This document shows, in pieces, positions 1 to 64,000 of a stretch of 64,000 bases of DNA. Source of the stretch: Calothrix sp. PCC 7103. GTDB taxonomy: Bacteria > Cyanobacteriota > Cyanobacteriia > Cyanobacteriales > Nostocaceae. The position numbers and the translations under genes are program-made. The DNA lies in assembly GCF_000331305.1 (NCBI RefSeq), contig NZ_KB217483.1:629365-693364 (forward strand), in the 5' to 3' direction. Within the stretch, counting starts at the first letter, position 1; every line of letters begins with the position of its first letter. The notes beneath the pieces are model-generated. The model worked only from the letters and a program-made list of their open reading frames with translations. It did no database searches and was not told the DNA's origin.

Positions 1-459
1 GTGCGCCTAAGTATGCAATTAAATTTAAAGTACCCTCGTGGGTAATTCCATTTAAGCTAATACATGTTATCAATATTCCCCCTTAATGCCCACAAAAAAA
101 TTACCAAAATTTTTGCATTAACACTTGACACACTTAAAAACTTTGGTTAAAACTATTTATAGAGGCAAGCGGAAAGAGCTTATTTCTCAGGTCTTCTGAG
201 AACAGCTTCACAACGATAAAGAAAAATTTTTCTAAATCATCCGGAATGACTCGATTCAGCCCTGTATAACAAATTATTCCAAACGATAAAACAATTACAT
301 TGAACAAAGTAAGATTACTGAATTTCAATGATGTTAATTCTCTAAGGGATAAAGATTAACTGGAAACATTTAGGGCTTTTTGTCGTCTCAAACACTTAAG
401 TTTCTTGGTTAAAGATAATTGAGCTTACAGAACAACACACAACTAAGAGGTATATAAAA
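1..459. other. Upstream region of the secreted-repeat array
   Basis: No convincing gene is seen here. A 64-codon minus-strand frame (134-328) starts at TTG without a clear ribosome binding site and resembles no family I know. The last 40 bases before the first array gene contain AAGAGG about 10 bases upstream of its ATG, a usable ribosome binding site. The promoter of the array should lie in the AT-rich stretch 340-430, but I cannot point to -35/-10 boxes with confidence. Confidence 0.4.
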
Positions 460-807
460 ATGTTGAAGAAATCTTTGGTTTTAGGCGTACTCGCAGCTAT
501 GACATTGGCGCCAGCAGCTTTTGCAGGTCAAACACAAGGTAATAGCACCGTTACCACCATCGAAGCAGGTAGCGTGGGTAATGGTAACAGAACCAATATC
601 AATAACAGAACTAATGTGAATCAATCTCAAAGCAATTATGAGGCTCGTCGCGTTAAACGCCACGCTCGTAAGTGCGCTGCTGGAAGCCAAACTCAAGGTA
701 ATGTTACTGACACTGCAATTAATGCAGGAGTGGTTGGAAATCGCAATAATACCCGCATTAATAATGTAACCAACGTTAGACAAGCTCAATCTGCTGCTTG
801 TTACTAA
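460..807 (+). CDS. Small secreted two-repeat protein, array copy 1
   Basis: This 115-residue protein has a clear signal peptide (basic MLKK start, hydrophobic core, AFA cleavage motif at residues 20-22). The mature part holds two imperfect 35-residue repeats, about 24-58 and 77-111. Each begins QTQGN, continues with AG-VGN-N and an alternating N-x-T-x-I-N pattern, and ends TNV-Q-QS. A basic linker (61-76) with Cys72 separates them, and a second Cys is at 114, so one disulphide is possible. Alternating polar and aliphatic residues with regular Asn and Gln suggest stacked beta-strands, as in curli-type or beta-solenoid proteins, but I see no true curlin signature. AAGAGG precedes the ATG. It is the first of five near-identical genes spaced 459-461 bp apart. 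Function unknown; export by Sec is likely. Confidence 0.85.
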   Translation: MLKKSLVLGVLAAMTLAPAAFAGQTQGNSTVTTIEAGSVGNGNRTNINNRTNVNQSQSNYEARRVKRHARKCAAGSQTQGNVTDTAINAGVVGNRNNTRINNVTNVRQAQSAACY

Positions 808-819
808 ATTTAGAGAATT

Positions 820-863
820 GAGACGTGATTTATTCCTGAAGGGACACTCCGTGAACACGTCTC
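820..863. promoter_or_regulatory. Inverted repeat in the array spacer (first of four)
   Basis: The arms GAGACGTG and CACGTCTC are perfect complements separated by 28 bases. The same element recurs in the next three spacers at 1281-1324, 1740-1783 and 2199-2242. The loop carries GACACTCCGTGAA, a motif also found at about 19155 and 60968. There is no T-run after it, so it may be an mRNA-stabilising hairpin or an attenuator, not a classic terminator. Its conservation partly reflects recent duplication of the whole unit. Confidence 0.55.
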
Positions 864-920
864 TACGACAACATCAAACGTTAAAACAACACACACACAA
901 CTAACTTAAGGTATATAACA

Positions 921-1268
921 ATGTTGAAGAAATCTTTGGTTTTAGGCGTACTCGCAGCTATGACATTGGCGCCAGCAGCTTTTGCAGGTCAAACACAAGG
1001 TAATAGCACCGTTACCACCATCGAAGCAGGTAGCGTAGGTAATGGTAACAGAACCAATATCAATAACAGAACTAATGTGAATCAATCTCAAAGCAATTAT
1101 GAGGCTCGTCGCGTTAAACGCCACACTCGTAAGTGCGCTGCTGGAAGCCAAACTCAAGGTAATGTTACTGACACTGCAATTAATACGGGAGCGGTTGGAA
1201 ATCGCAATAATACCCGCATTAATAATGTAACCAACGTTAGACAAGCTCAATCTGCTGTTTGTTACTAA
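921..1268 (+). CDS. Small secreted two-repeat protein, array copy 2
   Basis: This copy is almost identical to copy 1, with the same signal peptide, two QTQGN repeats, basic linker and paired Cys. It differs in the linker (Ala69 to Thr) and in the second repeat (NAGVVG becomes NTGAVG), and the C-terminus is VCY where copies 1 and 3 have ACY. Its leader, with TTAAGG about 10 bases before the ATG, is shared with copies 3-5 and differs slightly from that of copy 1. The roughly 112-bp spacer before it was duplicated with the gene, so the repeating unit is gene plus spacer. Function unknown. Confidence 0.85.
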   Translation: MLKKSLVLGVLAAMTLAPAAFAGQTQGNSTVTTIEAGSVGNGNRTNINNRTNVNQSQSNYEARRVKRHTRKCAAGSQTQGNVTDTAINTGAVGNRNNTRINNVTNVRQAQSAVCY

Positions 1269-1379
1269 ATTTAGAGAATTGAGACGTGATTTATTTCTGA
1301 AGGGACACTCCGTGAACACGTCTCTACGACAACATCAAACGTTAAAACAACACACACAACTAACTTAAGGTACATAACA

Positions 1380-1727
1380 ATGTTGAAGAAATCTTTGGTT
1401 TTAGGCGTACTCGCAGCTATGACATTGGCGCCAGCAGCTTTTGCAGGTCAAACACAAGGTAATAGCACCGTTACCACCATCGAAGCAGGTAGCGTGGGTA
1501 ATGGTAACAGAACCAATATCAATAACAGAACTAATGTGAACCAATCTCAAAGCAATTATGAGGCTCGTCGCGTTAAACGCCACACTCGTAAGTGCGCTGC
1601 TGGAAGCCAAACTCAAGGTAATGTTACTGACACTGCAATTAATACGGGAGTGGTTGGAAATCGCAATAATACCCGCATTAATAATGTAACCAACGTTAGA
1701 CAAGCTCAATCTGCTGCTTGTTACTAA
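1380..1727 (+). CDS. Small secreted two-repeat protein, array copy 3
   Basis: The protein is 115 residues, identical to copy 2 apart from Val at position 91 and Ala at 113. Signal peptide, two Asn/Gln-rich repeats and both Cys are intact. The near-identity of these copies means either very recent duplication or continuing gene conversion. I see no sign that any of copies 1-3 is non-functional: starts, ribosome binding sites and stops are all kept. Confidence 0.85.
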   Translation: MLKKSLVLGVLAAMTLAPAAFAGQTQGNSTVTTIEAGSVGNGNRTNINNRTNVNQSQSNYEARRVKRHTRKCAAGSQTQGNVTDTAINTGVVGNRNNTRINNVTNVRQAQSAACY

Positions 1728-1838
1728 ATTTAGAGAATTGAGACGTGATTTATTCCTGAAGGGACACTTTGTGAACACGTCTCTACGACAACATCAAACG
1801 TTAAAACAACACACACAACTAACTTAAGGTATATAACA

Positions 1839-2186
1839 ATGTTGAAGAGATCTTTGGTTTTAGGCGTACTCGCAGCTATGACATTGGCGCCAGCAGCTTT
1901 TGCAGGTCAAACACAAGGTAATAGCACCGTTACCACCATCGAAGCAGGTAGCGTAGGTAATGGTAACAGAACCAATATCAATTACAGAACTAATGTGAAT
2001 CAATCTCATAGCAATTATGAGGCTAGTCGCGTTATACTCCACACTCGTATGTGCGCTGCTGGAAGCCAAACTCAAGGTAATGTTACTGACACTGCAATTA
2101 ATACGGGAGTGGTTGGAAATCGCAATAATACCCGCATTAATAATGTAACCAACGTTAGACAAGCTCAATCTGCTGCTTGTTACTAA
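1839..2186 (+). CDS. Small secreted two-repeat protein, array copy 4 (diverging)
   Basis: The reading frame is complete at 115 residues, but this copy carries seven amino-acid replacements relative to copy 3: K4R, N49Y, Q57H, R63S, K66I, R67L and K71M. There are only about two silent differences. Four of the seven remove basic residues from the linker that precedes Cys72, so the strongly positive linker of copies 1-3 becomes mostly neutral. Cys72 and Cys114 stay. This may be relaxed constraint on a redundant copy or the start of specialisation; the sequence alone cannot decide. Confidence 0.8.
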   Translation: MLKRSLVLGVLAAMTLAPAAFAGQTQGNSTVTTIEAGSVGNGNRTNINYRTNVNQSHSNYEASRVILHTRMCAAGSQTQGNVTDTAINTGVVGNRNNTRINNVTNVRQAQSAACY

Positions 2187-2299
2187 ATTTAGAGAATTGA
2201 GACGTGATTTATTCCTAAAGGGACACTTTGTGAACACGTCTCTACGACAACATCAAACGTTAAAACGACACACACACAACTAACTTAAGGTACATAACA

Positions 2300-2650
2300 A
2301 TGTTGAAGAAATCTTTGGTTTTAGGCGTACTCGCAGCTATGACATTGGCGCCAGCAGCTTTTGCGGGTGATCAAGTACAAGGTAACAGCACCGTTACCAC
2401 CATCGAAGCAGGTAGCGTAGGTAATGGTAACAGCACTTATGTTGATAACACAACTAATGTTGGTCAATACCAAGATAAGTATGAATCTCGTCGTGGCAGA
2501 CATCACAGAAATAAGTGTTCTGGTGGAAGCCAAACTCAAGGTAATGTTACTGATACAGCAATTAATGCAGGAGTTGTTGGAAATTACAATCGCACCCGTG
2601 TGTCGAATCAAACCAACGTTAACCAAGGTCAATCTGCTGCTTGCTACTAA
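2300..2650 (+). CDS. Small secreted two-repeat protein, array copy 5 (variant)
   Basis: This 116-residue member keeps the first 23 residues of the other copies exactly but differs through the first repeat and linker (DQVQGN start, STYVDNTTNVGQYQ, linker rich in Arg and His). The second repeat is again close to the others, with NYNRTRVSNQTNVNQGQ. One Cys lies in the linker and one near the C-terminus, as in copies 1-4. It is intermediate between the near-identical copies upstream and the divergent relative just downstream, which supports an array growing by duplication and ageing toward its 3-prime side. Confidence 0.85.
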   Translation: MLKKSLVLGVLAAMTLAPAAFAGDQVQGNSTVTTIEAGSVGNGNSTYVDNTTNVGQYQDKYESRRGRHHRNKCSGGSQTQGNVTDTAINAGVVGNYNRTRVSNQTNVNQGQSAACY

Positions 2651-2685
2651 ATTTATCAATATATATAGGAATAGTTAAAGCAGTG

Positions 2686-3024
2686 ATGTTTAAAAAGTCT
2701 TTAATTCTTGGTATACTTGCAGCTTTTGCAATGGCGCCTGTCGCATTTGCGGGTGAACAAGTCCAGGGTGATACCGGAAACACAAATATTAATGCTAGTA
2801 ACGTTGGTAAAAACAACAGAATCCGTATTATCAACAGAACCTACGTTATTAGGTCACAAAGAAGAGCTAAAAAGCTTTTGTGTCAAACTCCTACCAATCA
2901 AACTCAAGGAGGCGCCAATGACACAAACATCTCAGCAGCAAACAACGGAAATCGTAATCGTATCAAAATTACTAATACTAACGTTGTTCAAGGTCAACAA
3001 TCTGCTGGCTGTTCTAATAGCTAG
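2686..3024 (+). CDS. Divergent secreted two-repeat protein (array relative 6)
   Basis: I start this gene at the ATG giving MFKKSLILGI, because the signal peptide then matches the upstream copies (MLKKSLVLGV); the frame is open further upstream to a TTG at 2641 inside the end of copy 5. The mature protein of about 90 residues again has two repeats: VQGDTGNTNINASNVGKNNR with RTYVIRSQ, and TQGGANDTNISAANNGNRNR with TNVVQGQQ. A basic linker containing Cys lies between them and a Cys lies near the end. The gene begins 36 bp after copy 5, so co-transcription is likely. Function unknown. Confidence 0.8.
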   Translation: MFKKSLILGILAAFAMAPVAFAGEQVQGDTGNTNINASNVGKNNRIRIINRTYVIRSQRRAKKLLCQTPTNQTQGGANDTNISAANNGNRNRIKITNTNVVQGQQSAGCSNS

Positions 3025-3057
3025 TATACAAAAATACAACTAATTAGGTATACAAAA

Positions 3058-3384
3058 ATGAAAAATTCTATCTACGCTCTTGGTTTATTAGCTGCTGTAC
3101 TTATGATTCCTAATGCTGCATTCGCTGGTTCCAAGCAAGACGCAAATCAAGAACTGAATCAATCTGTATATGTTAATGGTTCTGGCAACTCAGCCAATGT
3201 TAACGGTACCCAAATTACCACTCAAAACCAACGTAAAAGAGGATACTGTAGCCATCGCTCTGGTTCTCAACGTCAATATTCCGACCAACTTATGAATCAG
3301 AATGTTGGACTTGTAGGGCGCCGTAACACAGTTAACGTTAACGGAACGCAGAAAACAACCCAACAACAAGCTAGAGGTTGCTAA
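3058..3384 (+). CDS. Divergent secreted two-repeat protein (array relative 7)
   Basis: The 108-residue protein has a signal peptide ending AFA at residues 21-23. Two repeats follow, each closing with VNVNGTQ or ANVNGTQ and a Thr/Gln-rich tail. A basic linker with Cys64 separates them and the protein ends in Cys108. Architecture and Cys placement match copies 1-6 although sequence identity is low, so I regard it as the same family. It starts 33 bp after the previous gene, with TTAGG upstream of the ATG. A perfect 13-bp inverted repeat follows its stop and may end the transcript. Confidence 0.75.
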   Translation: MKNSIYALGLLAAVLMIPNAAFAGSKQDANQELNQSVYVNGSGNSANVNGTQITTQNQRKRGYCSHRSGSQRQYSDQLMNQNVGLVGRRNTVNVNGTQKTTQQQARGC

Positions 3385-3394
3385 TAGAAACCAG

Positions 3395-3429
3395 AAACCG
3401 GGTTTCTATATCGACAAGAAACCCGGTTT
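3395..3429. terminator. AAACCGGGTTTCT hairpin after the array genes
   Basis: Perfect 13-bp arms (AAACCGGGTTTCT and its complement) are separated by 9 bases, immediately after the gene ending at 3384. This is one member of a dispersed repeat seen again at 3825-3890, 19011-19071 and 20404-20488. In this position it could act as a terminator or a processing hairpin, although no long T-run follows. Confidence 0.5.
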
Positions 3430-3462
3430 ATTTAATTTATCATCACATATACGGAGAAAATC

Positions 3463-3819
3463 ATGAAACTAAAATTAATTGCTCTTGCTGCTGCAATGAG
3501 CGCACTGCCAACACTGGTTCCTACACTTACACCAAAAGCTAGCGCTACCTGTATTAACGTTGCTGTTGATAACCAAATCGCAGTTGGCGCCAAACGAGCA
3601 AACCAAACAAGAAACACCAGTCAAAGCATCAGCAAAGATTGTTTCGGTAATACCTCTACTGCAACCGGAACTCAAGTTTACACAGGAGGAGGTAAAGTCA
3701 ATCAAACCATCAATAGAACCCAACATCTATCTGGTGGTAAAAACCCAACAGGTGTAAGAATGCCACATATCAACATTAATGTTGGCACTAAAGTAAACGT
3801 ACCTCTTCGCAAGCGCTAA
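3463..3819 (+). CDS. Secreted Asn/Thr-rich small protein (array relative 8)
   Basis: The 118-residue product has a signal peptide with an ASA cleavage motif at residues 26-28. The mature part is rich in Asn, Thr, Gln and Val (DNQIAVGAKRANQTRNTSQS, then TQVYTGGGKVNQTINRTQ), with Cys30 and Cys60. The two-repeat layout is less obvious than in the upstream genes, but size, secretion signal, composition and Cys count agree, so it is probably a distant member. GGAG lies 6 bases before the ATG. Hairpins on both sides isolate it from the genes before and after it. Confidence 0.7.
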   Translation: MKLKLIALAAAMSALPTLVPTLTPKASATCINVAVDNQIAVGAKRANQTRNTSQSISKDCFGNTSTATGTQVYTGGGKVNQTINRTQHLSGGKNPTGVRMPHININVGTKVNVPLRKR

Positions 3820-3824
3820 TTTAC

Positions 3825-3890
3825 AGAAACCGGGTTTCTTGTTTATATCTTGTAATAAAAACAACAATTTTGCTTAGAAACCCGGTTTCT
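3825..3890. repeat. AGAAACCGGGTTTCT inverted repeat
   Basis: Perfect 15-base arms (AGAAACCGGGTTTCT and AGAAACCCGGTTTCT) are separated by 36 bases, just after the stop of the gene ending at 3819. It is a second copy of the element at 3395-3429 and probably folds as a hairpin in the transcript. Confidence 0.6.
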
Positions 3891-4033
3891 TTAATTTGAG
3901 TAATTGTAACAAATTGTTGCCCCCTCCTGGGGGCTTTCGGCATTGTTGGATAAATTAGTGGTAGAGACCAAATATATTCAGTCTCTACATCTAGATTTAG
4001 ACATTTTTAGACTTTTATCTTTAATTAAAACTT

Positions 4034-4606
4034 ATGCGAAAATTACTTCTTTACGGTCTTCCCCTTGGCTTAATTATCAGCCTATTCACCTTGTTCAGTA
4101 ATAATTCTTATAGCCAACAAACCTCAACGGTAAAAACTAGTATTAGCTCAAAACAAACTTCGTTTCCTAAGCTACTAAAAAGCTCCGCGCAAGAAATAGA
4201 CGACGACTCGTATGAAGACACAGAAGATGTTGATGATGATAACGTCAACTTTACATCTTCCAGTACTCAAATATCAGATAACACAAACATTCAAAGTGAT
4301 AGCATAAATATAAGTGCAGCGAATCGTAGACAACCTCATATACTAAAAATCAACTCTGGTGGCGCCAAAATACGAGGAGTAATCAAAGTTAACGGGAAAA
4401 TAGTCAGGCACCTAAATGGTAAACAATCTGAGATTAATTTATCACCCTATTTAACAAGAGGACAGAAAAAAGTAGAAATTTCAGGTCGTTACATACCAGC
4501 GACAGCATCCGTAAATGTAGAAATGAAGAGTACTTACAACAATATCACCCAGCAAACAAGTGGAGATGGAATCATAAATTACACCTTAAATTTAAACGTA
4601 GAGTAG
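4034..4606 (+). CDS. Secreted protein with acidic segment and C-terminal beta domain
   Basis: The protein has 190 residues and an N-terminal signal peptide (1-27, cleavage after SYS). A Ser/Thr-rich stretch follows, then a strongly acidic segment at 54-70 (EIDDDSYEDTEDVDDDN) that could bind cations or basic partners. The C-terminal 90 residues look like one beta-sandwich, with VNGKIVRHLNG, INLSPYLTRGQKKVEISGRY and ASVNVEM. I recall similar NLSPYL-RG-VEISG segments in uncharacterised cyanobacterial exported proteins but cannot name a family. It follows the small secreted genes on the same strand about 215 bp later. The acidic segment next to a set of basic-linker proteins is suggestive only. 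Confidence 0.75.
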   Translation: MRKLLLYGLPLGLIISLFTLFSNNSYSQQTSTVKTSISSKQTSFPKLLKSSAQEIDDDSYEDTEDVDDDNVNFTSSSTQISDNTNIQSDSINISAANRRQPHILKINSGGAKIRGVIKVNGKIVRHLNGKQSEINLSPYLTRGQKKVEISGRYIPATASVNVEMKSTYNNITQQTSGDGIINYTLNLNVE

Positions 4607-4667
4607 GGTGCGTGAAAGCTATTACTAACCACAAATAAAACGCAAAATCAAACAGCTTTCACGCACC
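4607..4667. terminator. GGTGCGTGAAAGCT hairpin
   Basis: Perfect 14-bp arms (GGTGCGTGAAAGCT and its complement) begin right after the stop of the gene ending at 4606. The core belongs to a dispersed hairpin family with copies at 22661-22718, 58718-58776 and 63747-63815. Here it is placed as a terminator. Confidence 0.55.
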
Positions 4668-4867
4668 AGTGTATAATTTTACACGATGATATTTCCGGGA
4701 ATCATTATAAACATTTGTATCATACTTGCGGCTATGATAACAATAGTGTGTCTTTTGCGACATATACTCTATAATTATGCTTAAAAGCTCTACAACGCAA
4801 ATCTGATATTTTTACTTACATTGCCTAGGAGTATATAATAATACAAAGCTTGTTCTTTTGTACATAG

Positions 4868-4893
4868 AAAATGTGAACCACGGTTCACATTTT
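4868..4893. repeat. Dispersed palindrome ATGTGAACC..GGTTCACAT, copy A
   Basis: Arms of 12 bases (AAAATGTGAACC and its complement) flank a 2-base centre. The same palindrome is found at 28847-28866, 37604-37626 and 50341-50362, always outside well-supported genes. This copy lies downstream of two convergent genes, 65 bp from the end of the TamB-family gene. Confidence 0.7.
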
Positions 4894-4957
4894 GGTTCCA
4901 AGATGCATTATCCGAGTCGCACCTTGCCCCGATGCGCTTCCATAGTGCCATTTACTC

Positions 4958-7900
4958 CTACAGTCTGGTTTCATATTCGATTAATGCTCTACTGTCTTCT
5001 GATAAATCTGTTGAACCTCTTAATAATATTTCTTCGTTGATTCGATATATTAAATTGTATCTGAATGGTTCATCGACGATAAAGACTCGTGATACTGATA
5101 ATGAGAAGTTCCTATTTACGTTAAATCCTGCTTCTGCTGCTAATCCTAATACTGATGAACTTCTATTTGTGCTGCGGTTGTTGATGACTGTGGGATATAA
5201 GCGTAGTTCACTTAAACCTATTGTTTGACCGAGTGAACTGATTATTCCTTGTAGGGGTGTTAATATTCTATTTCCTGCTGCGGATATTATTCCTAGTCCT
5301 CCGTCTTGTTGGTTGAATGCATTAATAATAGTCCCTCCTATTAAAGATACTATTTCGGCTCTATTGCGTCTTGGGTCACTTGTTAATTCTAAGTTGTCAT
5401 TTATATTACTTGCTTGACCGTTGACACGTGCGAATACACGCACACTGCGTAATGTACCTAAGCTTGTTACTGGAACTTCATTTATTTCTCCCGATATTGA
5501 TGATGTGGGTAGTCGAGTTGCATTTGATTCTGGTACTATTGCTAACAATCTTACGTCCAGTATTGGGTCTAAACCTAGACTTGGTGTAAACGTTGCTGTT
5601 TGTTCGTATCCTCTTTCTAATACAAATTGTGTGGCAAATAAGTTTATTTGTCCCCCTGTTAAGTTGATTACTCCTTCGGGAAGTGGTTTTTCTAATGTAC
5701 CATTTATCGTTAAGGCGCCTTTTGCATCGAAACTCAAAAAGTCTTGATTTGTTATACTCGATAAAAGTGGATTAGTTAAATTTGTTGGCAATAGGTCACT
5801 TGTAACCCGCACGTTATCCTCTAATATTAATCTTAGTCCCGAAAACTCAATGGAAGGACGTTCTGTTGTAATATTTTGGTTAGTTGCTGTTTCTTGTTGT
5901 GGTTGCTGTCGTTGTTGTCCTGACCGTTGAGTTATTGATACTTCTCCTGAAGCTAGTCTTATTGTTCCACCCAATACTGGTTGGACTGCACTACCTGTAA
6001 TTACCGCATCTCCACTAACTCCCCCTTCATACAGTCCTTGTAATCTCACATTCAAGTCATTTAATGATACTGTCAAAGGATTATTTACTGTTTGCTGCTC
6101 AAATATTGGTAAACTTCCTGCTGCTGTTACTCGTTCTCTATTATATAAAGCTTCTAAATTCTGCACATTTATTACATCACGGTCAAATTGCACGGCGCCT
6201 GTTACATTAGTTAAAGGCTCTGTTAATGCTACCGTTGTTAAAGTCGCATTATTCACGTTTGCTGTTCCGGTTATCGTTGGTTGACTTAATGTTCCCCCTA
6301 TCGCTACATTTACCTCTCCTGTACCATCAACCCAGTTAACTTGGTCGGTAAGCACATTCAACAACGATAAACCATCATTTTTTACATTCGCTGTTATATT
6401 TATTTGGTTACTATCTGGTTTGGCGCCGAATGGTAATGCAGCAGGTATATTACCTATAATATTAAGTGGTTGTGCATCTGTTGCTGCTACTGTACTACCA
6501 AAATTTAAACGTGCATTATTTAAATTAAAACTCAACTGTGCGCTTTTTATCGGTTTAGAGTTCAACGTCGCATTTGCTAAAGACACATCCCCTTTTACAC
6601 TCGGATTTGCTAAACTACCACTTAGCGATGTTAAAGCATTAATTTCACCCGTCGCATTTACTGGTAAATTACCAAATCGTTGTAATGCTGAAATTGGTAA
6701 GCTTGATACTCGGAATTGTCCTGATAAGTCTTTTTGTCCCAACTGTCCTGTAAATGCTAAAAGTCCACCTTCAAAACCTACCTGTAAAGGTTGTAACGTT
6801 AATGTTCCATTCGTAAAATCACCATTTGCCGTTACTTCCCCAATATTGTAACTCCCCCATTCCACATTTGAACCATTTACATTAAAGTTCGTATTTAACC
6901 CCGACTGTAACGAACCTGTTACATCAAGTTTCGCACTGATTAAACCTTGTAATTCTGAAAGTGCTGGTATACCCGTTGCTTCTTGTTGCTGCTGAACTTT
7001 TTCCTGTTTAGCTATAACATCTGTAATCTTCTGAAATATATCCAACTGCGTTAATAAACTCACATCCTGCGGTATAAATAACTCAGTTGTTGGTCTTAAT
7101 ACCGAAGCTCCTGCTAATTGTGGAGACTCTACACCCGTTAATAAATCTTCAAAGTTATAAATACTCAATGCTTGTAAAAGGTTTTCGATTCTGACTTGAT
7201 TTACCGAAGCTTGAACTTGAACTTGACGATTTCCTTGTGTCTCTACGTTACCATTCAACGATATTAAACTATCACCGACTTGAAATTGTCCATTTTTTAA
7301 ACTTGCGGTTCCATTCGTAAAGTCAAAGTCTCCTGTAAATGCTTCTCCTGCTATTCTACCAATTCTAGGTTGAACCACTGCAACGGCGCCACTTGCATTT
7401 CTCGTTCTAATATTCGCAACTATATTCCCAGAGATATTCCCTGCTAACGGTTGGATATTAGGGATATTCGCAGGAACAAGACTTCCTAAAACAGTTACAG
7501 GAAAGTTTTCTGCACTAGCAATTAAATTATCTCCCTCTGTCCTACCCTTTGCGACACTCTCTCCACGTTGAATTATAAAGTCTGTAGCTAGATTATCGGC
7601 GCCTAGATTCACTGCTATTCTATCTTGTCTGTTGCCCACTAAGTTCAAAGCGGCACCCGTCCCACCAGCATAACTTACACTTCCTGTCAAAACTGGGTCG
7701 AACGCTAAGTTATTTACAGCAAAGTTGCGTAACTCTAAATTTCCATTGGCAACAGGTGTGTTTAAATTACCCGTGACATTTCCCGTAAAATCTACTCTAC
7801 CAGCCAAAGCTAAATTTGGTATTGTTACTGGCGCCTGTTGTAAGTTAAAGTTACGTGCAGCAACATTCAAATTCAAATCTGTAATTTGTGGTGTTTGACT

Positions 7901-10474
7901 TTCGGTGTTGACTGCTATTACACCATTTGCGGTTAAACCTGTAGTTCTCGCACTCAGTCCGACTTGTTGACCATCCCACTGTAAGTTACCCACTATGGGT
8001 TGCTCAAGTACCGATACCCCTTGAGATAAATTAAAATTTCCACTTCCACGAATATTTGAGAGAGCAAACGATTTTGTAGTCCCCCCTATATTAAAGCTAC
8101 TATTTAACCGACCACGTAAGTTTGACGAAAACTGATTTAAGGCAATTTGCGAAACACCACCATTAACTTGCCAACGACCGTTATTCAAACTGATATTGCT
8201 TATATTGACGGCGCCGGATGCTACATTATTTATAGTGGCAAGTCCTAATACTTGTATATTCTCTAGCTGTAACGAGTCTGTTGTACCCACTAAATTCAAC
8301 GCTGTATTCAAAGTACCCGATGACAGTTGTTTCGGTAACTGTAATTTATCAAAACGGTTCAACTGTACACCATCCGCACGAACAGCTACATTAAAACGTT
8401 TATCTTCTACTCTACCCTGCGCTGTCACCGTTCCACCAGCGAAGCGAATATTCGCATTTTGCAACTCTATATTATTATTACTGGCAATGCTAATTTCTCC
8501 CGAACTCGGATAAGTAGAACTCGGCGCCGCAAATTGTGCTATTGTCCTTAAATTACCCAGCACACCCGAAATATTCGCATTCGCATTTACATTACCTATT
8601 GTAATTGGAGCATTCACTTTATATGCACGCGCTATCACATCCCCAGGTATTTGCAATGCGTTTAAATTTAAGTTGACTCGACCTTGTTGCGCTAACTGTA
8701 TATTACCCCTACCTGTTACTACTCCACCAATTTGTGGCGCCACTTTTAAGTTTTGTAAAGCGAGTTGTAATGAAGATGTTCCCAAACGACCAGAAACGTT
8801 TCCATTGGCGCCGATATTACCTATATTTATTGGAAGTGCAATATTATAAACTTGAGCAACTGCGTTTCCAGGAATTCCCGAAGCTTGTATATTTAGGTTT
8901 ACATTACCTTGTTGCGCTAACTGTATATTACCGCTTGCTGTGACTGTTCCACCAATTTGTGGCGCCACTTTTAAGTTTTGTAAAGCGAGTTGTAGTGGTT
9001 GACCGAGTTGACCAGAAATATTCGCATTTGCAGCAACGTTACCAATATTGAGAGGAAGTGCAACATTATATATACCCGCAACAGAATTTCCAGGAATTCC
9101 CAAAGCTTGTATATTTAGGTTGACATTTCCATTTTGAGCAAGTTCAATTTTTCCACTTCCTAAAATTTGTCCTCCTAGGGTTGGTGTGACTTGGAGGTTG
9201 GAAAGGGTAAGAACGGGTCTACCTAAAATATCTACACGAAAGTTGCTGCTGACATTATTCAGTTGCAAACGGTCAATAGTCGCTAGTTTTACTGTACTAA
9301 TGGTTCCTGTTGCGGTGGGTTGTTTGATGTTTCCTTGAATTTTGACGTTTGCTTGTACTTGTCCGATAGCTGTAACTGGTAACTTTGCGTTGAGGGTGCT
9401 GAGAATGGTTTGAATATTGGTGGGTAAAATCAGCGCATTTAGATTGTAACCTGTTTGAGTATTGACGGCGCCTTGTACCTGAAGTGGTATTTTCCCAAAG
9501 TTCGTGGTTAGGTTATTTGTAGAAATGTTCTGACCTTGAAACTGTAAGTTCCCTTGAGTGTTGGTAATTAATTGGGGAATATTATCGACTTTCGCAGCAA
9601 TTTTATTTAAATCGGTGGTTCCAGTTACACTTATAGGCGCCTTCGGTGTAATATCTACAGTTAAGTTGGCATTAACGCTACCCGAAGTCGCATTTATTGG
9701 TGATTGCACTAATTTAGTTATATCAGCAACGAGTAAATCACGCGCTTGGACATTTAAGTTCGTCGAATTTACCTGTCCTGAGACTAACTGTGTTTTGCCA
9801 TCGATATCTACTTTACCTTGAGTATTATTCTGAGAGGCGCCGATATCATATGTTAAGTTCGTTATAGTAGTGGTGCCTTGCTTCTCTGGTAAAATTCTGA
9901 CAACACCATTGGCTTGATTAAAACCAACAGTAGTTTTAGGTGTACCAGGTTTTGGTGTGGGTACTAAGACCAAACTGGCATTGCGTATAATCAAACTTTC
10001 TAAATTAGTCGTAATAAAACCTTTCTCTTCTTTCCCTGTCTTTATTTGTGTAGTTAACCACTGACCATTTTTATCTTGCTCTAAATAAACACTTGGTTCG
10101 ACTAAAGCGACATTCAAATTCAAAGTCCTGGTCAAAAGAACTTGTAAAGGATTAAATTGAACATCGATACCTTTTGCTGTAACTCTATCTGGGTCTGTCG
10201 CAGTTGCGGGTATATTGAGCGAACTAAATCGGATACTGTTTAAAGTTACACTATCTACCTTACCTACTTCTATCGGTCGTCCGAGTAACTGAGCTAGATT
10301 CGTTTCAACTAAGGGTACTAAATCTTTAAGGATAAAATTTCTTAACCACCAGGCGCCACCACTAATGGAAGCGAGTAAAACCACAATCAAAGCAATACTA
10401 CCACGTCTCAACAGTAAAAGCCATAATCGACGATTAAGTGGTTCTGAATCACGCCCTGGTGGTAAATGTCTCAT
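4958..10474 (-). CDS. TamB-family translocation/assembly protein (DUF490)
   Basis: This 1838-residue protein has a single N-terminal membrane helix (about 22-46) followed by a very long, Asn/Val/Leu-rich region of short beta repeats, the pattern of TamB and related bridge-like lipid-transfer proteins that span the periplasm. The C-terminal 350 residues, with the GLDPILDV and TDLSEDSRALIEYETRL segments, match the TamB (DUF490) domain. Residues about 435-641 contain three close copies of a 74-residue repeat (LQLALQNLKVAPQIGG, NLNIQASGIPGNAV). By family analogy it helps insert outer-membrane beta-barrel proteins or carries phospholipid outward. No Omp85 partner gene is adjacent. About 15 GGCGCC sites fall within it. 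The start has no obvious Shine-Dalgarno sequence. Confidence 0.93.
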   Translation of the reverse strand: MRHLPPGRDSEPLNRRLWLLLLRRGSIALIVVLLASISGGAWWLRNFILKDLVPLVETNLAQLLGRPIEVGKVDSVTLNSIRFSSLNIPATATDPDRVTAKGIDVQFNPLQVLLTRTLNLNVALVEPSVYLEQDKNGQWLTTQIKTGKEEKGFITTNLESLIIRNASLVLVPTPKPGTPKTTVGFNQANGVVRILPEKQGTTTITNLTYDIGASQNNTQGKVDIDGKTQLVSGQVNSTNLNVQARDLLVADITKLVQSPINATSGSVNANLTVDITPKAPISVTGTTDLNKIAAKVDNIPQLITNTQGNLQFQGQNISTNNLTTNFGKIPLQVQGAVNTQTGYNLNALILPTNIQTILSTLNAKLPVTAIGQVQANVKIQGNIKQPTATGTISTVKLATIDRLQLNNVSSNFRVDILGRPVLTLSNLQVTPTLGGQILGSGKIELAQNGNVNLNIQALGIPGNSVAGIYNVALPLNIGNVAANANISGQLGQPLQLALQNLKVAPQIGGTVTASGNIQLAQQGNVNLNIQASGIPGNAVAQVYNIALPINIGNIGANGNVSGRLGTSSLQLALQNLKVAPQIGGVVTGRGNIQLAQQGRVNLNLNALQIPGDVIARAYKVNAPITIGNVNANANISGVLGNLRTIAQFAAPSSTYPSSGEISIASNNNIELQNANIRFAGGTVTAQGRVEDKRFNVAVRADGVQLNRFDKLQLPKQLSSGTLNTALNLVGTTDSLQLENIQVLGLATINNVASGAVNISNISLNNGRWQVNGGVSQIALNQFSSNLRGRLNSSFNIGGTTKSFALSNIRGSGNFNLSQGVSVLEQPIVGNLQWDGQQVGLSARTTGLTANGVIAVNTESQTPQITDLNLNVAARNFNLQQAPVTIPNLALAGRVDFTGNVTGNLNTPVANGNLELRNFAVNNLAFDPVLTGSVSYAGGTGAALNLVGNRQDRIAVNLGADNLATDFIIQRGESVAKGRTEGDNLIASAENFPVTVLGSLVPANIPNIQPLAGNISGNIVANIRTRNASGAVAVVQPRIGRIAGEAFTGDFDFTNGTASLKNGQFQVGDSLISLNGNVETQGNRQVQVQASVNQVRIENLLQALSIYNFEDLLTGVESPQLAGASVLRPTTELFIPQDVSLLTQLDIFQKITDVIAKQEKVQQQQEATGIPALSELQGLISAKLDVTGSLQSGLNTNFNVNGSNVEWGSYNIGEVTANGDFTNGTLTLQPLQVGFEGGLLAFTGQLGQKDLSGQFRVSSLPISALQRFGNLPVNATGEINALTSLSGSLANPSVKGDVSLANATLNSKPIKSAQLSFNLNNARLNFGSTVAATDAQPLNIIGNIPAALPFGAKPDSNQINITANVKNDGLSLLNVLTDQVNWVDGTGEVNVAIGGTLSQPTITGTANVNNATLTTVALTEPLTNVTGAVQFDRDVINVQNLEALYNRERVTAAGSLPIFEQQTVNNPLTVSLNDLNVRLQGLYEGGVSGDAVITGSAVQPVLGGTIRLASGEVSITQRSGQQRQQPQQETATNQNITTERPSIEFSGLRLILEDNVRVTSDLLPTNLTNPLLSSITNQDFLSFDAKGALTINGTLEKPLPEGVINLTGGQINLFATQFVLERGYEQTATFTPSLGLDPILDVRLLAIVPESNATRLPTSSISGEINEVPVTSLGTLRSVRVFARVNGQASNINDNLELTSDPRRNRAEIVSLIGGTIINAFNQQDGGLGIISAAGNRILTPLQGIISSLGQTIGLSELRLYPTVINNRSTNRSSSVLGLAAEAGFNVNRNFSLSVSRVFIVDEPFRYNLIYRINEEILLRGSTDLSEDSRALIEYETRL

Positions 10475-10733
10475 AATAACTTTAAGTAATAATTTACACT
10501 TCTAGTTCTAATTAATGATTTATTTCAAGTAGTTTCCATACATTTAAACATTATTTCACCCTATCAGAACTTTTGGACTCTGTGCCAATAATTTTAATCT
10601 AAACAGGGTATATAGCTACTTGACATCTATCGTAGGGTTAACAGTGCTTATGTTGAATGGCGCCATAACTGTAAAACAATATAAGCGCATGTTATCTGGT
10701 ATACTGTCGGTTAAAATTCTGACTTTATTCTAA
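10475..10733. promoter_or_regulatory. Divergent promoter region
   Basis: This 259-bp spacer separates the minus-strand TamB-family gene from the plus-strand serine hydrolase, so it must hold promoters for both. It is AT-rich with one GGCGCC at about 10660. I can see no operator or hairpin worth naming. Confidence 0.35.
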
Positions 10734-11924
10734 ATGAAACAAATCAGGACAAATAAATTAGATAACCAAGACAAAAAAACTCCCAATTGGTACTCATGGT
10801 TATTTATCAAGAAAATTTTTATAATATTCGGCGCCGTTTTAATCGGCACCTTCGGATATAATCAAATTATTCGTCAACGGTATAAAGTAAATCGTCATCA
10901 ATTACCCCATGCAAGATTTATAAATTCCTCTGCTGTGGAAGTCATCAACACATTAAAGGTTTCAGCGATAAAAAGTAACCCCTTAATCAAAACAAAGAAC
11001 TTTGAAATTACATATAATGTCGGAAATAGCCCAAAATTCACCAAAAGTCAAAAATTAGATAAAATAGTCAACGCTATCGTTAACTTAACCAAACAGCAAG
11101 AACTACCATCAAAATCTTTATCAGTTACATTAATTGACATCAAAACTAAAACAATTTCAGGATATCATCAACACGTCCCTAGATATCCTGCCAGTGTGGT
11201 CAAGTTATTCTGGATGGTCATATTAGAGCAGTATCACAACTTGGATGTCATTGAAAACAATAATGAATATCAGAAAAATTTAGTAAATATGATTTTGAAA
11301 TCAGATAATGATGCAGCAAGTCAGGTAATAGACACAATAACCGACACAAAATCATCTTTGAATCAATTGAGTGAGTCTAAATTAGCAACCTGGCTAAATA
11401 AAAGATACCAGGTAAACCGTTTTTTTGAAAAAGCTGGATATAAAGGTATCAATATTAGTCAAAAAACCTTTCCAGTCGCTGAACCAATAATGAGCGAACC
11501 TCAAGGTACAGAATTACAGTTACAAAATAGTCAAAATACTGGCAATCGCATATCAACATATCATGCGGCGCGACTGATGTATGAAATTGTAACAAATCGT
11601 GCTGTTTCGGCGCCATCAAGTCAGAAAATGTTGACATTGTTAAAACGAGATTTGAATACATCCACGTGGAAAAATAATCCTCGGTCTACAGAGGGATTTA
11701 ATGCGGTAGAGAATTTTTTGGGTGAATCGTTGTCAGATAAAGAGATTATATTTGCTTCCAAAGCGGGTCAAACATCAACTGGGCGCCAAGAAGTGGCTTA
11801 TATAGGAAGTAAAGATGGTAGAATGGAGTATATAGTGGCAGTTTTTGGATGCGATAGTGAATATAGTGAGAGTAACAGTATTTTTCCTGATATATCAAGA
11901 TTGGTATTTGAACGGATGAAATAG
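10734..11924 (+). CDS. Class A beta-lactamase-fold serine hydrolase
   Basis: The 396-residue protein has one membrane helix near the N-terminus (about 24-45) and a C-terminal penicilloyl-serine-transferase domain. The three motifs of the class A fold are visible: SxxK at 154-157 (SVVK), SDN at 190-192, and KAG at 343-345 in the position of KTG. The region around the class A catalytic Glu166 is not recognisable, so a penicillin-binding or peptidase-like role in the periplasm is as likely as true beta-lactamase activity. A second serine hydrolase of the class C type follows 87 bp downstream on the same strand. Confidence 0.85.
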   Translation: MKQIRTNKLDNQDKKTPNWYSWLFIKKIFIIFGAVLIGTFGYNQIIRQRYKVNRHQLPHARFINSSAVEVINTLKVSAIKSNPLIKTKNFEITYNVGNSPKFTKSQKLDKIVNAIVNLTKQQELPSKSLSVTLIDIKTKTISGYHQHVPRYPASVVKLFWMVILEQYHNLDVIENNNEYQKNLVNMILKSDNDAASQVIDTITDTKSSLNQLSESKLATWLNKRYQVNRFFEKAGYKGINISQKTFPVAEPIMSEPQGTELQLQNSQNTGNRISTYHAARLMYEIVTNRAVSAPSSQKMLTLLKRDLNTSTWKNNPRSTEGFNAVENFLGESLSDKEIIFASKAGQTSTGRQEVAYIGSKDGRMEYIVAVFGCDSEYSESNSIFPDISRLVFERMK

Positions 11925-12011
11925 TAAAAAGCAAGGAATGATACAAAATCGAGTAGAATGTGTAATCTCGATTCAAAGTCGGGATTTTCACTTATCTAAC
12001 ATAGCCAGTAA

Positions 12012-13982
12012 ATGAAACGTCTACTAGTTGTATGTATTGTAATGATAGCAGCATTGTTTCAGACTGCAATTGCAGCACCTGCACGGTTAATACACTTGCA
12101 ACCGCAGCAAATACCTTTAACCTACGTCGAAAAACAATCTTTAAATCATTTAGAAGGTTTGAAGAAATTTGTTGACGAGTACTTTGCCGAAAAAATGGAC
12201 TTAGAAAAAGTTCCGGGTGTAGCAGTTGTGGTGGTTAAAGATGGAAAGATATATTTCCAACAGGGATATGGTTATGCGGATGTAGACAAGAAAATACCTG
12301 TTGTTCCAGATAAAACTTTATTTAGAGTCGCATCAATATCTAAGTTATTTACTGCCACTGCGATAATGCAGCTTGTGGAGCAGGGTAAAATCAACTTGAA
12401 AAATCCTGTAAACGAGTATATTAAACACTTTCAGCTTGACAATAATTTTTCACAACCCATCACAGTAACTAACTTATTAACTCACACATCAGGCTTAGAT
12501 GTCAATGATATTGGTATGTCAGCTCGAACTCAGAACTTACTACAACCACTGGGAGAGCATTTAGCAAAACGTAAACCGTTACAAATACAACCTCCAGGTA
12601 TAATATCAACCTATTCTAATTATGGAATCGCATTAGTAGGTTATATCGTCGAGCGAGTTTCAGGGATACCGTTTGCTGAATATATAGATAAAAAGATTTT
12701 ACAACCATTGGGGATGCAGCATACTACTTTTTTACAGCCACCACCACCCTCATTAAAATCAAACTTAGCAGTAGGTTACGAATATAAGGATAACTTTTAT
12801 CAACCGCAGCCTTATACATACGAACATCAAGTTCCAGCAATAGCTTTGAGTACCACAGCAACCGACATTGCCAATTTTATGATAGCCCACTTAAACCAAG
12901 GGCGCCTGTATGATAATGAAATATTACAACCAGATACCATCAAAGAAATGCAGCGTCAACATTTTACATCAGACGCACGCATTCCGGGTATAGCGTATGC
13001 ATTTCAAGAGCAGTTTCGTAACAACGTCAGAATAATTCGACACGGAGGTTTGATAGAAGGGTTTGTAAGTCAATTAATTTTGATACCCCAAGATAACGTA
13101 GGAGTGTTCGTTGTCTGTAATTCCACATCCACACTCGATTCTCAGTTTATCAGAGAATTTCTCAATCGTTACTATCCAATTGAAAATAAACCAAATCTTA
13201 TTGCTGCTAAATCTTTAAAAGCATTGCGTCGGTTAAACGGGAATTATTTAGATACTATTACATCTCAAACAACGATAGAAAAGTTTTTTGAACCGTATTA
13301 TTTTACCGTGGAAATTCAACCTGATAATACCCTTGTTTATGATTCTCGTCAATATGTTCAAGTCGCACCTATGCTATTTCTATCTTTAGAAGGTGATAAG
13401 TACATTAGTTTTCGAGAACGTGACCATAGTATTTATTTATTCGATGGTATTTTTACGCTTCGTAAAAAAAACTGGTACGAAAATCTTTCTACACAAATAC
13501 TTTTATACAAAATCTTTTTTTCAATATTTATAGTGGCGTGTTTATGTCAACCTGTCAAATTAGCTTTAATTTACTTAAATCGAAAATTCAAACTTTTTAA
13601 TCTTATATATTTACCCAGGCGCCTCGGTTCTATTATAACAGAAAATCAATCATCATATATAATCAGCAGAACTAAGTTACTTATAGTTCTGATTGCTTAT
13701 GTCAACTTACTGTTTATAGTGATTGGTAGATTGGTAATACCTTACAAGCAATCGGAGTTTTTCAGAATAATTTACGGTGTGAATCCAGCGTATAAAATTT
13801 TGTTGTCGATGCCAATTATATCAGGTGGAATGACTGTTATATTAACCTATTATATTTGTTTGATTTGGAAGAATAAACAAGGAACATGCATTCAACGAAT
13901 ATATTATACAGTAATTACAGGCACCGCATTGATGTTTTTAACTTTTCTCAATTATTGGAACTTATTAGGATTTAAATTTTAA
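12012..13982 (+). CDS. Class C beta-lactamase-family hydrolase with C-terminal membrane domain
   Basis: The 656-residue protein starts with a signal peptide (1-22). Residues about 45-380 form a class C beta-lactamase / D-Ala-D-Ala carboxypeptidase-type domain, with SxxK at 108-111 (SISK), YSN at 201-203 and a HGG motif near residue 345. After a linker domain of about 100 residues come roughly four membrane helices (490-656). This layout is common in bacterial family members acting on peptidoglycan, peptides or esters outside the cytoplasm; the substrate cannot be inferred. The close tandem arrangement with the preceding class A-type gene suggests co-expression. Confidence 0.85.
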   Translation: MKRLLVVCIVMIAALFQTAIAAPARLIHLQPQQIPLTYVEKQSLNHLEGLKKFVDEYFAEKMDLEKVPGVAVVVVKDGKIYFQQGYGYADVDKKIPVVPDKTLFRVASISKLFTATAIMQLVEQGKINLKNPVNEYIKHFQLDNNFSQPITVTNLLTHTSGLDVNDIGMSARTQNLLQPLGEHLAKRKPLQIQPPGIISTYSNYGIALVGYIVERVSGIPFAEYIDKKILQPLGMQHTTFLQPPPPSLKSNLAVGYEYKDNFYQPQPYTYEHQVPAIALSTTATDIANFMIAHLNQGRLYDNEILQPDTIKEMQRQHFTSDARIPGIAYAFQEQFRNNVRIIRHGGLIEGFVSQLILIPQDNVGVFVVCNSTSTLDSQFIREFLNRYYPIENKPNLIAAKSLKALRRLNGNYLDTITSQTTIEKFFEPYYFTVEIQPDNTLVYDSRQYVQVAPMLFLSLEGDKYISFRERDHSIYLFDGIFTLRKKNWYENLSTQILLYKIFFSIFIVACLCQPVKLALIYLNRKFKLFNLIYLPRRLGSIITENQSSYIISRTKLLIVLIAYVNLLFIVIGRLVIPYKQSEFFRIIYGVNPAYKILLSMPIISGGMTVILTYYICLIWKNKQGTCIQRIYYTVITGTALMFLTFLNYWNLLGFKF

Positions 13983-14224
13983 AAATTATTAGATACTTAT
14001 TATTAATTCTAAAAAAATGGTGTCGTCAATACTGCAAATGGTAGATAATTAGGATACTTATTTATATTTTTTTATTTAAAAAGTAATGTCATGTAACTTA
14101 TTTAATTCTACCAAAAGAATGAATTAGATTAAGAATGTAAGCGCTATCTTAAGAAAGAGGGGAAATGTCGGAAAAAGGTAATCGATTAAAAACTGATTAA
14201 TTTCTAGTTTATCTTGTAAAAACT

Positions 14225-15634
14225 ATGACTTTATTTACCACTTATCAAGACTGGACAGATAAATGCTGGGAAATTTTAGAAAAATCTATCATATATTATC
14301 AAGGGGAAGCGATAGGAAGTGTAGCTGCTCAAGACCCGAAATTAAATGCACTTAACTATGACCAATGCTTTATTCGCGATTTTGTACCTTCTGCATTATT
14401 ATTCTTAATGCATGGTAAGACAACAATTGTACGTAACTTCTTAAATACTACATTAAAGTTACAAAGTAATCATAAAGAGATGGATTTTTTTCAACCTGGG
14501 CCAGGTTTGATGCCAGCTAGTTTTAAAGTAGTATTTAAGAATAATGAAGAGTTTTTAGATGCTGATTTTGGAGAACATGCCATAGCACGTGTACCACCAG
14601 TAGATTCGTGTTTATGGTGGGTTTTGTTGTTACGAGCATATTGTAAGGTTACAAACGATGTTTCTTTTGCTCATCAGCAAGAGTACCAAGACGGAATAAA
14701 ACTCATTCTCGATTTATGTTTAGCACATCGTTTTGATATGTTTCCGACGTTACTAGTTCCTGATGGCGCCTTTATGATTGACCGTCGGATGGGAGTATCA
14801 GGACATCCATTGGAAATTCAAGTACTATTTTACGCTGCTTTGCGTGCAGCAAGCGAATTACTTTTACCATCAGATGAAGAAAATAAACGTTATATTTTCC
14901 GTATTAAACAAAGATTGAGTGCTTTAAACTACCATGTTCGCCAATATTACTGGATAGACCTTCAGCGAATAAATGAAATTTACCGTTATCAAAGTAACGA
15001 GTTTGGGAAAGAGGTTGCAAACAAGTTTAATATTTTTGCTGAGTCTATACCTAATTGGTTGACTGAGTGGTTGCCAGAGTCAGGGGGATATTTAGTTGGG
15101 AATTTGGGACCAGGGATGATGGATTTTCGATTCTTTGCTTTAGGAAACCTAATGTCAATTTTAGTATCTTTAGCCAGTAAGAAAGAATCGCACCGTATTA
15201 TGGATTTATTTGAACAACGCTGGTATGATTTAATTGGTTACATGCCAGTAAAAATTTGCTTTCCAGCTTTATCAGGTTCAGAATGGCGCCTAATAACAGG
15301 ATGTGACCCTAAGAATTGGCCTTGGTCTTACCATAATGGAGGTAACTGGCCAGTGTTATTATGGTTATTCGCTGCTGTTGCCCAGAAAACAGGTAGAGTA
15401 GAATTAGCACAACGGGCAATAGATATAGCAGAAAAACGTTTGATGCATGATAAATTTCCAGAGTATTACGATGGAAAAAACGGTCGTTTAATAGGAAAAG
15501 AAGCGAGAAGTTATCAAACTTGGACAATAGCAGGATTGTTGGCAGCAAAACAATTACTCGCAAATCCTGAATATGTAAAGCTAATTAGTTTTGATGAAGG
15601 AATACAAAACCCTGTTGGTATTTCAATTAATTAG
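14225..15634 (+). CDS. Alkaline/neutral invertase (GH100)
   Basis: The 469-residue protein matches cyanobacterial and plant neutral/alkaline invertases in length and sequence. Recognisable segments are [17 protein letters not shown] near the start, the [18 protein letters not shown] block, [14 protein letters not shown], and [12 protein letters not shown] toward the end. It hydrolyses sucrose to glucose and fructose in the cytoplasm. No signal peptide is present. The gene stands alone, with about 240 bp of AT-rich DNA upstream. No sucrose synthase or sucrose-phosphate synthase gene is nearby. Confidence 0.95.
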
Positions 15635-15961
15635 ATTATCAAGTAAGGTGCGCTCTGAGCCAAAATAATCCATCAATTATATCAACAAGTGTGTTTATTG
15701 TTAAATTGTGATGCTTCGGTGAATTGTGCGAGATTTGCAACGGATAAAAACAGATGTAACGGATGGTTGATTAGTTTAAGAATGGCGCCATGATAGGAAC
15801 TACAAAGACACAAAGAACACAAAATAAAAAGTAAACAAAATATTAAATTATAATTATTTATAGCCTGCGAAGGCAGGCTTTGTTCGTGTAGCCATACCCT
15901 TCTAGGGTATAGGCATTAGGGTATAGGCACAAAAAGATTGGGTCTCGTTCCTCGACCCAAC
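15635..15961. other. Convergent spacer with hairpin
   Basis: No gene is seen. The spacer lies between convergent genes (invertase and photolyase) and contains a compact hairpin at 15862-15879, AGCCTGC-gaag-GCAGGCT followed by TTTGTTCG, which looks like a terminator or a repeat. A nearly identical hairpin with the same tail occurs at 58969-58986. One GGCGCC lies at about 15785. Confidence 0.55.
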
Positions 15962-17461
15962 CTACGTTTTTTTAGTCTCTTGATGCCAACCGCGCGCTAA
16001 TTTGCGAATAGCATTTAATTCCTCTTCAGACATACCATCTAAATTTTTCAGAATAAAACTCATTCGTCCTTGGTTAGTAAGTTTATCGCGGTTACGGTCA
16101 AGAAAATCCCAGTAAAAATAGTTGAACGGACAAGCTTTTTCTCCTGTGCGTGCTTTAGGGTCATATTCACACCCTTTACAGTAATTGCTCATTTTATTGA
16201 CATAATTAGCAGATGATGCATATGGTTTTGAACCAACAATTCCACCATCTGCAAACAATCCCATACCAATAACATTAGTTTGCATTACCCAATCATACGC
16301 ATCGATAAATGCTGTGTGAAACCAACTTTCTACCTGTTGCGGTGAAAACCCTGCTATTAAGGAAAAATTACTCAATATCATTAAACGCTGGATGTGATGC
16401 ACATATCCAATACGCAGCAATTGAGATATAACTTGATGTAAGCAATTCATTTTAGTATCACCCGTCCAGAAAAATTCAGGTAGTGCTTCTGTATGGTTGA
16501 AGTAATTCTTTTCTGGATAATCGGCGCCCACATAATGATACAGTCCATACATATATTCGCGCCATCCCATAACTTGACGAATGAATCCTTCTACACTGTT
16601 TAATGGCAGTTTTTTTTCTTGATATGCTTTTTCGGCAGCTTGCACTACTTCTAATGGATGCAGCAACCCTATATTAATATATGGAGATATCATTGCGTGC
16701 CACATCGTTTCTTCCGCTACCACCATTGCATCTTGATAGGGACCAAAGTTAGCTAGACGGACATTTACAAACCAGTCTAATACTTCTAATGCTTGTGCTC
16801 GTGTAACTCCCCAATGAAAATCTTTTAATTCTCCATATGTAGGAATAGTCAGAGAGTTAACAAAATTTATTACTTCCTGCGTTATTTCATCTGGTTCAAA
16901 CCATTTAGCTAGTGGAGTGTTTAATTTTCCTTTGGGGGGTTGACGATTATCTTTATCGTAGTTCCAAGTTCCTCCAGCAGGTTTATTACCAGACATTAAT
17001 ATATCAAAACGCTGGCGCCCTTCTCTGTAGAAGTATTCCATTAATAGGTTTTGACGACCCTTTGTCCATTGTGCGAATTGTTCGTGTGTCCATAAATAAT
17101 GATTGTTGGGTATTAATGTAATATGGCACTGTATATTTTTGATGATATCAAGGAAGGGTTTATCGGCAGGCGCCATTACCCGTACTTCGCTAATTTTATT
17201 GTCTTTGACCCATTCAGTAAGGGGTTCGGCAAAATCATCCGCTATTTTATAGGTGACATCATACCCTTGTTGACGTAATTCTTCTGCAAAATGTCGCATT
17301 GCTGACCATACCAGTACAAGCTTCTGTTTATGGTACTCGCGCACTTTGACGTGTTGTAGTGATTCAATAAAAATTATAGGCGCCTTTTGACTACCAACAG
17401 AAGCAAGTGCTGCTTGTCCGTGATTCAGTTGGTCACCTAATATCCAAACACCTATAGTCAT
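15962..17461 (-). CDS. Cryptochrome/photolyase of the Fe-S (6-4) PhrB type
   Basis: The 499-residue protein belongs to the bacterial Fe-S cryptochrome/photolyase group (deoxyribodipyrimidine photolyase-related). Four Cys match the cluster ligands of Agrobacterium PhrB (350, 438, 441, 454) in spacing: MNCLH, then 88 residues to YCKGC with a Cys pair three apart, then 13 residues to KACPF. The FAD-binding helical half, with WREYMYGLYHY and WVMQTNVIGMG, is intact. Family members repair (6-4) photoproducts using light, FAD, a lumazine-type antenna and a [4Fe-4S] cluster. Length is normal. The gene is a monocistron divergent from the lipoprotein gene at 17801. Confidence 0.92.
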   Translation of the reverse strand: MTIGVWILGDQLNHGQAALASVGSQKAPIIFIESLQHVKVREYHKQKLVLVWSAMRHFAEELRQQGYDVTYKIADDFAEPLTEWVKDNKISEVRVMAPADKPFLDIIKNIQCHITLIPNNHYLWTHEQFAQWTKGRQNLLMEYFYREGRQRFDILMSGNKPAGGTWNYDKDNRQPPKGKLNTPLAKWFEPDEITQEVINFVNSLTIPTYGELKDFHWGVTRAQALEVLDWFVNVRLANFGPYQDAMVVAEETMWHAMISPYINIGLLHPLEVVQAAEKAYQEKKLPLNSVEGFIRQVMGWREYMYGLYHYVGADYPEKNYFNHTEALPEFFWTGDTKMNCLHQVISQLLRIGYVHHIQRLMILSNFSLIAGFSPQQVESWFHTAFIDAYDWVMQTNVIGMGLFADGGIVGSKPYASSANYVNKMSNYCKGCEYDPKARTGEKACPFNYFYWDFLDRNRDKLTNQGRMSFILKNLDGMSEEELNAIRKLARGWHQETKKT

Positions 17462-17800
17462 TTTTACTTAGACTTACAATATTTAATAATCATAAAATAA
17501 GTTTGGCTATCAAATCCTCCATCCAAGTAGGTAAGAAATGTCAGCTGCTACAATTAGCTAATTTGTCAACACTTTACTAAGTAGTTGGACACAATTAATT
17601 ACACAGAATCTGGGCTGAAACTCTTGCCTAGCATAAAAACAGAAGAATAAGTATTGTAATTAATTCTGTCTGGTTACTTATGATACAAATTCAGGAAACC
17701 AAATATACATACATCCCGTCTTGTCGTCAAACATCTTAGTTGCTGTTTATTTTCGTCAATTCACCCTATCATTTACCTGTAGAAGTCGTTTCTACGTTTT
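17462..17800. promoter_or_regulatory. Divergent promoter region
   Basis: This 339-bp spacer separates the minus-strand photolyase gene from the plus-strand lipoprotein gene and must hold both promoters. I see no small gene, hairpin or operator palindrome in it. Confidence 0.35.
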
Positions 17801-19006
17801 ATGCCTTTTAAATTTAGTCGCAAATTTTACCTATCTCTTGGCTTGTGTTTACTGTCAGTTCTTTCAACAGTTGCTCTAAATAGCTGTTCACAGAATTTAG
17901 TCAAAGCGGATTCTACGCAGTCGCAAGTATCAATTGTAGCTCAGAGCCACGAAATTGCACAAGCTTCTGATGCCTACAAGGTAATTGATGAAGCAAGACA
18001 ATATAGATACACTGTTCAAGGTAACGAAATTCTTGATGCGGCAAATCTACCAAAAGCGAGAGTTAACTTCAATCAAGCTGATTTATTAACTACTTTAGTT
18101 AATACTCGTAAGTACTATCAAGAACATTCAAGCGCAGACCCTGACGTTTTACGTCCTGGTTTACTTGCTACACAAGGCGTAACTGTCGATGATACGCTCA
18201 AAACCCTTGACTTTATGATATCCGTTTTGCGAGAAGATATCTCAAACGGGCGCCAAACTCGCTTACAAAACCCAGATTTTATCAATCAAAACTTCCGAGT
18301 TATCAAATGGACGGCACATAATCCTAAAAAACCCGCCCAAAAACAGGTACGCTTAACTAAGTATGCTGTCTTTACACATCCAGGTTCGCGTACTAAAACC
18401 CAAGCTTTCACTATTCCTATCTACAGTCTTAAAGATGAATTTGCTACTAATAAGTTTTATACCAAATACACAAAACAAGATGTATTAAGTGGTATATACG
18501 AACCGGGTGGCAAAGAACACGGTAAAGTTGAACCCCTTGCTTATCTAACTCGGCAAGGTTTAGAAGAAGCATTGATGGAAGGTACTATATTAATTAATTT
18601 TCCCGATGGTACTAGTGGTTACTTTAACGTAGACAGAAGTAACGAAATTCCTTTTGTTAAAGGGGTAAATCCACGTAACCAAAAGCGCTACTGGTATTTT
18701 AGAAAGGTTGACGCTATCAAAGGTTATGGATATAAAATTGACGCAAAAATCTCAATCAAACCTGGTGTAACCTTTGCTGGTGATGTTTTAAATATTGGCT
18801 TAGGTCGTATGATTGTGCTAGATTCAGGAAAAGGCAATAATCGGCGCCTGCGAATGGCTGTCATTGCTGATACTGGTGGTGCTTTTTTACCAAGTTTATA
18901 CCAACTTGATTATCTTTCCGGTGTTTTTAAGAGCAAAGGAGATTTTCAAGACTATATTCGTACACTTCCTGAATTTGCCAATGCGTACATTTTAGTTAAA
19001 AAATAA
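17801..19006 (+). CDS. Lipoprotein with MltA-like 3D domain (putative)
   Basis: The 401-residue product has a lipoprotein signal (hydrophobic segment ending LNSCS, Cys at about 29). The body is mixed alpha/beta without a family I can name firmly. The C-terminal section, with GLGRMIVLDSG, MAVIADTGGAFLPS and a conserved Asp-Tyr, resembles the 3D (three-Asp) domain of MltA-type lytic transglycosylases, so an envelope or peptidoglycan role is plausible. Alternatively it is a cyanobacterium-specific lipoprotein of unknown role. An AAACCCGGTTTCT hairpin follows the stop. Confidence 0.7.
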   Translation: MPFKFSRKFYLSLGLCLLSVLSTVALNSCSQNLVKADSTQSQVSIVAQSHEIAQASDAYKVIDEARQYRYTVQGNEILDAANLPKARVNFNQADLLTTLVNTRKYYQEHSSADPDVLRPGLLATQGVTVDDTLKTLDFMISVLREDISNGRQTRLQNPDFINQNFRVIKWTAHNPKKPAQKQVRLTKYAVFTHPGSRTKTQAFTIPIYSLKDEFATNKFYTKYTKQDVLSGIYEPGGKEHGKVEPLAYLTRQGLEEALMEGTILINFPDGTSGYFNVDRSNEIPFVKGVNPRNQKRYWYFRKVDAIKGYGYKIDAKISIKPGVTFAGDVLNIGLGRMIVLDSGKGNNRRLRMAVIADTGGAFLPSLYQLDYLSGVFKSKGDFQDYIRTLPEFANAYILVKK

Positions 19007-19010
19007 CCAT

Positions 19011-19071
19011 AAACCCGGTTTCTCTATACTAAGCATTACAATCTTCAGCATTACCGAAAGAAACCGGGTTT
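19011..19071. repeat. AAACCCGGTTTCT inverted repeat
   Basis: Perfect 13-base arms lie directly after the stop at 19006. The interior carries AGCATTACAATCTTCA, which is repeated directly after the right arm (about 19081), so a second partial copy of the element may be present. Confidence 0.55.
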
Positions 19072-19299
19072 CTCTACATTGAGCATTACAATCTTCAAAA
19101 AACGAGTAAATATAATTACTTTAAATATTTATAAATAAGTAATTTTCTCCTCCGGAGACACTCCGTGAACGCAAAAAAAGCGCTTTTTTACAGGATGAAT
19201 ATGTATAGTAGTGGTATTTTTTATACAAGACTATCATTTAGGGGTTTAGGCGCCGTTTGTTTTGCCATAATTAAAATTAAGCTTAATAGATTAGAGAGT

Positions 19300-19803
19300 A
19301 TGCGTTTATTATTGTTTTCTCTTCTTTTTTCAACAGTGATTACTGGTTGTAGTAATGTAACAAGCAACGAATATGAAGCCACAGCACTGACAACTTATAC
19401 TTGGCAAGTAAAATATGCGAACAATTTAACTACAGAACCATCACCACGCTTAGAAGAGTTTGGCACAACTTCGTTGCTAAACCGCAATGGGTTAAAACCA
19501 CCCGGAGCAGTTATAGGCCCCGACGATAAAGGTTTATGGTGGGCCGCACTGCCACCACGACCGACAGTTGATGATATAGAACGACGTAAAGACGGGAAAC
19601 AAGCTAGTCAGCCACAATTATTAAAATCTGTTAAGTATGAATTTAAGTATAATGATGGCGCCCAACAAAGAACATTACCCACAAATTACGATGTATACAG
19701 AGAGGTAGTCAAAGCATATCCATCACGTACACCTTTACAGTTAACTTTGGGAGTAGGGGATAATTCGGTTGAGAAAGCTGAACCAACTAGCAAAAACGAG
19801 TAA
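19300..19803 (+). CDS. Small lipoprotein, unknown function
   Basis: I place the start at the internal ATG giving MRLLLFSLLFSTVITGCS, because this yields a proper lipoprotein signal with lipobox ITGC (Cys at 17) and has GAGAG just upstream. The 45 codons before it in the same frame run through a dispersed repeat and look non-coding. The mature protein of about 150 residues has an invariant-looking PPGAVIGPDDKGLWWAALPPRP block and no cofactor motif that I recognise. It is probably a cyanobacterial conserved lipoprotein. Confidence 0.7.
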   Translation: MRLLLFSLLFSTVITGCSNVTSNEYEATALTTYTWQVKYANNLTTEPSPRLEEFGTTSLLNRNGLKPPGAVIGPDDKGLWWAALPPRPTVDDIERRKDGKQASQPQLLKSVKYEFKYNDGAQQRTLPTNYDVYREVVKAYPSRTPLQLTLGVGDNSVEKAEPTSKNE

Positions 19804-19817
19804 TTTAAAAGCTAACC

Positions 19818-20402
19818 TTACTCCTCCTCAGCATGTAATACACAAATTTGTAACAATCCATCCGATTTAGAAGAGAAAACATAAGATTCATCAGGAGTCG
19901 CAGCATATAAAGATTGCAACCAAATTTCTTGATACTTCGGATGCTTTTCTCCTTCTTCAAAAACAATATTTAAAATTTCAGGTAAAGTTGAATTAGGATA
20001 AAGGATTCTATTTGCCTCCGATAGTTCTTCAAAATCAAACTCATCAATCGTTGGACAAATCGCTGGACTTTTTACTAACATCCATACCTTTTCGTGAGGA
20101 AAAGGAGATATACACGTAAAGTCCTCATTTTGCCCAATCATCCATCCCTCTGTTTCTTCAGAACCAAAAATATATTCCCCTTCGGTTAAACAAGTAGTAC
20201 GAACATGTTCTCGGTCGGATGCATCTAAATAACCAAGTTCCATCGCACGGTCTAAAGCTTTTTCGATACTCCAAGGCTCAAAAGTACTAGCTCCCTCCCA
20301 ATGCTGATGATTAGAGATATCTGGTTCATTCCAACCCTTAGTCCAATAACCAAACTCCCAAACTGTCATCATTGGGTCAAATGTAAATTCTGTGTTTTCC
20401 AT
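19818..20402 (-). CDS. Conserved hypothetical acidic protein
   Basis: About 194 residues starting at MENTEFTFDP. The longer start eight codons upstream runs into a dispersed GAAACCTGGTTTC repeat and is less likely. The protein is soluble, acidic and Trp-rich near the N-terminus (VWEFGYWTKGWNEPD), without signal peptide or membrane segments. I do not recognise a family. It is convergent with the lipoprotein gene, with stops 14 bp apart, and downstream of the kinase-WYL gene on the same strand. Confidence 0.6.
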   Translation of the reverse strand: MENTEFTFDPMMTVWEFGYWTKGWNEPDISNHQHWEGASTFEPWSIEKALDRAMELGYLDASDREHVRTTCLTEGEYIFGSEETEGWMIGQNEDFTCISPFPHEKVWMLVKSPAICPTIDEFDFEELSEANRILYPNSTLPEILNIVFEEGEKHPKYQEIWLQSLYAATPDESYVFSSKSDGLLQICVLHAEEE

Positions 20403-20403
20403 A

Positions 20404-20488
20404 AAGAAACCTGGTTTCAGGAGCATTCATTGTCGCAGACAAATCGTTGTTTTTATTACATGATATCAATGAAGAAACCAGGTTTCTA
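20404..20488. repeat. AGAAACCTGGTTTC inverted repeat
   Basis: Variant arms of the AGAAACCNGGTTTCT family (AGAAACCTGGTTTC and GAAACCAGGTTTCT) lie between two minus-strand genes, separated by about 56 bases. Confidence 0.55.
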
Positions 20489-20492
20489 GAAT

Positions 20493-22544
20493 TTATGGAG
20501 TATATGTTTCGGTGATACTGGCGCCTATATTTTGAACTTTTTGTACTAGTTCGATAGGTTCGATTACTTTTACTTCACCTCCAAAACCAATTATCCATCG
20601 TAAAAAGTCAAATTCGTCTAGTGACCATTTTGGTAAAATTACTTCAAAGCGGTGAGGGAGTTTTTTCTCACCTGTTGGACGTAGGGTGAAGATTGATTTT
20701 TTAGAATTGGGTAAAGATAGTATGGGTTTGATGGGGGGAGACATTTTAATTTGCGAAAATCTTTTGGTTGCTTCGGTAATGAATGGGTAAATTTTATCAC
20801 TAAACCATAGCTCGACTTTGACGGTAACTTGTGCGCGTATTTCTTTTCTGGGACTGAGAAATTTCTGTTGGTCGCTGGGATTGTAGCCTAAGTATATTCC
20901 AGCACTGTGTTTGAGTAAAGTTTGCAGTTTGGATAATGCTTTTTCTTGTTCACGAAGACTTCTTGAAAGTGTTTGTGGTCTTCCTAGAAATAATCTATCG
21001 AGACGTTCAAATTTAAATAAACCTGGTTTTTCCCCTTGTACGCATTCGTATCCTAAATACCATGCTAAATTAGAGAAGGTGATTTGTAACGGGTAAGCTA
21101 AGAAAAAGCTCTTTTCATCTTCTTTGTATTTAGCGGCGCCAGGAAAACAACCAAGTTCGAGTAATTTACCCTGGACAATAGCAAGCTCTAGTTCGCTAAT
21201 ACTATTAGTAAGTGCATATGCAGGTAAATAGTTAATATCAATTTTAGAACTATTTGCAATCGCGCGTACAGGGTAGATATTATCTATTGTTTCGATTAAT
21301 TTAGAATTAAGTAATCGCTGTTTGAATGTATCATATACTTCTAATGCTAACGGGTCATCAAGGCTGTTTGCATGAGATTGAAGAATATCAAAAACTCTAA
21401 TGAGTTCTGATTGTGACAAAATCGCTGTACCTATAAAGTAGCCTTGACGCATTGAATATTCGGGTAATATTTTATATGGCTTTAAAACTTTCTCAATATC
21501 TTTACGGACAGTATCAAGTTCGTTTTCAGCATCGTAAATTACTCCAGCTTGCCCAAGTGCTTTCGCAAGAGTTTTGAGTTGTCCTTGTTCTGTGTTCGTT
21601 AAAAATGGTTGTTGAATACAAGTGCGAATTATTCCAATTAAACGGTCGAACGGTTGTTTGTCTGAGTACGCATGTGTTGCTGTACAAGAAACTTCTATAT
21701 CCTTTATTGGTTCTGACTTATTACTAATAATACCAGCACTAGCTAACCAATTTAAATCGGCGCCTATTTTTTCAGCATCTGCATAAACTCCACCACGCAG
21801 TTTTGCCATAACAGCAGTAATTTCTTGGATATCATTCGTAAACTGCGGTGCATAACCTAAAATTTTTTCTAGCAAACCTGGATTTATCGTTTGTAAATTA
21901 CCCAAACCAGAATATTTAATAATTAAAGCAATTAAATGCAGCAAACGCTCAAAATCTAATAAATTACTATATCGATGAAAAGTAATCTTTTTATGCTGCG
22001 TGCGATTATTGCTATTGATGATACTGCGGGGAAGCTTTTGAATTAACTTCTCAATTTCCGTAACAGAAAACTTGGGTGAAGTCACATCTAGAGTATTGAC
22101 CATTGCAAACCCCTCTGCGGTAATAGGAGGAAAAGCTTGCAGTACCTTGTACATACTATCAATAATCGCTTCGGGAACATGACGAGTACGCTGCTTGTTC
22201 CAAGTCAAGCAAGTGTGCAGAGGTGTATTCAAATGCCATGCTATCCAAGTTAAGTTTGCAGAACTCTTCTTGACCTTCTGCAAAAAATCGATACGAAACG
22301 CGCGTTTAAAGTTAGTAGCATCATAAATAATACTTTTTCCTGCTGCTAGTGCCGTAGAAATACGGTTAATGGCAGTCGTTTCAATGGTTTGCCAATCACC
22401 TTGAATTTCGGCGCCACCGTACAATTCCTCGCGAATAGCATCTGTAGAGACAATCTCATAACTTCCAGTTTGGGATATTAATAGTGACAAGGTGGACTTA
22501 CCGCTAGCAGGTACACCAATTAGGAAATGGGCTATTGTAGGCAT
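20493..22544 (-). CDS. P-loop kinase fused to a WYL-type regulator domain
   Basis: The 683-residue protein begins with a P-loop kinase domain of the polynucleotide-kinase/zeta-toxin type (1-170). The Walker A motif is GVPASGKST at 10-18, followed by a DAIREELYG segment and IIYDATNF. A middle region of about 300 residues is mainly helical. The C-terminal 200 residues look like a WYL domain plus tail (FSNLAWYLGYEC, RLDRLFLGRP, KWSLDEFDFLRWI). That half resembles the cyanobacterial family I know as TIGR03985, annotated as CRISPR-associated, but there is no CRISPR array in this window. The combination could sense a nucleotide or nucleic-acid ligand through WYL and modify RNA or DNA ends. It is a monocistron, full length by appearance. 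Confidence 0.75.
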   Translation of the reverse strand: MPTIAHFLIGVPASGKSTLSLLISQTGSYEIVSTDAIREELYGGAEIQGDWQTIETTAINRISTALAAGKSIIYDATNFKRAFRIDFLQKVKKSSANLTWIAWHLNTPLHTCLTWNKQRTRHVPEAIIDSMYKVLQAFPPITAEGFAMVNTLDVTSPKFSVTEIEKLIQKLPRSIINSNNRTQHKKITFHRYSNLLDFERLLHLIALIIKYSGLGNLQTINPGLLEKILGYAPQFTNDIQEITAVMAKLRGGVYADAEKIGADLNWLASAGIISNKSEPIKDIEVSCTATHAYSDKQPFDRLIGIIRTCIQQPFLTNTEQGQLKTLAKALGQAGVIYDAENELDTVRKDIEKVLKPYKILPEYSMRQGYFIGTAILSQSELIRVFDILQSHANSLDDPLALEVYDTFKQRLLNSKLIETIDNIYPVRAIANSSKIDINYLPAYALTNSISELELAIVQGKLLELGCFPGAAKYKEDEKSFFLAYPLQITFSNLAWYLGYECVQGEKPGLFKFERLDRLFLGRPQTLSRSLREQEKALSKLQTLLKHSAGIYLGYNPSDQQKFLSPRKEIRAQVTVKVELWFSDKIYPFITEATKRFSQIKMSPPIKPILSLPNSKKSIFTLRPTGEKKLPHRFEVILPKWSLDEFDFLRWIIGFGGEVKVIEPIELVQKVQNIGASITETYTP

Positions 22545-22660
22545 TTTTATATAGTTAAATCTTTTACCTTTTCAATATAAACCCTGTATAACCTATTTTC
22601 TACATTGTTGTGCGAATGAGGAAATAATCAGGTGTCTATAAATATTTACCACAACGCAGG

Positions 22661-22718
22661 GTGCGTAACGCTACAAGATTATTAGCTTCGTTGAAAGATT
22701 GATAATGGCGTTACGCAC
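22661..22718. repeat. GTGCGTAACGC hairpin
   Basis: Perfect 11-bp arms flank TACAAGATTATTAGCTTCG and following bases. Same family as 4607-4667, 58718-58776 and 63747-63815; CTTCGTTGA in the loop is shared with the 58718 copy. Confidence 0.6.
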
Positions 22719-22743
22719 TATCAGTATTTGCTAGATTACAGTT

Positions 22744-22815
22744 ATTCGGGTGTGGGAGCAAAACCCAGAGCAATTCCTAAACAGTGAAGCATTGTTACCG
22801 CTGGCGCCTCAAAAC
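22744..22815 (+). pseudogene. Remnant of an Rpn-family nuclease gene
   Basis: One frame reads IRVWEQNPEQFLNSEALLPL, which closely resembles the conserved IRVWEQ...FL...GLLPFA segment of Rpn (PD-(D/E)XK, putative transposase/recombination nuclease) proteins common in cyanobacteria. The frame runs on to about 22863 before a stop, but similarity ends earlier. No start codon or catalytic part is present. It abuts the Uma2 remnant, so two degraded genes have been joined. Confidence 0.4.
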
Positions 22816-22855
22816 GAGTATATTTTGTCATTCGCATCAAAACAGTGGTGGTTCA

Positions 22856-23134
22856 ATATGTATTGAGCTGGTTAGTACAAATTGGCAAGATGATTATTAT
22901 GATAAGCTTCGTGATTATGAGAATATGGGCATTCCTGAGTATTGGATTGTAGATTATGCTGCTTTGGGTGGACGCGATTTTATTGGTTATCCCAAACAAC
23001 CTACTATATTTGTATGCGAGTTGATTGATAGGGAATATGTAAAAACAATGTTTCGAGGAAATAACTTAATTAAATCTCCCACATTCCCACAATTAAATCT
23101 TACTGCACAACAAGTTTTTGATTCGGTGTTGTAA
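22856..23134 (+). pseudogene. Uma2-family (DUF820) nuclease gene, C-terminal remnant
   Basis: The reading frame from here encodes IELVSTNWQDDYYDKLRDYE, then MGIPEYWIVDYAALGG and SPTFPQLNLTAQQVFDSVL. This is the C-terminal half of a Uma2-family PD-(D/E)XK protein, very common in cyanobacteria. Full-length members have about 190-230 residues; the N-terminal 100 are missing and replaced by unrelated sequence. A start at 22784 would add 24 residues that do not fit the family. I call it a broken gene. Confidence 0.8.
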
Positions 23135-23240
23135 TTATCTAAAGTTTATACGGGACAAGCGAGATTCTCAAATTATTTCAGACGGCGCCGTTACTAATTA
23201 GACATCTCCGAAAAAGAAAGAAGACCCCTCTCCAAACCTG

Positions 23241-23433
23241 GCTCTTGCGTACTTAGCGTGCTAAACTTGTGGGAAAATAAGCTTAAAACTATTGCTCGGC
23301 TTGTCTTACAGCCATTATTATCATCAGAACGGTATTCACTGCTTAAATTAAAACTATAAGTGCCTGTAAGCCTTGTAAATAAAGCATATTTGTAGATTTT
23401 AATTAAAATTTAGCACGCTATGTACGAAAGAAC
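23241..23433. mobile_element. Putative 193-bp MITE
   Basis: Terminal inverted repeats of 25 bases with three mismatches bound this non-coding segment: GCTCTTGCGTACTTAGCGTG (continuing CTAAA) on the left and the complement of GTTCTTTCGTACATAGCGTG (continuing CTAAA) on the right. It lies between two broken genes (Uma2 remnant and LysR remnant). No target duplication is obvious and no transposase frame exists inside it. Confidence 0.45.
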
Positions 23434-23475
23434 CGATATCTGATAAAAAACACTACAAGCCCTGTTAATTGCTTG

Positions 23476-24084
23476 CTACTGACCAGATATTTTTCTGACT
23501 ATATTGAGGAAATTATGTAAGATTTTGGAGTGGTTATCTTGGCGCCAAACCATCACCATTTGAAACATCGGTACATTTTCGATGATTTCTCGATACACAA
23601 CACCAGTACGCTGAAGATTTCTGACGTTAGCTGGCAACAACGCTACTCCCATTTCACTTGCGACTAAACTAAGGACTGTTGGCATCCATGTAGCTTCTTG
23701 AACTATTTTGGGATTAAATCCCGCTTGCTCACAAGCAATTTGAGTCAATGTATGTAGTGCTGGTACTGTTTCGCGACAAGGAAGTATGAAAGGTTCGCTC
23801 TTCAAATCTGCGAGCATAACTAGTGGCTCATTGGCTAAGGGATGTTGTTGAGGTAGTACCATTAATAATGATTCTTTACTGATAATTTCGTAGGTAAGAA
23901 AGTGGTTCTTGTCTACATCTCTTAGGTTGTATAAATTATCAAAATTTACATCTAGAGTACGATTTTGTAGTCTCTGAAAACACTCTTTATACACAGCCTC
24001 TCGCAATTCTAAATTTACTTTCGGGAAGGAGGAGCGAAAAACACGAAGAATATCTGGTAATAAACTGTCTTCAGTTTTTCTAGC
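23476..24084 (-). pseudogene. LysR-type regulator, N-terminally truncated
   Basis: The frame encodes only the effector-binding domain of a LysR-type regulator. Translation upstream of the first ATG stays in frame and gives LLPDILRVFRSSFPKVNLEL, the normal start of that domain, then meets a TAA at 24085-24087. The DNA-binding helix-turn-helix and linker (about 90 residues) are absent. Later segments (HPLANEPLVMLADLKSEPFI, VASEMGVALLPANV) are well preserved, so the truncation may be recent. Without its DNA-binding part it cannot act as a regulator. Confidence 0.8.
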
Positions 24085-24209
24085 TTATGTTCTGTCTGCT
24101 GTAAACAAAAAGCGTGCTGGTTATATTTGTGCTTTTTAAATCAATTACTCAAAAATAAAAGGTTGAGAATTGTTAAAATTTCTCAACCTACACAATAACT
24201 ATTAAAAAT

Positions 24210-24530
24210 TTAATAACAAACAGTAGTTCGAGCGTTATCGCCAGATTTTGGTTGAATTGTAATTTTCACATCACTACCAATAATGTTAATAAACTTAAAC
24301 AGCCTTTCAAGAGAAAAACCTGTTAGTTTACCTCGCATCAAAGCAGAAATTTTAGGTTGGTCAATTCCTAATAATTTAGCTGCCGACTCTTGAGTCATTT
24401 TATTTGCAGTAATGTAAGCATTAATGTTTTGCGCGAGTTGCGCTTTTATGAGTAACTCTTCTGAATCAGGTAAGCCTAAATCAGCAAATACATTACCACT
24501 GCTAGTTGTTACATTAATATCTTGCGTCAT
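24210..24530 (-). CDS. higA: HigA-type XRE antitoxin
   Basis: The 106-residue protein has an N-terminal extension and a helix-turn-helix domain (TQESAAKLLGIDQPKISALM, about 46-65), then LTGFSLERLFKFINIIGSDVKITI, typical of the XRE antitoxins paired with Gp49/HigB-like toxins. It would neutralise the adjacent toxin and repress the operon. It lies 17 bp downstream of the toxin gene, the toxin-first order seen in HigBA systems. Confidence 0.88.
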   Translation of the reverse strand: MTQDINVTTSSGNVFADLGLPDSEELLIKAQLAQNINAYITANKMTQESAAKLLGIDQPKISALMRGKLTGFSLERLFKFINIIGSDVKITIQPKSGDNARTTVCY

Positions 24531-24547
24531 AATTTTTTACCTTAGCA

Positions 24548-24913
24548 TTATTCATAAAATTGTTCGTAATGCTCTTTAGCTTTTTGGAGTCTTTTTTCGA
24601 TTAAATCGAGGTCTTGTTTGGATGTAGCAATACCATGTTTTGATTTTTTCTGAAAAACGTGCAAAACATAGACTGCTTTTTTAAATTTGACAGTATATAC
24701 AGCACGATATGTATCACTGTCAAAATCTTCGACTACCTCTAAAACACTTGCACCACTGAACCCTTTTAAAGGTTTTGCATCGGGATGTTTATCACCAATT
24801 TGAGCTATGTACAGAGCATATCCTACTTGTTTTTGTACTTCGTCGGGTAAATCTTTAAGGTCATCTAAAGATGTCCCTATCCATTCCACTGTTTTAAGTT
24901 GTTCTGGTTGCAA
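24548..24913 (-). CDS. higB: HigB-like (Gp49/RelE superfamily) toxin
   Basis: The 121-residue protein matches phage-derived Gp49-like toxins: VEWIGTSLDDLKDLPDEVQ, GYALYIAQIG, AKPLKGF, and a C-terminal VYTVKFKKAVYVLHVFQKKSK. These are ribosome-dependent mRNA nucleases of the RelE fold. The likely start is a TTG, because the only nearby ATG is out of frame and an in-frame TGA lies four codons upstream. A perfect 26-bp palindrome sits 40 bp upstream and is the probable operator. Confidence 0.87.
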   Translation of the reverse strand: MQPEQLKTVEWIGTSLDDLKDLPDEVQKQVGYALYIAQIGDKHPDAKPLKGFSGASVLEVVEDFDSDTYRAVYTVKFKKAVYVLHVFQKKSKHGIATSKQDLDLIEKRLQKAKEHYEQFYE

Positions 24914-24952
24914 AATTGCTACTCATTTTTACGCATGACTCAATTAGCTTTT

Positions 24953-24978
24953 TAATTATGCCAAATTTGGCATAATTA
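24953..24978. promoter_or_regulatory. Perfect palindrome, probable HigA operator
   Basis: The half-site TAATTATGCCAAA is followed directly by its exact complement (26 bp). It is bracketed by a second inverted pair, CATGACT at 24934-24940 and AGTCATG from 24978. Its position just upstream of the toxin gene fits autoregulation by the antitoxin. Matching half-sites recur at 34635-34670. Confidence 0.75.
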
Positions 24979-25134
24979 GTCATGAGTATTTTTACTTAAA
25001 TGTTGATTAATAAAGCTTTGCTAACTGATAAATTTATTCAGATTCTTCTGGTTTGCCACTCAATTGGCACTACATCTTTACCAGCAAATCCACCTTGTGC
25101 AACCAAACGACCTAGTTTAAATGTAACTGAAGAA

Positions 25135-25402
25135 GAGGCGCCTGTCTTTTTGAGAAGGCGCCTTCAATACAAAAATTTCTATATTTTTTGCAGTATATAA
25201 ATACTATGTTTCCCCTAGGAATAAACTTGTTCTCTATTTTCCTAGGGGAAACTTGTATTTGATTATACGAGCGTTTTTATTCTTACGTATGGTTGTCACT
25301 GACGAACTTACTGTGTCCTCTAATTCGTATCTATCATTACTCGCTAATTTGTGTTTGTACTGGGCGTAGGATTCTTCTTCGGGGGTACGATGTCGGCGCC
25401 TA
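25135..25402. repeat. Direct repeat flanking an acetyltransferase gene, copy 1
   Basis: About 268 bp is shared with 26544-26785, from GGCGCCTGTCTTTTTGAGAA through a CCCTAGGAATAAACTTGTTC hairpin region to GTACGATGTCGG. The minus strand 25234-25402 carries the end of a small gene (RHRTPEEESYAQYKHKLASN) that is nearly complete in copy 2. The gap between copies holds the acetyltransferase gene. Confidence 0.7.
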
Positions 25403-25577
25403 AGACTGCGTTAAGAGAAGGTTCTAAGATTATGATTATTATTCCCACTTAGAACGCTAAAAATTTAGATAAATTACTGATTTTGCGCTTTCTCTTCCAC
25501 CTTATGATGAAGATAGCTTGATTTTACTGTTTGTTCCTTATTTATAAACAAAAGACCTTGAATTAAGGGCCAAAACT

Positions 25578-26522
25578 ATGCAAGTTTCTATTTCCCAGTT
25601 ACAAGAAAGTGAAATACCTGTTGCAGACGAAATTTTTCGGCTTGCTTTTGGTACATTTATGGGTCTACCAAATCCAATCGAGTTTATGAGTGATTTAAAT
25701 TATATCCAACATCGATGGAAGACAGAACCGACAGGAGCCTTTGCTGCATACGTAGATAATAATCTAGTCGGGACAAATTTAGCCATTCGCTGGGGTAGCT
25801 TTGGAATTTTTGGACCATTAACAGTACATCCTGACTATTGGAATCAAGGTATCGCTCAAAAACTGCTCACAACGACTATGGAATGTTTTGAGCAATGGGG
25901 GATAAAATACATCGCTTTTTTTACTTTTGCCAACAGTCCCAAGCATCATGAACTTTACCAAAAGTTCGGATTTTATCCTAGATTTCTAAATCCTGTAATG
26001 TCTAAATCACCTTCAACAAGTACACAGTGCAAATTACGAAGTGAGAGATATTCAGAAATTACGTCATTTGAAATGGCGCCAATTTTGAAGAATTGTTTGA
26101 AGTTAACTAACAATATCTACGAAGGTCTGGATTTATCAAGCGAGATAGAAGCGGTACGCATCTTAAAGCTAGGCGATACAATTCTGTTATGGGATGATAT
26201 TGGTTTAGTCGGGTTTGCAATTTGTCACTGCGGCGCCCAAACTGAAGCAGGCAATGATAATTGTTATATAAAATTTGCTGCTGTACTTCCCCATAATCAG
26301 CAAAACTTCTACTTGGAGCAGCTATTAGCAGCATGTGAGGTTTTTACTTTGCAATCAGGTATGTCAAAGCTAACTACAGGAGTTAACACAAGTCATCATG
26401 ATGCATACTGCATAATTAATCAACTTGGTTTCCGTGCAGAATTTACAGGAGTTACCATGCATAAATCGAACCAACCTGGTTTTCATCAACCAAACCTGAT
26501 TACTTTATGCGATTTACGATAA
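25578..26522 (+). CDS. GNAT-family acetyltransferase, two-domain
   Basis: The 314-residue protein has an N-terminal GNAT domain: FGPLTVHPDYWNQGIAQKLL carries the acetyl-CoA-binding Q-x-x-G-I-A motif, followed by FFTFANSPKHHELYQKFGF. A second, weaker GNAT-like half ends in INQLGFRAEFTGVTMHK. The substrate is unknown; candidates are small amines or protein N-termini. It sits between two direct repeats of about 250 bp, so it may have been duplicated or carried with them. No partner genes. Confidence 0.8.
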   Translation: MQVSISQLQESEIPVADEIFRLAFGTFMGLPNPIEFMSDLNYIQHRWKTEPTGAFAAYVDNNLVGTNLAIRWGSFGIFGPLTVHPDYWNQGIAQKLLTTTMECFEQWGIKYIAFFTFANSPKHHELYQKFGFYPRFLNPVMSKSPSTSTQCKLRSERYSEITSFEMAPILKNCLKLTNNIYEGLDLSSEIEAVRILKLGDTILLWDDIGLVGFAICHCGAQTEAGNDNCYIKFAAVLPHNQQNFYLEQLLAACEVFTLQSGMSKLTTGVNTSHHDAYCIINQLGFRAEFTGVTMHKSNQPGFHQPNLITLCDLR

Positions 26523-26543
26523 TTAATAAAATATCGATAAATT

Positions 26544-26785
26544 GAAGCGCCTATCTTTTTGAGAAGGCGCCTTCAATACAGGAATTTCCACATTTTTTGC
26601 AGTATATAGATACTATGTTTCTCCTAGGAATAAACTTGTTCTCTATTTCCTAGGGGAAACTAGTATTTGGTTAAAGATGTTTACTATTGTTCATTGTTCT
26701 CTGTTACCTCTAATTCGTATCTATCATTACTAGCTAATTGGTGTTTGTACTGAGCGTAGGATTCTTCTGATGGGGTACGATGTCG
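26544..26785. repeat. Direct repeat flanking an acetyltransferase gene, copy 2
   Basis: Second copy of the segment at 25135-25402 in the same orientation, with scattered substitutions and small length differences. Copy 2 continues into a larger remnant of the small minus-strand gene, so copy 1 is the derived, shorter one. Confidence 0.7.
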
Positions 26786-26977
26786 GCACCTAAAATTCCA
26801 TTTGGAAGCAATCTTACAGGCAGGATCATAAGCTTGGTTTACACCTGTTTCTTGATATTTTTTAAACTGTTTAAATAAAACAGCATTGGTTTCCTCCCAG
26901 TTTTGGCGGTCTCATTGGTCTAATGCTTCGCAAGTATCTTTGGTCAGCCGCAGGTCAATGTTTCCCTTGAGGTGCAT
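26684..26977 (-). pseudogene. Small unknown gene with one nonsense codon
   Basis: Reading the minus strand from ATG at 26977 gives MHLKGNIDLRLTKDTCEALDQ, then a TGA, then DRQNWEETNAVLFKQFKKYQ and ACKIASKWNFRCRHRTPSEE, ending SNDRYELEVTENNEQ and a stop: 98 codons in one frame with a single internal TGA. A TGG to TGA change would explain it. Charged composition with two Cys; no family recognised. A 3-prime fragment of the same gene lies in the upstream direct repeat, which supports a former real gene. Confidence 0.55.
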
Positions 26978-27075
26978 CCATCTACCCCCCAATCCACACC
27001 GCTGATTGGAGCAAAACTCAAAACTCAGGGTTATAATATAGTCTGAAGTTATGGGTTAACCTGCCCCTACGGTAT

Positions 27076-28626
27076 TTATGCGCGTATGATAACTACGTTA
27101 CGTCCCTTTTTTGTTGTGGCATTTTTGGTTTGTAAACGGTCTAGAAAAGCAGGCGCCTTTTCACGTCTATCAAAAATACATAACCATCCATAATCTGCTT
27201 TTATCCGTGCTAAATAAGTTTCTAATTGGTCTAACCCCTTTTCTTCTGGGTCTTTTATTTTATCCGCCCAAGTTTTTACTTCAATTCCCAATGTTACTTT
27301 TTTATATTTTAAGCATAAATCCATACGACCCTTTCCAATCGCATACTCCCGCTCTAAAGTTCCTCCCCCATTTACGACACGATGTAAAAATGCCATTAAT
27401 ACTATATGGGGTGCTATTTCTTGGTATGATGTGGTACTAAGTAATGGCTCTCCATGCTGGCGCCAAAAATCTATAAATGCCTCTTGTAAAGCATCAACGT
27501 TTAATTCACCATCTTTATTTAACCAGGTAGGAGTTATAGTAGGTAAACTATCAGAGGCGCCTTGAATTAAAACACGAGGAATAACCTCTCTGTAAATAGG
27601 GTTAGCAATTACTAGTCCACCATTTGGTTCTCGACGTAATAAGCCTAAATCAACCAAATATTGACGGTCATCATCGGGTGTTTCACCTAACGTGTCTCCC
27701 GCTAACATTGGTTCCATTATAGCTTTAATTCTTGTTTCAGTAAGTCTATCAGCAAGAGAATCAAGGTGAGTATCTTTACATGCAATAAGTATTTCTTTAG
27801 CTTGATTAATATGTTCTACTGTAATAGTTACTTGTGTATCAGTTACCAATTCTTCAACAATTTCTTTTGCTAAAGCATTGACTAACCAAGGTTGTCCAAG
27901 AGTTAAATCAAAAGCCATTTTGGCAGCTTCAGGAGTAAAAACTTGTTTTGTATCTAAAGTATGTTCTTGATATAATTCTACAACTTCTTTCTCATTAAAA
28001 TATCTCATTGTGAGCGAGCGGTCTTTGATATTAAACGGACTTGCTGTATTTAACCTATCTTTACCACCAGAAGCGACCTTATAATCTCGCACATCCCGCA
28101 TCCCAACCAATCCTACAGAAGAAGGAAAGTGTTTTGGACGATTGGCATAACCATCACGCAGTTGTCGCAAAACAGAAATTAATACTTGGTTCTCTAAAGA
28201 ATCTATTTCATCTATAAATAATACTATCGGTCGTGGACAATTTTGTGCCCAAACTTGTAAGCTTGATCTAATTCTTTGTCCAGGCGCCCCATAACCCCAT
28301 AATGGTGGTTGTAGGTCAGCAGGTAAACGTATTGCAATTGTATCGCGCCATGTATCAAGAATTGCAGATTCGGCGCCTCCTATATCATCTTTAAAAGCAT
28401 TTCCCACTTCTGCCGATAAAGTAACTGCACAATATTGTCCCATGCTAGTTATTTGTTCAGCCAGCGCTAGCATTCCTGTAGTTTTACCCGTTTGACGTGG
28501 TGCATGGATAACAAAATAGCTGCGTTGCCTAATCAACCGCTCAAGGGAAGGCAACCGAACGGTGGGTGACAACATGTAGTGGTCGTCCCTGTTACAAGGA
28601 CCTGAAATGTTAAACCAACGAGGCAT
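27076..28626 (-). CDS. AAA-like ATPase fused to a PD-(D/E)XK nuclease domain
   Basis: I start at MPRWFNISGPC, because GGAAG lies 5 bases upstream and family members begin this way; the frame extends 15 codons further. The 516-residue protein has an AAA-type ATPase domain (HAPRQTGKTTG Walker A, IVLFIDEIDSL Walker B) and a winged-helix-like middle. The C-terminus is a PD-(D/E)XK domain, with GKGRMDLCL giving the Asp and GIEVKTW the E-x-K. This is the AAA-ATPase-like/PDDEXK_9 architecture, widespread in cyanobacteria and of unknown role, suspected in defence or mobile-element biology. It is flanked on both sides by the ACCTGCCCCTACGGTATT repeat (27060 and 28827). Confidence 0.85.
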   Translation of the reverse strand: MPRWFNISGPCNRDDHYMLSPTVRLPSLERLIRQRSYFVIHAPRQTGKTTGMLALAEQITSMGQYCAVTLSAEVGNAFKDDIGGAESAILDTWRDTIAIRLPADLQPPLWGYGAPGQRIRSSLQVWAQNCPRPIVLFIDEIDSLENQVLISVLRQLRDGYANRPKHFPSSVGLVGMRDVRDYKVASGGKDRLNTASPFNIKDRSLTMRYFNEKEVVELYQEHTLDTKQVFTPEAAKMAFDLTLGQPWLVNALAKEIVEELVTDTQVTITVEHINQAKEILIACKDTHLDSLADRLTETRIKAIMEPMLAGDTLGETPDDDRQYLVDLGLLRREPNGGLVIANPIYREVIPRVLIQGASDSLPTITPTWLNKDGELNVDALQEAFIDFWRQHGEPLLSTTSYQEIAPHIVLMAFLHRVVNGGGTLEREYAIGKGRMDLCLKYKKVTLGIEVKTWADKIKDPEEKGLDQLETYLARIKADYGWLCIFDRREKAPAFLDRLQTKNATTKKGRNVVIIRA

Positions 28627-28846
28627 GACAACTTCCACAAGCATGAATAGACAATGCCCAGTGTAGCGCATAACGCTTTTGACGGGTTAACCTACAATCT
28701 ACACATATAATACAATCATACGCTCACCCGCCCCGTTAATACAATGTTGTAATTACACGCGCGTTTTGGGGGGCAGGTTTACGGGATTGTAATACAGTTT
28801 GAAATTTTGGGTGAACCTGCCCCTACGGTATTGGCGCCTTACAACG

Positions 28847-28866
28847 ATGTGAACCACGGTTCACAT
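28847..28866. repeat. Dispersed palindrome ATGTGAACC..GGTTCACAT, copy B
   Basis: Nine-base arms flank AC. It lies upstream of pqqA by about 170 bp and directly after an ACCTGCCCCTACGGTATT repeat. Confidence 0.65.
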
Positions 28867-28932
28867 TGCTATTTATAATTCAAGACAAGAGTCAAGATAT
28901 ATTTTACGGTGATTAGGCATTACATAATAAAT

Positions 28933-28956
28933 TTAGATGAAAAAAAATTCATCTAA
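28933..28956. promoter_or_regulatory. Inverted repeat upstream of pqqA
   Basis: TTAGATGAA and TTCATCTAA are separated by six A residues, ending 76 bp before the pqqA ATG. It could be an operator or a leader hairpin of the PQQ operon; nothing in the sequence decides between them. Confidence 0.45.
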
Positions 28957-29032
28957 TCTTAATACAATTTTTATATTTACATACCAAACTAGTTAGAGTG
29001 ACCATTTTAATTTATTTTATCTGGAGTCTGGT

Positions 29033-29218
29033 ATGAATTTAGACTTGAAACAGCAGAACAACGATAATCAAAATCATAATTTTGTTTCACCAATTTTAAA
29101 AAAGGAAAATCGTTCAACTGGTCAACCAATCAAACCCACTACAAACTGGGAAGAACCTGATTTTGACGAATTTGATTTATGTATGGAAGTAACAGCCTAT
29201 ATCAATCATTGGCAATAA
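29033..29218 (+). CDS. pqqA: PqqA, precursor peptide of PQQ, N-terminally extended
   Basis: The last 23 residues (WEEPDFDEFDLCMEV then TAYINHWQ) match the PqqA core, including the E-x-x-x-Y motif: Glu52 and Tyr56 are the residues cross-linked by PqqE to build pyrroloquinoline quinone. GGAG lies upstream of the ATG. Most known PqqA peptides have 22-39 residues; this one has 61, with an Asn/Gln/Lys-rich N-terminal extension that could act as a leader for PqqD binding or be trimmed by a protease. It heads a cluster with a PQQ-type dehydrogenase and pqqBCDE. No pqqF/pqqG-type protease gene is in the window. Confidence 0.87.
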   Translation: MNLDLKQQNNDNQNHNFVSPILKKENRSTGQPIKPTTNWEEPDFDEFDLCMEVTAYINHWQ

Positions 29219-29226
29219 CAAATGTA

Positions 29227-29248
29227 GAGACTGTACATGTACAGTCTC
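29227..29248. promoter_or_regulatory. Perfect 22-bp palindrome between pqqA and the dehydrogenase gene
   Basis: GAGACTGTACA is followed by its exact complement, 9 bp after the pqqA stop. A hairpin at this position could let pqqA be transcribed or kept at a higher level than the downstream genes, as reported for pqqA in other bacteria. Similar GAGAC...GTCTC hairpins are common in this window, so it may also be a generic repeat. Confidence 0.6.
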
Positions 29249-29287
29249 CCTCCTAAATCGTTTTTATTACATCAAGTCTCCATCACC

Positions 29288-30502
29288 ATGAAAGTAAACA
29301 TTAATTCTTTAATAAAAGTATCTTTATCTATTGTGATGGGAACCGCAATGATAGCAACATCAGCGTGTTCATTTACACAAGCTTCCTCCAGTACAACATC
29401 CTCCAGTACAACACAAGTTGCCCAAAATACAGGCGCCTCTACCACATCAATAAAACAGTCAGTATTACTAGAAGGGTTAGAGCGTCCTTGGAGTATAGCG
29501 TGGTTGCCAGATGGTTCTCAACTAATTACAGAACGTCCAGGGCGCCTAAGAGTAGTTAGCAACGGAGTACTCGATCCAACTCCCATTACAGGAGTACCCG
29601 AAGTATTTGCAGTTAACCAAGGGGGGTTAATGGAAGTTTCAATCCATCCTCGCTTTGCAGAGAACCGTTTTATATATCTTACATACTCTCACGGTACTAA
29701 CGACGCGAACCGTACTCGTATGGCACGCGCGGTCTTTGATGGGAAATCATTAAAAGATGTAAAAGTTATTTTTGAAGTTTCTCAAGCAAAATCTGGAGGA
29801 CAACATTTCGGCTCGCGTATTACTTGGTTGCCTGATAATACTATGTTATTAGCTATAGGTGATGGAGGTAATCCACCTCTACAACTAAATGGTGAATTAA
29901 TACGCAAGCAAGCGCAAAACCGTAATAGTCATTTAGGTAAGATATTACGACTTAATGACGATGGCTCAATTCCTAAAGATAATCCTTTTGTAAATACTGC
30001 TAATGCTAACCCAGCAGTATGGAGTTATGGTCATCGTAATATCCAAGGACTCGCATTTGATGCAAATAATAAGCGTGTATGGTCAACCGAACATGGAGCT
30101 AGGGGAGGAGATGAGCTTAATTTAGTCGAAGCTGGTAAAAATTACGGTTGGCCTATCGTTACTTATAGTCGTGAATATTCTGGAGGAGAAATTACCACAG
30201 AGCGTTCTCGTCCAGGTATGGTTGACCCTAAAACTTATTGGACTCCATCTCCTGCTCCCTCTGGATTAGCATTTTATGATAATAAGCGCGTACCGGATTG
30301 GCAAGGCGATTTATTTTCCGGAGAATTGGTAGAACAAAGTGTTCGCCATATTAATTTGGATGCAAAAGGAAATGTAACAAGTCAAAACTTAATTAATATT
30401 GGTCAGCGAGTTCGAGATGTACGTCAAGGACCTGATGGACTATTATATGTTTTGACCGATGAGCAAGATGGGCGATTAATACGTTTGGAACCTGCGAGTT
30501 AA
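29288..30502 (+). CDS. PQQ-dependent sugar dehydrogenase-type lipoprotein
   Basis: I start at MKVNINSLIKVSLS, which gives a lipoprotein signal with lipobox IATSAC (Cys at about 27). The mature protein of about 375 residues is a beta-propeller of the soluble aldose sugar dehydrogenase (YliI/Asd-like, GSDH) family: LERPWSIAWLPDG, VFAVNQGGLMEVSIHP, FGSRITWLPD, WSYGHRNIQGLAFD, EHGARGGDELN and GPDGLLYVLTDE. Family enzymes oxidise sugars with PQQ and Ca2+ in the periplasm. It lies between pqqA and pqqB, so enzyme and cofactor synthesis are probably co-expressed. The natural electron acceptor is unknown. Confidence 0.92.
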   Translation: MKVNINSLIKVSLSIVMGTAMIATSACSFTQASSSTTSSSTTQVAQNTGASTTSIKQSVLLEGLERPWSIAWLPDGSQLITERPGRLRVVSNGVLDPTPITGVPEVFAVNQGGLMEVSIHPRFAENRFIYLTYSHGTNDANRTRMARAVFDGKSLKDVKVIFEVSQAKSGGQHFGSRITWLPDNTMLLAIGDGGNPPLQLNGELIRKQAQNRNSHLGKILRLNDDGSIPKDNPFVNTANANPAVWSYGHRNIQGLAFDANNKRVWSTEHGARGGDELNLVEAGKNYGWPIVTYSREYSGGEITTERSRPGMVDPKTYWTPSPAPSGLAFYDNKRVPDWQGDLFSGELVEQSVRHINLDAKGNVTSQNLINIGQRVRDVRQGPDGLLYVLTDEQDGRLIRLEPAS

Positions 30503-30509
30503 GTAATGT

Positions 30510-31430
30510 ATGTTAATTAGAATCTTGGGTGCAGCAGCAGGGGGTGGTTATCCACAGTGGAACTGCCACTGTAATGGATGTGAGACAGTTCGCGATGGTG
30601 GCGCCATACCGTTAACTCAATCTTCTATTGCAGTACAATCTGAAGAAGATGGTTCTTGGTTTTTGATTAATGCGTCTCCTGATGTACGCCAACAGATAGA
30701 GGCAATGCGAGCAGAAGGATGTTTTAATTTATATTCTGGTAATTCACATTCTGGAAATCGTTCATTACCTTTTGCGGGTATTTTACTTACTGATGCAGAA
30801 ATTGACCATACTACAGGTTTAATTTTATTACGCGAGTCAACGGCGCCACTTAATATTTACAGTACTGCTACAGTAAAACAAGCATTGACCAGTGGATATG
30901 CGATATTATCCACTTTACAAAATTATTGCGGTGTTAAGTGGGCGCCTATAACTCCCGGAGAAATAATTAAACTCACCGATGATTTAGAAGTTGAAGCATT
31001 TGCTTTATCTACTAAGGCGCCGAAATATATACAATCAACAGAAGTAGAAGTTTGGGGAATTGGGTTAACAATTCGTGATAAAATTACAAATACAAGTTTA
31101 ACTTATGCCCCTGGAATGGGAAGTATTGATAAAGACTTACGTCAAAGATTTGAAAACAGTGATTGTATATTAATTGATGGTACATTCTGGACTAACGATG
31201 AACTTCCGAAATTAGGAATTGGCGCCCGTACAGCCGAGCAAATGGGACACTTAGCTTTATCAGGTGATGATGGTAGTTTATCCCAATTAGCAAGTATTAC
31301 CAATACTCGCAAGATTTTTGTTCATATTAATAATACAAATCCAATTCTCATACCTAATTCACCCGAACGCCAAACTGTAGAAAATACAGGTATTGAAATT
31401 AGTTATGACGGATTAACTATTAAATTATAA
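30510..31430 (+). CDS. pqqB: PqqB, metallo-hydrolase-fold PQQ biosynthesis protein
   Basis: The 306-residue protein is full length for PqqB and begins with the characteristic LGAAAGGGYPQWNCHCNGC, followed by SSIAVQSEEDGSWFLINASPD (spread over 48-68) and LLTDAEIDHTTGL. PqqB has a metallo-beta-lactamase fold and is thought to hydroxylate the Glu-Tyr-derived intermediate. The start is 8 bp after the dehydrogenase stop, so translation is probably coupled. Seven GGCGCC sites in or beside the gene show it is well adapted to this genome. Confidence 0.95.
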   Translation: MLIRILGAAAGGGYPQWNCHCNGCETVRDGGAIPLTQSSIAVQSEEDGSWFLINASPDVRQQIEAMRAEGCFNLYSGNSHSGNRSLPFAGILLTDAEIDHTTGLILLRESTAPLNIYSTATVKQALTSGYAILSTLQNYCGVKWAPITPGEIIKLTDDLEVEAFALSTKAPKYIQSTEVEVWGIGLTIRDKITNTSLTYAPGMGSIDKDLRQRFENSDCILIDGTFWTNDELPKLGIGARTAEQMGHLALSGDDGSLSQLASITNTRKIFVHINNTNPILIPNSPERQTVENTGIEISYDGLTIKL

Positions 31431-31539
31431 ACCTTCTTCCTTTCTTCCTTTGCGCTCTTCGCGTACTTTGCGGTTCGTTGAAGAGGGATAAACCGCAAAG
31501 GACGCAAAGTACGCAAAGAGTTAAATAAGGTCTTTTATT
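31431..31539. repeat. Inverted repeat of the AACCGCAAAG...CGCAAAG type
   Basis: Left arm CTCTTCGCGTACTTTGCGGT and right arm AACCGCAAAG...AAAGTACGCAAAGAG pair over most of their length in the pqqB-pqqC gap. The same sequence family appears at about 37494 (AACCGCAAAGAACGCAAAGG) and in weaker form at 61344. Such repeats are frequent in cyanobacterial spacers. Confidence 0.6.
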
Positions 31540-32247
31540 ATGCTCACCATCCAACCTTGGACTGCCACAGAATTTGAAGCTGAACTGCGTAAACAACACC
31601 ACCGTTACCACCATTTGCATCCTTTCCATCAAAGAATGAATGCAGGGGAACTTACAAAAGAAGAAGTACAACTTTGGGTAATAAACCGCTTTTACTATCA
31701 ACGCAATATACCACTTAAAGACGCTGCTATTTTATCCAACTGTCCTAACCATGAAGTTCGGCGCCACTGGATTAGTCGTATTATTGACCATGATGGAACA
31801 ACAGAAGGTACAGGAGGTATCGAAGCTTGGCTAAAATTAGGTGAAGCTGTTGGTTTATCACGCGAACAGCTTTTAAATGACCAAAATACACTACCTGGTG
31901 TACGCTATGCAGTAGATGCATATGTAAACTTTTGTAAAACTAAACCTTGGATAGAGTCGGTAGCTTCATCGCTAACCGAGTTATTTGGACCCGATGCGAT
32001 TCGTACACGTTTGGCAGCATTAGAAAAACACTATTTATGGATTGACCCAACAGGCTTTGACTATTTTCGCACGCGATTACATCAGGCACCTCAAGATGCA
32101 CGGTATGCTTTAAACTTGGTAATATCTAACTGTCGCACTCGTGACATGCAAGAACGTGCAGTACAAGCATTAATATTTAAATGTGACTTGTTGTGGAGTC
32201 AATTAGAAGCTATAGATAGAGGTGAAACACGCCCCATCAATATTTAA
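31540..32247 (+). CDS. pqqC: PqqC, PQQ synthase
   Basis: The 235-residue protein matches PqqC in length and sequence: HHRYHHLHPFHQRMNAGELT, the QLWVINRFYYQRNIPLKDA helix, WISRIIDHDG, and the DYFRTRLHQAPQDARYAL segment. PqqC is a cofactorless oxygenase with a haem-oxygenase-like helical fold; it catalyses ring closure and the final eight-electron oxidation to PQQ. It is followed 4 bp later by pqqD. Confidence 0.96.
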   Translation: MLTIQPWTATEFEAELRKQHHRYHHLHPFHQRMNAGELTKEEVQLWVINRFYYQRNIPLKDAAILSNCPNHEVRRHWISRIIDHDGTTEGTGGIEAWLKLGEAVGLSREQLLNDQNTLPGVRYAVDAYVNFCKTKPWIESVASSLTELFGPDAIRTRLAALEKHYLWIDPTGFDYFRTRLHQAPQDARYALNLVISNCRTRDMQERAVQALIFKCDLLWSQLEAIDRGETRPINI

Positions 32248-32251
32248 TTCA

Positions 32252-32530
32252 ATGATTAATCATAATTGCCCACGTTTAGTAAAAGGCATCCGTTTATTTT
32301 GGGATGATGTAAGACAGCAAAAGTTCCTCTTATTTCCCGAAGGAGCTTTAGTATTAAATAACACCGCATGGGATATATTACAATTGTGTGATGGGCGCCG
32401 TACTGTTAGTGATATTATTAGTATATTAAGCACTGAATACTCCCATCCCAATATCGAACCCGATGTATTAAAATTATTAAACAAAATTACAGAACGAGGA
32501 TTTTTATATGATGACCCCTCGTCCATTTAG
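32252..32530 (+). CDS. pqqD: PqqD, PqqA-binding chaperone
   Basis: Starting at MINHNCPRLVKGIRLFWDDV gives a 92-residue PqqD, the usual size. The upstream frame beginning at 32222 overlaps pqqC and does not resemble the family. Conserved features are the PRL-KG-RL start, FPEGALVLNNTAWDILQLCD and GRRTVSDI. PqqD is the RiPP recognition element that presents PqqA to PqqE. Its last 23 bases overlap the start of pqqE, so the two are translationally coupled. Confidence 0.94.
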   Translation: MINHNCPRLVKGIRLFWDDVRQQKFLLFPEGALVLNNTAWDILQLCDGRRTVSDIISILSTEYSHPNIEPDVLKLLNKITERGFLYDDPSSI

Positions 32531-33605
32531 CTTGGTTGCCGAACTCACTTATCGTTGTCCCTTACAATGTCCTTACTGTTCCAATCCGTTAAACTGGAGT
32601 AGTGATAATTATCGCACCGAATTAGCAACAGAAGATTGGTTACGTATAATTCAACAAGCACGACAACTAGGTGTATTACAGCTTGGTTTTACAGGAGGAG
32701 AACCATTACTGCGAAAAGATTTAGAAATATTAGTAGAAGCAGCAGCAAACTTACGTCTTTATACTACCCTCGTTACCGCAGGTACTTTATTAACTAAAGA
32801 ACGTGCTAGTACTTTACATTCTTTAGGACTCGACCATATTCAAATTAGTTTACAAGATAGTCGGGCGCCTGAATCAGATTATATTGCTGGTACACCTTCT
32901 TTTCATCAAAAAATAGCAGCAGCACGTTTAGTAAAAGAGCTTGGTTTTCCTTTAACATTAAATGTAGTACTGCATCGCCAAAATTTAGATAGAATCGAAG
33001 AAATTATTGAATTAGCAGAAACACTACAAGCTGACTGTATAGAATTAGCTAACACCCAATATTACGGTTGGGCACTAAAAAATAGTGCTGCTTTATTACC
33101 AACGCGCGAACAATTAGAAAATGCAGAGCAAGTAGTAAAAGCGGCTCAACGACGGCGTAAAATTCCAATGGGAATACTTTACGTCATACCAGATTACTAT
33201 GATAAATATCCAAAACCATGCATGGGGGGTTGGGGACAACGTACTTTAATTATTGCTCCCAACGGTGATGGTTTACCTTGCCAAGCAGCAATGTCAATAC
33301 CACATTTAACATTTGCAAATGCACGCGAACACTCTTTAGAGTATATTTGGTATGACTCTCCTGCAATGAATGCCTATCGTGGCGCCGCATGGATGCCAGA
33401 ATTATGTCAAAATTGTGACCGTAAAGAACTTGACTGGGGTGGGTGTCGCTGTCAAGCATATCTATTAACTCAAGACTCTACTGCCACCGACCCAGTTTGT
33501 CACTTATCACCCCAACATTCCCAAATACTAGCAATACGCGAACAAGTCTCATATAATCAACAATTAGATTTTCTTTATCGTGGGATGGTGCGTGACGCAA
33601 AATAA
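32508..33605 (+). CDS. pqqE: PqqE, radical SAM enzyme
   Basis: The 365-residue protein has the radical SAM CxxxCxxC motif at Cys17, Cys21 and Cys24 (YRCPLQCPYCSN), GFTGGEPLLRKD for SAM binding, and a C-terminal SPASM region with Cys in KPCMGGWGQ, LPCQAAMS, LCQNCDRKELDWGGCRCQA and DPVCHLS. PqqE forms the carbon-carbon bond between Glu and Tyr of PqqA. Length and all cluster ligands are normal. A heptanucleotide tandem repeat begins 3 bp after the stop and closes the PQQ cluster. Confidence 0.96.
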   Translation: MMTPRPFSLVAELTYRCPLQCPYCSNPLNWSSDNYRTELATEDWLRIIQQARQLGVLQLGFTGGEPLLRKDLEILVEAAANLRLYTTLVTAGTLLTKERASTLHSLGLDHIQISLQDSRAPESDYIAGTPSFHQKIAAARLVKELGFPLTLNVVLHRQNLDRIEEIIELAETLQADCIELANTQYYGWALKNSAALLPTREQLENAEQVVKAAQRRRKIPMGILYVIPDYYDKYPKPCMGGWGQRTLIIAPNGDGLPCQAAMSIPHLTFANAREHSLEYIWYDSPAMNAYRGAAWMPELCQNCDRKELDWGGCRCQAYLLTQDSTATDPVCHLSPQHSQILAIREQVSYNQQLDFLYRGMVRDAK

Positions 33606-33607
33606 AA

Positions 33608-33684
33608 TTTTGTATTTTGTATTTTGTATTTTGTATTTTGTATTTTGTATTTTGTATTTTGTATTTTGTATTTTGTATTTTGTA
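33608..33684. repeat. Eleven perfect tandem copies of TTTTGTA
   Basis: Eleven exact 7-bp units run head to tail directly after the pqqE stop and 48 bp before the next gene. Such short tandemly repeated repetitive sequences are known from filamentous cyanobacteria. Copy number is expected to vary between strains. Being a multiple of seven, the block is open in several frames and creates artefactual reading frames on both strands. Confidence 0.95.
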
Positions 33685-33731
33685 TTTATTATAAAATACT
33701 TGTACCCATATATACATAAACCAGTAAAGAT

Positions 33732-34283
33732 ATGGTCTTTACACATAGCTTTCTTCCTCACTCAACTGAAAGGTTGATTTTGCGAAAATTTATCGATGCA
33801 GATATTGAACAGTTTCTTTCCTACCGTCAAGACCCTGAAATTGCTCGATATCAAAGTTGGTCGATGTTTTTCTATAGCGAAGCAAAATCTTTTATCAATG
33901 AGATGCAAACTTTAGAATTCGGTATTCCTGGTGAGTGGTTCCAAATTGCCATTGCAGAGAAGCAAGATAATTTGCTTGTAGGTGATATTGGGATACAGGT
34001 TTATCTAGAAAATCCAACGACAGTAGAGATAGGGTTCACTTTAGACCGCAAAGCACAGGGTAAAGGATACGCACGGGAAGCTATTCGAGCATTAATAGAT
34101 TTTTTGTTTGAGTTTGAAGGAATTAATCAAGTTATTGCGATAACCGACGCGCGTAATCAACCATCTATTAACCTGTTAACACGACTAGGGATGAAACTGT
34201 TGCACTCTCTTGAGGTAGAGTTTAAAGGAGAATGGTGTATAGAAAACACCTTTACTCTCAAAAAGGAAGATTGCTTACTCTAA
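33732..34283 (+). CDS. GNAT acetyltransferase, RimJ/RimL type
   Basis: The 183-residue protein is a standard RimJ/RimL-like N-acetyltransferase: ERLILRKFIDADIEQFLSYR, VEIGFTLDRKAQGKGYAREA with the acetyl-CoA-binding motif QGKGYA, and ITDARNQPSINLLTRLGMKL. The substrate is unknown; relatives acetylate ribosomal-protein N-termini or small molecules including antibiotics. It stands alone after the PQQ cluster. Confidence 0.88.
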   Translation: MVFTHSFLPHSTERLILRKFIDADIEQFLSYRQDPEIARYQSWSMFFYSEAKSFINEMQTLEFGIPGEWFQIAIAEKQDNLLVGDIGIQVYLENPTTVEIGFTLDRKAQGKGYAREAIRALIDFLFEFEGINQVIAITDARNQPSINLLTRLGMKLLHSLEVEFKGEWCIENTFTLKKEDCLL

Positions 34284-34990
34284 AATGTTTAAGTTTAAAT
34301 AGTCAGTAATTTAGACAATATTTATTCGCACTATTCATGATTTGGAATTATCCGGAATTGTACTCTTTACTGTTGGATAAATAAGGTAAACCAGTTAAAG
34401 GCTATTTATGCTTGGATGACATAAGTTAACGTGTAATTTAAGAACCTGCTATACTTTTCTAGGTGAAGATGTTAAAGGTGAAAAGTTCATAAGGACTACT
34501 GATGTAGGTTCAAAAGTCGTGTTGGTATCCTTACGTAAATTTAAGCTATACTGAGACATCATATTATTAATGCTGTTCTTTTTTAAAGTGTTTTAATCCA
34601 AAATATTCTACAGAAGCTTTGTAATAAGCTTACTTATAATTATGCTAAATTTTATATTGGCATAATTATATTACTGCGTTCTTTTTACTTTAAAAGGTGA
34701 TTAGAATTAAATTCGTATTGGCGCCTCTCAAATCTTTTTTATACTGAACAATTGTATATAAATTTTCTGTGAAGGGTAGTTATACGTAAAAATATTTGTA
34801 TAATATTTTTTATATGGGTGTTATATGAAAAATTTACTTACAATGTTACAGGAGTTTTGTGTAAAGCCCAAACATCATTGTTAAAAATCATAGGCGGTGG
34901 AATTACTGTGAAACAAGTGTTTACACAGTTATTTTGTAGCGATTGTAAGGTAAATCAGCGAAAAAAAGTAGTCATTAAGGAACAATCAAC
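34284..34990. other. Long spacer with HigA-like inverted repeat
   Basis: No gene is supported in these 707 bp. An inverted repeat at 34635-34670 has arms TATAATTATGC and GCATAATTATA with a 14-base spacer, sharing the TAATTATGC half-site with the higBA palindrome. One GGCGCC is at about 34722. The promoter of the RTX-like gene should be in the last 200 bp; AAGGAA lies 8 bases before its ATG. Confidence 0.5.
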
Positions 34991-36565
34991 ATGATTATAA
35001 ATGGTACAAATGGTAACGATTCTTTGATTGGTACTGCTGCAATTGATACATTGTCAGGTCTTGGGGGTAACGATTCTCTGGATGGCCGAGCAGGCGCCGA
35101 TACGTATCTTTTTTATCGCGCGAGTGGGCAAGATACTCTTTTTGACAGCAGTTTAGATAATAGCGTTGACCAACTTGTCTTTTCAGGTACAGGTCTAACG
35201 TCAGCTAATGCTATTGTTACTCGTTTGGGCACTAGTAACGATTTGAAAATATCTTTTGGTGGTCTTTCTGAGTCGGTTGTTCTCAAAAACCAAGTTTTTA
35301 GCGCTACCTCCAACTATGGGGTGGAAAGTATCAGCTTTAGTGATGGGGTAACTTGGAATGAAGAACAACTTTGGAACGCTTATCTAACAACAGGCGCCGC
35401 TTCTAATGATACTTTGGAAGGCACAAATATCAATAACATAATTAGAGGTGGTCTTGGAACAGATTTTCTCAATGGTCGAGCAGGCGCCGATACTTACCTC
35501 TTTAATCGTGGAGATGGGCAAGATACCCTCTATGATAGCAGTACAGATAATAGCGTTGACCAAGTTGTATTTTCTGGTGCAGGTTTAACATCAACTAATG
35601 CGATTATTACTCGCTTAGGCACAAGTAATGATTTAAAGATTTCTTTTGCTGGTATCTCTGACTCGATTGTTCTCAAAAACCAAGTTTTTAGTCCTACCTC
35701 CAACTATGGAGTAGAAAGAATCAGATTTAGTAATGGCGTAACTTGGACAGAAGAACAGCTTTGGAATGCTTATCTAACAACAGGCGCCGCTTCTAATGAT
35801 ACTTTGGAAGGCACAAATCTCAATAACACAATTAGAGGTGGTCTTGGAACAGATTTTCTCAATGGTCGAGCAGGCGCCGATACTTACCTCTTTAATCGTG
35901 GAGATGGGCAAGATACCCTCTATGATAGCAGTACAGATAATAGCGTTGACCAACTTGTATTTTCAGGTACAGGTTTAACATCAACTAATGCGATTATTAC
36001 TCGCTTAGGCACAAGTAATGATTTAAAGATTTCTTTCGGTGGTGGTATCTCTGACTCGGTTGTTCTCAAAAACCAAGTTTTTAGTCCTACCTCCAACTAT
36101 GGGGTGGAAAGAATCAAATTTAGTAATGGCGTAACTTGGACAGAAGAACAGCTTTGGAATGCTTATCTAACAACAGGCGCCGCTTCTAATGATACTTTGG
36201 AAGGCACAAATCTCAATAACACAATTAGAGGTGGTCTTGGAACAGATTTTCTCAATGGTCGAGCAGGCGCCGATACTTACCTCTTTAATCTGGGAGACGG
36301 GCAAGATACCCTCTATGATAGCAGTACAGATAAAAGCGTTGACCAACTTGTATTTTCAGGTACAGGTTTAACATCAACTAATGCGATTATTACTCGCTTA
36401 GGCACAAGTAATGATTTAAAGATTTCTTTCGGTGGTGGTATCTCTGACTCTATTATTCTTAAAAACCAAGTTTTTAGCACAACCTCCAATTATGGAGTAG
36501 AAAGAATCAAGTTTAGCAATGGTGTGACTTGGACGGAAGAACAGCTTTGGAATGCTATAAGTTAA
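34991..36565 (+). CDS. RTX-like Ca2+-binding repeat protein with four 131-residue units
   Basis: The 524-residue protein has no signal peptide and begins with nonapeptide-like NGTNGNDSLIGTAAIDTLSG. Four long units of about 131 residues follow, each with GRAGADTYLF, GDGQDTLYDSS, SVDQLVFSGTGLTS, NYGVE-I-FS-GVTW and EEQLWNAYL. The units from 35390 on are nearly identical in DNA (spacing 390 and 393 bp). The G-x-D-T-Y-x-F...G-G-Q-D-T-I-x-D pattern is that of haemolysin-type/HCBP-related proteins secreted by type I systems. The last unit is cut after EEQLWNAIS. A structural or adhesive extracellular role is likely; no catalytic domain is present. Confidence 0.85.
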   Translation: MIINGTNGNDSLIGTAAIDTLSGLGGNDSLDGRAGADTYLFYRASGQDTLFDSSLDNSVDQLVFSGTGLTSANAIVTRLGTSNDLKISFGGLSESVVLKNQVFSATSNYGVESISFSDGVTWNEEQLWNAYLTTGAASNDTLEGTNINNIIRGGLGTDFLNGRAGADTYLFNRGDGQDTLYDSSTDNSVDQVVFSGAGLTSTNAIITRLGTSNDLKISFAGISDSIVLKNQVFSPTSNYGVERIRFSNGVTWTEEQLWNAYLTTGAASNDTLEGTNLNNTIRGGLGTDFLNGRAGADTYLFNRGDGQDTLYDSSTDNSVDQLVFSGTGLTSTNAIITRLGTSNDLKISFGGGISDSVVLKNQVFSPTSNYGVERIKFSNGVTWTEEQLWNAYLTTGAASNDTLEGTNLNNTIRGGLGTDFLNGRAGADTYLFNLGDGQDTLYDSSTDKSVDQLVFSGTGLTSTNAIITRLGTSNDLKISFGGGISDSIILKNQVFSTTSNYGVERIKFSNGVTWTEEQLWNAIS

Positions 36566-36726
36566 AACTATAGCATTCCTCCTTCATTTTTGAAGTAAAT
36601 TAGGTAAAGTGGTAGGACTCGTAAGCAAATTAACTTAATTGCTAAAAGTCCTGCCATGAAAAGCTTATTAGCAGTAACTAAAACAATAGATACCGACTAT
36701 AATCTAAATACCTTTACGACCTAGTG

Positions 36727-37236
36727 TTAAACTTTAAATAAAGCTACAACATCAGCAGTTAGAAGGTGCCAAAGTTGCTCTGGTTCCCAAGTATCTGGGT
36801 CAAATTTAGAATTACGACCACGTTTGTATGCTTGCTGTAATCTATCCCAGCTAAACTGTTGCTTGTAATTTATATTTTTATTAATAACTCGCAACAGTCC
36901 TAAACCAAGTAATACGTTAGCTAGCCTGAATTTAGCTCCTAATAAAAATGCTTGCACTTCAGCTTCACCAATAGGATCTGTACCATAACCTGTTATAACG
37001 TGAATGCCATCATGCAATTGTTTACGACGAGGGCCTGTGATAAAGGGCTTTAAATTATGTTCGTCAAGAAAGTCTGCCCATGTTCTGCCAAAAGTACCGC
37101 TTGGGAGAGAACGTAATTTTTCTATGTCCACAATTTGTGGAACACTTAACCCTTGTGCTTCAGTAACTTTGTCTATTAAATCTAAAACTTGTTGTAAACG
37201 TGGGGTAGGATTTGAAGGAGTATTGCTTTGCATCAT
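36727..37236 (-). CDS. Coq4-family protein
   Basis: The 169-residue protein has the Coq4 zinc-binding signature H-D-x-x-H-x11-E: His75-Asp76, His79 and Glu91 in LHDGIHVITGYGTDPIGEAE. In mitochondria and proteobacteria Coq4 acts in ubiquinone synthesis (C1 decarboxylation/hydroxylation). Cyanobacteria make plastoquinone, so the role here is open: it could act in quinone or another prenyl-lipid metabolism. No quinone genes are adjacent. Its length, shorter than eukaryotic Coq4, is usual for bacterial members. Confidence 0.82.
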   Translation of the reverse strand: MMQSNTPSNPTPRLQQVLDLIDKVTEAQGLSVPQIVDIEKLRSLPSGTFGRTWADFLDEHNLKPFITGPRRKQLHDGIHVITGYGTDPIGEAEVQAFLLGAKFRLANVLLGLGLLRVINKNINYKQQFSWDRLQQAYKRGRNSKFDPDTWEPEQLWHLLTADVVALFKV

Positions 37237-37252
37237 AATTTATTTTGATTAA

Positions 37253-38065
37253 TAAAAACAGCATTTGCTGCTTTGTTTACGCTATGTTAAAATTTTCAAA
37301 GTTTCTAGCCTTAACAGGAAGTATCAAAAGTCATGATTTTAACCATGACTAAAGTGACACTCTAAAGCTTGTATATTAATTCTCTCTATTTGTAGCTTTG
37401 AATTTTAACTGTTTTTTACTGTTTTTGTAAACAATAGATGCGATATATAGCATTCCTAATTGATTTGTAAAAAATGATGCTTATGTAACGAACCGCAAAG
37501 AACGCAAAGGGCGCAAAGGAAGGAAAGAAAGAAGAGAAATATTTTACAAGCGATTTAGGGTTGCTAGCTCAACGGCGCCAAGTTTTATGTTAGCTATTTC
37601 AATAATGTGAACCATTGGTTCACATTTGGATTGGTTGATTAGTTATAATGATGTTCGATTAATTATCCGTACAAAGTAGAGACGTTAGATGTAACTCTAC
37701 CCACATCACTATTCGGCGCCACGTTCATTCGATTATTCAATTTATTGGAATATTGAAATTGTAGAACCTATTCTATTTTAAATGGAGTAGGACTTGTTTT
37801 CTATACTCAAAACGAGAAAATTTCGGCGCCAACTCAGCAAGGGTTACAATCTACAAACTGTCATAAGCGGGCTTGAAAATAACAATGGAAGGTATTTTCA
37901 TTAGTAATAATTTCTACTTAGTATGGTGAGCGTTGGAGATGAAAAATACGCTTGCCCTCCGAAGCCTGAAGTCCTGATTTTTAAGTGTGCTAGTCCGCTC
38001 TCTATTTCCCATCCCTGCACGCGGCTGGCTTCTTAAAACAACACACGTGAGTTAGATTATACCCT
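37253..38065. other. Long spacer with dispersed repeats
   Basis: No gene is supported in 813 bp. It contains the AACCGCAAAGAACGCAAAGG repeat (about 37494), the ATGTGAACC palindrome copy C (37604-37626, perfect 11-base arms around T), and GGCGCC at about 37574, 37714 and 37826. The beta-helix gene downstream starts at 38066 after ACACACGTGAG, without an obvious ribosome binding site. Confidence 0.5.
37604..37626. repeat. Dispersed palindrome ATGTGAACC..GGTTCACAT, copy C
   Basis: Arms AATGTGAACCA and TGGTTCACATT surround a single T, a centre variant of the copies at 4868, 28847 and 50341. Confidence 0.7.
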
Positions 38066-39496
38066 ATGACACAAGCAACAAGAGTTTCAGTAACATCCTC
38101 TGACGCAATGAATCCGTTAGCGACTTCTGCTTCTTCAGGAATGACTTACTACGTTGCAACAAACGGTTTAGACACTAATTCTGGTACTTTGAATAGTCCT
38201 TGGAGAAGTATCAATCATGCGACATCATCAGACTCTCCTATCAAAGCTGGTGACACAATCCAAGTAGAGTCAGGTGTTTACACAGAGTTAATTACTCTTG
38301 GTAAATCAGGTAATTCTACTCTTGGTAATATTACACTCAAAGCGTCGGGCGCCGTTACTTTGCGTGACCCAGATTCAAGTAAAGGTGGTTTTAGAGAAGG
38401 TGTAATTCAATCGGCAGGTAAAGGCTATTGGACTATTGATGGATTTCGGATTGAAAATACTTCTTGGGCTGGTATTTCACTTCGCGATGCCAACAATATG
38501 ATTGTGCAAAACAATTACACTTACCAAACAGGTGCATCAGGAATCATCGTTCTCCCTGATACTTACTACGATGGAGGTGAAGCTGAAGTTACTAACTCTA
38601 ACATCAAGATTCTCAACAACACCATTGAGCGAGCTAACTGGAATTGGAAAACAAGCAATGACCAAGGCACTCAAGAATCTTTGAGCGTTTGGGGTGTGAA
38701 TGGATTTGAAGTTGCCAATAACACTGTTAAAGAAGGAAAAAGAGAAGGTATTGACATCAAAGTTGGTTCTCGCAATGGCTCAGTTCACGGTAACACTGTC
38801 ACTGCTCAGGCTATAGTATCTGGAACACCCCAAGGTTACAATGGTGGTCCAGGGATTTACCTTGATGGCAACCGTGCCACGATGTTCAATATTAGCGTCT
38901 ACAACAATACTGTTTATGCAAACACCGCAGACGCGATTGCAATTGCAGACGAGGTTCCAGAACAAGGAGATGTATATGATATCCGCGTCTACAATAACGT
39001 AGTTTATGGTAATGGAAAACAAGGTGTTAACGGTGGTAGTGGAATTGCCATTAACTCAAATGTGCGTGATGTTGAAATTCTGCACAATACTTTCGTAAAC
39101 AACGTTCAAGCCTTTAATATTGCTGGCATAGACTATTATGGTGGTAAGAAAGCGAGTAACATTACAATCCGCAACAATATTTTCGCTAACAGTACGTACC
39201 GTAATGGATTTATTGGTCATACAGACAACGTTACCCTAAGCAATAACTTATTCACCAATGGCTTTAAAGAACTCTACCAAACTCAGGGAACATTGACGAA
39301 CTTACAAAGTAGTAACAATATCACTGGAGATGCTCAATTCGTCAATCCTTCGGGAAATGACTTTCATTTATTAGCCTCTTCACCATCTATTAATGCAGGT
39401 TTTCTTGGAATAGGTGCCTACGCAAACAAAGATAAAGATGGCGTTACTCGTTCTCAAGGTAATGACATAGGCGCCTACGAGTACCGTCCCGGATGA
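38066..39496 (+). CDS. Right-handed parallel beta-helix protein
   Basis: The 476-residue protein opens (after about 25 residues) with TYYVATNGLDTNSGTLNSPW, the DUF1565-like start of many pectate-lyase-fold proteins. Beta-helix coils follow (INHATSSDSPIKAGDTIQV, GISLRDANNMIVQNNYTYQT, NNTVYANTADAIAIADE, ILHNTFVNNVQAFNI), and the end NAGFLGIGAYANKDK plus DIGAYEYRPG is typical of this group. Such proteins are polysaccharide lyases/epimerases or cell-surface proteins. No signal peptide is visible, so secretion by a type I route or cytoplasmic location is unresolved. Confidence 0.85.
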   Translation: MTQATRVSVTSSDAMNPLATSASSGMTYYVATNGLDTNSGTLNSPWRSINHATSSDSPIKAGDTIQVESGVYTELITLGKSGNSTLGNITLKASGAVTLRDPDSSKGGFREGVIQSAGKGYWTIDGFRIENTSWAGISLRDANNMIVQNNYTYQTGASGIIVLPDTYYDGGEAEVTNSNIKILNNTIERANWNWKTSNDQGTQESLSVWGVNGFEVANNTVKEGKREGIDIKVGSRNGSVHGNTVTAQAIVSGTPQGYNGGPGIYLDGNRATMFNISVYNNTVYANTADAIAIADEVPEQGDVYDIRVYNNVVYGNGKQGVNGGSGIAINSNVRDVEILHNTFVNNVQAFNIAGIDYYGGKKASNITIRNNIFANSTYRNGFIGHTDNVTLSNNLFTNGFKELYQTQGTLTNLQSSNNITGDAQFVNPSGNDFHLLASSPSINAGFLGIGAYANKDKDGVTRSQGNDIGAYEYRPG

Positions 39497-39669
39497 AATA
39501 ATTAATTAGTGGGACTGTGAAATCGTTCTTGCATATATTCTTTCTTATCAGGTTGCATCTTTTCTTATCGCTTCAACTGGTGCAGGTTCCTAAAAGCTTT
39601 GTAGTTATAACCTTTTGCAAAGGGCGGTAATCGTAACATTACAGCCAACCAGTGGTATGCTGAAACCTT

Positions 39670-40258
39670 TCAAAAATTAAATAGTATTTCTATAAATTTT
39701 TTGACAGAATATACTTCGGTGTTTACCGAATAACAATTACGTCCTTCTGCTTTAGCTTTGTAAAGAGCCTGATCTGCTGCCTCAAGCAAATCTGAAGCAA
39801 CTATATCAGTACTAGGAGTTACTGTTGCAATACCTATACTTAAGGTGACGTGTTGGTTTACAGGTGATGTTTTATGAGGAATAGAAAGCTGTTTAACAGC
39901 TTCTTGAATTTCTTGGGCTACCTGAACAGCTTTGTTACTATCTGTGTTTGGTAATATAACAACGAATTCTTCTCCGCCATAACGAGCAGCTAAATCTGTA
40001 GAACGTTTAACTGTTCGTTTCAAAGCTTGGGCAACGAGAGCCAAACAAGTATCTCCGGTGCGATGACCGTAGGTATCGTTATATTGTTTGAAATAATCAA
40101 TGTCGCATAAAAGTAATGACAGACAACGTTGTTCTCGTAAAAGATATCGCCATGCATAATCAAACTTGAGATCAAAACAGCGTCGATTTGAAATCTGGGT
40201 TACTTGATCGACCATTGCGAGATTTTGCAACTGGCGATTAGCAAACTGTAATTGTTGA
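39670..40258 (-). pseudogene. GGDEF domain, 3-prime part of a disrupted PAS...GGDEF gene
   Basis: The frame encodes a complete diguanylate-cyclase domain: LAMVDQVTQISNRRCFD, LLLCDIDYFKQYNDTYGH, RYGGEEF (active-site signature) and TLSIGIATV. There is no inhibitory RxxD site at the usual position before GGEEF, only KRSTDLAA. On the minus strand it lies downstream of an IS630-type element; the PAS part of the same protein lies beyond the element. The ORF extends to 40287 by reading out of the element end. Without its own promoter it is probably not expressed, although the enzyme domain is intact. Confidence 0.75.
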
Positions 40259-40260
40259 TA

Positions 40261-41343
40261 AGTAGGTACGCAAAAATATTTATGCATTTCATGATAAACT
40301 ATGACTAGAAAACTAAAACGTCAAGAAAGGGGTGCGAACATGCGTTTTATCAAAGGATTAAGTCAAGAAACCATCAAAATTTTAGAAAGAATTTATAAAT
40401 ACAGTAAATATCATCAAGTACGGCAGAGAGCGCAGTGTATAAAATTAAGTCATGATGGATATAAAATAACCGACTTAACTAAAATTTTTAATGTCAGTCG
40501 TCTAACGATTACTAACTGGTTTGATGATTGGGATAATTATGTACTAGCTGGGTTATACGACAAAAAGGGAAGAGGAAGAAAGTCAAAATTAGATGATGAA
40601 CAAAAAGAGCAGGTTAAACACTGGTCGCTTGAAAATTCAAGAAATTTACATATTGTAAGAATGAAAATTAGAGATGAATGGGGAATTGATGTTAGTAATG
40701 ATACAATTAAGCGAGTTTTAGAGTTTTTTGATGTTACATGGCGCCGCATTAAAAGAGGCGTGGCAGGAGAGCCAGAAGAGTCAGTATACAAGCAAAAAAA
40801 GGAAGAATTAGAAGAATTAAGAAAACAAGACGATAGAGGAGAAATTGATTTAAGATATGTTGATGAAACAGGGTTTTGCTTAACTTCTTATGTTCCATAT
40901 GCATGGCAAGAAAAAGGAGAAACTATTATTGTAAAAACTCAGAGAAGTAAGCGTTTAAATGCTTTAGGCTTTTTAAATAGAAGAAACGATTTAGAGGTTT
41001 ATTTATTTGAACGCAGCATTAATAGTGATGTTGTAATAGCATGTATTGATAAATTTTGTGAAACTCTTGAGAAAAAGACTGTATTAGTAGTTGATAATTC
41101 TTCAATTCATACTAGTCATGCGCTACTTGATAAACTAGAAGAATGGAAAGAAAAAGGATTAACCTTATTTTTCCTACCCACATACTCCCCCGAATTGAAT
41201 ATCATTGAATCTTTGTGGCGTTTTATTAAATATTATTGGCTAGAAATAGATGCTTATGAGAGTTGGGAGAGGTTGGTTGAGTCAGTAGAATACATCTTAA
41301 AGAATTTTGGAGAAGAATATATAATCGATTTTGCGTAACTACT
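40261..41343 (+). mobile_element. IS630-family insertion sequence
   Basis: A full-length transposase gene lies between inverted ends: AGTAGGTACGCAAAA on the left and the complement of AGTAGTTACGCAAAA on the right (14 of 15 match). TA flanks both ends, as expected for IS630 target duplication, giving 1083 bp. A slightly inner boundary (TA at 40267 and 41336, with ends CGCAAAA/TTTTGCG) cannot be excluded. The element separates PAS and GGDEF coding segments. Confidence 0.8.
40340..41338 (+). CDS. IS630-family transposase
   Basis: I choose the ATG at 40340 (MRFIKGLSQETIKILERIYK) because AAAGGGG lies 7 bases upstream; an in-frame ATG at 40301 adds 13 residues. The 332-residue protein has an N-terminal helix-turn-helix (ITDLTKIFNVSRLTITNWFDDW) and a DDE catalytic domain: Asp in RYVDETGF, Asp in LVVDNSSIH, Glu in SPELNIIESLWRFIK. 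All are present, so the enzyme could be active. Its stop codon TAA lies in the terminal repeat. Confidence 0.93.
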   Translation: MRFIKGLSQETIKILERIYKYSKYHQVRQRAQCIKLSHDGYKITDLTKIFNVSRLTITNWFDDWDNYVLAGLYDKKGRGRKSKLDDEQKEQVKHWSLENSRNLHIVRMKIRDEWGIDVSNDTIKRVLEFFDVTWRRIKRGVAGEPEESVYKQKKEELEELRKQDDRGEIDLRYVDETGFCLTSYVPYAWQEKGETIIVKTQRSKRLNALGFLNRRNDLEVYLFERSINSDVVIACIDKFCETLEKKTVLVVDNSSIHTSHALLDKLEEWKEKGLTLFFLPTYSPELNIIESLWRFIKYYWLEIDAYESWERLVESVEYILKNFGEEYIIDFA

Positions 41344-42304
41344 TAATTACAGAACGGTAAAGTTGTTCACTTTCTCTAAGTGCGGTTTCTAACTGTTTAC
41401 GACCGCTAATGTCTTCAAAAATATACAATCGTCCAAAATATCGGTCTTGAATATCTCGAATTTGGTTGGAAAAGCGGCGAATTGTGCGACCATCAACAAA
41501 TACAATTTCATCCTCAATCGTGCAACGATTCTCCTCAGATTGCAATGGTTTGCAGGATTCATCGAATGCTGGCAAATTGGCAACCTTGGTTATGCAATCA
41601 GGAATGATATCATTATTTTTAAGTTGAGCAAGTCGCATCTGAGCTTCCAAATGTTCAATGCCCCAAATTTCACAGAAGCGGTGATTAAAATAAAGGATTT
41701 TGTCTGTGCGATTATCAACAACATAGAATGCTAGCAAAGAAGTGTCAGTCATCGCGCGCAGCAAAGCTTCCTTCCAGCGCAACTCTTCTTCCACGCGCTG
41801 GCGTTCTTCTAAAGCAGTTTGTTGCTTAGTAATATCTTGTTCGCTAACAAGGATTATAGGATGACCCATAACTGGATCGGGTATGCATCGTATATTCATT
41901 TCATGCCATCGAACCCCCTTGGCAGTTAACACCTGGGTTTCAATAATGCAAACCTTACCTAAATGAATTGCTTCTATAGCCTTTTTTCCAACATTTTGAT
42001 CAGCAAAATGCCTCAAAAAAATATTCTCGGTTGATCTGTGGGGTTGTAAGGTATCTCCATAACAGCGAACGGCTGAGGGGTTTTGCATCAACACTACACC
42101 ATCCATTGTGTAGAGCGAGACCATTACACTAATGTGATGCAATGCTTCAATTGAGCGTAGTGCTTGTTGATCAATCTGATTGGCAACTTCTATTGTGCTT
42201 TCAACCAGCATCCCCATCCGTCCTTCTGCAATTTGAATGCCAGAACAGAGACAGCAGACAGAAACAGGTTTTCCTTTTGGGGAAAATGTCCACTTTAATG
42301 ACTC
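41344..42304 (-). pseudogene. PAS-PAS sensor part of a disrupted PAS...GGDEF gene
   Basis: The minus strand encodes two PAS-type domains: ISVMVSLYTMDGVVLMQNPS (first), TSLLAFYVVDNRTDKILYFN (second), each followed by PAC-like segments, then RESEQLYRSVIK and a TAG. That TAG lies within the element end in the preferred boundary. The annotated ATG at 42217 is internal: in the same frame upstream one reads KESLKWTFSPKGKPVSV and CCLCSGIQIAEGRMGML, clearly protein-like but without a start codon. The gene is therefore damaged at the 5-prime side as well as split by the IS. Removing the element does not restore one clean frame with either boundary. Confidence 0.7.
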
Positions 42305-42734
42305 CTTTGTTTTATTTATTTGTATTACATTTTTGCTTAAAATATTGAAAAAATCCTCCGTAAGTCTACGATATTTTATTAATTTTAGGAAAATTTACCT
42401 CAAAACTGCTATTTTTAATAATTCTAATTTTTTCTTTAGGCATTGAGTATAATCTATGCTTAAATTCTTAAGGAACTTCCAATAAATTAAATCTTAATAA
42501 ATAATTTTAAAATTTATTTTATTATTTAATTATAATAATCACTTTTTCAGAGAAACTCTGTTAACGGATAACGAGAAAACTGCGTTAACGTACCGAGCGC
42601 ATGACATAAAAAATTTATCTTGTGGGATGGGCATCCTTGCCTGTCCAAATGTACTACTTAAAGATGCTTCTACCTGTGCATTGACAGAGGACATTAGGAT
42701 AAGAGATATTGACCTACTATAAGTAAAATTACCC
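42305..42734. other. Spacer upstream of gcvT
   Basis: No gene is seen in this AT-rich spacer. It carries the dispersed repeat CTTGTGGGATGGGCATCCTT (42619-42646), which recurs just after gcvP. I looked for a glycine riboswitch (tandem aptamers with conserved GGAGAG and CCG segments) and did not find one. The promoter of gcvT should lie after the repeat. Confidence 0.45.
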
Positions 42735-43871
42735 GTGGCTAATCCGAAAGAAGACCTCGAAATTCTCGCGCGTACTCCGTTGTATGCTTTTGCCCAGGAA
42801 CTCAAAGCTAGGTTTACTGGTTTTGGTGGTTGGGATATGCCTGTACAGTTTAGCGGTATTACTGCTGAACATGAAGCGGTTAGAAATAAGGCGGGCATTT
42901 TTGATATATCCCATATGGGTAAGTTTACTCTCGAAGGTAAAGATTTAGTCTCACAGCTACAAAAACTGGCGCCTTCCGATTTTAGCCGTCTCCAATCTGG
43001 TCAAGCACAGTATAGTGTGTTGTTAAATTCTCAAGGTGGTATCATTGATGACATTATTTTTTACTACCAAGGTGAAACTACTACCAGGGAACAACGAGGA
43101 GTACTAATCGTTAATGCTGCTACCTGTGCTAAAGACAAAGAATGGTTACTAAACAATCTTGATACTAATCAAATAAAGTTCCAAGACGTATCGTCTCAAA
43201 AAGTTCTAATTGCGCTTCAAGGTCCATCGAGTGTTGCTTTACTACAACTCTTTGTAAACCAAGACCTTTCCTCTATTAAAGCTTTTGGACATATCGAGGC
43301 TAGTATCTTAGACCAACCTGCTTTTATTGCCCGAACTGGTTATACGGGTGAAGATGGGTTTGAAATTATGCTTGACCCTGATATCGGCGCCCAATTATGG
43401 CAAAATCTAATTCAAGCTGGCGCCGCTCCTTGTGGACTTGGCGCCCGTGATACCCTACGTCTTGAAGCGGCAATGGCACTGTATGGACAAGATATAGATG
43501 ATACAACTACACCCTTAGAAGCTGGGTTAGGTTGGCTAGTTCATTTAGATACAAAAGGTGACTTTATTGGACGTTCGGTATTAGAACAGCAAAAAGCAGA
43601 AGGTGTAAAACGGCGCCTGGTAGGGTTACAAATGCAGGGACGTAATATTGCGCGTCATGCTTACCAAGTATTATCCGAAGGTAAAATAGTTGGGGAAATT
43701 ACAAGCGGTACTTTATCACCCACACTTGGTTATCCCATTGCTTTAGCATACGTTCCCACCGAATTATCTTCAATCGGTCAAACCCTAAATGTTGATATTC
43801 GTGGTAAAACTTATCCCGCAGTTGTTGTCAAACGTCCCTTTTATCGTTCAAAATCACGATTGACGAATTAG
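42735..43871 (+). CDS. gcvT: GcvT, aminomethyltransferase (glycine cleavage T protein)
   Basis: The 378-residue protein starts at GTG (MANPKEDLEILARTPLYAFA), matching family N-termini. Conserved blocks are GGWDMPVQFSGI, AGIFDISHMGKF, RTGYTGEDGFEIML and CGLGARDTLRLEAAMALYGQ. GcvT transfers the methylene group from the aminomethyl-lipoyl H protein to tetrahydrofolate and releases ammonia. In cyanobacteria the system handles photorespiratory glycine. It heads a gcvT-gcvH-gcvP cluster; the gap to gcvH carries an inverted repeat. Confidence 0.97.
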   Translation: MANPKEDLEILARTPLYAFAQELKARFTGFGGWDMPVQFSGITAEHEAVRNKAGIFDISHMGKFTLEGKDLVSQLQKLAPSDFSRLQSGQAQYSVLLNSQGGIIDDIIFYYQGETTTREQRGVLIVNAATCAKDKEWLLNNLDTNQIKFQDVSSQKVLIALQGPSSVALLQLFVNQDLSSIKAFGHIEASILDQPAFIARTGYTGEDGFEIMLDPDIGAQLWQNLIQAGAAPCGLGARDTLRLEAAMALYGQDIDDTTTPLEAGLGWLVHLDTKGDFIGRSVLEQQKAEGVKRRLVGLQMQGRNIARHAYQVLSEGKIVGEITSGTLSPTLGYPIALAYVPTELSSIGQTLNVDIRGKTYPAVVVKRPFYRSKSRLTN

Positions 43872-43977
43872 TAAAAAGTGCTGAGTGCTGAGTATTGAGT
43901 CTCCTAACTCCTAACTCCGTTCCTCATAACTTTTAACTTTACTCAGTACTCAGCACTTTCTACTCAGCACTTTTTAG
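43872..43977. repeat. Inverted repeat AAAAAGTGCTGAGT...ACTCAGCACTTTTT
   Basis: The gcvT-gcvH gap is almost filled by this repeat: AAAAAGTGCTGAGTGCTGAG on the left pairs with CTCAGCACTTTCTACTCAGC plus ACTTTTT on the right, with TCCTAACTCCTAACTCC between. This GTGCTGAGTGCTGAG element is a common cyanobacterial spacer repeat. As an mRNA hairpin it could modulate expression of gcvH relative to gcvT. Confidence 0.7.
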
Positions 43978-43987
43978 AGGATTTCAT

Positions 43988-44377
43988 ATGGGCTTTGAAT
44001 ACCCTGAAAATTTAAGATACTTAGACACTCACGAGTATGTGAGACTAGATGGAGATATTGCCACTGTTGGTATTACGGCATTTGCTGTTGACCAATTAGG
44101 GGACATTGTATTTTTGGAACTGCCAGACGTTGGAGAGACTGTTACTAAGGGTGACAGCTTTGGTACTGTTGAGTCTGTAAAAGCCGTTGAAGACCTCAAT
44201 GCACCCATTACTGGCACCGTCCTCGAACGTAATGATGCCTTAATTGAGGCGCCGGAGCAAATAGGCGATGACCCCTATGGAGAAAGTTGGCTGTTAAAAA
44301 TTCGTGTTGACGACGAAAGCGAAGTCGAAGACGCAATGACAGCAGACGAATATCGCGCACAGGTCGAAGGAGACTAA
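43988..44377 (+). CDS. gcvH: GcvH, glycine cleavage H protein
   Basis: The 129-residue protein is a normal H protein with the lipoylation site Lys65 in [19 protein letters not shown]. The N-terminus ([19 protein letters not shown]) and the C-terminal [12 protein letters not shown] are conserved. Its lipoyl arm shuttles the aminomethyl group from the P protein to the T protein. AGAGG lies about 8 bases before the ATG. Confidence 0.97.
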
Positions 44378-44497
44378 GGTGGTCAGATTTCCGACTTCGT
44401 AAAAGTTGTCGGGAATCTTCTCCTACTTAAAAAAATATATGACGTTACAAATACAGATGTTGCAAAATATTAAATAGTCACGTCTGGAGACCATATT

Positions 44498-47377
44498 GTG
44501 GTAATTTCCGCTCCACAGCCTAAGTCAACTAATCTACCGTTGGGAAAAAAGAGTCAATCGAACAATTTTCAAGTTCGACACATTGGACCGTCTGATGTTC
44601 AGGTTCGTCATATGCTGGAAGTTATGGGATTTTCTAGTTTAGATGAACTTATTGATAAGAGCGTACCGCAAGCAATTCAACTTAAAAGGGAGCTTAATCT
44701 TTCAGAAGCTAAAAGCGAATATGCTGCTTTAGCTCAGTTGAAGGAAATTGCTTTGCAAAATCAGGTTTATCGTTCGTATATTGGTATGGGGTATTATAAC
44801 TGTATTACTCCTCCCGTAATTTTACGCAATATTCTCGAAAATCCTGGTTGGTATACAGCTTACACTCCTTACCAGCCTGAAATTTCTCAGGGGCGCCTCG
44901 AAGCGCTATTAAATTTCCAAACAATGATTATCGACCTCACAGGTTTGGAAATAGCCAATGCTTCGTTACTCGATGAGGGTACTGCTGCTGCCGAAGCGAT
45001 GACTATGAGTTATGGTATTTGTAAAAACAAAGCAAATACTTTCTTTGTGTCTCAAGATTGCCATCCCCAGACAATCGACGTGTTACAGACACGTGCCAGA
45101 CCCTTGGGTATCGAAATCGTTATTGGAGACCATCGTACTTTTGATTTCGAGCAAGCTATCTTCGGCGCCGTTTTACAATACCCTGCTACCGACGGCACAA
45201 TTTACGATTACAGCACCTTTTGTCAGCAAGCACATCAAAAAGGCGCTCTCGTTACGGTTGCTGCTGATATTATGAGCTTGTGTTTACTAACACCTCCAGG
45301 AGAATTTGGCGCCGATATCGTTGTAGGTAGTACTCAACGTTTCGGAGTTCCCCTTGGCTATGGTGGTCCACACGCAGCATATTTTGCCACCAAAGAAGAA
45401 TACAAGCGGCAAGTCCCAGGTAGAATTGTTGGGGTATCGAAAGATGCTCGTGGTAACGCAGCATTACGTTTAGCATTACAAACACGCGAACAACACATCC
45501 GTCGTGATAAAGCTACTAGTAATATTTGTACAGCACAAGTTTTACTAGCTGTTATCGCTGGGATGTATGCTGTGTATCATGGCGCCGATGGATTAAGACA
45601 AATTGCTCTAGATATTCATCAAAAAACTTTAACACTAGCTCAAGGACTCAAGCAATTAGGCTATAAAATAGCTTCTCTTCATGTCTTCGACACATTCAAG
45701 GTTGAACTAGGAAACCAAAAGTTAGAAGATATTTTAAATAGAAGCGAAGCCAAAAAAATCAACTTGAGAATTTATAACGATACAGCAGTAGGTATTTCCC
45801 TTGATGAAACAACTACCGAAGCTGATTTAATAGATTTACTAGAAATTTTCGGAGGTTCTACACCTCTCCCCCACACCCCCACACCCACTTTCTCACGTAC
45901 TTCCTACCTAACCCACCCAGTTTTCAACCGCTATCACTCCGAAACTGAGTTATTACGTTACATACATAAACTTGAAACAAAGGACTTATCATTAACAACA
46001 TCGATGATTCCTTTAGGTTCATGTACGATGAAGCTAAACGCGACAGCGGAAATGATACCTGTAACTTGGGCAGAGTTTGGTAACATTCACCCATTTGCAC
46101 CAAAATCACAAACACATGGGTATCAAATTTTATTTGAACAGCTTGAAGAGTGGTTAGCTGAAATTACTGGTTTTGCCGGAATATCTCTCCAACCAAACGC
46201 TGGCTCACAAGGTGAATATGCGGGACTTTTAGTAATTCGTCAGTATCACGAATCACGCAACGAAGGTCATCGTAATATTTGTTTAATTCCAGAATCTGCA
46301 CATGGAACTAACCCAGCAAGTGCAGTAATGTGTGGAATGAAAGTAATAGGTGTTGCCTGTGATAAAGACGGTAATATTGATGTTGCCGACCTGAAAGCAA
46401 AAGCCGAAAAGCACAGCAATAACCTTTCAGCGTTGATGGTGACATACCCATCTACCCACGGTGTATTTGAAGAAGCCATCAAAGAAATTTGTACTATCGT
46501 TCATTCTCACGGTGGACAGGTATATATGGACGGCGCCAACATGAATGCTCAAGTCGGACTTTGCCGTCCTGGAGATATAGGCGCCGACGTTTGCCACTTA
46601 AACCTCCACAAAACCTTCTGCATACCTCATGGTGGTGGTGGCCCCGGCATGGGACCCATCGGTGTTGCCTCACACCTAGTCCCCTTCCTTCCAGGACACG
46701 CTGTTGTTGATATCTCCCCTACTCAGCACTCTAAAATAGGTGCCGTTTCTGCTGCACCTTGGGGTAGTGCCAGCATCCTAGTAATTTCTTGGATGTATAT
46801 TGTAATGATGGGCGCCTCTGGTTTAACCGAAGCTACCAAAATTGCAATTCTCAACGCCAACTACATCGCCAAACGATTAGAAAACCACTACCCAGTACTT
46901 TACAAAGGTAGTAACGGTTATGTTGCTCACGAGTGTATCTTAGATTTGCGCGCGTTGAAAAAATCTGCCAATATCGACATTGATGACGTAGCAAAACGCT
47001 TAATGGACTATGGTTACCATGCACCCACCGTATCATGGCCCGTCGCTGGTACCATCATGGTAGAACCAACCGAAAGCGAATCAAAAGAAGAACTCGACCG
47101 TTTCTGTGATGCATTAATTTCCATTCGCCAAGAAATTGCCGAAATTGAATCTGGCAAAATGGATATTCAAGACAACCTCTTAAAAAATGCCCCTCACACC
47201 GCCGAAAGCTTAATTGCTGGTGACTGGAAACATCCATATACTAGAGAACAAGCCGCATACCCGGCACCGTGGACACGCGATAATAAATTCTGGGTCAGCG
47301 TCAGTCGCATCGACGCAGCATTTGGTGATAGAAACTTCGTCTGCTCCTGCCTCCCAATGGAAGCATACAGCGAATAA
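44498..47377 (+). CDS. gcvP: GcvP, glycine decarboxylase (P protein)
   Basis: The 959-residue single-chain P protein begins at GTG, with [19 protein letters not shown] near the N-terminus. The pyridoxal-phosphate lysine lies in [19 protein letters not shown]; other conserved blocks are [20 protein letters not shown] and [15 protein letters not shown]. It decarboxylates glycine and passes the aminomethyl group to GcvH. The upstream gap to gcvH is 120 bp. Its L protein (dihydrolipoamide dehydrogenase) is not in the window, as usual. Confidence 0.97.
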
Positions 47378-47417
47378 CCCAAAAACTAAATAATCACACT
47401 TGTAGTAAATAACTAAT

Positions 47418-47445
47418 CTTGTGGGATGGGCATCCTTGCCCGTCC
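47418..47445. repeat. CTTGTGGGATGGGCATCCTT repeat, second copy
   Basis: Near-identical to 42619-42646 upstream of gcvT, so the two copies bracket the glycine-cleavage operon in the same orientation. The GGATGGGCATCC core can form a small hairpin. Confidence 0.65.
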
Positions 47446-47584
47446 CATATTTATATAAATTTTAATTTATTAAACAAACTGCAAAAGCCATTCTTCCATT
47501 TTCTTTTGGCCGTTGCCAGTTCAACATTCTTACCACAAAATCATCAACTTGCTGGCAGTTTAACTTTTAACAAACCCGGTTTCT

Positions 47585-47784
47585 TGAAAGGTTTAGCATT
47601 ACTTCCCCATTGGCTAATTGATGAAGATGTACATGATGGTAAACTTTTAAACCTATTTCCAGATTACGAAGTTACAGCAACAAACTTTAACACAGCAGCT
47701 TGGCTGGTTTATCCTTCTCGTGCTTATATTCCTCTTAAAGCTCGTATATTTACTGATGAAATTAAAAAACGCATGTTAATCTAA
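47585..47784 (+). pseudogene. LysR-type regulator, C-terminal remnant
   Basis: The frame encodes GLALLPHWLIDEDVHDGKLL, then NLFPDYEVTATNFNTAAWLV and YPSRAYIPLKARIFTDEIKK, the last 65 residues of a LysR-type effector-binding domain. Everything before is missing. Similarity begins exactly after an AACCCGGTTTCTTGAAAG repeat (about 47573), so the repeat marks the breakpoint. The frame starting at 47419 passes through repeat DNA and is not a real N-terminus. Confidence 0.7.
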
Positions 47785-47833
47785 TGACAATAAAAATGGG
47801 AATACTAAGCATAGTTTGCTCTTTAACACTGCT

Positions 47834-50137
47834 ATGCAATATATTCTCTACCCCATCGCTATTTTGGTGCTTTTCGCTGCTATCAACTATTTAGTGGCGT
47901 TTTTGTTTATTTTCAAGTCTGTTTTTCGGCGCCCTAAATACGAAATCATAAATAGTAAACAAGTACCAGTATACCTCGAACAACTATTTAAAGGCGCCAT
48001 TTCTGAACTAGAGGAATTGGGTTTTAAAGCGTGTTGCTATGTGCAAGTAGAACCCATGCTTCAAATTGACCCACCAACAGTGGTAGAAATACTGCTGTAT
48101 AATCAATTGCTAAAGTCGTATGCAAAGGTAGGAGTTCGTTATCCGTTGGAAGCTGTTAATTTATTTGATATTGAATTTTATACATTTTTTCAAGACGGTA
48201 GTTTATTATTAACCATGAATGGTAAAGCTGATGGAGTCATTGCTGAAACGCCTAACTTTACTATTCAAGATGCTTATACAGCAGAAACTTTGGTACAGTG
48301 GCAGTTACATCAAGATACTGTCGAAAAAATAAATATAACAAAACCTGCAATTGGTCTATCCCCTGATAAATTTGCCATAGCTTTAGCAAAATTTAGCAAT
48401 AAACATTTAGATTATTTATTTAAAGCTGGCAAACTACGGTTAGTTGGAGAAAGACAATATAGTCCTACATTACAGGTTGCATGGAAAGTTGCTAAGAAAT
48501 TGGTTGACGGAAAACATAAAGTTACAAAAATTCTCAACCAGCGTTTATTAGCAGCTAAAACTAATCCTGAAATGCGGTTTGATATTCCTATTGAGTTGGA
48601 AGTTGAAGGGTTTAAGCGTACAGAAAGTCAAAATAAAGGACTAGTCGATGGTAAATTTCGTGCTTGGATGCTGTTTATAAGTTTTGGTTTGTTTGTAGCA
48701 TCTTTTATGCACATGTTTGAAATACATCGCTTGGCAATTTTTGTGCTAGTGATAATGCTACACGAAGCTGGACATCTAATTGCCATGAAGTTATGCGGTT
48801 ATCGTGATACTTCTATGTTATTTTTGCCCTTTTTAGGCGCCGTTGCAACAGCAAGTCAGAAATATGATACAACACTTGCTCAAAATGTATGGGTTTTACT
48901 CGCTGGCCCTTTGCCCGGTTTAATTTTGGGAATCTTTTTGGATCTTACCTTTAGTAGTACAAATGATTTGTTTTGGGTAAAAGATACAGCTTGGATGTTA
49001 ATTGGTTTGAATTTAATAAATTTACTGCCTATTTATCCACTTGATGGTGGTAAAATTGCAAACTTACTTGTGTTTTCACGCTTTGCTTATATTGATGTCT
49101 TATTTAAATTATTTGGTTTAATTGTATTAGGATGTCTTTCTATTTCTCAACCTATATTATTGATATTTGTTATTTTAACATCTTTAAGTATACCGCAAAG
49201 CTTTCGTGCAGCTAAAGCCAATTCTAAATTACAGCGACTTCTCAAACAAACTAAACCCACTAATCAAGATAATCTTATTCATAATATTTTTAAATATTTT
49301 CAAGACTTGGGGTATAACAAATTACCTGTCGCTACTAGAAACTTTCTAGTTAAAGATATAATTCGACGTTATAACGAATCACAGGGTAAATGGATAACGC
49401 GAATTTCTTTAATTGTTCTTTACTGCGGTAGTCTCCTTGGGGGATTAACAGGTTCTTTGTATGCAATATCACCACGTGCAGTTAGCTTACTAAGTGAAAT
49501 TCCGCTTATGTTCGATAAACCACAGCAGCGACGAGAACGTTTTCTCAGTATGCATAAGCATGAAATTCAAAAAGCAACAGCAATATTACAAAAAAATCCC
49601 AATGATATAAATGCATACATTAAACGCGCAAAATCATTTAAAGTCATGCGAGATAATAAAGGCGCCATTTCTGACTATAATCAAATTGTGCGATTACAAC
49701 CTAAAGAAACTCAACACCGCTTTATTCGTGCTTCCTTAAATTCTCAACTTGGTAATATCAAAGCTGAAATACAAGACTATGATTATTTACTAAAGCTAAA
49801 TCATAAACCTCATATAGTATACTATCAACGGGCAGAAGCTAGAACAAAGTTACGCTATTATAAAGGCGCTATTGCCGATTATAATGAAGTTATTAAACTC
49901 AATCCTAAAAGCTACTGGAATTATATTAATCGTGGTTATATATATATTCAGCTAAAAGACTATAAAGGCGCCTTAGCTGATGCAAATAAAGCTATACAAC
50001 TCGAACCTCAACTACATGACGCTTATGCATTGCGAAGTCAAGTATATAGCAAGTTAGGAAATAATAAAGCAGAAAAAGCTGATAAGCAAAAGGCAATAGC
50101 ACTTGAACAAGTTTGGGAAGAAACACGCCAAGATTAA
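47834..50137 (+). CDS. Membrane M50-type (site-2) protease fused to TPR repeats
   Basis: I start at the ATG giving MQYILYPIAILVLFA, a membrane segment; an in-frame TTG lies six codons upstream. The 767-residue protein has a cytoplasmic-looking region (50-280) and then a multi-pass membrane domain with zinc motif HEAGH at about residue 310 and the third ligand in YPLDGGKI at about 400, both in membrane helices as in site-2 proteases. From about 590 to the end lie tetratricopeptide repeats (IKRAKSFKVMRDNKGAISDY, YYQRAEARTKLRYYKGAIAD, YINRGYIYIQLKDYKGALAD). The TPRs could recruit membrane substrates. No sigma or anti-sigma gene is adjacent. Confidence 0.88.
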   Translation: MQYILYPIAILVLFAAINYLVAFLFIFKSVFRRPKYEIINSKQVPVYLEQLFKGAISELEELGFKACCYVQVEPMLQIDPPTVVEILLYNQLLKSYAKVGVRYPLEAVNLFDIEFYTFFQDGSLLLTMNGKADGVIAETPNFTIQDAYTAETLVQWQLHQDTVEKINITKPAIGLSPDKFAIALAKFSNKHLDYLFKAGKLRLVGERQYSPTLQVAWKVAKKLVDGKHKVTKILNQRLLAAKTNPEMRFDIPIELEVEGFKRTESQNKGLVDGKFRAWMLFISFGLFVASFMHMFEIHRLAIFVLVIMLHEAGHLIAMKLCGYRDTSMLFLPFLGAVATASQKYDTTLAQNVWVLLAGPLPGLILGIFLDLTFSSTNDLFWVKDTAWMLIGLNLINLLPIYPLDGGKIANLLVFSRFAYIDVLFKLFGLIVLGCLSISQPILLIFVILTSLSIPQSFRAAKANSKLQRLLKQTKPTNQDNLIHNIFKYFQDLGYNKLPVATRNFLVKDIIRRYNESQGKWITRISLIVLYCGSLLGGLTGSLYAISPRAVSLLSEIPLMFDKPQQRRERFLSMHKHEIQKATAILQKNPNDINAYIKRAKSFKVMRDNKGAISDYNQIVRLQPKETQHRFIRASLNSQLGNIKAEIQDYDYLLKLNHKPHIVYYQRAEARTKLRYYKGAIADYNEVIKLNPKSYWNYINRGYIYIQLKDYKGALADANKAIQLEPQLHDAYALRSQVYSKLGNNKAEKADKQKAIALEQVWEETRQD

Positions 50138-50660
50138 AACTAACAAAAAACGGCGCCAGTATCTATAATTAAGATAGGTGCCGTGCCAAATGATACCGAA
50201 GTGATTGGGGGTTGAAGAGTATATACAGTATTTATGCTCATTGTTGACAGGTTAAACGGGTAGAAGAATTACTCTCTTTACTGGCACCAATCTAAAAATA
50301 TGTTCGGTTAGTTCGGTTTCCCGTACCTCCAGTACTTAAAAATGTGAACCACGGTTCACATTCTTCTTCCCTTTTCACTTTTTCACGGCGTTCCGCAATC
50401 AATTCCAAAGTCAAACTTCTATCTTTCGGCAACTGCGAAAACCGAGACTTCAACCCCAACTTGATCGTTTCTGACTTCTCCAGCACCAGGCGCCACGCAC
50501 CAAATAATATGTGTGAATCGCCAAACCGCGTGACAATTATAAATAGGTGCGATCAGGCTACAAGTCTTATTACTAGGTTGAATTTTTTTCGTAGCGTCAC
50601 ACACCCTACAGTTTTTATGTCCCGGTTGCGTAATTATCATAATATAGACAAGGTGCAGCT
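50138..50660. other. Spacer with palindrome copy D and possible small remnant
   Basis: No firm gene. A minus-strand frame (50292-50486) reads MLEKSETIKLGLKSRFSQLP and continues charged up to the palindrome at 50341-50362, where it turns into repeat-derived sequence; it may be a small gene whose 3-prime end was overwritten. Near 50596 a half copy of the GCGTTACGCACC family (TAGCGTCACACACCCTA) is seen. GGCGCC is at 50153 and about 50489. Confidence 0.4.
50341..50362. repeat. Dispersed palindrome ATGTGAACC..GGTTCACAT, copy D
   Basis: AATGTGAACC-AC-GGTTCACATT, the same centre as copies A and B. It lies at the end of a weak minus-strand reading frame. Confidence 0.7.
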
Positions 50661-51683
50661 ATGTTAGGCAACCAAAATAATCATTTCACGAATTATACAA
50701 GCTCACTTAATATCGAATCTAGCCTAAATATAACAAATTATCCATTACGGCTTAATGGTGCTAGTTTTGATAAAAACAACGAACCGCAAAGCCTTAATCA
50801 TTGGCTAAAGTTACAAGGGACTATCACTGGTAACACTTTACTGGGTATAGAATCACATGATATCAGCATTGAATGGGCTGATGGTGTTTCCAAGACTTTT
50901 GACCCAAACAAAAGTACGTGGATAGTTATTCATGGTTTACAAATGAATTTACCCAAAGGAGATATACTTGAACAACTAGGAGATATTAAAAACTTAGCTT
51001 CATCAGTTGATGCCTTTTCTCCTGATGACCAAGTACTTGTCTTAGACTGGAGAAGTGCAGCTTATTCTCCAGGAATAAATTACCGTGGAGATTTTAATAT
51101 TCCCAATCCTGTAATTGCTCTTTCATGGATTGACGCTGCTGCCATTTGGACTGCTAATATTCTAAAACAATTTGGAATCGCTACACCAAATATTAATTTA
51201 ATTGGTCACAGCTTTGGTAGCTACGTTGCATCATCTGTAGCTGCTGATATTACAGGAGGTATTAACCGAATTATTGCTTTAGACCCTGGTAATTTACAAA
51301 TAGGAGGCGATAAGTATAAGCAAACAAAATTTAGTGATAATTCACGCTGGTCTTGGGCTTTTTACGGTAGTGGGTTTGGCGCCCAAGACCGCGCGAGAAC
51401 TGCCGACGAATCTTTTATAATAGACTTTCCCTTTTATACACAGTTTCCTGATATTCCTGGAGTTAACAAAGGACACGGTGCCGTTGAACAATTTTTTACG
51501 GCAATGCTCAACCAAGCCAGCGATAAACAATACTATTCTGATGCAGATGTTTTCGGACTTGACAGAATGAATCCAATCGCCAAACCTTGGAACATTGACT
51601 ATACTACCAATTGGGAAGCAAAGCTAATTCCAGAAGAAATTAATGGCTCTTGGATATTAAAGGATATTATACCTAATCCGTGA
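50661..51683 (+). CDS. Lipase-family alpha/beta hydrolase
   Basis: The 340-residue protein matches the PF00151-type (pancreatic-lipase-like) family found in cyanobacteria. The nucleophile is Ser184 in NLIGHSFGSYVASSVA, the acid probably Asp208 in ALDPGN, and the base probably His272 in KGHGAVEQFF. The oxyanion-side WIVIHGLQMN and VLVLDWRSAAY segments are also typical. No signal peptide; the N-terminal 50 residues are Asn/Ser-rich. It would hydrolyse acyl esters such as glycerolipids. AAGGTG lies upstream of the ATG. Confidence 0.87.
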   Translation: MLGNQNNHFTNYTSSLNIESSLNITNYPLRLNGASFDKNNEPQSLNHWLKLQGTITGNTLLGIESHDISIEWADGVSKTFDPNKSTWIVIHGLQMNLPKGDILEQLGDIKNLASSVDAFSPDDQVLVLDWRSAAYSPGINYRGDFNIPNPVIALSWIDAAAIWTANILKQFGIATPNINLIGHSFGSYVASSVAADITGGINRIIALDPGNLQIGGDKYKQTKFSDNSRWSWAFYGSGFGAQDRARTADESFIIDFPFYTQFPDIPGVNKGHGAVEQFFTAMLNQASDKQYYSDADVFGLDRMNPIAKPWNIDYTTNWEAKLIPEEINGSWILKDIIPNP

Positions 51684-51949
51684 ATCTTGTCCCATTGGCG
51701 CCATTACATACTAATCATTAGACATCTCCAATAATCGTGATGGATCAACTAGTTCAATTTTTGTTTTTGCCTGCCATTGCAAGTATTCGTCTAATAACTC
51801 AGAAGTCATAGCTAAGTTTCTACACACAACATTCTTTTATTCTAGATTGCATAAGTTGGGTAAGCTTAGACGTATTAGGTAATGTATGGGCAATTTACCC
51901 TTACTTTTGTTGATTAATTAATATATGTCGCAATTTATACAACTTTTAT
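51684..51949. other. Spacer with tiny gene remnant
   Basis: On the minus strand 51711-51809 reads MTSELLDEYLQWQAKTKIEL, then VDPSRLLEMSND and a stop, protein-like but only 32 residues and without ribosome binding site. The ATTAGACATCTCC around its end is shared with about 23193-23206, so both may be ends of one degraded gene family. Nothing else is seen. Confidence 0.3.
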
Positions 51950-52834
51950 ATGACTTACACACAAGTGCCTACAACTAAAAACATTTACGAAAGGTCTTTG
52001 GTAACTGCGGAAGATTGGTTTCAGGTTGGTAACAAGTTTTATGATAACCAAGAGTATGAAGAGGCGATGGGGTTTTATCAAAAAGCGCTACAAATTCAAC
52101 CCGATTACTTTGATGCTCTAATAAATATAGGTTTTATCTTAGGTCATTTGCAACGGTTTGGCGATGCATTGGAATGTTTTGACCAATGCATTGCTAAAGA
52201 TAGCAGTCACTTTATGGGTTGGTTTGGTCGTGGTCAAGCTTTGAGATACTTAGGGCGCCCTACTGAAGCGGTATTGGCTTACAATCAAGCTATCAAAATT
52301 CAACCAGATAGTGCTGCACCTTGGAGATATCGTGGTTTAGCGTTGGCTGCTTCACAACTTTATAGTGATGCGGTTTCGTCTTATGACCAATCGCTTCTAC
52401 GCTATCGTGATGATTATTATACCTGGTGGATTCGCGGTATTTCGCTTGAATCTTTGGGTAAAAACGAAGCTGCGATTATTTCGTATGACCAATCTATTGC
52501 TCTGAAACCTGATTTTCATGAAGCTTGGCATTATCGCGCAGGCGCCTTGTCGAGTTTGCAACGCTATGAAGAAGCTATTTTAGATTATGAGGAAGCTATT
52601 AAGTGTAACTCTAAATACTGGGAAGCATGGTATTGTCGCGGTAATTTGATGTTGAATATCAAAGATTATGAAGGTGCTATTGAGTCTTATAACCAAGCTA
52701 TTCATATTCAACCAGAATTTTCTGAAACCTGGAAAAATCGTGGAGATGCGCTTTTTGAGTTAGGCAGAATTCAAGATGCATTGACTTCTTATCGACGTGC
52801 AATTGATATTAAACCAGATAATGTTGATGCATAA
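51950..52834 (+). CDS. TPR-repeat protein, probably 3-prime truncated
   Basis: The 294-residue protein consists of about eight consecutive 34-residue tetratricopeptide repeats from residue 20 to the end (WFQVGNKFYDNQEYEEAMGF, WYCRGNLMLNIKDYEGAIES, WKNRGDALFELGRIQDALTS). It has no other domain. TPRs mediate protein-protein contacts. The last repeat stops at IKPDNVDA, where family members normally continue into another repeat; the stop is followed 8 bp later by a truncated IS630-type gene, so the end may have been lost by insertion. Confidence 0.82.
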   Translation: MTYTQVPTTKNIYERSLVTAEDWFQVGNKFYDNQEYEEAMGFYQKALQIQPDYFDALINIGFILGHLQRFGDALECFDQCIAKDSSHFMGWFGRGQALRYLGRPTEAVLAYNQAIKIQPDSAAPWRYRGLALAASQLYSDAVSSYDQSLLRYRDDYYTWWIRGISLESLGKNEAAIISYDQSIALKPDFHEAWHYRAGALSSLQRYEEAILDYEEAIKCNSKYWEAWYCRGNLMLNIKDYEGAIESYNQAIHIQPEFSETWKNRGDALFELGRIQDALTSYRRAIDIKPDNVDA

Positions 52835-52842
52835 CCCACAAC

Positions 52843-53109
52843 TTATTTTTTACGTGGTTTTCCACTGCGTGGACGTTCGATTAGCGTTTGCTCTAAATTT
52901 TCTTCACAGAACTGTTTACGAGTTCTCTCAACTGTGGTTACAGATGTATATAGCGTCTTGGCTATGGCTTCATCTGTACTACCTTCATGTGCCATTAGTA
53001 ATGTATGCGCGCGACGGATTGTCCTAGCACTAGCTTTTCCTTTCTTTACTAAGTCAAGTAGCTGCATCCGTTGCTCATTACTTAGAACAACTTTGTGCTT
53101 TTTGTTCAT
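52843..53109 (-). pseudogene. IS630-family transposase, N-terminal remnant
   Basis: From ATG at 53109 (AGGAAG 2-7 bases upstream) it encodes 88 residues: MNKKHKVVLSNEQRMQLLDL, a helix-turn-helix (DEAIAKTLYTSVTTVERTRK), then LIERPRSGKPRKK and a stop. Complete IS630-type transposases run on for 250 residues to a DDE domain that is absent here. The fragment is of a different subgroup from the complete element at 40261. It abuts the end of the TPR gene. Confidence 0.8.
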
Positions 53110-53159
53110 ACTTCCTATTTGCGTCGTCACTATAATAATATAGCACAACCCATCAAAAT

Positions 53160-54047
53160 TTATATAGATTTGACCTTCTTTGCTATTGCCTCTAATTCTT
53201 CTTTTATTGGTAACGGGTTGTATCCTAATGTAAATGCTATTGTACTGTCGAATGATACATCTGCGGGACGTGGCGCCGACATTTGTACTTCTTGCTGTTT
53301 ACATGCTTTTAGGTTTGTATCTGGTAGTTGAAATGCTTCAATCATTAACTTTCCGAAGTCGTAACGAGATATTCTTTCTCTCCCACCTAGGTGAATAATA
53401 CCGTGATATTGTTTTTCTATCATTAATAGTAATCCCTTGGCGGCTGTAACTCCACTTGCTGGTGTTCTAAATTCATCGGTAAATAATTTTAACTCTTTCC
53501 CAGATTGCAGCGTTTGTATAAACCCTTGCATGAAACTTTTTGCTGTGGGTGTTGCGGCACCAAACATTAATGGCATTCTACATATAGCTGTTTTAGAATA
53601 TTCTTTTAACATCGCTTGCTCTGCTAATACCTTTTGTTCCCCGTATAAATTTACTGGGTTGACTGTATCTGTTTCTTTATATGGTGCATTTTTACCATCG
53701 AATACTAGGTCAGTTGATGTAAATGCACATGGTATGGAATACTCAGCGCACAATCCTGCTATGTTTGCTGATGCTGTGACATTAATTGCGTGAGACTCTT
53801 CGGGATGATTTTGACAGTAGTTTGGTTGCGAAATTGCTGCTGTATGAATTACTGCATCTGGTTTAATATTTGTAAAGATTTGTTTCAGCTCTTCAAAGTC
53901 TGATAAATTAGCTTTTACTAAACTGGCGCCATTTACTTCTAACGTATGCGAGTTATATGTACCGTAAACTTCGTAGTGTTCGCGTCCTACCTCGATTATA
54001 TGCCACCCTAGAAAACCACTGGCGCCTGTAATTAGTAATTTTTTCAT
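53160..54047 (-). CDS. SDR, dTDP-4-dehydrorhamnose reductase (RmlD)-like
   Basis: The 295-residue protein has an N-terminal NAD(P)-binding motif GASGFLG (8-14), SDR YxxxK active site in NLYGEQKVLAE, and the RmlD-type VIHTAAISQPNYCQNHPEES and STDLVFDGKNAPYKE blocks. RmlD-like proteins reduce the 4-keto sugar nucleotide in rhamnose synthesis; paralogues act on other nucleotide sugars, and no rmlABC genes are nearby, so the substrate is uncertain. The start ATGA overlaps the stop of the upstream small gene by 4 bases, so they are coupled. Confidence 0.85.
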   Translation of the reverse strand: MKKLLITGASGFLGWHIIEVGREHYEVYGTYNSHTLEVNGASLVKANLSDFEELKQIFTNIKPDAVIHTAAISQPNYCQNHPEESHAINVTASANIAGLCAEYSIPCAFTSTDLVFDGKNAPYKETDTVNPVNLYGEQKVLAEQAMLKEYSKTAICRMPLMFGAATPTAKSFMQGFIQTLQSGKELKLFTDEFRTPASGVTAAKGLLLMIEKQYHGIIHLGGRERISRYDFGKLMIEAFQLPDTNLKACKQQEVQMSAPRPADVSFDSTIAFTLGYNPLPIKEELEAIAKKVKSI

Positions 54048-54310
54048 TGACCTAAACGCTTTAAAATGCTGAGAACATTGTATAACTCATTGCCTGGATT
54101 GTATAAATAGAACAAACGAGAAAATCCATATACTGGTGCTTGTTGCTTGACTAATTTGATAAAAAGAAAACTGGCGCCGTTTGTGATCAATCCAAATACA
54201 GGTTGATCAGAATTAGCTATAAAAAATTGCTCATCGTAAACTATCTGGAGTCCATAATTTGCTTCTAACTCCAATAAAGTAACTTCTTTTGCTTGTACTG
54301 TTCTAGTCAT
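54044..54310 (-). pseudogene. Restriction-R-type gene with internal in-frame deletion
   Basis: The 88 codons join the N-terminus of a cyanobacterial HsdR_N-like protein (TVQAKEVTLLELEANYGLQI, EQFFI) directly to its C-terminus (QPVFGLITNGASFLFIKLVK, YNPGNELYNVLSILKRLGQ). As I know the family, complete members have about 200-230 residues, with a PD-(D/E)XK core (GRIDVLVL...VIESK) between these parts; that core is missing. The frame is kept, so a short stable protein may be made, but nuclease activity is not expected. It overlaps the SDR gene by 4 bases. Confidence 0.65.
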
Positions 54311-54362
54311 AATTTACAAAAGCGGAGATGCTGTAGCGTGACGTATAGTATTAGCTTTCTAT

Positions 54363-54914
54363 TTAAATTAAATTAGAGCTATCCTCATGTAAAAACTTGA
54401 TAGTATCTTCACACCACTTTAACCATTCAATTTCGTAGCGTATTCCCTGCTGAAGCGTTAAATAGCGATACTTTTCTGCCAAAGGTAAAGTTTGCGGGTT
54501 TGCAAAATGCTTCTCCTCAATAGCTCGATACGCTTTTAACTTGTCTTGGTGCTGCGCGCGGTGATTTTCTAATTCTTTAATAATTTTCTGTTTCGGCGCC
54601 ACCTCACCAGCAAATATTTTTACTAACAACTCATCTTTTATTGGGCTAACTTCTGATGGTTCCAATATCCATTTACGTAAATATTCTTTCCCTGCCTCTG
54701 TAACTGAAAATACCTTCTTGTCTGGGCGCCCCTCTTGCCTAATTACCTCTGCAACAATATGTCCCTCTTCCTCTAACTTACTCAATTCTCGGTAAATCTG
54801 CTGCTGCGTTGCGTGCCAAAAAAAACCCACAGTCCCCGCAAACTGCTTCGACAAATCATAACCACTACACGCTGTATCTAATAAAGCCGCCAAAATCGCA
54901 TGAGATATTGCCAT
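54363..54914 (-). CDS. PadR-family transcriptional regulator
   Basis: The 183-residue protein has the N-terminal PadR winged helix (HAILAALLDTACSGYDLSKQ, QQIYRELSKLEEEGHIVAE, GRPDKKVFSVTEAGKEYLRK) and the alpha-helical C-terminal dimerisation domain of the longer PadR/AphA type (RYLTLQQGIRYEIEWLKWCE). It lies downstream of the Rieske oxygenase gene on the same strand; two strong palindromes in the gap between them (54957-54982, 54995-55023) are likely binding sites. It may respond to a small aromatic or lipid ligand. Confidence 0.9.
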   Translation of the reverse strand: MAISHAILAALLDTACSGYDLSKQFAGTVGFFWHATQQQIYRELSKLEEEGHIVAEVIRQEGRPDKKVFSVTEAGKEYLRKWILEPSEVSPIKDELLVKIFAGEVAPKQKIIKELENHRAQHQDKLKAYRAIEEKHFANPQTLPLAEKYRYLTLQQGIRYEIEWLKWCEDTIKFLHEDSSNLI

Positions 54915-54956
54915 AAAATTCTATTCTTTCTTTAGCTTTTATAAATAAAGCTTGAT

Positions 54957-54982
54957 TGTATACTCACTTTGTTGAGTATACA
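54957..54982. promoter_or_regulatory. Inverted repeat, probable PadR operator
   Basis: TGTATACTCA-ctttgt-TGAGTATACA, perfect 10-base arms, 43 bp upstream of the PadR-family start. Position and symmetry suit autorepression. Confidence 0.65.
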
Positions 54983-54994
54983 GTATAGGTATTA

Positions 54995-55023
54995 CAATTT
55001 GACAACCAATGGTTGTCAAATTG
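54995..55023. promoter_or_regulatory. 29-bp palindrome between Rieske and PadR genes
   Basis: Perfect 14-base arms (CAATTTGACAACCA and complement) around a single A. It lies 27 bp after the Rieske gene stop and 12 bp from the first palindrome. It could be a second operator or an mRNA hairpin ending the oxygenase message; no T-run follows on the minus strand. Confidence 0.6.
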
Positions 55024-55049
55024 AAAAATAGTAATTATATACTGCTTAT

Positions 55050-56495
55050 TTAGTTATTACGTGCGTGTTCAAATTCGTACACGTAAAACAAGCGGCGCAA
55101 TTTTAGAAGTAGATAACCTATACCAGCAAACGTAACGGCGCCTAAAATAGCTAACCAAAAACCAGCAGGAGGGAAAGATTCAACAGCGCGTGCATCAATA
55201 ATTACACTCCAATATGTAAGTATTATAGATGTTGCAAAAGCAAAAACAGTCAGCCTATTTATGTTTTTTAAAGCATTTTGACAAACGCTACAGTGCTGGG
55301 TGTGTGCTGTCCAAACATCAAATAGCTTTTGTTTATCTAATTCCGGAGTAGGAAGGTGTGAGTTGCATTCTGGCGCCCAAGGAATGCCACCACCTGCTTT
55401 ATTTTCTAACCAATTGCGAAACGCGATTATCATCTTATCTTGAGGGTTAGGCGTGAAAACTTTGTTCAACCATCTACCTTGTTTTTGAGCTATAATCTTT
55501 TCTTGATAATGAAGAAAAACCATATCTTGGTGTAGAAATAACGAAGCCAGAACATGACCTAACCATGTTGGCATTGGTAATCCAAAAAATCCTAAACCTG
55601 CTGGTGTTTTGTTTTCGTCATTTTTGACTAATACCTGGCACCCAATATGACGACACCATCCCGGACGAGTTGGAGTTGCATACAAAACTAGAATTAGTTG
55701 ACCACCATCTTGTAAAGTTGAAACAATCCGCATCAAACAAGGCGGTTGAAAATTATGAACAGCTTGTTTTATATTAGGGGCTGTTGGTGTAATTTCATAA
55801 GCAAAACCAGATTGACTTGATATTTCACTCAAGCGAATCATATCATAATATTTAGCGTCCTTATATCGGTTGCCGACAATTCCATGATGCGAGACAGGAA
55901 CATGCGCTGGGTCAGAAATATTCTCCATGAAAAAGTCCCATCCATACGCCAAGTCACGAAAATTCCAAAATAACTTTACTACTTTATCTGACTTGTTTTC
56001 TAACTCTGGGGTAATTAACGGTTGAGATGACTGACTTTCAAGTTGTGCTTCTACTCCTGACTCTGCCCATACCCATAATAATCCTTGTTGTTCTTGAGTT
56101 GGATAAAAAACTGCACAAGATTTAGAATTTGAGCAATGTTGTGACTCCGTTTGTTCATCTTTAGCTTGGGGAATGCTAACACAATTTCCTTCACCATCAA
56201 AACGCCAAGCATGGTAAGCGCACATTAGTGTACCATCTGTTTCTACTCGCCCTTCTGAAAAAGGCGCCAGTCGGTGAGGACAAGCATCTTCAAAACATCG
56301 CCATTTCCCAGAGCCATCTTTCCACAATACAATATTTTTTCCAAGTAATTGCATTGCATGAGGACGTGATGAGTCTAAAAAATCAACAACAGCAACTGGA
56401 TACCACTGTTTTGTCCATTGAAATACTGTTTCTTGTGGTGCCACTTCTAAGTTTACATCATGCTCGTTAGTTGGCAAACTGTTGTACTTAGTCAC
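55050..56495 (-). CDS. Rieske oxygenase of the PaO/ACD1/Tic55-like family
   Basis: I start at the GTG giving (M)TKYNSLPTNEHDVNLEVAPQ, because AAGGAG lies 5 bases upstream; the frame extends 36 codons further through a dispersed repeat. The 481-residue protein has a Rieske [2Fe-2S] site (CPHR at 72-75, CAYH at 92-95), a mononuclear iron site in ENISDPAHVPVSHHG, a PaO domain, a C-terminal CSVC pair and two membrane helices. This is the layout of pheophorbide a oxygenase and relatives. Cyanobacterial members act on unknown, perhaps tetrapyrrole or aromatic, substrates. The adjacent PadR regulator suggests ligand-controlled expression. Confidence 0.88.
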   Translation of the reverse strand: MTKYNSLPTNEHDVNLEVAPQETVFQWTKQWYPVAVVDFLDSSRPHAMQLLGKNIVLWKDGSGKWRCFEDACPHRLAPFSEGRVETDGTLMCAYHAWRFDGEGNCVSIPQAKDEQTESQHCSNSKSCAVFYPTQEQQGLLWVWAESGVEAQLESQSSQPLITPELENKSDKVVKLFWNFRDLAYGWDFFMENISDPAHVPVSHHGIVGNRYKDAKYYDMIRLSEISSQSGFAYEITPTAPNIKQAVHNFQPPCLMRIVSTLQDGGQLILVLYATPTRPGWCRHIGCQVLVKNDENKTPAGLGFFGLPMPTWLGHVLASLFLHQDMVFLHYQEKIIAQKQGRWLNKVFTPNPQDKMIIAFRNWLENKAGGGIPWAPECNSHLPTPELDKQKLFDVWTAHTQHCSVCQNALKNINRLTVFAFATSIILTYWSVIIDARAVESFPPAGFWLAILGAVTFAGIGYLLLKLRRLFYVYEFEHARNN

Positions 56496-56603
56496 AGTTA
56501 CTCCTTTTTTACGCATGGTCATTGGGTTGTTGTTAGGATTTACGCAAAGAAACCTGGAATATACGTTGATAGCATGTAATAAAAATGACGATTTTGCTCC
56601 CAA

Positions 56604-56989
56604 ACCAGGTTTCTAGGTTTTCATGCGTAAGTCCTGGTTCTAATTATAACTTTTTACTACAAATTTTTACTAGGATATGTTAACGTCCAGTTATCTTTGC
56701 TACTAATACCGTTCCCCTAACCAAGGTTGAGCTACTACTTTTGTTGCACTTACTTGGAATTTTTCGACTTTGGATGACATAAATGGTTCTGCGTTACAAT
56801 CTATATCATGCAAAGGCATTAAAATTATTCAAGTAATGAAATTACATGTAGTCTAAGAATCAGCTGACATCAGGAGTTAACAAAATACATAATTTTTCAA
56901 AATTGTTGAAAATTGTTAATATTTTTTTAATAATCCAGTTAGAATACATCAAATAGAATGTAACAAATGAACATAATTTACTGTGGTTT
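56604..56989. other. Spacer
   Basis: No gene is seen. The Rieske leader region (56540-56625) contains AGAAACCTGG and AACCAGGTTTCT, a divergent member of the AGAAACCNGGTTTCT repeat family. The rest is AT-rich and must include the Rieske promoter. Confidence 0.4.
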
Positions 56990-58462
56990 TTACGTAAGCT
57001 CTGAGACACCCTGAATTTGCAGTAGTACAGGATGAGAAAAAATTAAATCTTCGTACTTAGCAATGGTATCTGGAACGTTGTGAATATTTTTCCACCGCAT
57101 TTGAGTCTCTGGACAGTTCCCTTTGCTTGATAAAACCATCTGACAAAACTTTAATGCTTTGTTATCCGATTGTAATTCTTTGGAATATTGAAATTGACGG
57201 TCAGCAGTTTGGCTAAAAATTTCTACTTCTTGTTGTAGCAAATTATCTAACGATTTTGCTAACTCTCCCATTGTCTTGCTGTTCATTAATTCTTTACGAA
57301 TGACCTGTAATTCTTGAATAGCTTTTGTTAACGCATTGAAATTTTTGTGTTGTTCTGCTTCTGTACCCAACTCCTCACACAAGTCTAAATATTGTTGCTG
57401 AAGTCGTACATATTTTTCTTGTTCTTGAATTAAATCAGATAATGCGTTATACGCAGCTTGATATTTTTCTTCGGTAAGTAGCTTTTGAATATTCTTTCTT
57501 TGTCCAAATTCTGGATATTCTGCCGATTTTTGGACGAATTTGTCTCGAAATGAAAGCTCTAATGCTCTTTGACGCTTGATTTTATCTTGTTTTTGAATTA
57601 ACTCATTCAATAATCTACACGCAGTTTTATAATATTCTTTTTGAATCAACTGTTGAAGGTTATTATCATAAATCAAATCTGGATATATTGCCGCTTTTTC
57701 TGTAAACTCGTATTTAAACGAAAGTTCAATTGCATTTTCACGGTCAATTCTTTCTTTCTGCTGAATTAAATTATTTAATAAATTATGTGCTGCTCGATAC
57801 TTATCTTGTTTGACTAAGTGTTTTATATTGTCATTTTTTGCTATCTCTGGATATTGTACAACTCTAGTCAAAAACTTTTCTTTAAACGAAAGCTCTAATT
57901 CTTTCTCTCGTGCAAGTTGTTTTGCTTTTGCCGTCAAATGTTCTTCGACATAATCATAAAACTGTTTTAATAACGTTTTATCTGCATGTAAAATCTCTAA
58001 TACTTTCAATAAACTAAAAACTGGATACTGTCCATATTTTGATTCTCCCCAGTAAAGAATGGGTAGAGCATCTTTTATTTCTTGCAGTCTGCGACGGTTT
58101 GCTGTAGATATACGAAACAATTTCTCAAAAGTCACTACCGACAATTCAAAGTCTGGCATAAATTTTTTCGTTAAAACAGCACGTAACTCTGTAATCTTAA
58201 CTTCTTTTAATACTTTTACTATATCTTCTTTTGCCGATGATTTTGCTACCGTTAACCCTAACTCTTTCAATATCAGATTTAATTTCTCTTTTGTTAACAA
58301 CTCTAAACAAGAGTAAGCAAACTCTTTCACAAGACTTGCTCCTTTATACCAGTAGCACCACCCTGCTACATATGTTAATTCACTTTCTAACTTCTCTGGT
58401 ACAGCTTTGGTTCTATTTTGAGCATCCAATATTAAAAGTGCTGCTACTTTTGCTGAATACAT
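56990..58462 (-). CDS. Coiled-coil protein with three tandem 56-residue repeats, unknown
   Basis: The 490-residue, strongly charged, helical protein has no signal peptide or membrane helix. Residues about 188-360 comprise three tandem repeats of about 55 residues, each starting LELSF/IELSF, then K/RxxFxxKxxxYPE, NIQKLL/NIKHLV, YxAAxxLLNxLIQ and QEK/QKE. A C-terminal coiled coil follows. The N-terminal 150 residues (VAGWCYWYKGASLVKEFAYS, LTKEKLNLILKELGLTVAKS) look like a separate domain, perhaps a SAP-like helical segment. I recognise no family. It lies in the longest GGCGCC-free stretch of the window (56260-58578), which may point to later arrival. Confidence 0.65.
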   Translation of the reverse strand: MYSAKVAALLILDAQNRTKAVPEKLESELTYVAGWCYWYKGASLVKEFAYSCLELLTKEKLNLILKELGLTVAKSSAKEDIVKVLKEVKITELRAVLTKKFMPDFELSVVTFEKLFRISTANRRRLQEIKDALPILYWGESKYGQYPVFSLLKVLEILHADKTLLKQFYDYVEEHLTAKAKQLAREKELELSFKEKFLTRVVQYPEIAKNDNIKHLVKQDKYRAAHNLLNNLIQQKERIDRENAIELSFKYEFTEKAAIYPDLIYDNNLQQLIQKEYYKTACRLLNELIQKQDKIKRQRALELSFRDKFVQKSAEYPEFGQRKNIQKLLTEEKYQAAYNALSDLIQEQEKYVRLQQQYLDLCEELGTEAEQHKNFNALTKAIQELQVIRKELMNSKTMGELAKSLDNLLQQEVEIFSQTADRQFQYSKELQSDNKALKFCQMVLSSKGNCPETQMRWKNIHNVPDTIAKYEDLIFSHPVLLQIQGVSELT

Positions 58463-59706
58463 AGTTCTGCCTTAATTTCAACATTCTATAAATTCTCTTT
58501 GTTAATAAATGTATCGAAGACTGTCTATTTTTCTCTTATTGTCTCACATCTCACCCAAAACAACCAACAAACCCAATGAGGCGCCTATCTTTATAGTTTA
58601 TAGGTACTATTACGTAATTCAGTCTTTGGCATTATATATAGGAGTAATTACAGAACAAAAAGCCAAAATCGATTTTACCACCACGCACTATTAATCGTGA
58701 TGACCCAGAGATTCATGGTGCGTAACGCTACGATATTATGCGCTTCGTTGAGATATTGTTATAGCGTTACAACGTATGCATCTACGAAACGGCGCCACGT
58801 GTTTAAATAAATTAAATCTTTGAATCAGTTCTATTATTTGCTTGTTTGGGTCAGTTTGTCGAACGTAGTAACCATACCTCATATCTTGCATCAACGTATT
58901 AATACTTAATTTTATTGTTGCTAATAAACATAATTTTTTATCATTAACACGAAAAAATAGGTATTTTCAGCCTGCGTAGGCAGGCTTTGTTCGTATAGTC
59001 TCACCCACGCGCGGGTGTAGGTGCAAGATATAGCATCAATAATCCTTTGTCGCGCGTTAGTTCCTTATCTTCGTAGTCATTACGGTATAACGTGTCAAAC
59101 TACGATTCGTATTATTTTATTGCGAAAGTTTTTTATTTTATTTGAGACATAGATTATTGTCTATGAACTTTATAGTTTGTTCATGAATCACATTTAATCG
59201 ACCTTTAATCTGTTCATAGCAACCGATTTTTCTAAAAATAAAAGAGAAAGAATTGCAACTACTTGCAAATTTTTCTGACTTGAGTTAGAGTCGAGGCATA
59301 AGCTTAAAAAACCAAATACAGTTAAGTGTTCAGGAGGTTAACTTTAAATTCCGCACAAAAACATAGATAAGTCTTAAAAGTGGACATTTCTGAAGTGTGA
59401 TGCTATTACTGAGCAAACATACTTTTTTGTCAATCAACCTTAAGCAATAAAACTAATGATGAGCAGATATATTGCTCTATATTTATATTGTTTTCAGATT
59501 GTTGATAATAGTTATCAATATGTTTCTGAAGAAAGATGGCTTGATATCACAATATGTTAGAGAATCATAATTAAACGCCGTTGATATCGCTCTCTTGGTA
59601 GATGATAGATGCGAGTTTATCATTTGAATAAGGGCGCCTTTTTAACAAATTCTGTGTAAAAAACCTTAAATTTCTTTGTCCGCATATAAAAGTGTAGTAC
59701 AGGTAG
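58463..59706. other. 1.2-kb spacer with hairpin repeats
   Basis: No gene is convincingly seen on either strand. It contains GTGCGTAACGCTA hairpin at 58718-58776, the AGCCTGC-gtag-GCAGGCT hairpin at 58969-58986 (twin of 15862-15879), and GGCGCC at about 58579, 58791 and 59634. The region 59100-59700 is AT-rich and featureless apart from the promoter expected for the gene at 59707. A small RNA gene here cannot be excluded. Confidence 0.45.
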
Positions 59707-60684
59707 ATGAGTAATTTCTTTTGTTCTGATAATTCACGTTCTTTAGGAGAAGACATCATTGGCAGCGCAGCCAATCATCAGACTTATATATTAGTAGAGT
59801 GTCCTCCACCTTGGGCATCTGAAGCGTTTGATTCTAAGTGGGTTCCAAGTAACTTAAAAAACTTAGCAGAAGAAGTTAAACGTGCGCGACTGCCAATAAA
59901 GTTCTTATTGATAGCCAATAATGTATCTCATAAATCGAATCGTACAACGCTGTTGATATATCAGCGTAAGGACGGTTTAGGAAGTGGATATCGTAAACAA
60001 GAATATAGTTTGCCTAATATCGAACAAGTTGCTGGTTTGGTGACAAAGTGGTTGTACGGCAATGTTACTGAGCATGAAGTTGAAACAAGTGTAAAGCGAG
60101 ATATTTTAGTATGTACCCACGGTAGTCATGACCGTTGCTGTGCTAGATACGGCGCCCCTTTTCATTTTTACGCTTCTGAATTAGTATCTGATTTATATCC
60201 CGATACTGTGCGGATGTGGAAAACTACGCATTTTGGTGGGCATCGATTTGCTCCAACTGCAATAGACTTACCTGATGGTAGATATTATGGCGCCTTGGAA
60301 CCAGATATTTTTAAAGCTATACTTACCCGCACCGGTAATATCGAATGTTTGAATCAGGTGTATAGAGGTAGTTCAATTTTACCACCCGAAATTCAAGTTT
60401 TGGAACGAGACCTGATACTGCGTTACGGTTGGGACTGGTTCAGTTATAAAGTTGCTGGTAGAATCGTTGAGGCAAGTGAAGACAATAGCAATATTATTGC
60501 CGAACTGACTTTTGAAAAACCAGATGGTTCTATGTACTGTCATCAGGCACAATTATTTAGAGATGCTAAAAAGACTGTTGAACTCAAAGGTTCTTGCGGC
60601 GCCACCAAAGATTCGGTGTTTACGAAGTATACTGTTACCAATGTATGGTTAGCATCGCAGAAAATCGCTAGCTATACGGTTTGA
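59707..60684 (+). CDS. Sucrase/ferredoxin-like family protein
   Basis: The 325-residue protein matches the Suc_Fer-like (PF06999) family: an N-terminal thioredoxin-like half with CPPPWASEAF, and a second half with ILVCTHGSHDRCCARYG and MWKTTHFGGHRFAPTAIDLP. The latter has the Cys and His residues expected for a thioredoxin-fold [2Fe-2S] protein. Function in bacteria is unclear: despite the name it is not an invertase, and redox or iron-related roles are suspected. Full length; monocistronic. Confidence 0.9.
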   Translation: MSNFFCSDNSRSLGEDIIGSAANHQTYILVECPPPWASEAFDSKWVPSNLKNLAEEVKRARLPIKFLLIANNVSHKSNRTTLLIYQRKDGLGSGYRKQEYSLPNIEQVAGLVTKWLYGNVTEHEVETSVKRDILVCTHGSHDRCCARYGAPFHFYASELVSDLYPDTVRMWKTTHFGGHRFAPTAIDLPDGRYYGALEPDIFKAILTRTGNIECLNQVYRGSSILPPEIQVLERDLILRYGWDWFSYKVAGRIVEASEDNSNIIAELTFEKPDGSMYCHQAQLFRDAKKTVELKGSCGATKDSVFTKYTVTNVWLASQKIASYTV

Positions 60685-61444
60685 TTCGATAAAACGATTA
60701 GGGAATCTCGCGTGACCCCTATTAATGATTTAATATTACTCGGTGCCAACTTTATATCTGAACTAATTAGTGACTATGTATTATAGTTGTTACTACTCGA
60801 AAACCCCATCTGTTCCCAGAAATGTCCATTGAAGCAGTTAATAGTATATTAGTGTTATAATGATATCCCGGAAGAATACTTGGTCATGGCAGTTTCGATA
60901 AATCATACTGAAAAAGTATATTTTAGTGTTTATATTTTTGAAATTTTACGTATTATTCTCCTCCTGAGACACTCCGTGAACGTAAAAAAACCGCTTTTTT
61001 ACAAAATTATTTTTCATAGTTGCATAACTTTTTATACTAAGTACTTAAGAATATGACGTTTATTGCTTAGTGATAAAAATGTTGAAAACCCAATAATTAC
61101 TGAGTTTTTCTACTTTTATTAGTCGAAGAACATCCAGTGTTGCATATTTTGTGCATATAATCGCTTTCATGACTCTCCTTCAAGCGCAAGTTTTTTCTGT
61201 TTAATTTCAGCTTTGGATTTAAAATCAACTACAACAGAGCAAAAGGCACTTACATAAAGAGAGTTAATTAATCTTTGCTCTCTGTGTCCTAATACTCTCT
61301 GTTGTAAATAAATATACTATTGAATATGGTGTAAGAGGAATAAACCACAAAGCACACAAAGAACACAAAGGAAGAATTACGGTTATGCGTCCTTAAATAT
61401 TATTAGGATTAAAGATAATAGTTATATAAAAATATAAAATCGTT
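60685..61444. other. Spacer with CTCCGTGAACG repeat
   Basis: No gene is seen in 760 bp. At 60960-61003 the sequence CTCCTGAGACACTCCGTGAA is followed by CGTAAAAAAACCGCTTTTTT, a near copy of 19146-19190. A degenerate AACCACAAAGCACACAAAG repeat is at about 61344. The promoter for the GTPase gene is expected near its 3-prime end. Confidence 0.45.
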
Positions 61445-62914
61445 ATGACTTCGACTACACCTCCAAACTCTAACCAAACAAATGATACTTCCCAGGTATG
61501 GGAAGAGGAAATGGATAAAGCTATATTTAGTTTTGACGAGATACAAACCGAGTTAAACTACCGTCAAGCACAAACTGCTCTACGTAACATGGTGACAAAG
61601 CTTGACTTAACACCAACTGAACAGCGGGGTTTAGAGAGCGAAATTAATGATTTAGAGAATATGCTGTCAAAGCTTGACCGTATGGTGGTGCAAATAGCAG
61701 CGTTTGGAATGGTTGGACGTGGTAAGTCGTCTTTATTAAATGCGTTGGTTGGTCAAAACGTCTTTGAGACGGGTCCTTTACATGGTGTTACTCGTTCTGC
61801 TCAAAGTGTAAATTGGAGTATAACAGAAGAAACATTCGGCGCCAACGAAAGAGCGTTGCGAGTGCGGTTAAAAAGTAGTGGTCAGTCGCAAGTAGAATTA
61901 ATTGACACACCTGGGTTAGATGAAGTTGATGGAGAAACACGTGCAGCTTTAGCTACTAATATTGCAAATCAAGCCGATTTAATTTTATTTTTGATATCGG
62001 GTGACATGACTTCAGTTGAGCATGAAGCACTATCACAGTTGCGTGATGCAGGTAAACCAATATTATTAGTCTTCAATAAAATTGACCAATATCCTGAAGC
62101 TGACCGCATGGCAATTTATGAAAAAATTCGTGATGAAAGGGTGCGAGAACTAGTATCTCCCGATGAAATAGTCATGTCAGCAGCTTCTCCAGTAGTACGC
62201 GCACTAATACAAAATCCTGATGGTACACGAAGGGTACAGTTACGAACGGGAACAGCACGAGTAGAAGATTTAAAGTTAAAGATTTTAGAGATATTGCACC
62301 GTGAGGGTAAAGCGCTGGTTGCTCTAAACTCGATGATATATGCTGACGTTGTGAACGAACAGTTAGTGCAGCGTAAATTAGCAATTCGCGAAGCTGCTGC
62401 AAATTCGTTTATATGGCGTGCGACAATGACAAAAGCTGTGGCAATTGCTCTTAACCCTATTACTGTAGTAGATATATTAAGCGGCGCCGTTATAGATATA
62501 GTATTAATTATCGGCTTGTCTAAACTATATGGTATTCCAATGAGCGAAGCAGGTGCCGTTAAGTTGCTGCAAAAAATTGCTCTTTCTATGGGTGGCATTT
62601 CGGCAAGTGAACTACTAGCTAATTTTGGTTTAAGCTCATTAAAAACCTTACTAGGAATATCAGCACCCGCTACAGGTGGTTTATCGTTAGGCGCCTATGC
62701 TACTGTGGCAATTACGCAGGCAGGTGTAGCCGGATTCTCTACGTATGCTATTGGACATGTTACCAAAACTTATTTAGCAAATGGCGCCACATGGGGTTCG
62801 GATGGTCCAAAATTTGTAATTAGTAAGATATTAGAAAACTTAGACGAAGAATCAATTTTAAACCGTATCAAAGAAGAACTACAAACCAAAATTAAACTTA
62901 AACGACAAAGGTAA
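61445..62914 (+). CDS. Era-like GTPase with DUF697 membrane domain
   Basis: The 489-residue protein has an N-terminal helical region (20-80) and then a GTPase domain: G1 GMVGRGKSSLLNALVG, G3 DTPGLDE, G4 NKIDQ. The C-terminal 170 residues are hydrophobic and Ala/Gly-rich (AVAIALNPITVVDILSGAVI, SLGAYATVAITQAGVAGF), the DUF697 domain typical of cyanobacterial membrane-associated GTPases. The role is unknown; stress response or membrane remodelling are possibilities. No ribosome binding site is obvious; the start fits family length. Confidence 0.9.
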   Translation: MTSTTPPNSNQTNDTSQVWEEEMDKAIFSFDEIQTELNYRQAQTALRNMVTKLDLTPTEQRGLESEINDLENMLSKLDRMVVQIAAFGMVGRGKSSLLNALVGQNVFETGPLHGVTRSAQSVNWSITEETFGANERALRVRLKSSGQSQVELIDTPGLDEVDGETRAALATNIANQADLILFLISGDMTSVEHEALSQLRDAGKPILLVFNKIDQYPEADRMAIYEKIRDERVRELVSPDEIVMSAASPVVRALIQNPDGTRRVQLRTGTARVEDLKLKILEILHREGKALVALNSMIYADVVNEQLVQRKLAIREAAANSFIWRATMTKAVAIALNPITVVDILSGAVIDIVLIIGLSKLYGIPMSEAGAVKLLQKIALSMGGISASELLANFGLSSLKTLLGISAPATGGLSLGAYATVAITQAGVAGFSTYAIGHVTKTYLANGATWGSDGPKFVISKILENLDEESILNRIKEELQTKIKLKRQR

Positions 62915-63055
62915 TGGCAACGGATACAACGGATGTAACGGATGTAACGGATAGCGTATGTCATTCTGAGCGCAGCGAAGAATCTAAATTCATTATCGTA
63001 TCAAATAAAAACTACAAACCAAAATTAAACTCAAACGACAAAGGTAATTAAGAAT

Positions 63056-63751
63056 ATGCCTTACAGTTCTTTTTCATTACAAGATGTTGTTGAACAATTT
63101 AGTTTAACTTTAGAAGAAAGGATACAATTATTTACCAATGTTGAACCAGTAAATCCAAGTGACTTTTTGGTGATGACGTTGGATGAAAACGTACCGCTTG
63201 CCACAGCTATTAATAGTGAGAAAGCACGCGGTGAGTTAATCATATTTCCAGTACTGCTAGAATTGAAACGCAAAAATAATTATAGTATATCTTTATTTTC
63301 TGGAAAAGAATTTAATGTTGATATTGCAAGGGGTCTAAATGGTTCACCTGATTTCTTAATTAGTACTAGTATACGACGGCGGAAATAAACCCACCATTAC
63401 GAGCCTTGAAAAAATCATGATTTGCAGCCTTTGAAAATGGTAGGCGTATTTACGCCGCACGGTACTAGCCCTGAACAGTATTATATCAAAGCGCCTGTCA
63501 TGGTACTAGTAGAAGCGAAAAATCAAGATATTAATAGCGGTTTAGGACAATGCGCTTCAGAAATGATAGCAGCACAGATATTTAATCAAAAAAATAATCA
63601 ACCCCTTGAAACTATTTATGGATGTATTACCACTGGGATTTTGTGGAAGTTTTTGAAATTAGAACAACAAAAGCTATATATTGATATTTATGAAATTCCA
63701 CTTCGACCAGTTGAGCATTTATTAGGGATATTTATGCAAATTTTAAAGTAG
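63056..63751 (+). pseudogene. PD-(D/E)XK-like protein gene split by a 92-bp insertion
   Basis: The first part (63056-63369) encodes MPYSSFSLQDVVEQFSLTLE through GLNGSPDFLISTS; the second (from 63469) encodes PEQYYIKAPVMVLVEAKNQD to the end. Together they form one protein of about 198 residues of a cyanobacterial family I recognise only as conserved, with a PD-(D/E)XK-like core (Asp in SPDFLI, Glu-Ala-Lys in VLVEAKN, then GQCASEMIAA). The 92-bp insertion with a 7-bp direct repeat (GTACTAG) introduces stop codons. Excising it with one repeat restores FLISTSPEQYYIKAP exactly in frame. Confidence 0.85.
63370..63461. mobile_element. 92-bp MITE-like insertion
   Basis: Flanked by GTACTAG on both sides (63363-63369 and 63462-63468). 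Its ends are imperfect inverted repeats of about 25 bases: CGACGGCGGAAATAAACCCA on the left against the complement CGTGCGGCGTAAATACGCCT on the right, both continuing CCATT. It encodes no protein of its own. Its parent transposon is not in the window. Confidence 0.75.
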
Positions 63752-63815
63752 GGTGCGTAACGCTATAACTATATTTCAACGAAGCAAATAATTTTGTAGC
63801 GTCACGCACCCTACT
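63747..63815. repeat. AGTAGGGTGCGTAACGCTA hairpin
   Basis: Nineteen-base arms with a single G-T type mismatch, beginning at the stop of the gene above. The longest member of the GGTGCGTAACGC family in the window; CAACGAAGC in its loop is the complement of the loop motif at 22685 and 58742. Confidence 0.7.
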
Positions 63816-63818
63816 AAA

Positions 63819-63851
63819 AAACCCAACTTCTTATAACTAGAAGTCGGGTTT
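63819..63851. terminator. Bidirectional terminator-like hairpin
   Basis: AAACCCAACTTCT and AGAAGTCGGGTTT pair (one G-T mismatch) around a 7-base loop, with A-rich DNA before and T-rich DNA after, between two convergent genes. This fits a shared rho-independent terminator. Confidence 0.65.
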
Positions 63852-63889
63852 ATAAACTGAACTCTAACTGAACTCTAACTTAATATTAT

Positions 63890-64000
63890 TTAACTTTTAC
63901 TCTTATAAGAGTCGAGCCATTCTTGAACTTGAGAGCGTGCGATATCGCGTCCACCTAAACCAAAGGCAAGCGAGATAGCAATAGCTATAGCTCCTAAGAG
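63890..64000 (-). CDS. C-terminal end of a membrane protein, possibly mechanosensitive-channel-like (partial)
   Basis: The last 36 residues of a minus-strand gene that continues beyond the window: LLGAIAIAIAISLAFGLGGR (approximately, a membrane helix), then DIARSQVQEWLDSYKSKS and stop. The AFGLGGRD-A sequence after a hydrophobic helix is typical of TM-helix-repeat/MscS-like cyanobacterial proteins. Too little is present to be sure. Confidence 0.55.
   Translation of the reverse strand, partial: LLGAIAIAISLAFGLGGRDIARSQVQEWLDSYKSKS

Follow-up and report, generated by a model that had tools for sequence, protein, structure and literature searches.

What does the run of small, head-to-tail genes near the start of this Calothrix sp. 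PCC 7103 sequence encode, and could the products be, as an initial annotation supposed, a self-assembling extracellular fibre or matrix? We analysed the window (the whole stretch of DNA, 64,000 nucleotides) and its relatives. Sequence comparison indicates that the array is an instance of a gene cluster, as yet unnamed, which is conserved in filamentous cyanobacteria, and that its repeated genes (here T) form a secreted family without a name so far. The best reading is that the T proteins would be subunits of an extracellular assembly, curli- or Fap-like in working and a member of neither group.

The array and its conserved gene cluster

Eight open reading frames lie head to tail between positions 460 and 3819, just as annotated (Table 1). 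They had been taken for one family; this stands for the first seven, while the eighth belongs to a separate partner family, X. The five genes of 115–116 codons are present (four at 115 aa, one at 116), and the near-identical copies (460, 921, 1380 and 1839) number four rather than three. The end of the system has to be moved beyond 3819, since the c1 gene belongs to it too.

Table 1. Features of the array and its cluster partners in the window
Feature	Positions	Strand	Length	Remarks
Candidate promoter element	125..152	+		TTGACACACTTAAAAACTTTGGTTAAAA; TTGACA-17 bp-TAAAAC; 0 mismatches against the element of relatives
T copy 1	460..807	+	115 aa	Signal peptide; repeat 1 ~24-60; basic linker; Cys72; repeat 2 ~77-113; Cys114
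T copy 2	921..1268	+	115 aa	97% protein identity to copy 1
T copy 3	1380..1727	+	115 aa	98% protein identity to copy 1
T copy 4	1839..2186	+	115 aa	92% protein identity to copy 1
T copy 5	2300..2650	+	116 aa	78% protein identity to copy 1
T gene 6	2686..3024	+	112 aa, counted from ATG	Divergent type; 49% identity to copy 1
T gene 7	3058..3384	+	108 aa	Most divergent type; 33% identity to copy 1
X family gene	3463..3819	+	118 aa	Predicted secreted; paired Cys; separate from T
c1 family gene	4034..4606	+	190 aa	Predicted secreted; final gene of cluster

A further T copy lies to the left of the window, across a run of 100 N. Because 663 bp repeats exactly on both sides of this gap, we read that copy as probably an overlap of contig ends and dropped it as a firm additional T gene; the T copy number is uncertain because the scaffold gap adjoins the array.

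Relatives were sought in cyanobacterial genomes, a check proposed in the initial annotation, and a conserved cluster was found, its gene order being compared at 34 named loci. Its order is a divergent HTH regulator, one to nine T genes, c4, X and c1; the regulator and c4 are absent from the window copy. T precedes X in 30 of the 34 loci, and X is followed by c1 in 30 of 34. Each of the seven genomes in the genus has a match and carries five to nine T genes, and T, c4, X and c1 are all present at locus L090 of Chlorogloeopsis fritschii PCC 6912, a strain that one account reports to be naturally competent (PMC9429965). T-like genes of other families in the order often lie dispersed, apart from X and c1, and c1 occurs without T at three loci (L093, L126, L127). 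The cluster neighbours scanned included nothing recognisable as an outer-membrane exporter.

The candidate promoter element is identical to one that relatives carry between the divergent HTH regulator and the array. TTGACA and TAAAAC may be its −35 and −10 parts, and the HTH protein may control the cluster. At up to three mismatches the genome holds this element at 125..152, in the copy across the N gap, at a second locus on contig 7 and, with two mismatches, at one contig-2 site, and nowhere else; the window array and the contig-7 locus thus have one promoter-like element in common. The contig-2 site was set aside, as the 15 kb surrounding it contain no gene of the T, X, c4 or c1 type (E 0.3 for the best profile match). 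A search of region 300-2700 for inverted repeats (arms of 10 or more, within 60 bp) found none.

Profile comparison of T with X aligned just 14 columns of the signal peptide (probability 9.5%), and gene 3463 was accordingly rejected as close kin of the seven T genes. A very remote link may exist, because single-linkage BLAST with the low-complexity filter off grouped relatives of gene 3463 with T. Kinship of T with c4 was likewise not adopted (14 columns only, probability 60%). The c1 protein is predicted to have a disordered N-terminal part and a C-terminal all-beta Ig-like domain (residues ~85-190), for which Foldseek returned weak beta-domain matches only (best E 0.016).

Repeats, cysteines and predicted strands

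The two repeats of about 35 residues noticed earlier are borne out in the first seven proteins, each of which has homologous halves (z 8.5-12.5, 1000 shuffles each). In the wider family z between halves exceeds 3 in 175 of 179 T proteins (100 shuffles each), counting those of 100-135 aa and leaving out 16 of 195 for length. Alignments inspected by eye agree with the annotated Sec signal peptide (K/R start, hydrophobic stretch, AxA), and the T proteins are predicted to be Sec-type secreted. From residue 25 to the end their composition is Q 13.4, N 13.0, G 11.0, S 10.6 and T 9.0%.

The annotated cysteines, one in the linker and one near the C-terminus, are C72 and C114 of T copy 1, 42 residues apart and invariant in nine aligned sequences (seven window T proteins, the paralogue on contig 7 and the copy on the far side of the gap). 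Among 195 non-identical T proteins, 68 have no cysteine, 125 have two, and two have an odd number, both of these being mis-cut ORFs. Because the count is zero or two in 193 of 195, with mis-cut ORFs as both exceptions, the T cysteines most likely pair within one chain. All 43 c4 proteins have two cysteines; among 49 X proteins 28 have two and 21 have four. Such even counts, together with the basic linker, the small size of X and c4 and the presence of only two repeats per chain in most T members, would also suit soluble, disulfide-closed beta proteins of the periplasm or extracellular space that bind metal, glycan, pigment or protein and do not polymerise, their amplification raising the dosage of a binding protein. 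We hold this to be a real possibility, though not a likely one: the Cys-free T members argue against it, as do alternate-residue conservation, a Q/N-rich ladder and a twice-repeated G-x-x-N turn, which resemble stackable beta-arches.

All four predicted strands of the T alignment show conservation at alternate positions (i, i+2), with a mean even-odd entropy difference of 1.10 versus 0.31 permuted (0 of 20,000 permutations as high). An AlphaFold monomer, also proposed as a check, has four long strands (26-39, 44-60, 79-92 and 97-113), that is, strand-turn-strand twice, with turns at 40-43 (GNGN) and 93-96 (GNRN), at low confidence (mean pLDDT 53.6, pTM 0.30) and from the same alignment as the alternation test. 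The alternation in conservation lends support to the alternating beta pattern first described. G-x-G-N occurs 139 times in the 195 T proteins versus a shuffled mean of 31.9, and Foldseek with the T model matched no solved fold in the PDB.

In insect antifreeze arrays gene dosage is under selection. By analogy, Thr/Asn/Gln-rich repeats, a possible disulfide clasp and tandem amplification could point to ice-binding or desiccation-surface proteins, in which a flat Thr/Gln/Asn-rich beta face orders water and dosage is selected. We give this scarcely any credence: the conserved strand face has Q, N, I, A, V and T together rather than a pure T-x-T array, and the host genera include some with warm-water members.

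Comparison with named families and fibre systems

The initial annotation knew of no described family with this layout, and none of the Pfam or NCBIfam models scores above its cut-off on the T proteins. Acid-shock Asr, DUF6153, SurA_N, lactococcin 972 and other names were rejected, all below curated cut-offs; the Asr model, itself sub-cut-off, gave E 0.00012 in one of 43 members and E <= 0.1 in four of 43, and in the window proteins covered no more than residues 2-77. Five window proteins (four T and X) compared with PHROGs had no match better than E 0.1, which was to a holin and fell on the signal peptide of gene 3058, and the best PDB sequence matches had E 0.61 (query A1) and 1.1 (query A2). 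In the open-access literature searched, we recognised no paper describing the two-repeat, Cys-paired layout of T.

As outlined in PMC10192328 and PMC3521004, curli are made of Sec-exported strand-arc-strand repeat proteins with a Gly/Asn turn and alternate inward Q/N. Going by these outlines, T is alike in Sec export and may be alike in its predicted strand-arc-strand repeats, Gly/Asn turn and alternating Q/N, and its cluster is alike in combining several subunit genes with accessory genes; the curli repeat is 23 residues long versus about 35 in T, with two per chain, and T has a Cys pair, unlike curli. The curli motif X6QXGX2NX10, found four times in CsgA and five in CsgB as controls, is depleted in the 195 T proteins (7 matches versus a shuffled mean of 27.7), as is X6QX10Q (62 versus 270.8); the degenerate NX5QXGX9 is slightly enriched (42 versus a shuffled mean of 28.3 and maximum of 41). 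The curlin profile (PF07012) matched none of the T proteins scanned, had no hit at E <= 0.01 in 244 genomes of the phylum and gave three weak matches in the Calothrix genome, none above cut-off (best E 0.9). That genome also had no match to CsgG or CsgF and a single match to CsgE below cut-off (E 1.04), E. coli controls being positive, and hhalign of T with E. coli CsgA/B gave a probability of 1.2%. On the negative curlin and CsgG/E/F searches, the depleted X6QXGX2NX10 motif and the hhalign value, we reject curli membership.

For Fap, one account (PMC6173800) describes FapC as three repeats of ~37 residues with linkers, a CxxC motif outside the core and Sec export, and reports full fap operons from Proteobacteria. 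By that description T is similar in its repeats (~35 residues, separated by linkers), its Cys and its Sec export, and different in having two repeats in most members, versus three, and cysteines 42 residues apart, versus CxxC. Nothing resembling a FapF-type exporter was seen among the cluster neighbours scanned.

EbfG matrix proteins have a double-glycine leader and use a dedicated peptidase-containing transporter, whereas the T alignments inspected have a Sec-type signal peptide. As portrayed in PMC9981879, EbfG1-4 of Synechococcus elongatus are small secreted matrix proteins encoded in an operon; EbfG1-3 have an amyloid phenotype in a curli-dependent generator, and EbfG2 forms fibril-like structures. 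To that extent they resemble T, as small secreted cyanobacterial proteins encoded together; the repeat/Cys layout is found in T and not in the portions of the EbfG account used here.

A proposed assembly and the amplification of its subunits

We put the following proposal at about even odds (roughly 0.5). The locus is one paralogue of the conserved cyanobacterial cluster, and its T proteins would be exported by Sec and go on to cross the outer membrane. Each mature chain would form two strand-turn-strand units (beta-arches or hairpins), one stacked on the other and carrying the conserved G-x-x-N turn, each strand having one evolutionarily fixed face, a ladder mainly of Q, N, T, I and V, and an opposite face free to vary. 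Where present, the Cys pair flanks repeat 2, and its disulfide would clasp that unit shut. Chains could then stack into extracellular fibre or sheath-like material, in keeping with the self-assembling fibre or matrix first suggested. The divergent types 2686 and 3058 might be specialised subunits, for example a cap or nucleator; X, c4 and c1 might be surface, anchoring or chaperone partners; and amplification of the 460 type would supply more bulk subunit.

A bolder version, which we think unlikely, is a new dedicated cyanobacterial fibre-assembly system without CsgG-type secretion, with disulfide-clasped two-arch subunits, tandem amplification, a fixed accessory set (HTH regulator, c4, X and Ig-like c1) and its own promoter, providing the protein scaffold of firm sheaths in Calothrix-, Scytonema-, Tolypothrix- and Fischerella-like taxa. 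Sheaths are mostly polysaccharide, which counts against a sheath-protein reading. In filamentous cyanobacteria, sheaths give soil crusts, mats and stromatolites their shape, and to our knowledge few protein building blocks of these sheaths have been described. The family is unnamed and secreted, with a fixed partner set, a common promoter element and tractable hosts; should its subunits prove to assemble, cyanobacteria would have their own disulfide-clasped counterpart of curli and Fap, from which hydrophilic protein material might be obtained.

Within the genus dN/dS is 0.07-0.45 in all 17 same-type gene pairs (11 T of the array, two T of the second locus, two X and two c1), and the genes are therefore real and constrained. 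Such purifying selection speaks against T being secreted antimicrobial or allelopathic (bacteriocin-like) small proteins, amplified and diversified for competition, which we regard as very unlikely. The T proteins are indeed small, secreted, Cys-paired and tandem, copy 4 (1839) is diversifying (it differs from the other near-identical copies by 7-9 non-synonymous and 0-2 synonymous changes), and one distant relative matches lactococcin 972; yet that match (15.6 bits) is below the cut-off of 32.1 and occurs in one of ten proteins scanned, and the scanned conserved neighbours included no recognisable gene for immunity or a transporter.

Returning to the fibre proposal, amplification for high dosage, as first suggested, is plausible, with mixed evidence: the near-identical copies cluster by genome in Calothrix sp. 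PCC 7103 and two genus-mates, while in three others (L044, L050 and L052) they do so no more than shuffled labels. Types 2686 and 3058 occur once each in six of the seven genus genomes, with one counterpart apiece in each of five genus-mate arrays; the array is therefore also differentiated.

Organisation and distribution of the cluster

The array in the window (bases 629365-693364 of contig 12 in a cyanobacterial genome of 11.6 Mb) is an amplified paralogous copy of a conserved cluster of secreted-protein genes, which is real and carries no name in the libraries that we searched. Seven consecutive genes of family T encode proteins of 108-116 residues, each with a Sec-type signal peptide ending in AxA (by inspection), two cysteines and two homologous halves; half-versus-half alignment gave z scores of 8.5-12.5 in all seven, which bears out the two-repeat Cys layout that the initial annotation had proposed for these genes. 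The eighth gene, there taken as a relative of the other seven, belongs instead to a separate secreted Cys family (X): in profile comparison the two overlap only in 14 signal-peptide columns, and we read the BLAST link seen between them with the low-complexity filter off as common composition.

Features of the array, its surroundings and related loci
Feature	Location	Remark
Partial second copy of promoter core	window 393-414	CACTTAAGTTTCTTGGTTAAAG; just upstream of first gene
T genes (seven)	window 460 to 3384	
T copy 4, with mostly non-synonymous changes	window 1839-2186	
Palindromic repeats beside X	window about 3386-3431 and 3824-3893	AGAAACCGGGTTTCT-type
X gene	window 3463-3819	
c1 gene	window 4034-4606	
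TamB gene	window 4958-10474 (-)	
100-N gap	L009:14266-14365	scaffold gap inside the array, immediately to the left of window base 1
Palindromic repeats beside c4	about L010:6960-6980	AGAAACCGGGTTTCT-type; paralogous locus
HTH protein gene	L010:8072-8419	
T-like genes	L123:8673-9825	genome of another order

Scoring the ORFs of fetched loci with five profiles revealed a recurring order: a divergent HTH regulator, one to nine copies of T, c4 (a small protein with an even Cys count), X and c1. Among the 34 named loci, several of which are cut by contig ends or are two loci of one genome, T is present in 33, T lies ahead of X in 30, X is followed by c1 in 30 (one intervening c4 allowed), c4 occurs in 28 and the divergent regulator in 19; c1 is present by construction, since these loci were found through it. 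Wherever the region is complete, the remaining 48 loci repeat this order, and many named loci are the same regions as anonymous ones. Exceptions are L126 and L127, with c1 alone, and L115-L119, with T alone; the window and its five counterparts in the genus (L044, L046, L048, L050, L052) are without c4 and regulator. In L123 we found T, X and c1 together, the T match there reaching only E 1e-5 to 3e-7. The T-like genes of that locus, next to X and c1, have three repeats by inspection and a more curlin-like look (Q-x-G-x-G-N), and their products have no Pfam curlin match.

Regulator-bearing loci are often flanked by genes for MltA (15 loci), a polysaccharide deacetylase (14) and a PIN-like protein (14; below cut-off). 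A TamB gene comes after the array in the window and next to five counterparts in the genus. The TamB protein belongs to a complex for envelope transport, but the link is confined to this genus.

A profile built from nine T proteins of this genome (E <= 0.001) matched 18 of 60 related genomes, its own included: all 7 of the genus, 11 of the 29 further genomes of the family and 0 of 24 from other families. A broader profile, built from 43 T proteins, gave matches at E <= 1e-4 in 73 of the 217 genomes searched in the family (24 of 56 genera). Across the order it did so in 69 of 388 genomes, from 35 of 149 genera, with 14 of those 69 falling in the same family. Both searches scored only part of the candidates in each genome, which makes the per-genome match numbers lower bounds. 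In the rest of the order the matches are weaker, at E 1e-20 to 1e-4, and often lie scattered; the signal peptide contributes part of their score. With the c1 profile, 16 of the 386 genomes searched across the phylum gave a match (E <= 0.001). Carriers of c1 among the named loci include Calothrix, Dulcicalothrix, Scytonema, Brasilonema, Tolypothrix, Hassallia, Fischerella, Chlorogloeopsis, Iningainema and Spirirestis; none is a Nostoc or Anabaena, in a search by two short peptide patterns that may miss relatives.

A shared promoter element

Both in the window and at a paralogous locus on contig 7, which has one T gene, the first T gene is preceded by the element TTGACACACTTAAAAnCTTTRGTTAAAA. 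Scanning 94 fetched loci, many of them redundant, located it in 34 distinct contexts with at most four substitutions. In 24 of the 26 regulator-bearing contexts its first base is 66-107 bp away from the start of the regulator; for the remaining two, the start of the regulator ORF had been set too far upstream. With a degenerate pattern and three mismatches allowed, the element is confined to four sites in this genome: window position 125, its copy across the scaffold gap, the contig-7 locus, and a contig-2 site with two mismatches and no family gene nearby. The reversed pattern gave no sites in the same genome. This distribution fits a small dedicated regulon, for which the HTH protein would be the candidate regulator. 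That protein is of the Cro/C1 type, divergent from the T gene and highly conserved across loci. The incomplete second promoter core at 393-414 may be an operator.

Architecture of T and known fibre systems

An AlphaFold model of T from 43 sequences has four strands (26-39, 44-60, 79-92 and 97-113); its mean pLDDT of 53.6 is too weak for naming a fold, and a Foldseek search with it gave no match. As further support, taken from this same alignment, conservation is concentrated at alternate positions along each strand, with an even-odd entropy difference of 1.10 bits against 0.31 when permuted (0 of 20000 permutations reach 1.10). The conserved positions read, in order, Q, Q, N, T/Q, T, I/Q, A/G; G-x-G-N; V/T, I/Q, N/A, T/Q, V/T, Q, Q. 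The two strand faces do not differ much in mean hydrophobicity, which makes the ladder a polar one and not a classical hydrophobic core. We put the probability that T forms an extracellular assembly of stacked beta-arches at about one half; a soluble protein with a binding role is a distinctly less probable account of the family, and other uses take the rest.

Two cysteines occur in 125 of 195 non-identical T sequences, none in 68, and an odd number in 2, both truncated or mis-started ORFs. Because C72 lies ahead of strand 3 and C114 after strand 4, a putative bond between them would close repeat 2. The c1 model is disordered in its first part and well predicted over a beta domain at about 85-190 (60 residues at pLDDT >= 90), which weak structural matches suggest to be Ig-like.

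The initial annotation knew of no described family with this layout, and library searches agree: T reached no Pfam or NCBIfam model at its cut-off, and the best E against PHROGs and PDB sequences was 0.1. Curli and Fap (PMC10192328, PMC3521004; PMC6173800) work on a design like the one proposed for T, but T belongs to neither. For membership in curli, the curlin profile, the strict curlin motif and the CsgEFG tests all failed; a degenerate curlin pattern scores slightly above expectation in T (42 hits, where shuffled sequences reach at most 41), weak evidence toward curli. As for Fap, T agrees with FapC neither in the number of repeats nor in CxxC. EbfG proteins are exported by a route different from that of T. 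In function they are the closest cyanobacterial analogue (PMC9981879).

Copy number and evolution of the array

A further T copy lies left of the window, set off by 100 N. The 663 bp after this gap exactly repeat the sequence from L009:13375 on, before the gap; this copy is thus probably an overlap of contig ends, and the T copy number is unreliable.

With proteins this short, many forks of the T tree (85 rows) are not resolved. The five near-identical copies in this genome, the cross-gap copy counted, form one group (96/90), as do four D. desertica copies (95/95) and four copies from L046 (94/93). In L044, L050 and L052, by contrast, the copies group by genome no more than under shuffled labels, with values as low in 90, 64 and 500 of 500 shuffles. 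The T types represented by the genes starting at 2686 and 3058 make up a separate group apiece, each represented once in six genomes (100/100 and 100/99). The bulk T type has therefore been amplified or homogenised in some lineages, alongside at least two fixed specialised types. Across 17 gene pairs of T, X and c1, dN/dS is 0.07-0.45; for the type starting at 460, the paired genes within arrays may not be strict orthologues.

T copy 4 (1839-2186) carries 7-9 non-synonymous but 0-2 synonymous changes relative to the adjacent copies; several of the changes lie in the basic linker, and the pattern suggests a decaying or diversifying gene. Short palindromic repeats adjoin the X gene, and repeats of the same type occur next to c4 in the paralogous locus.
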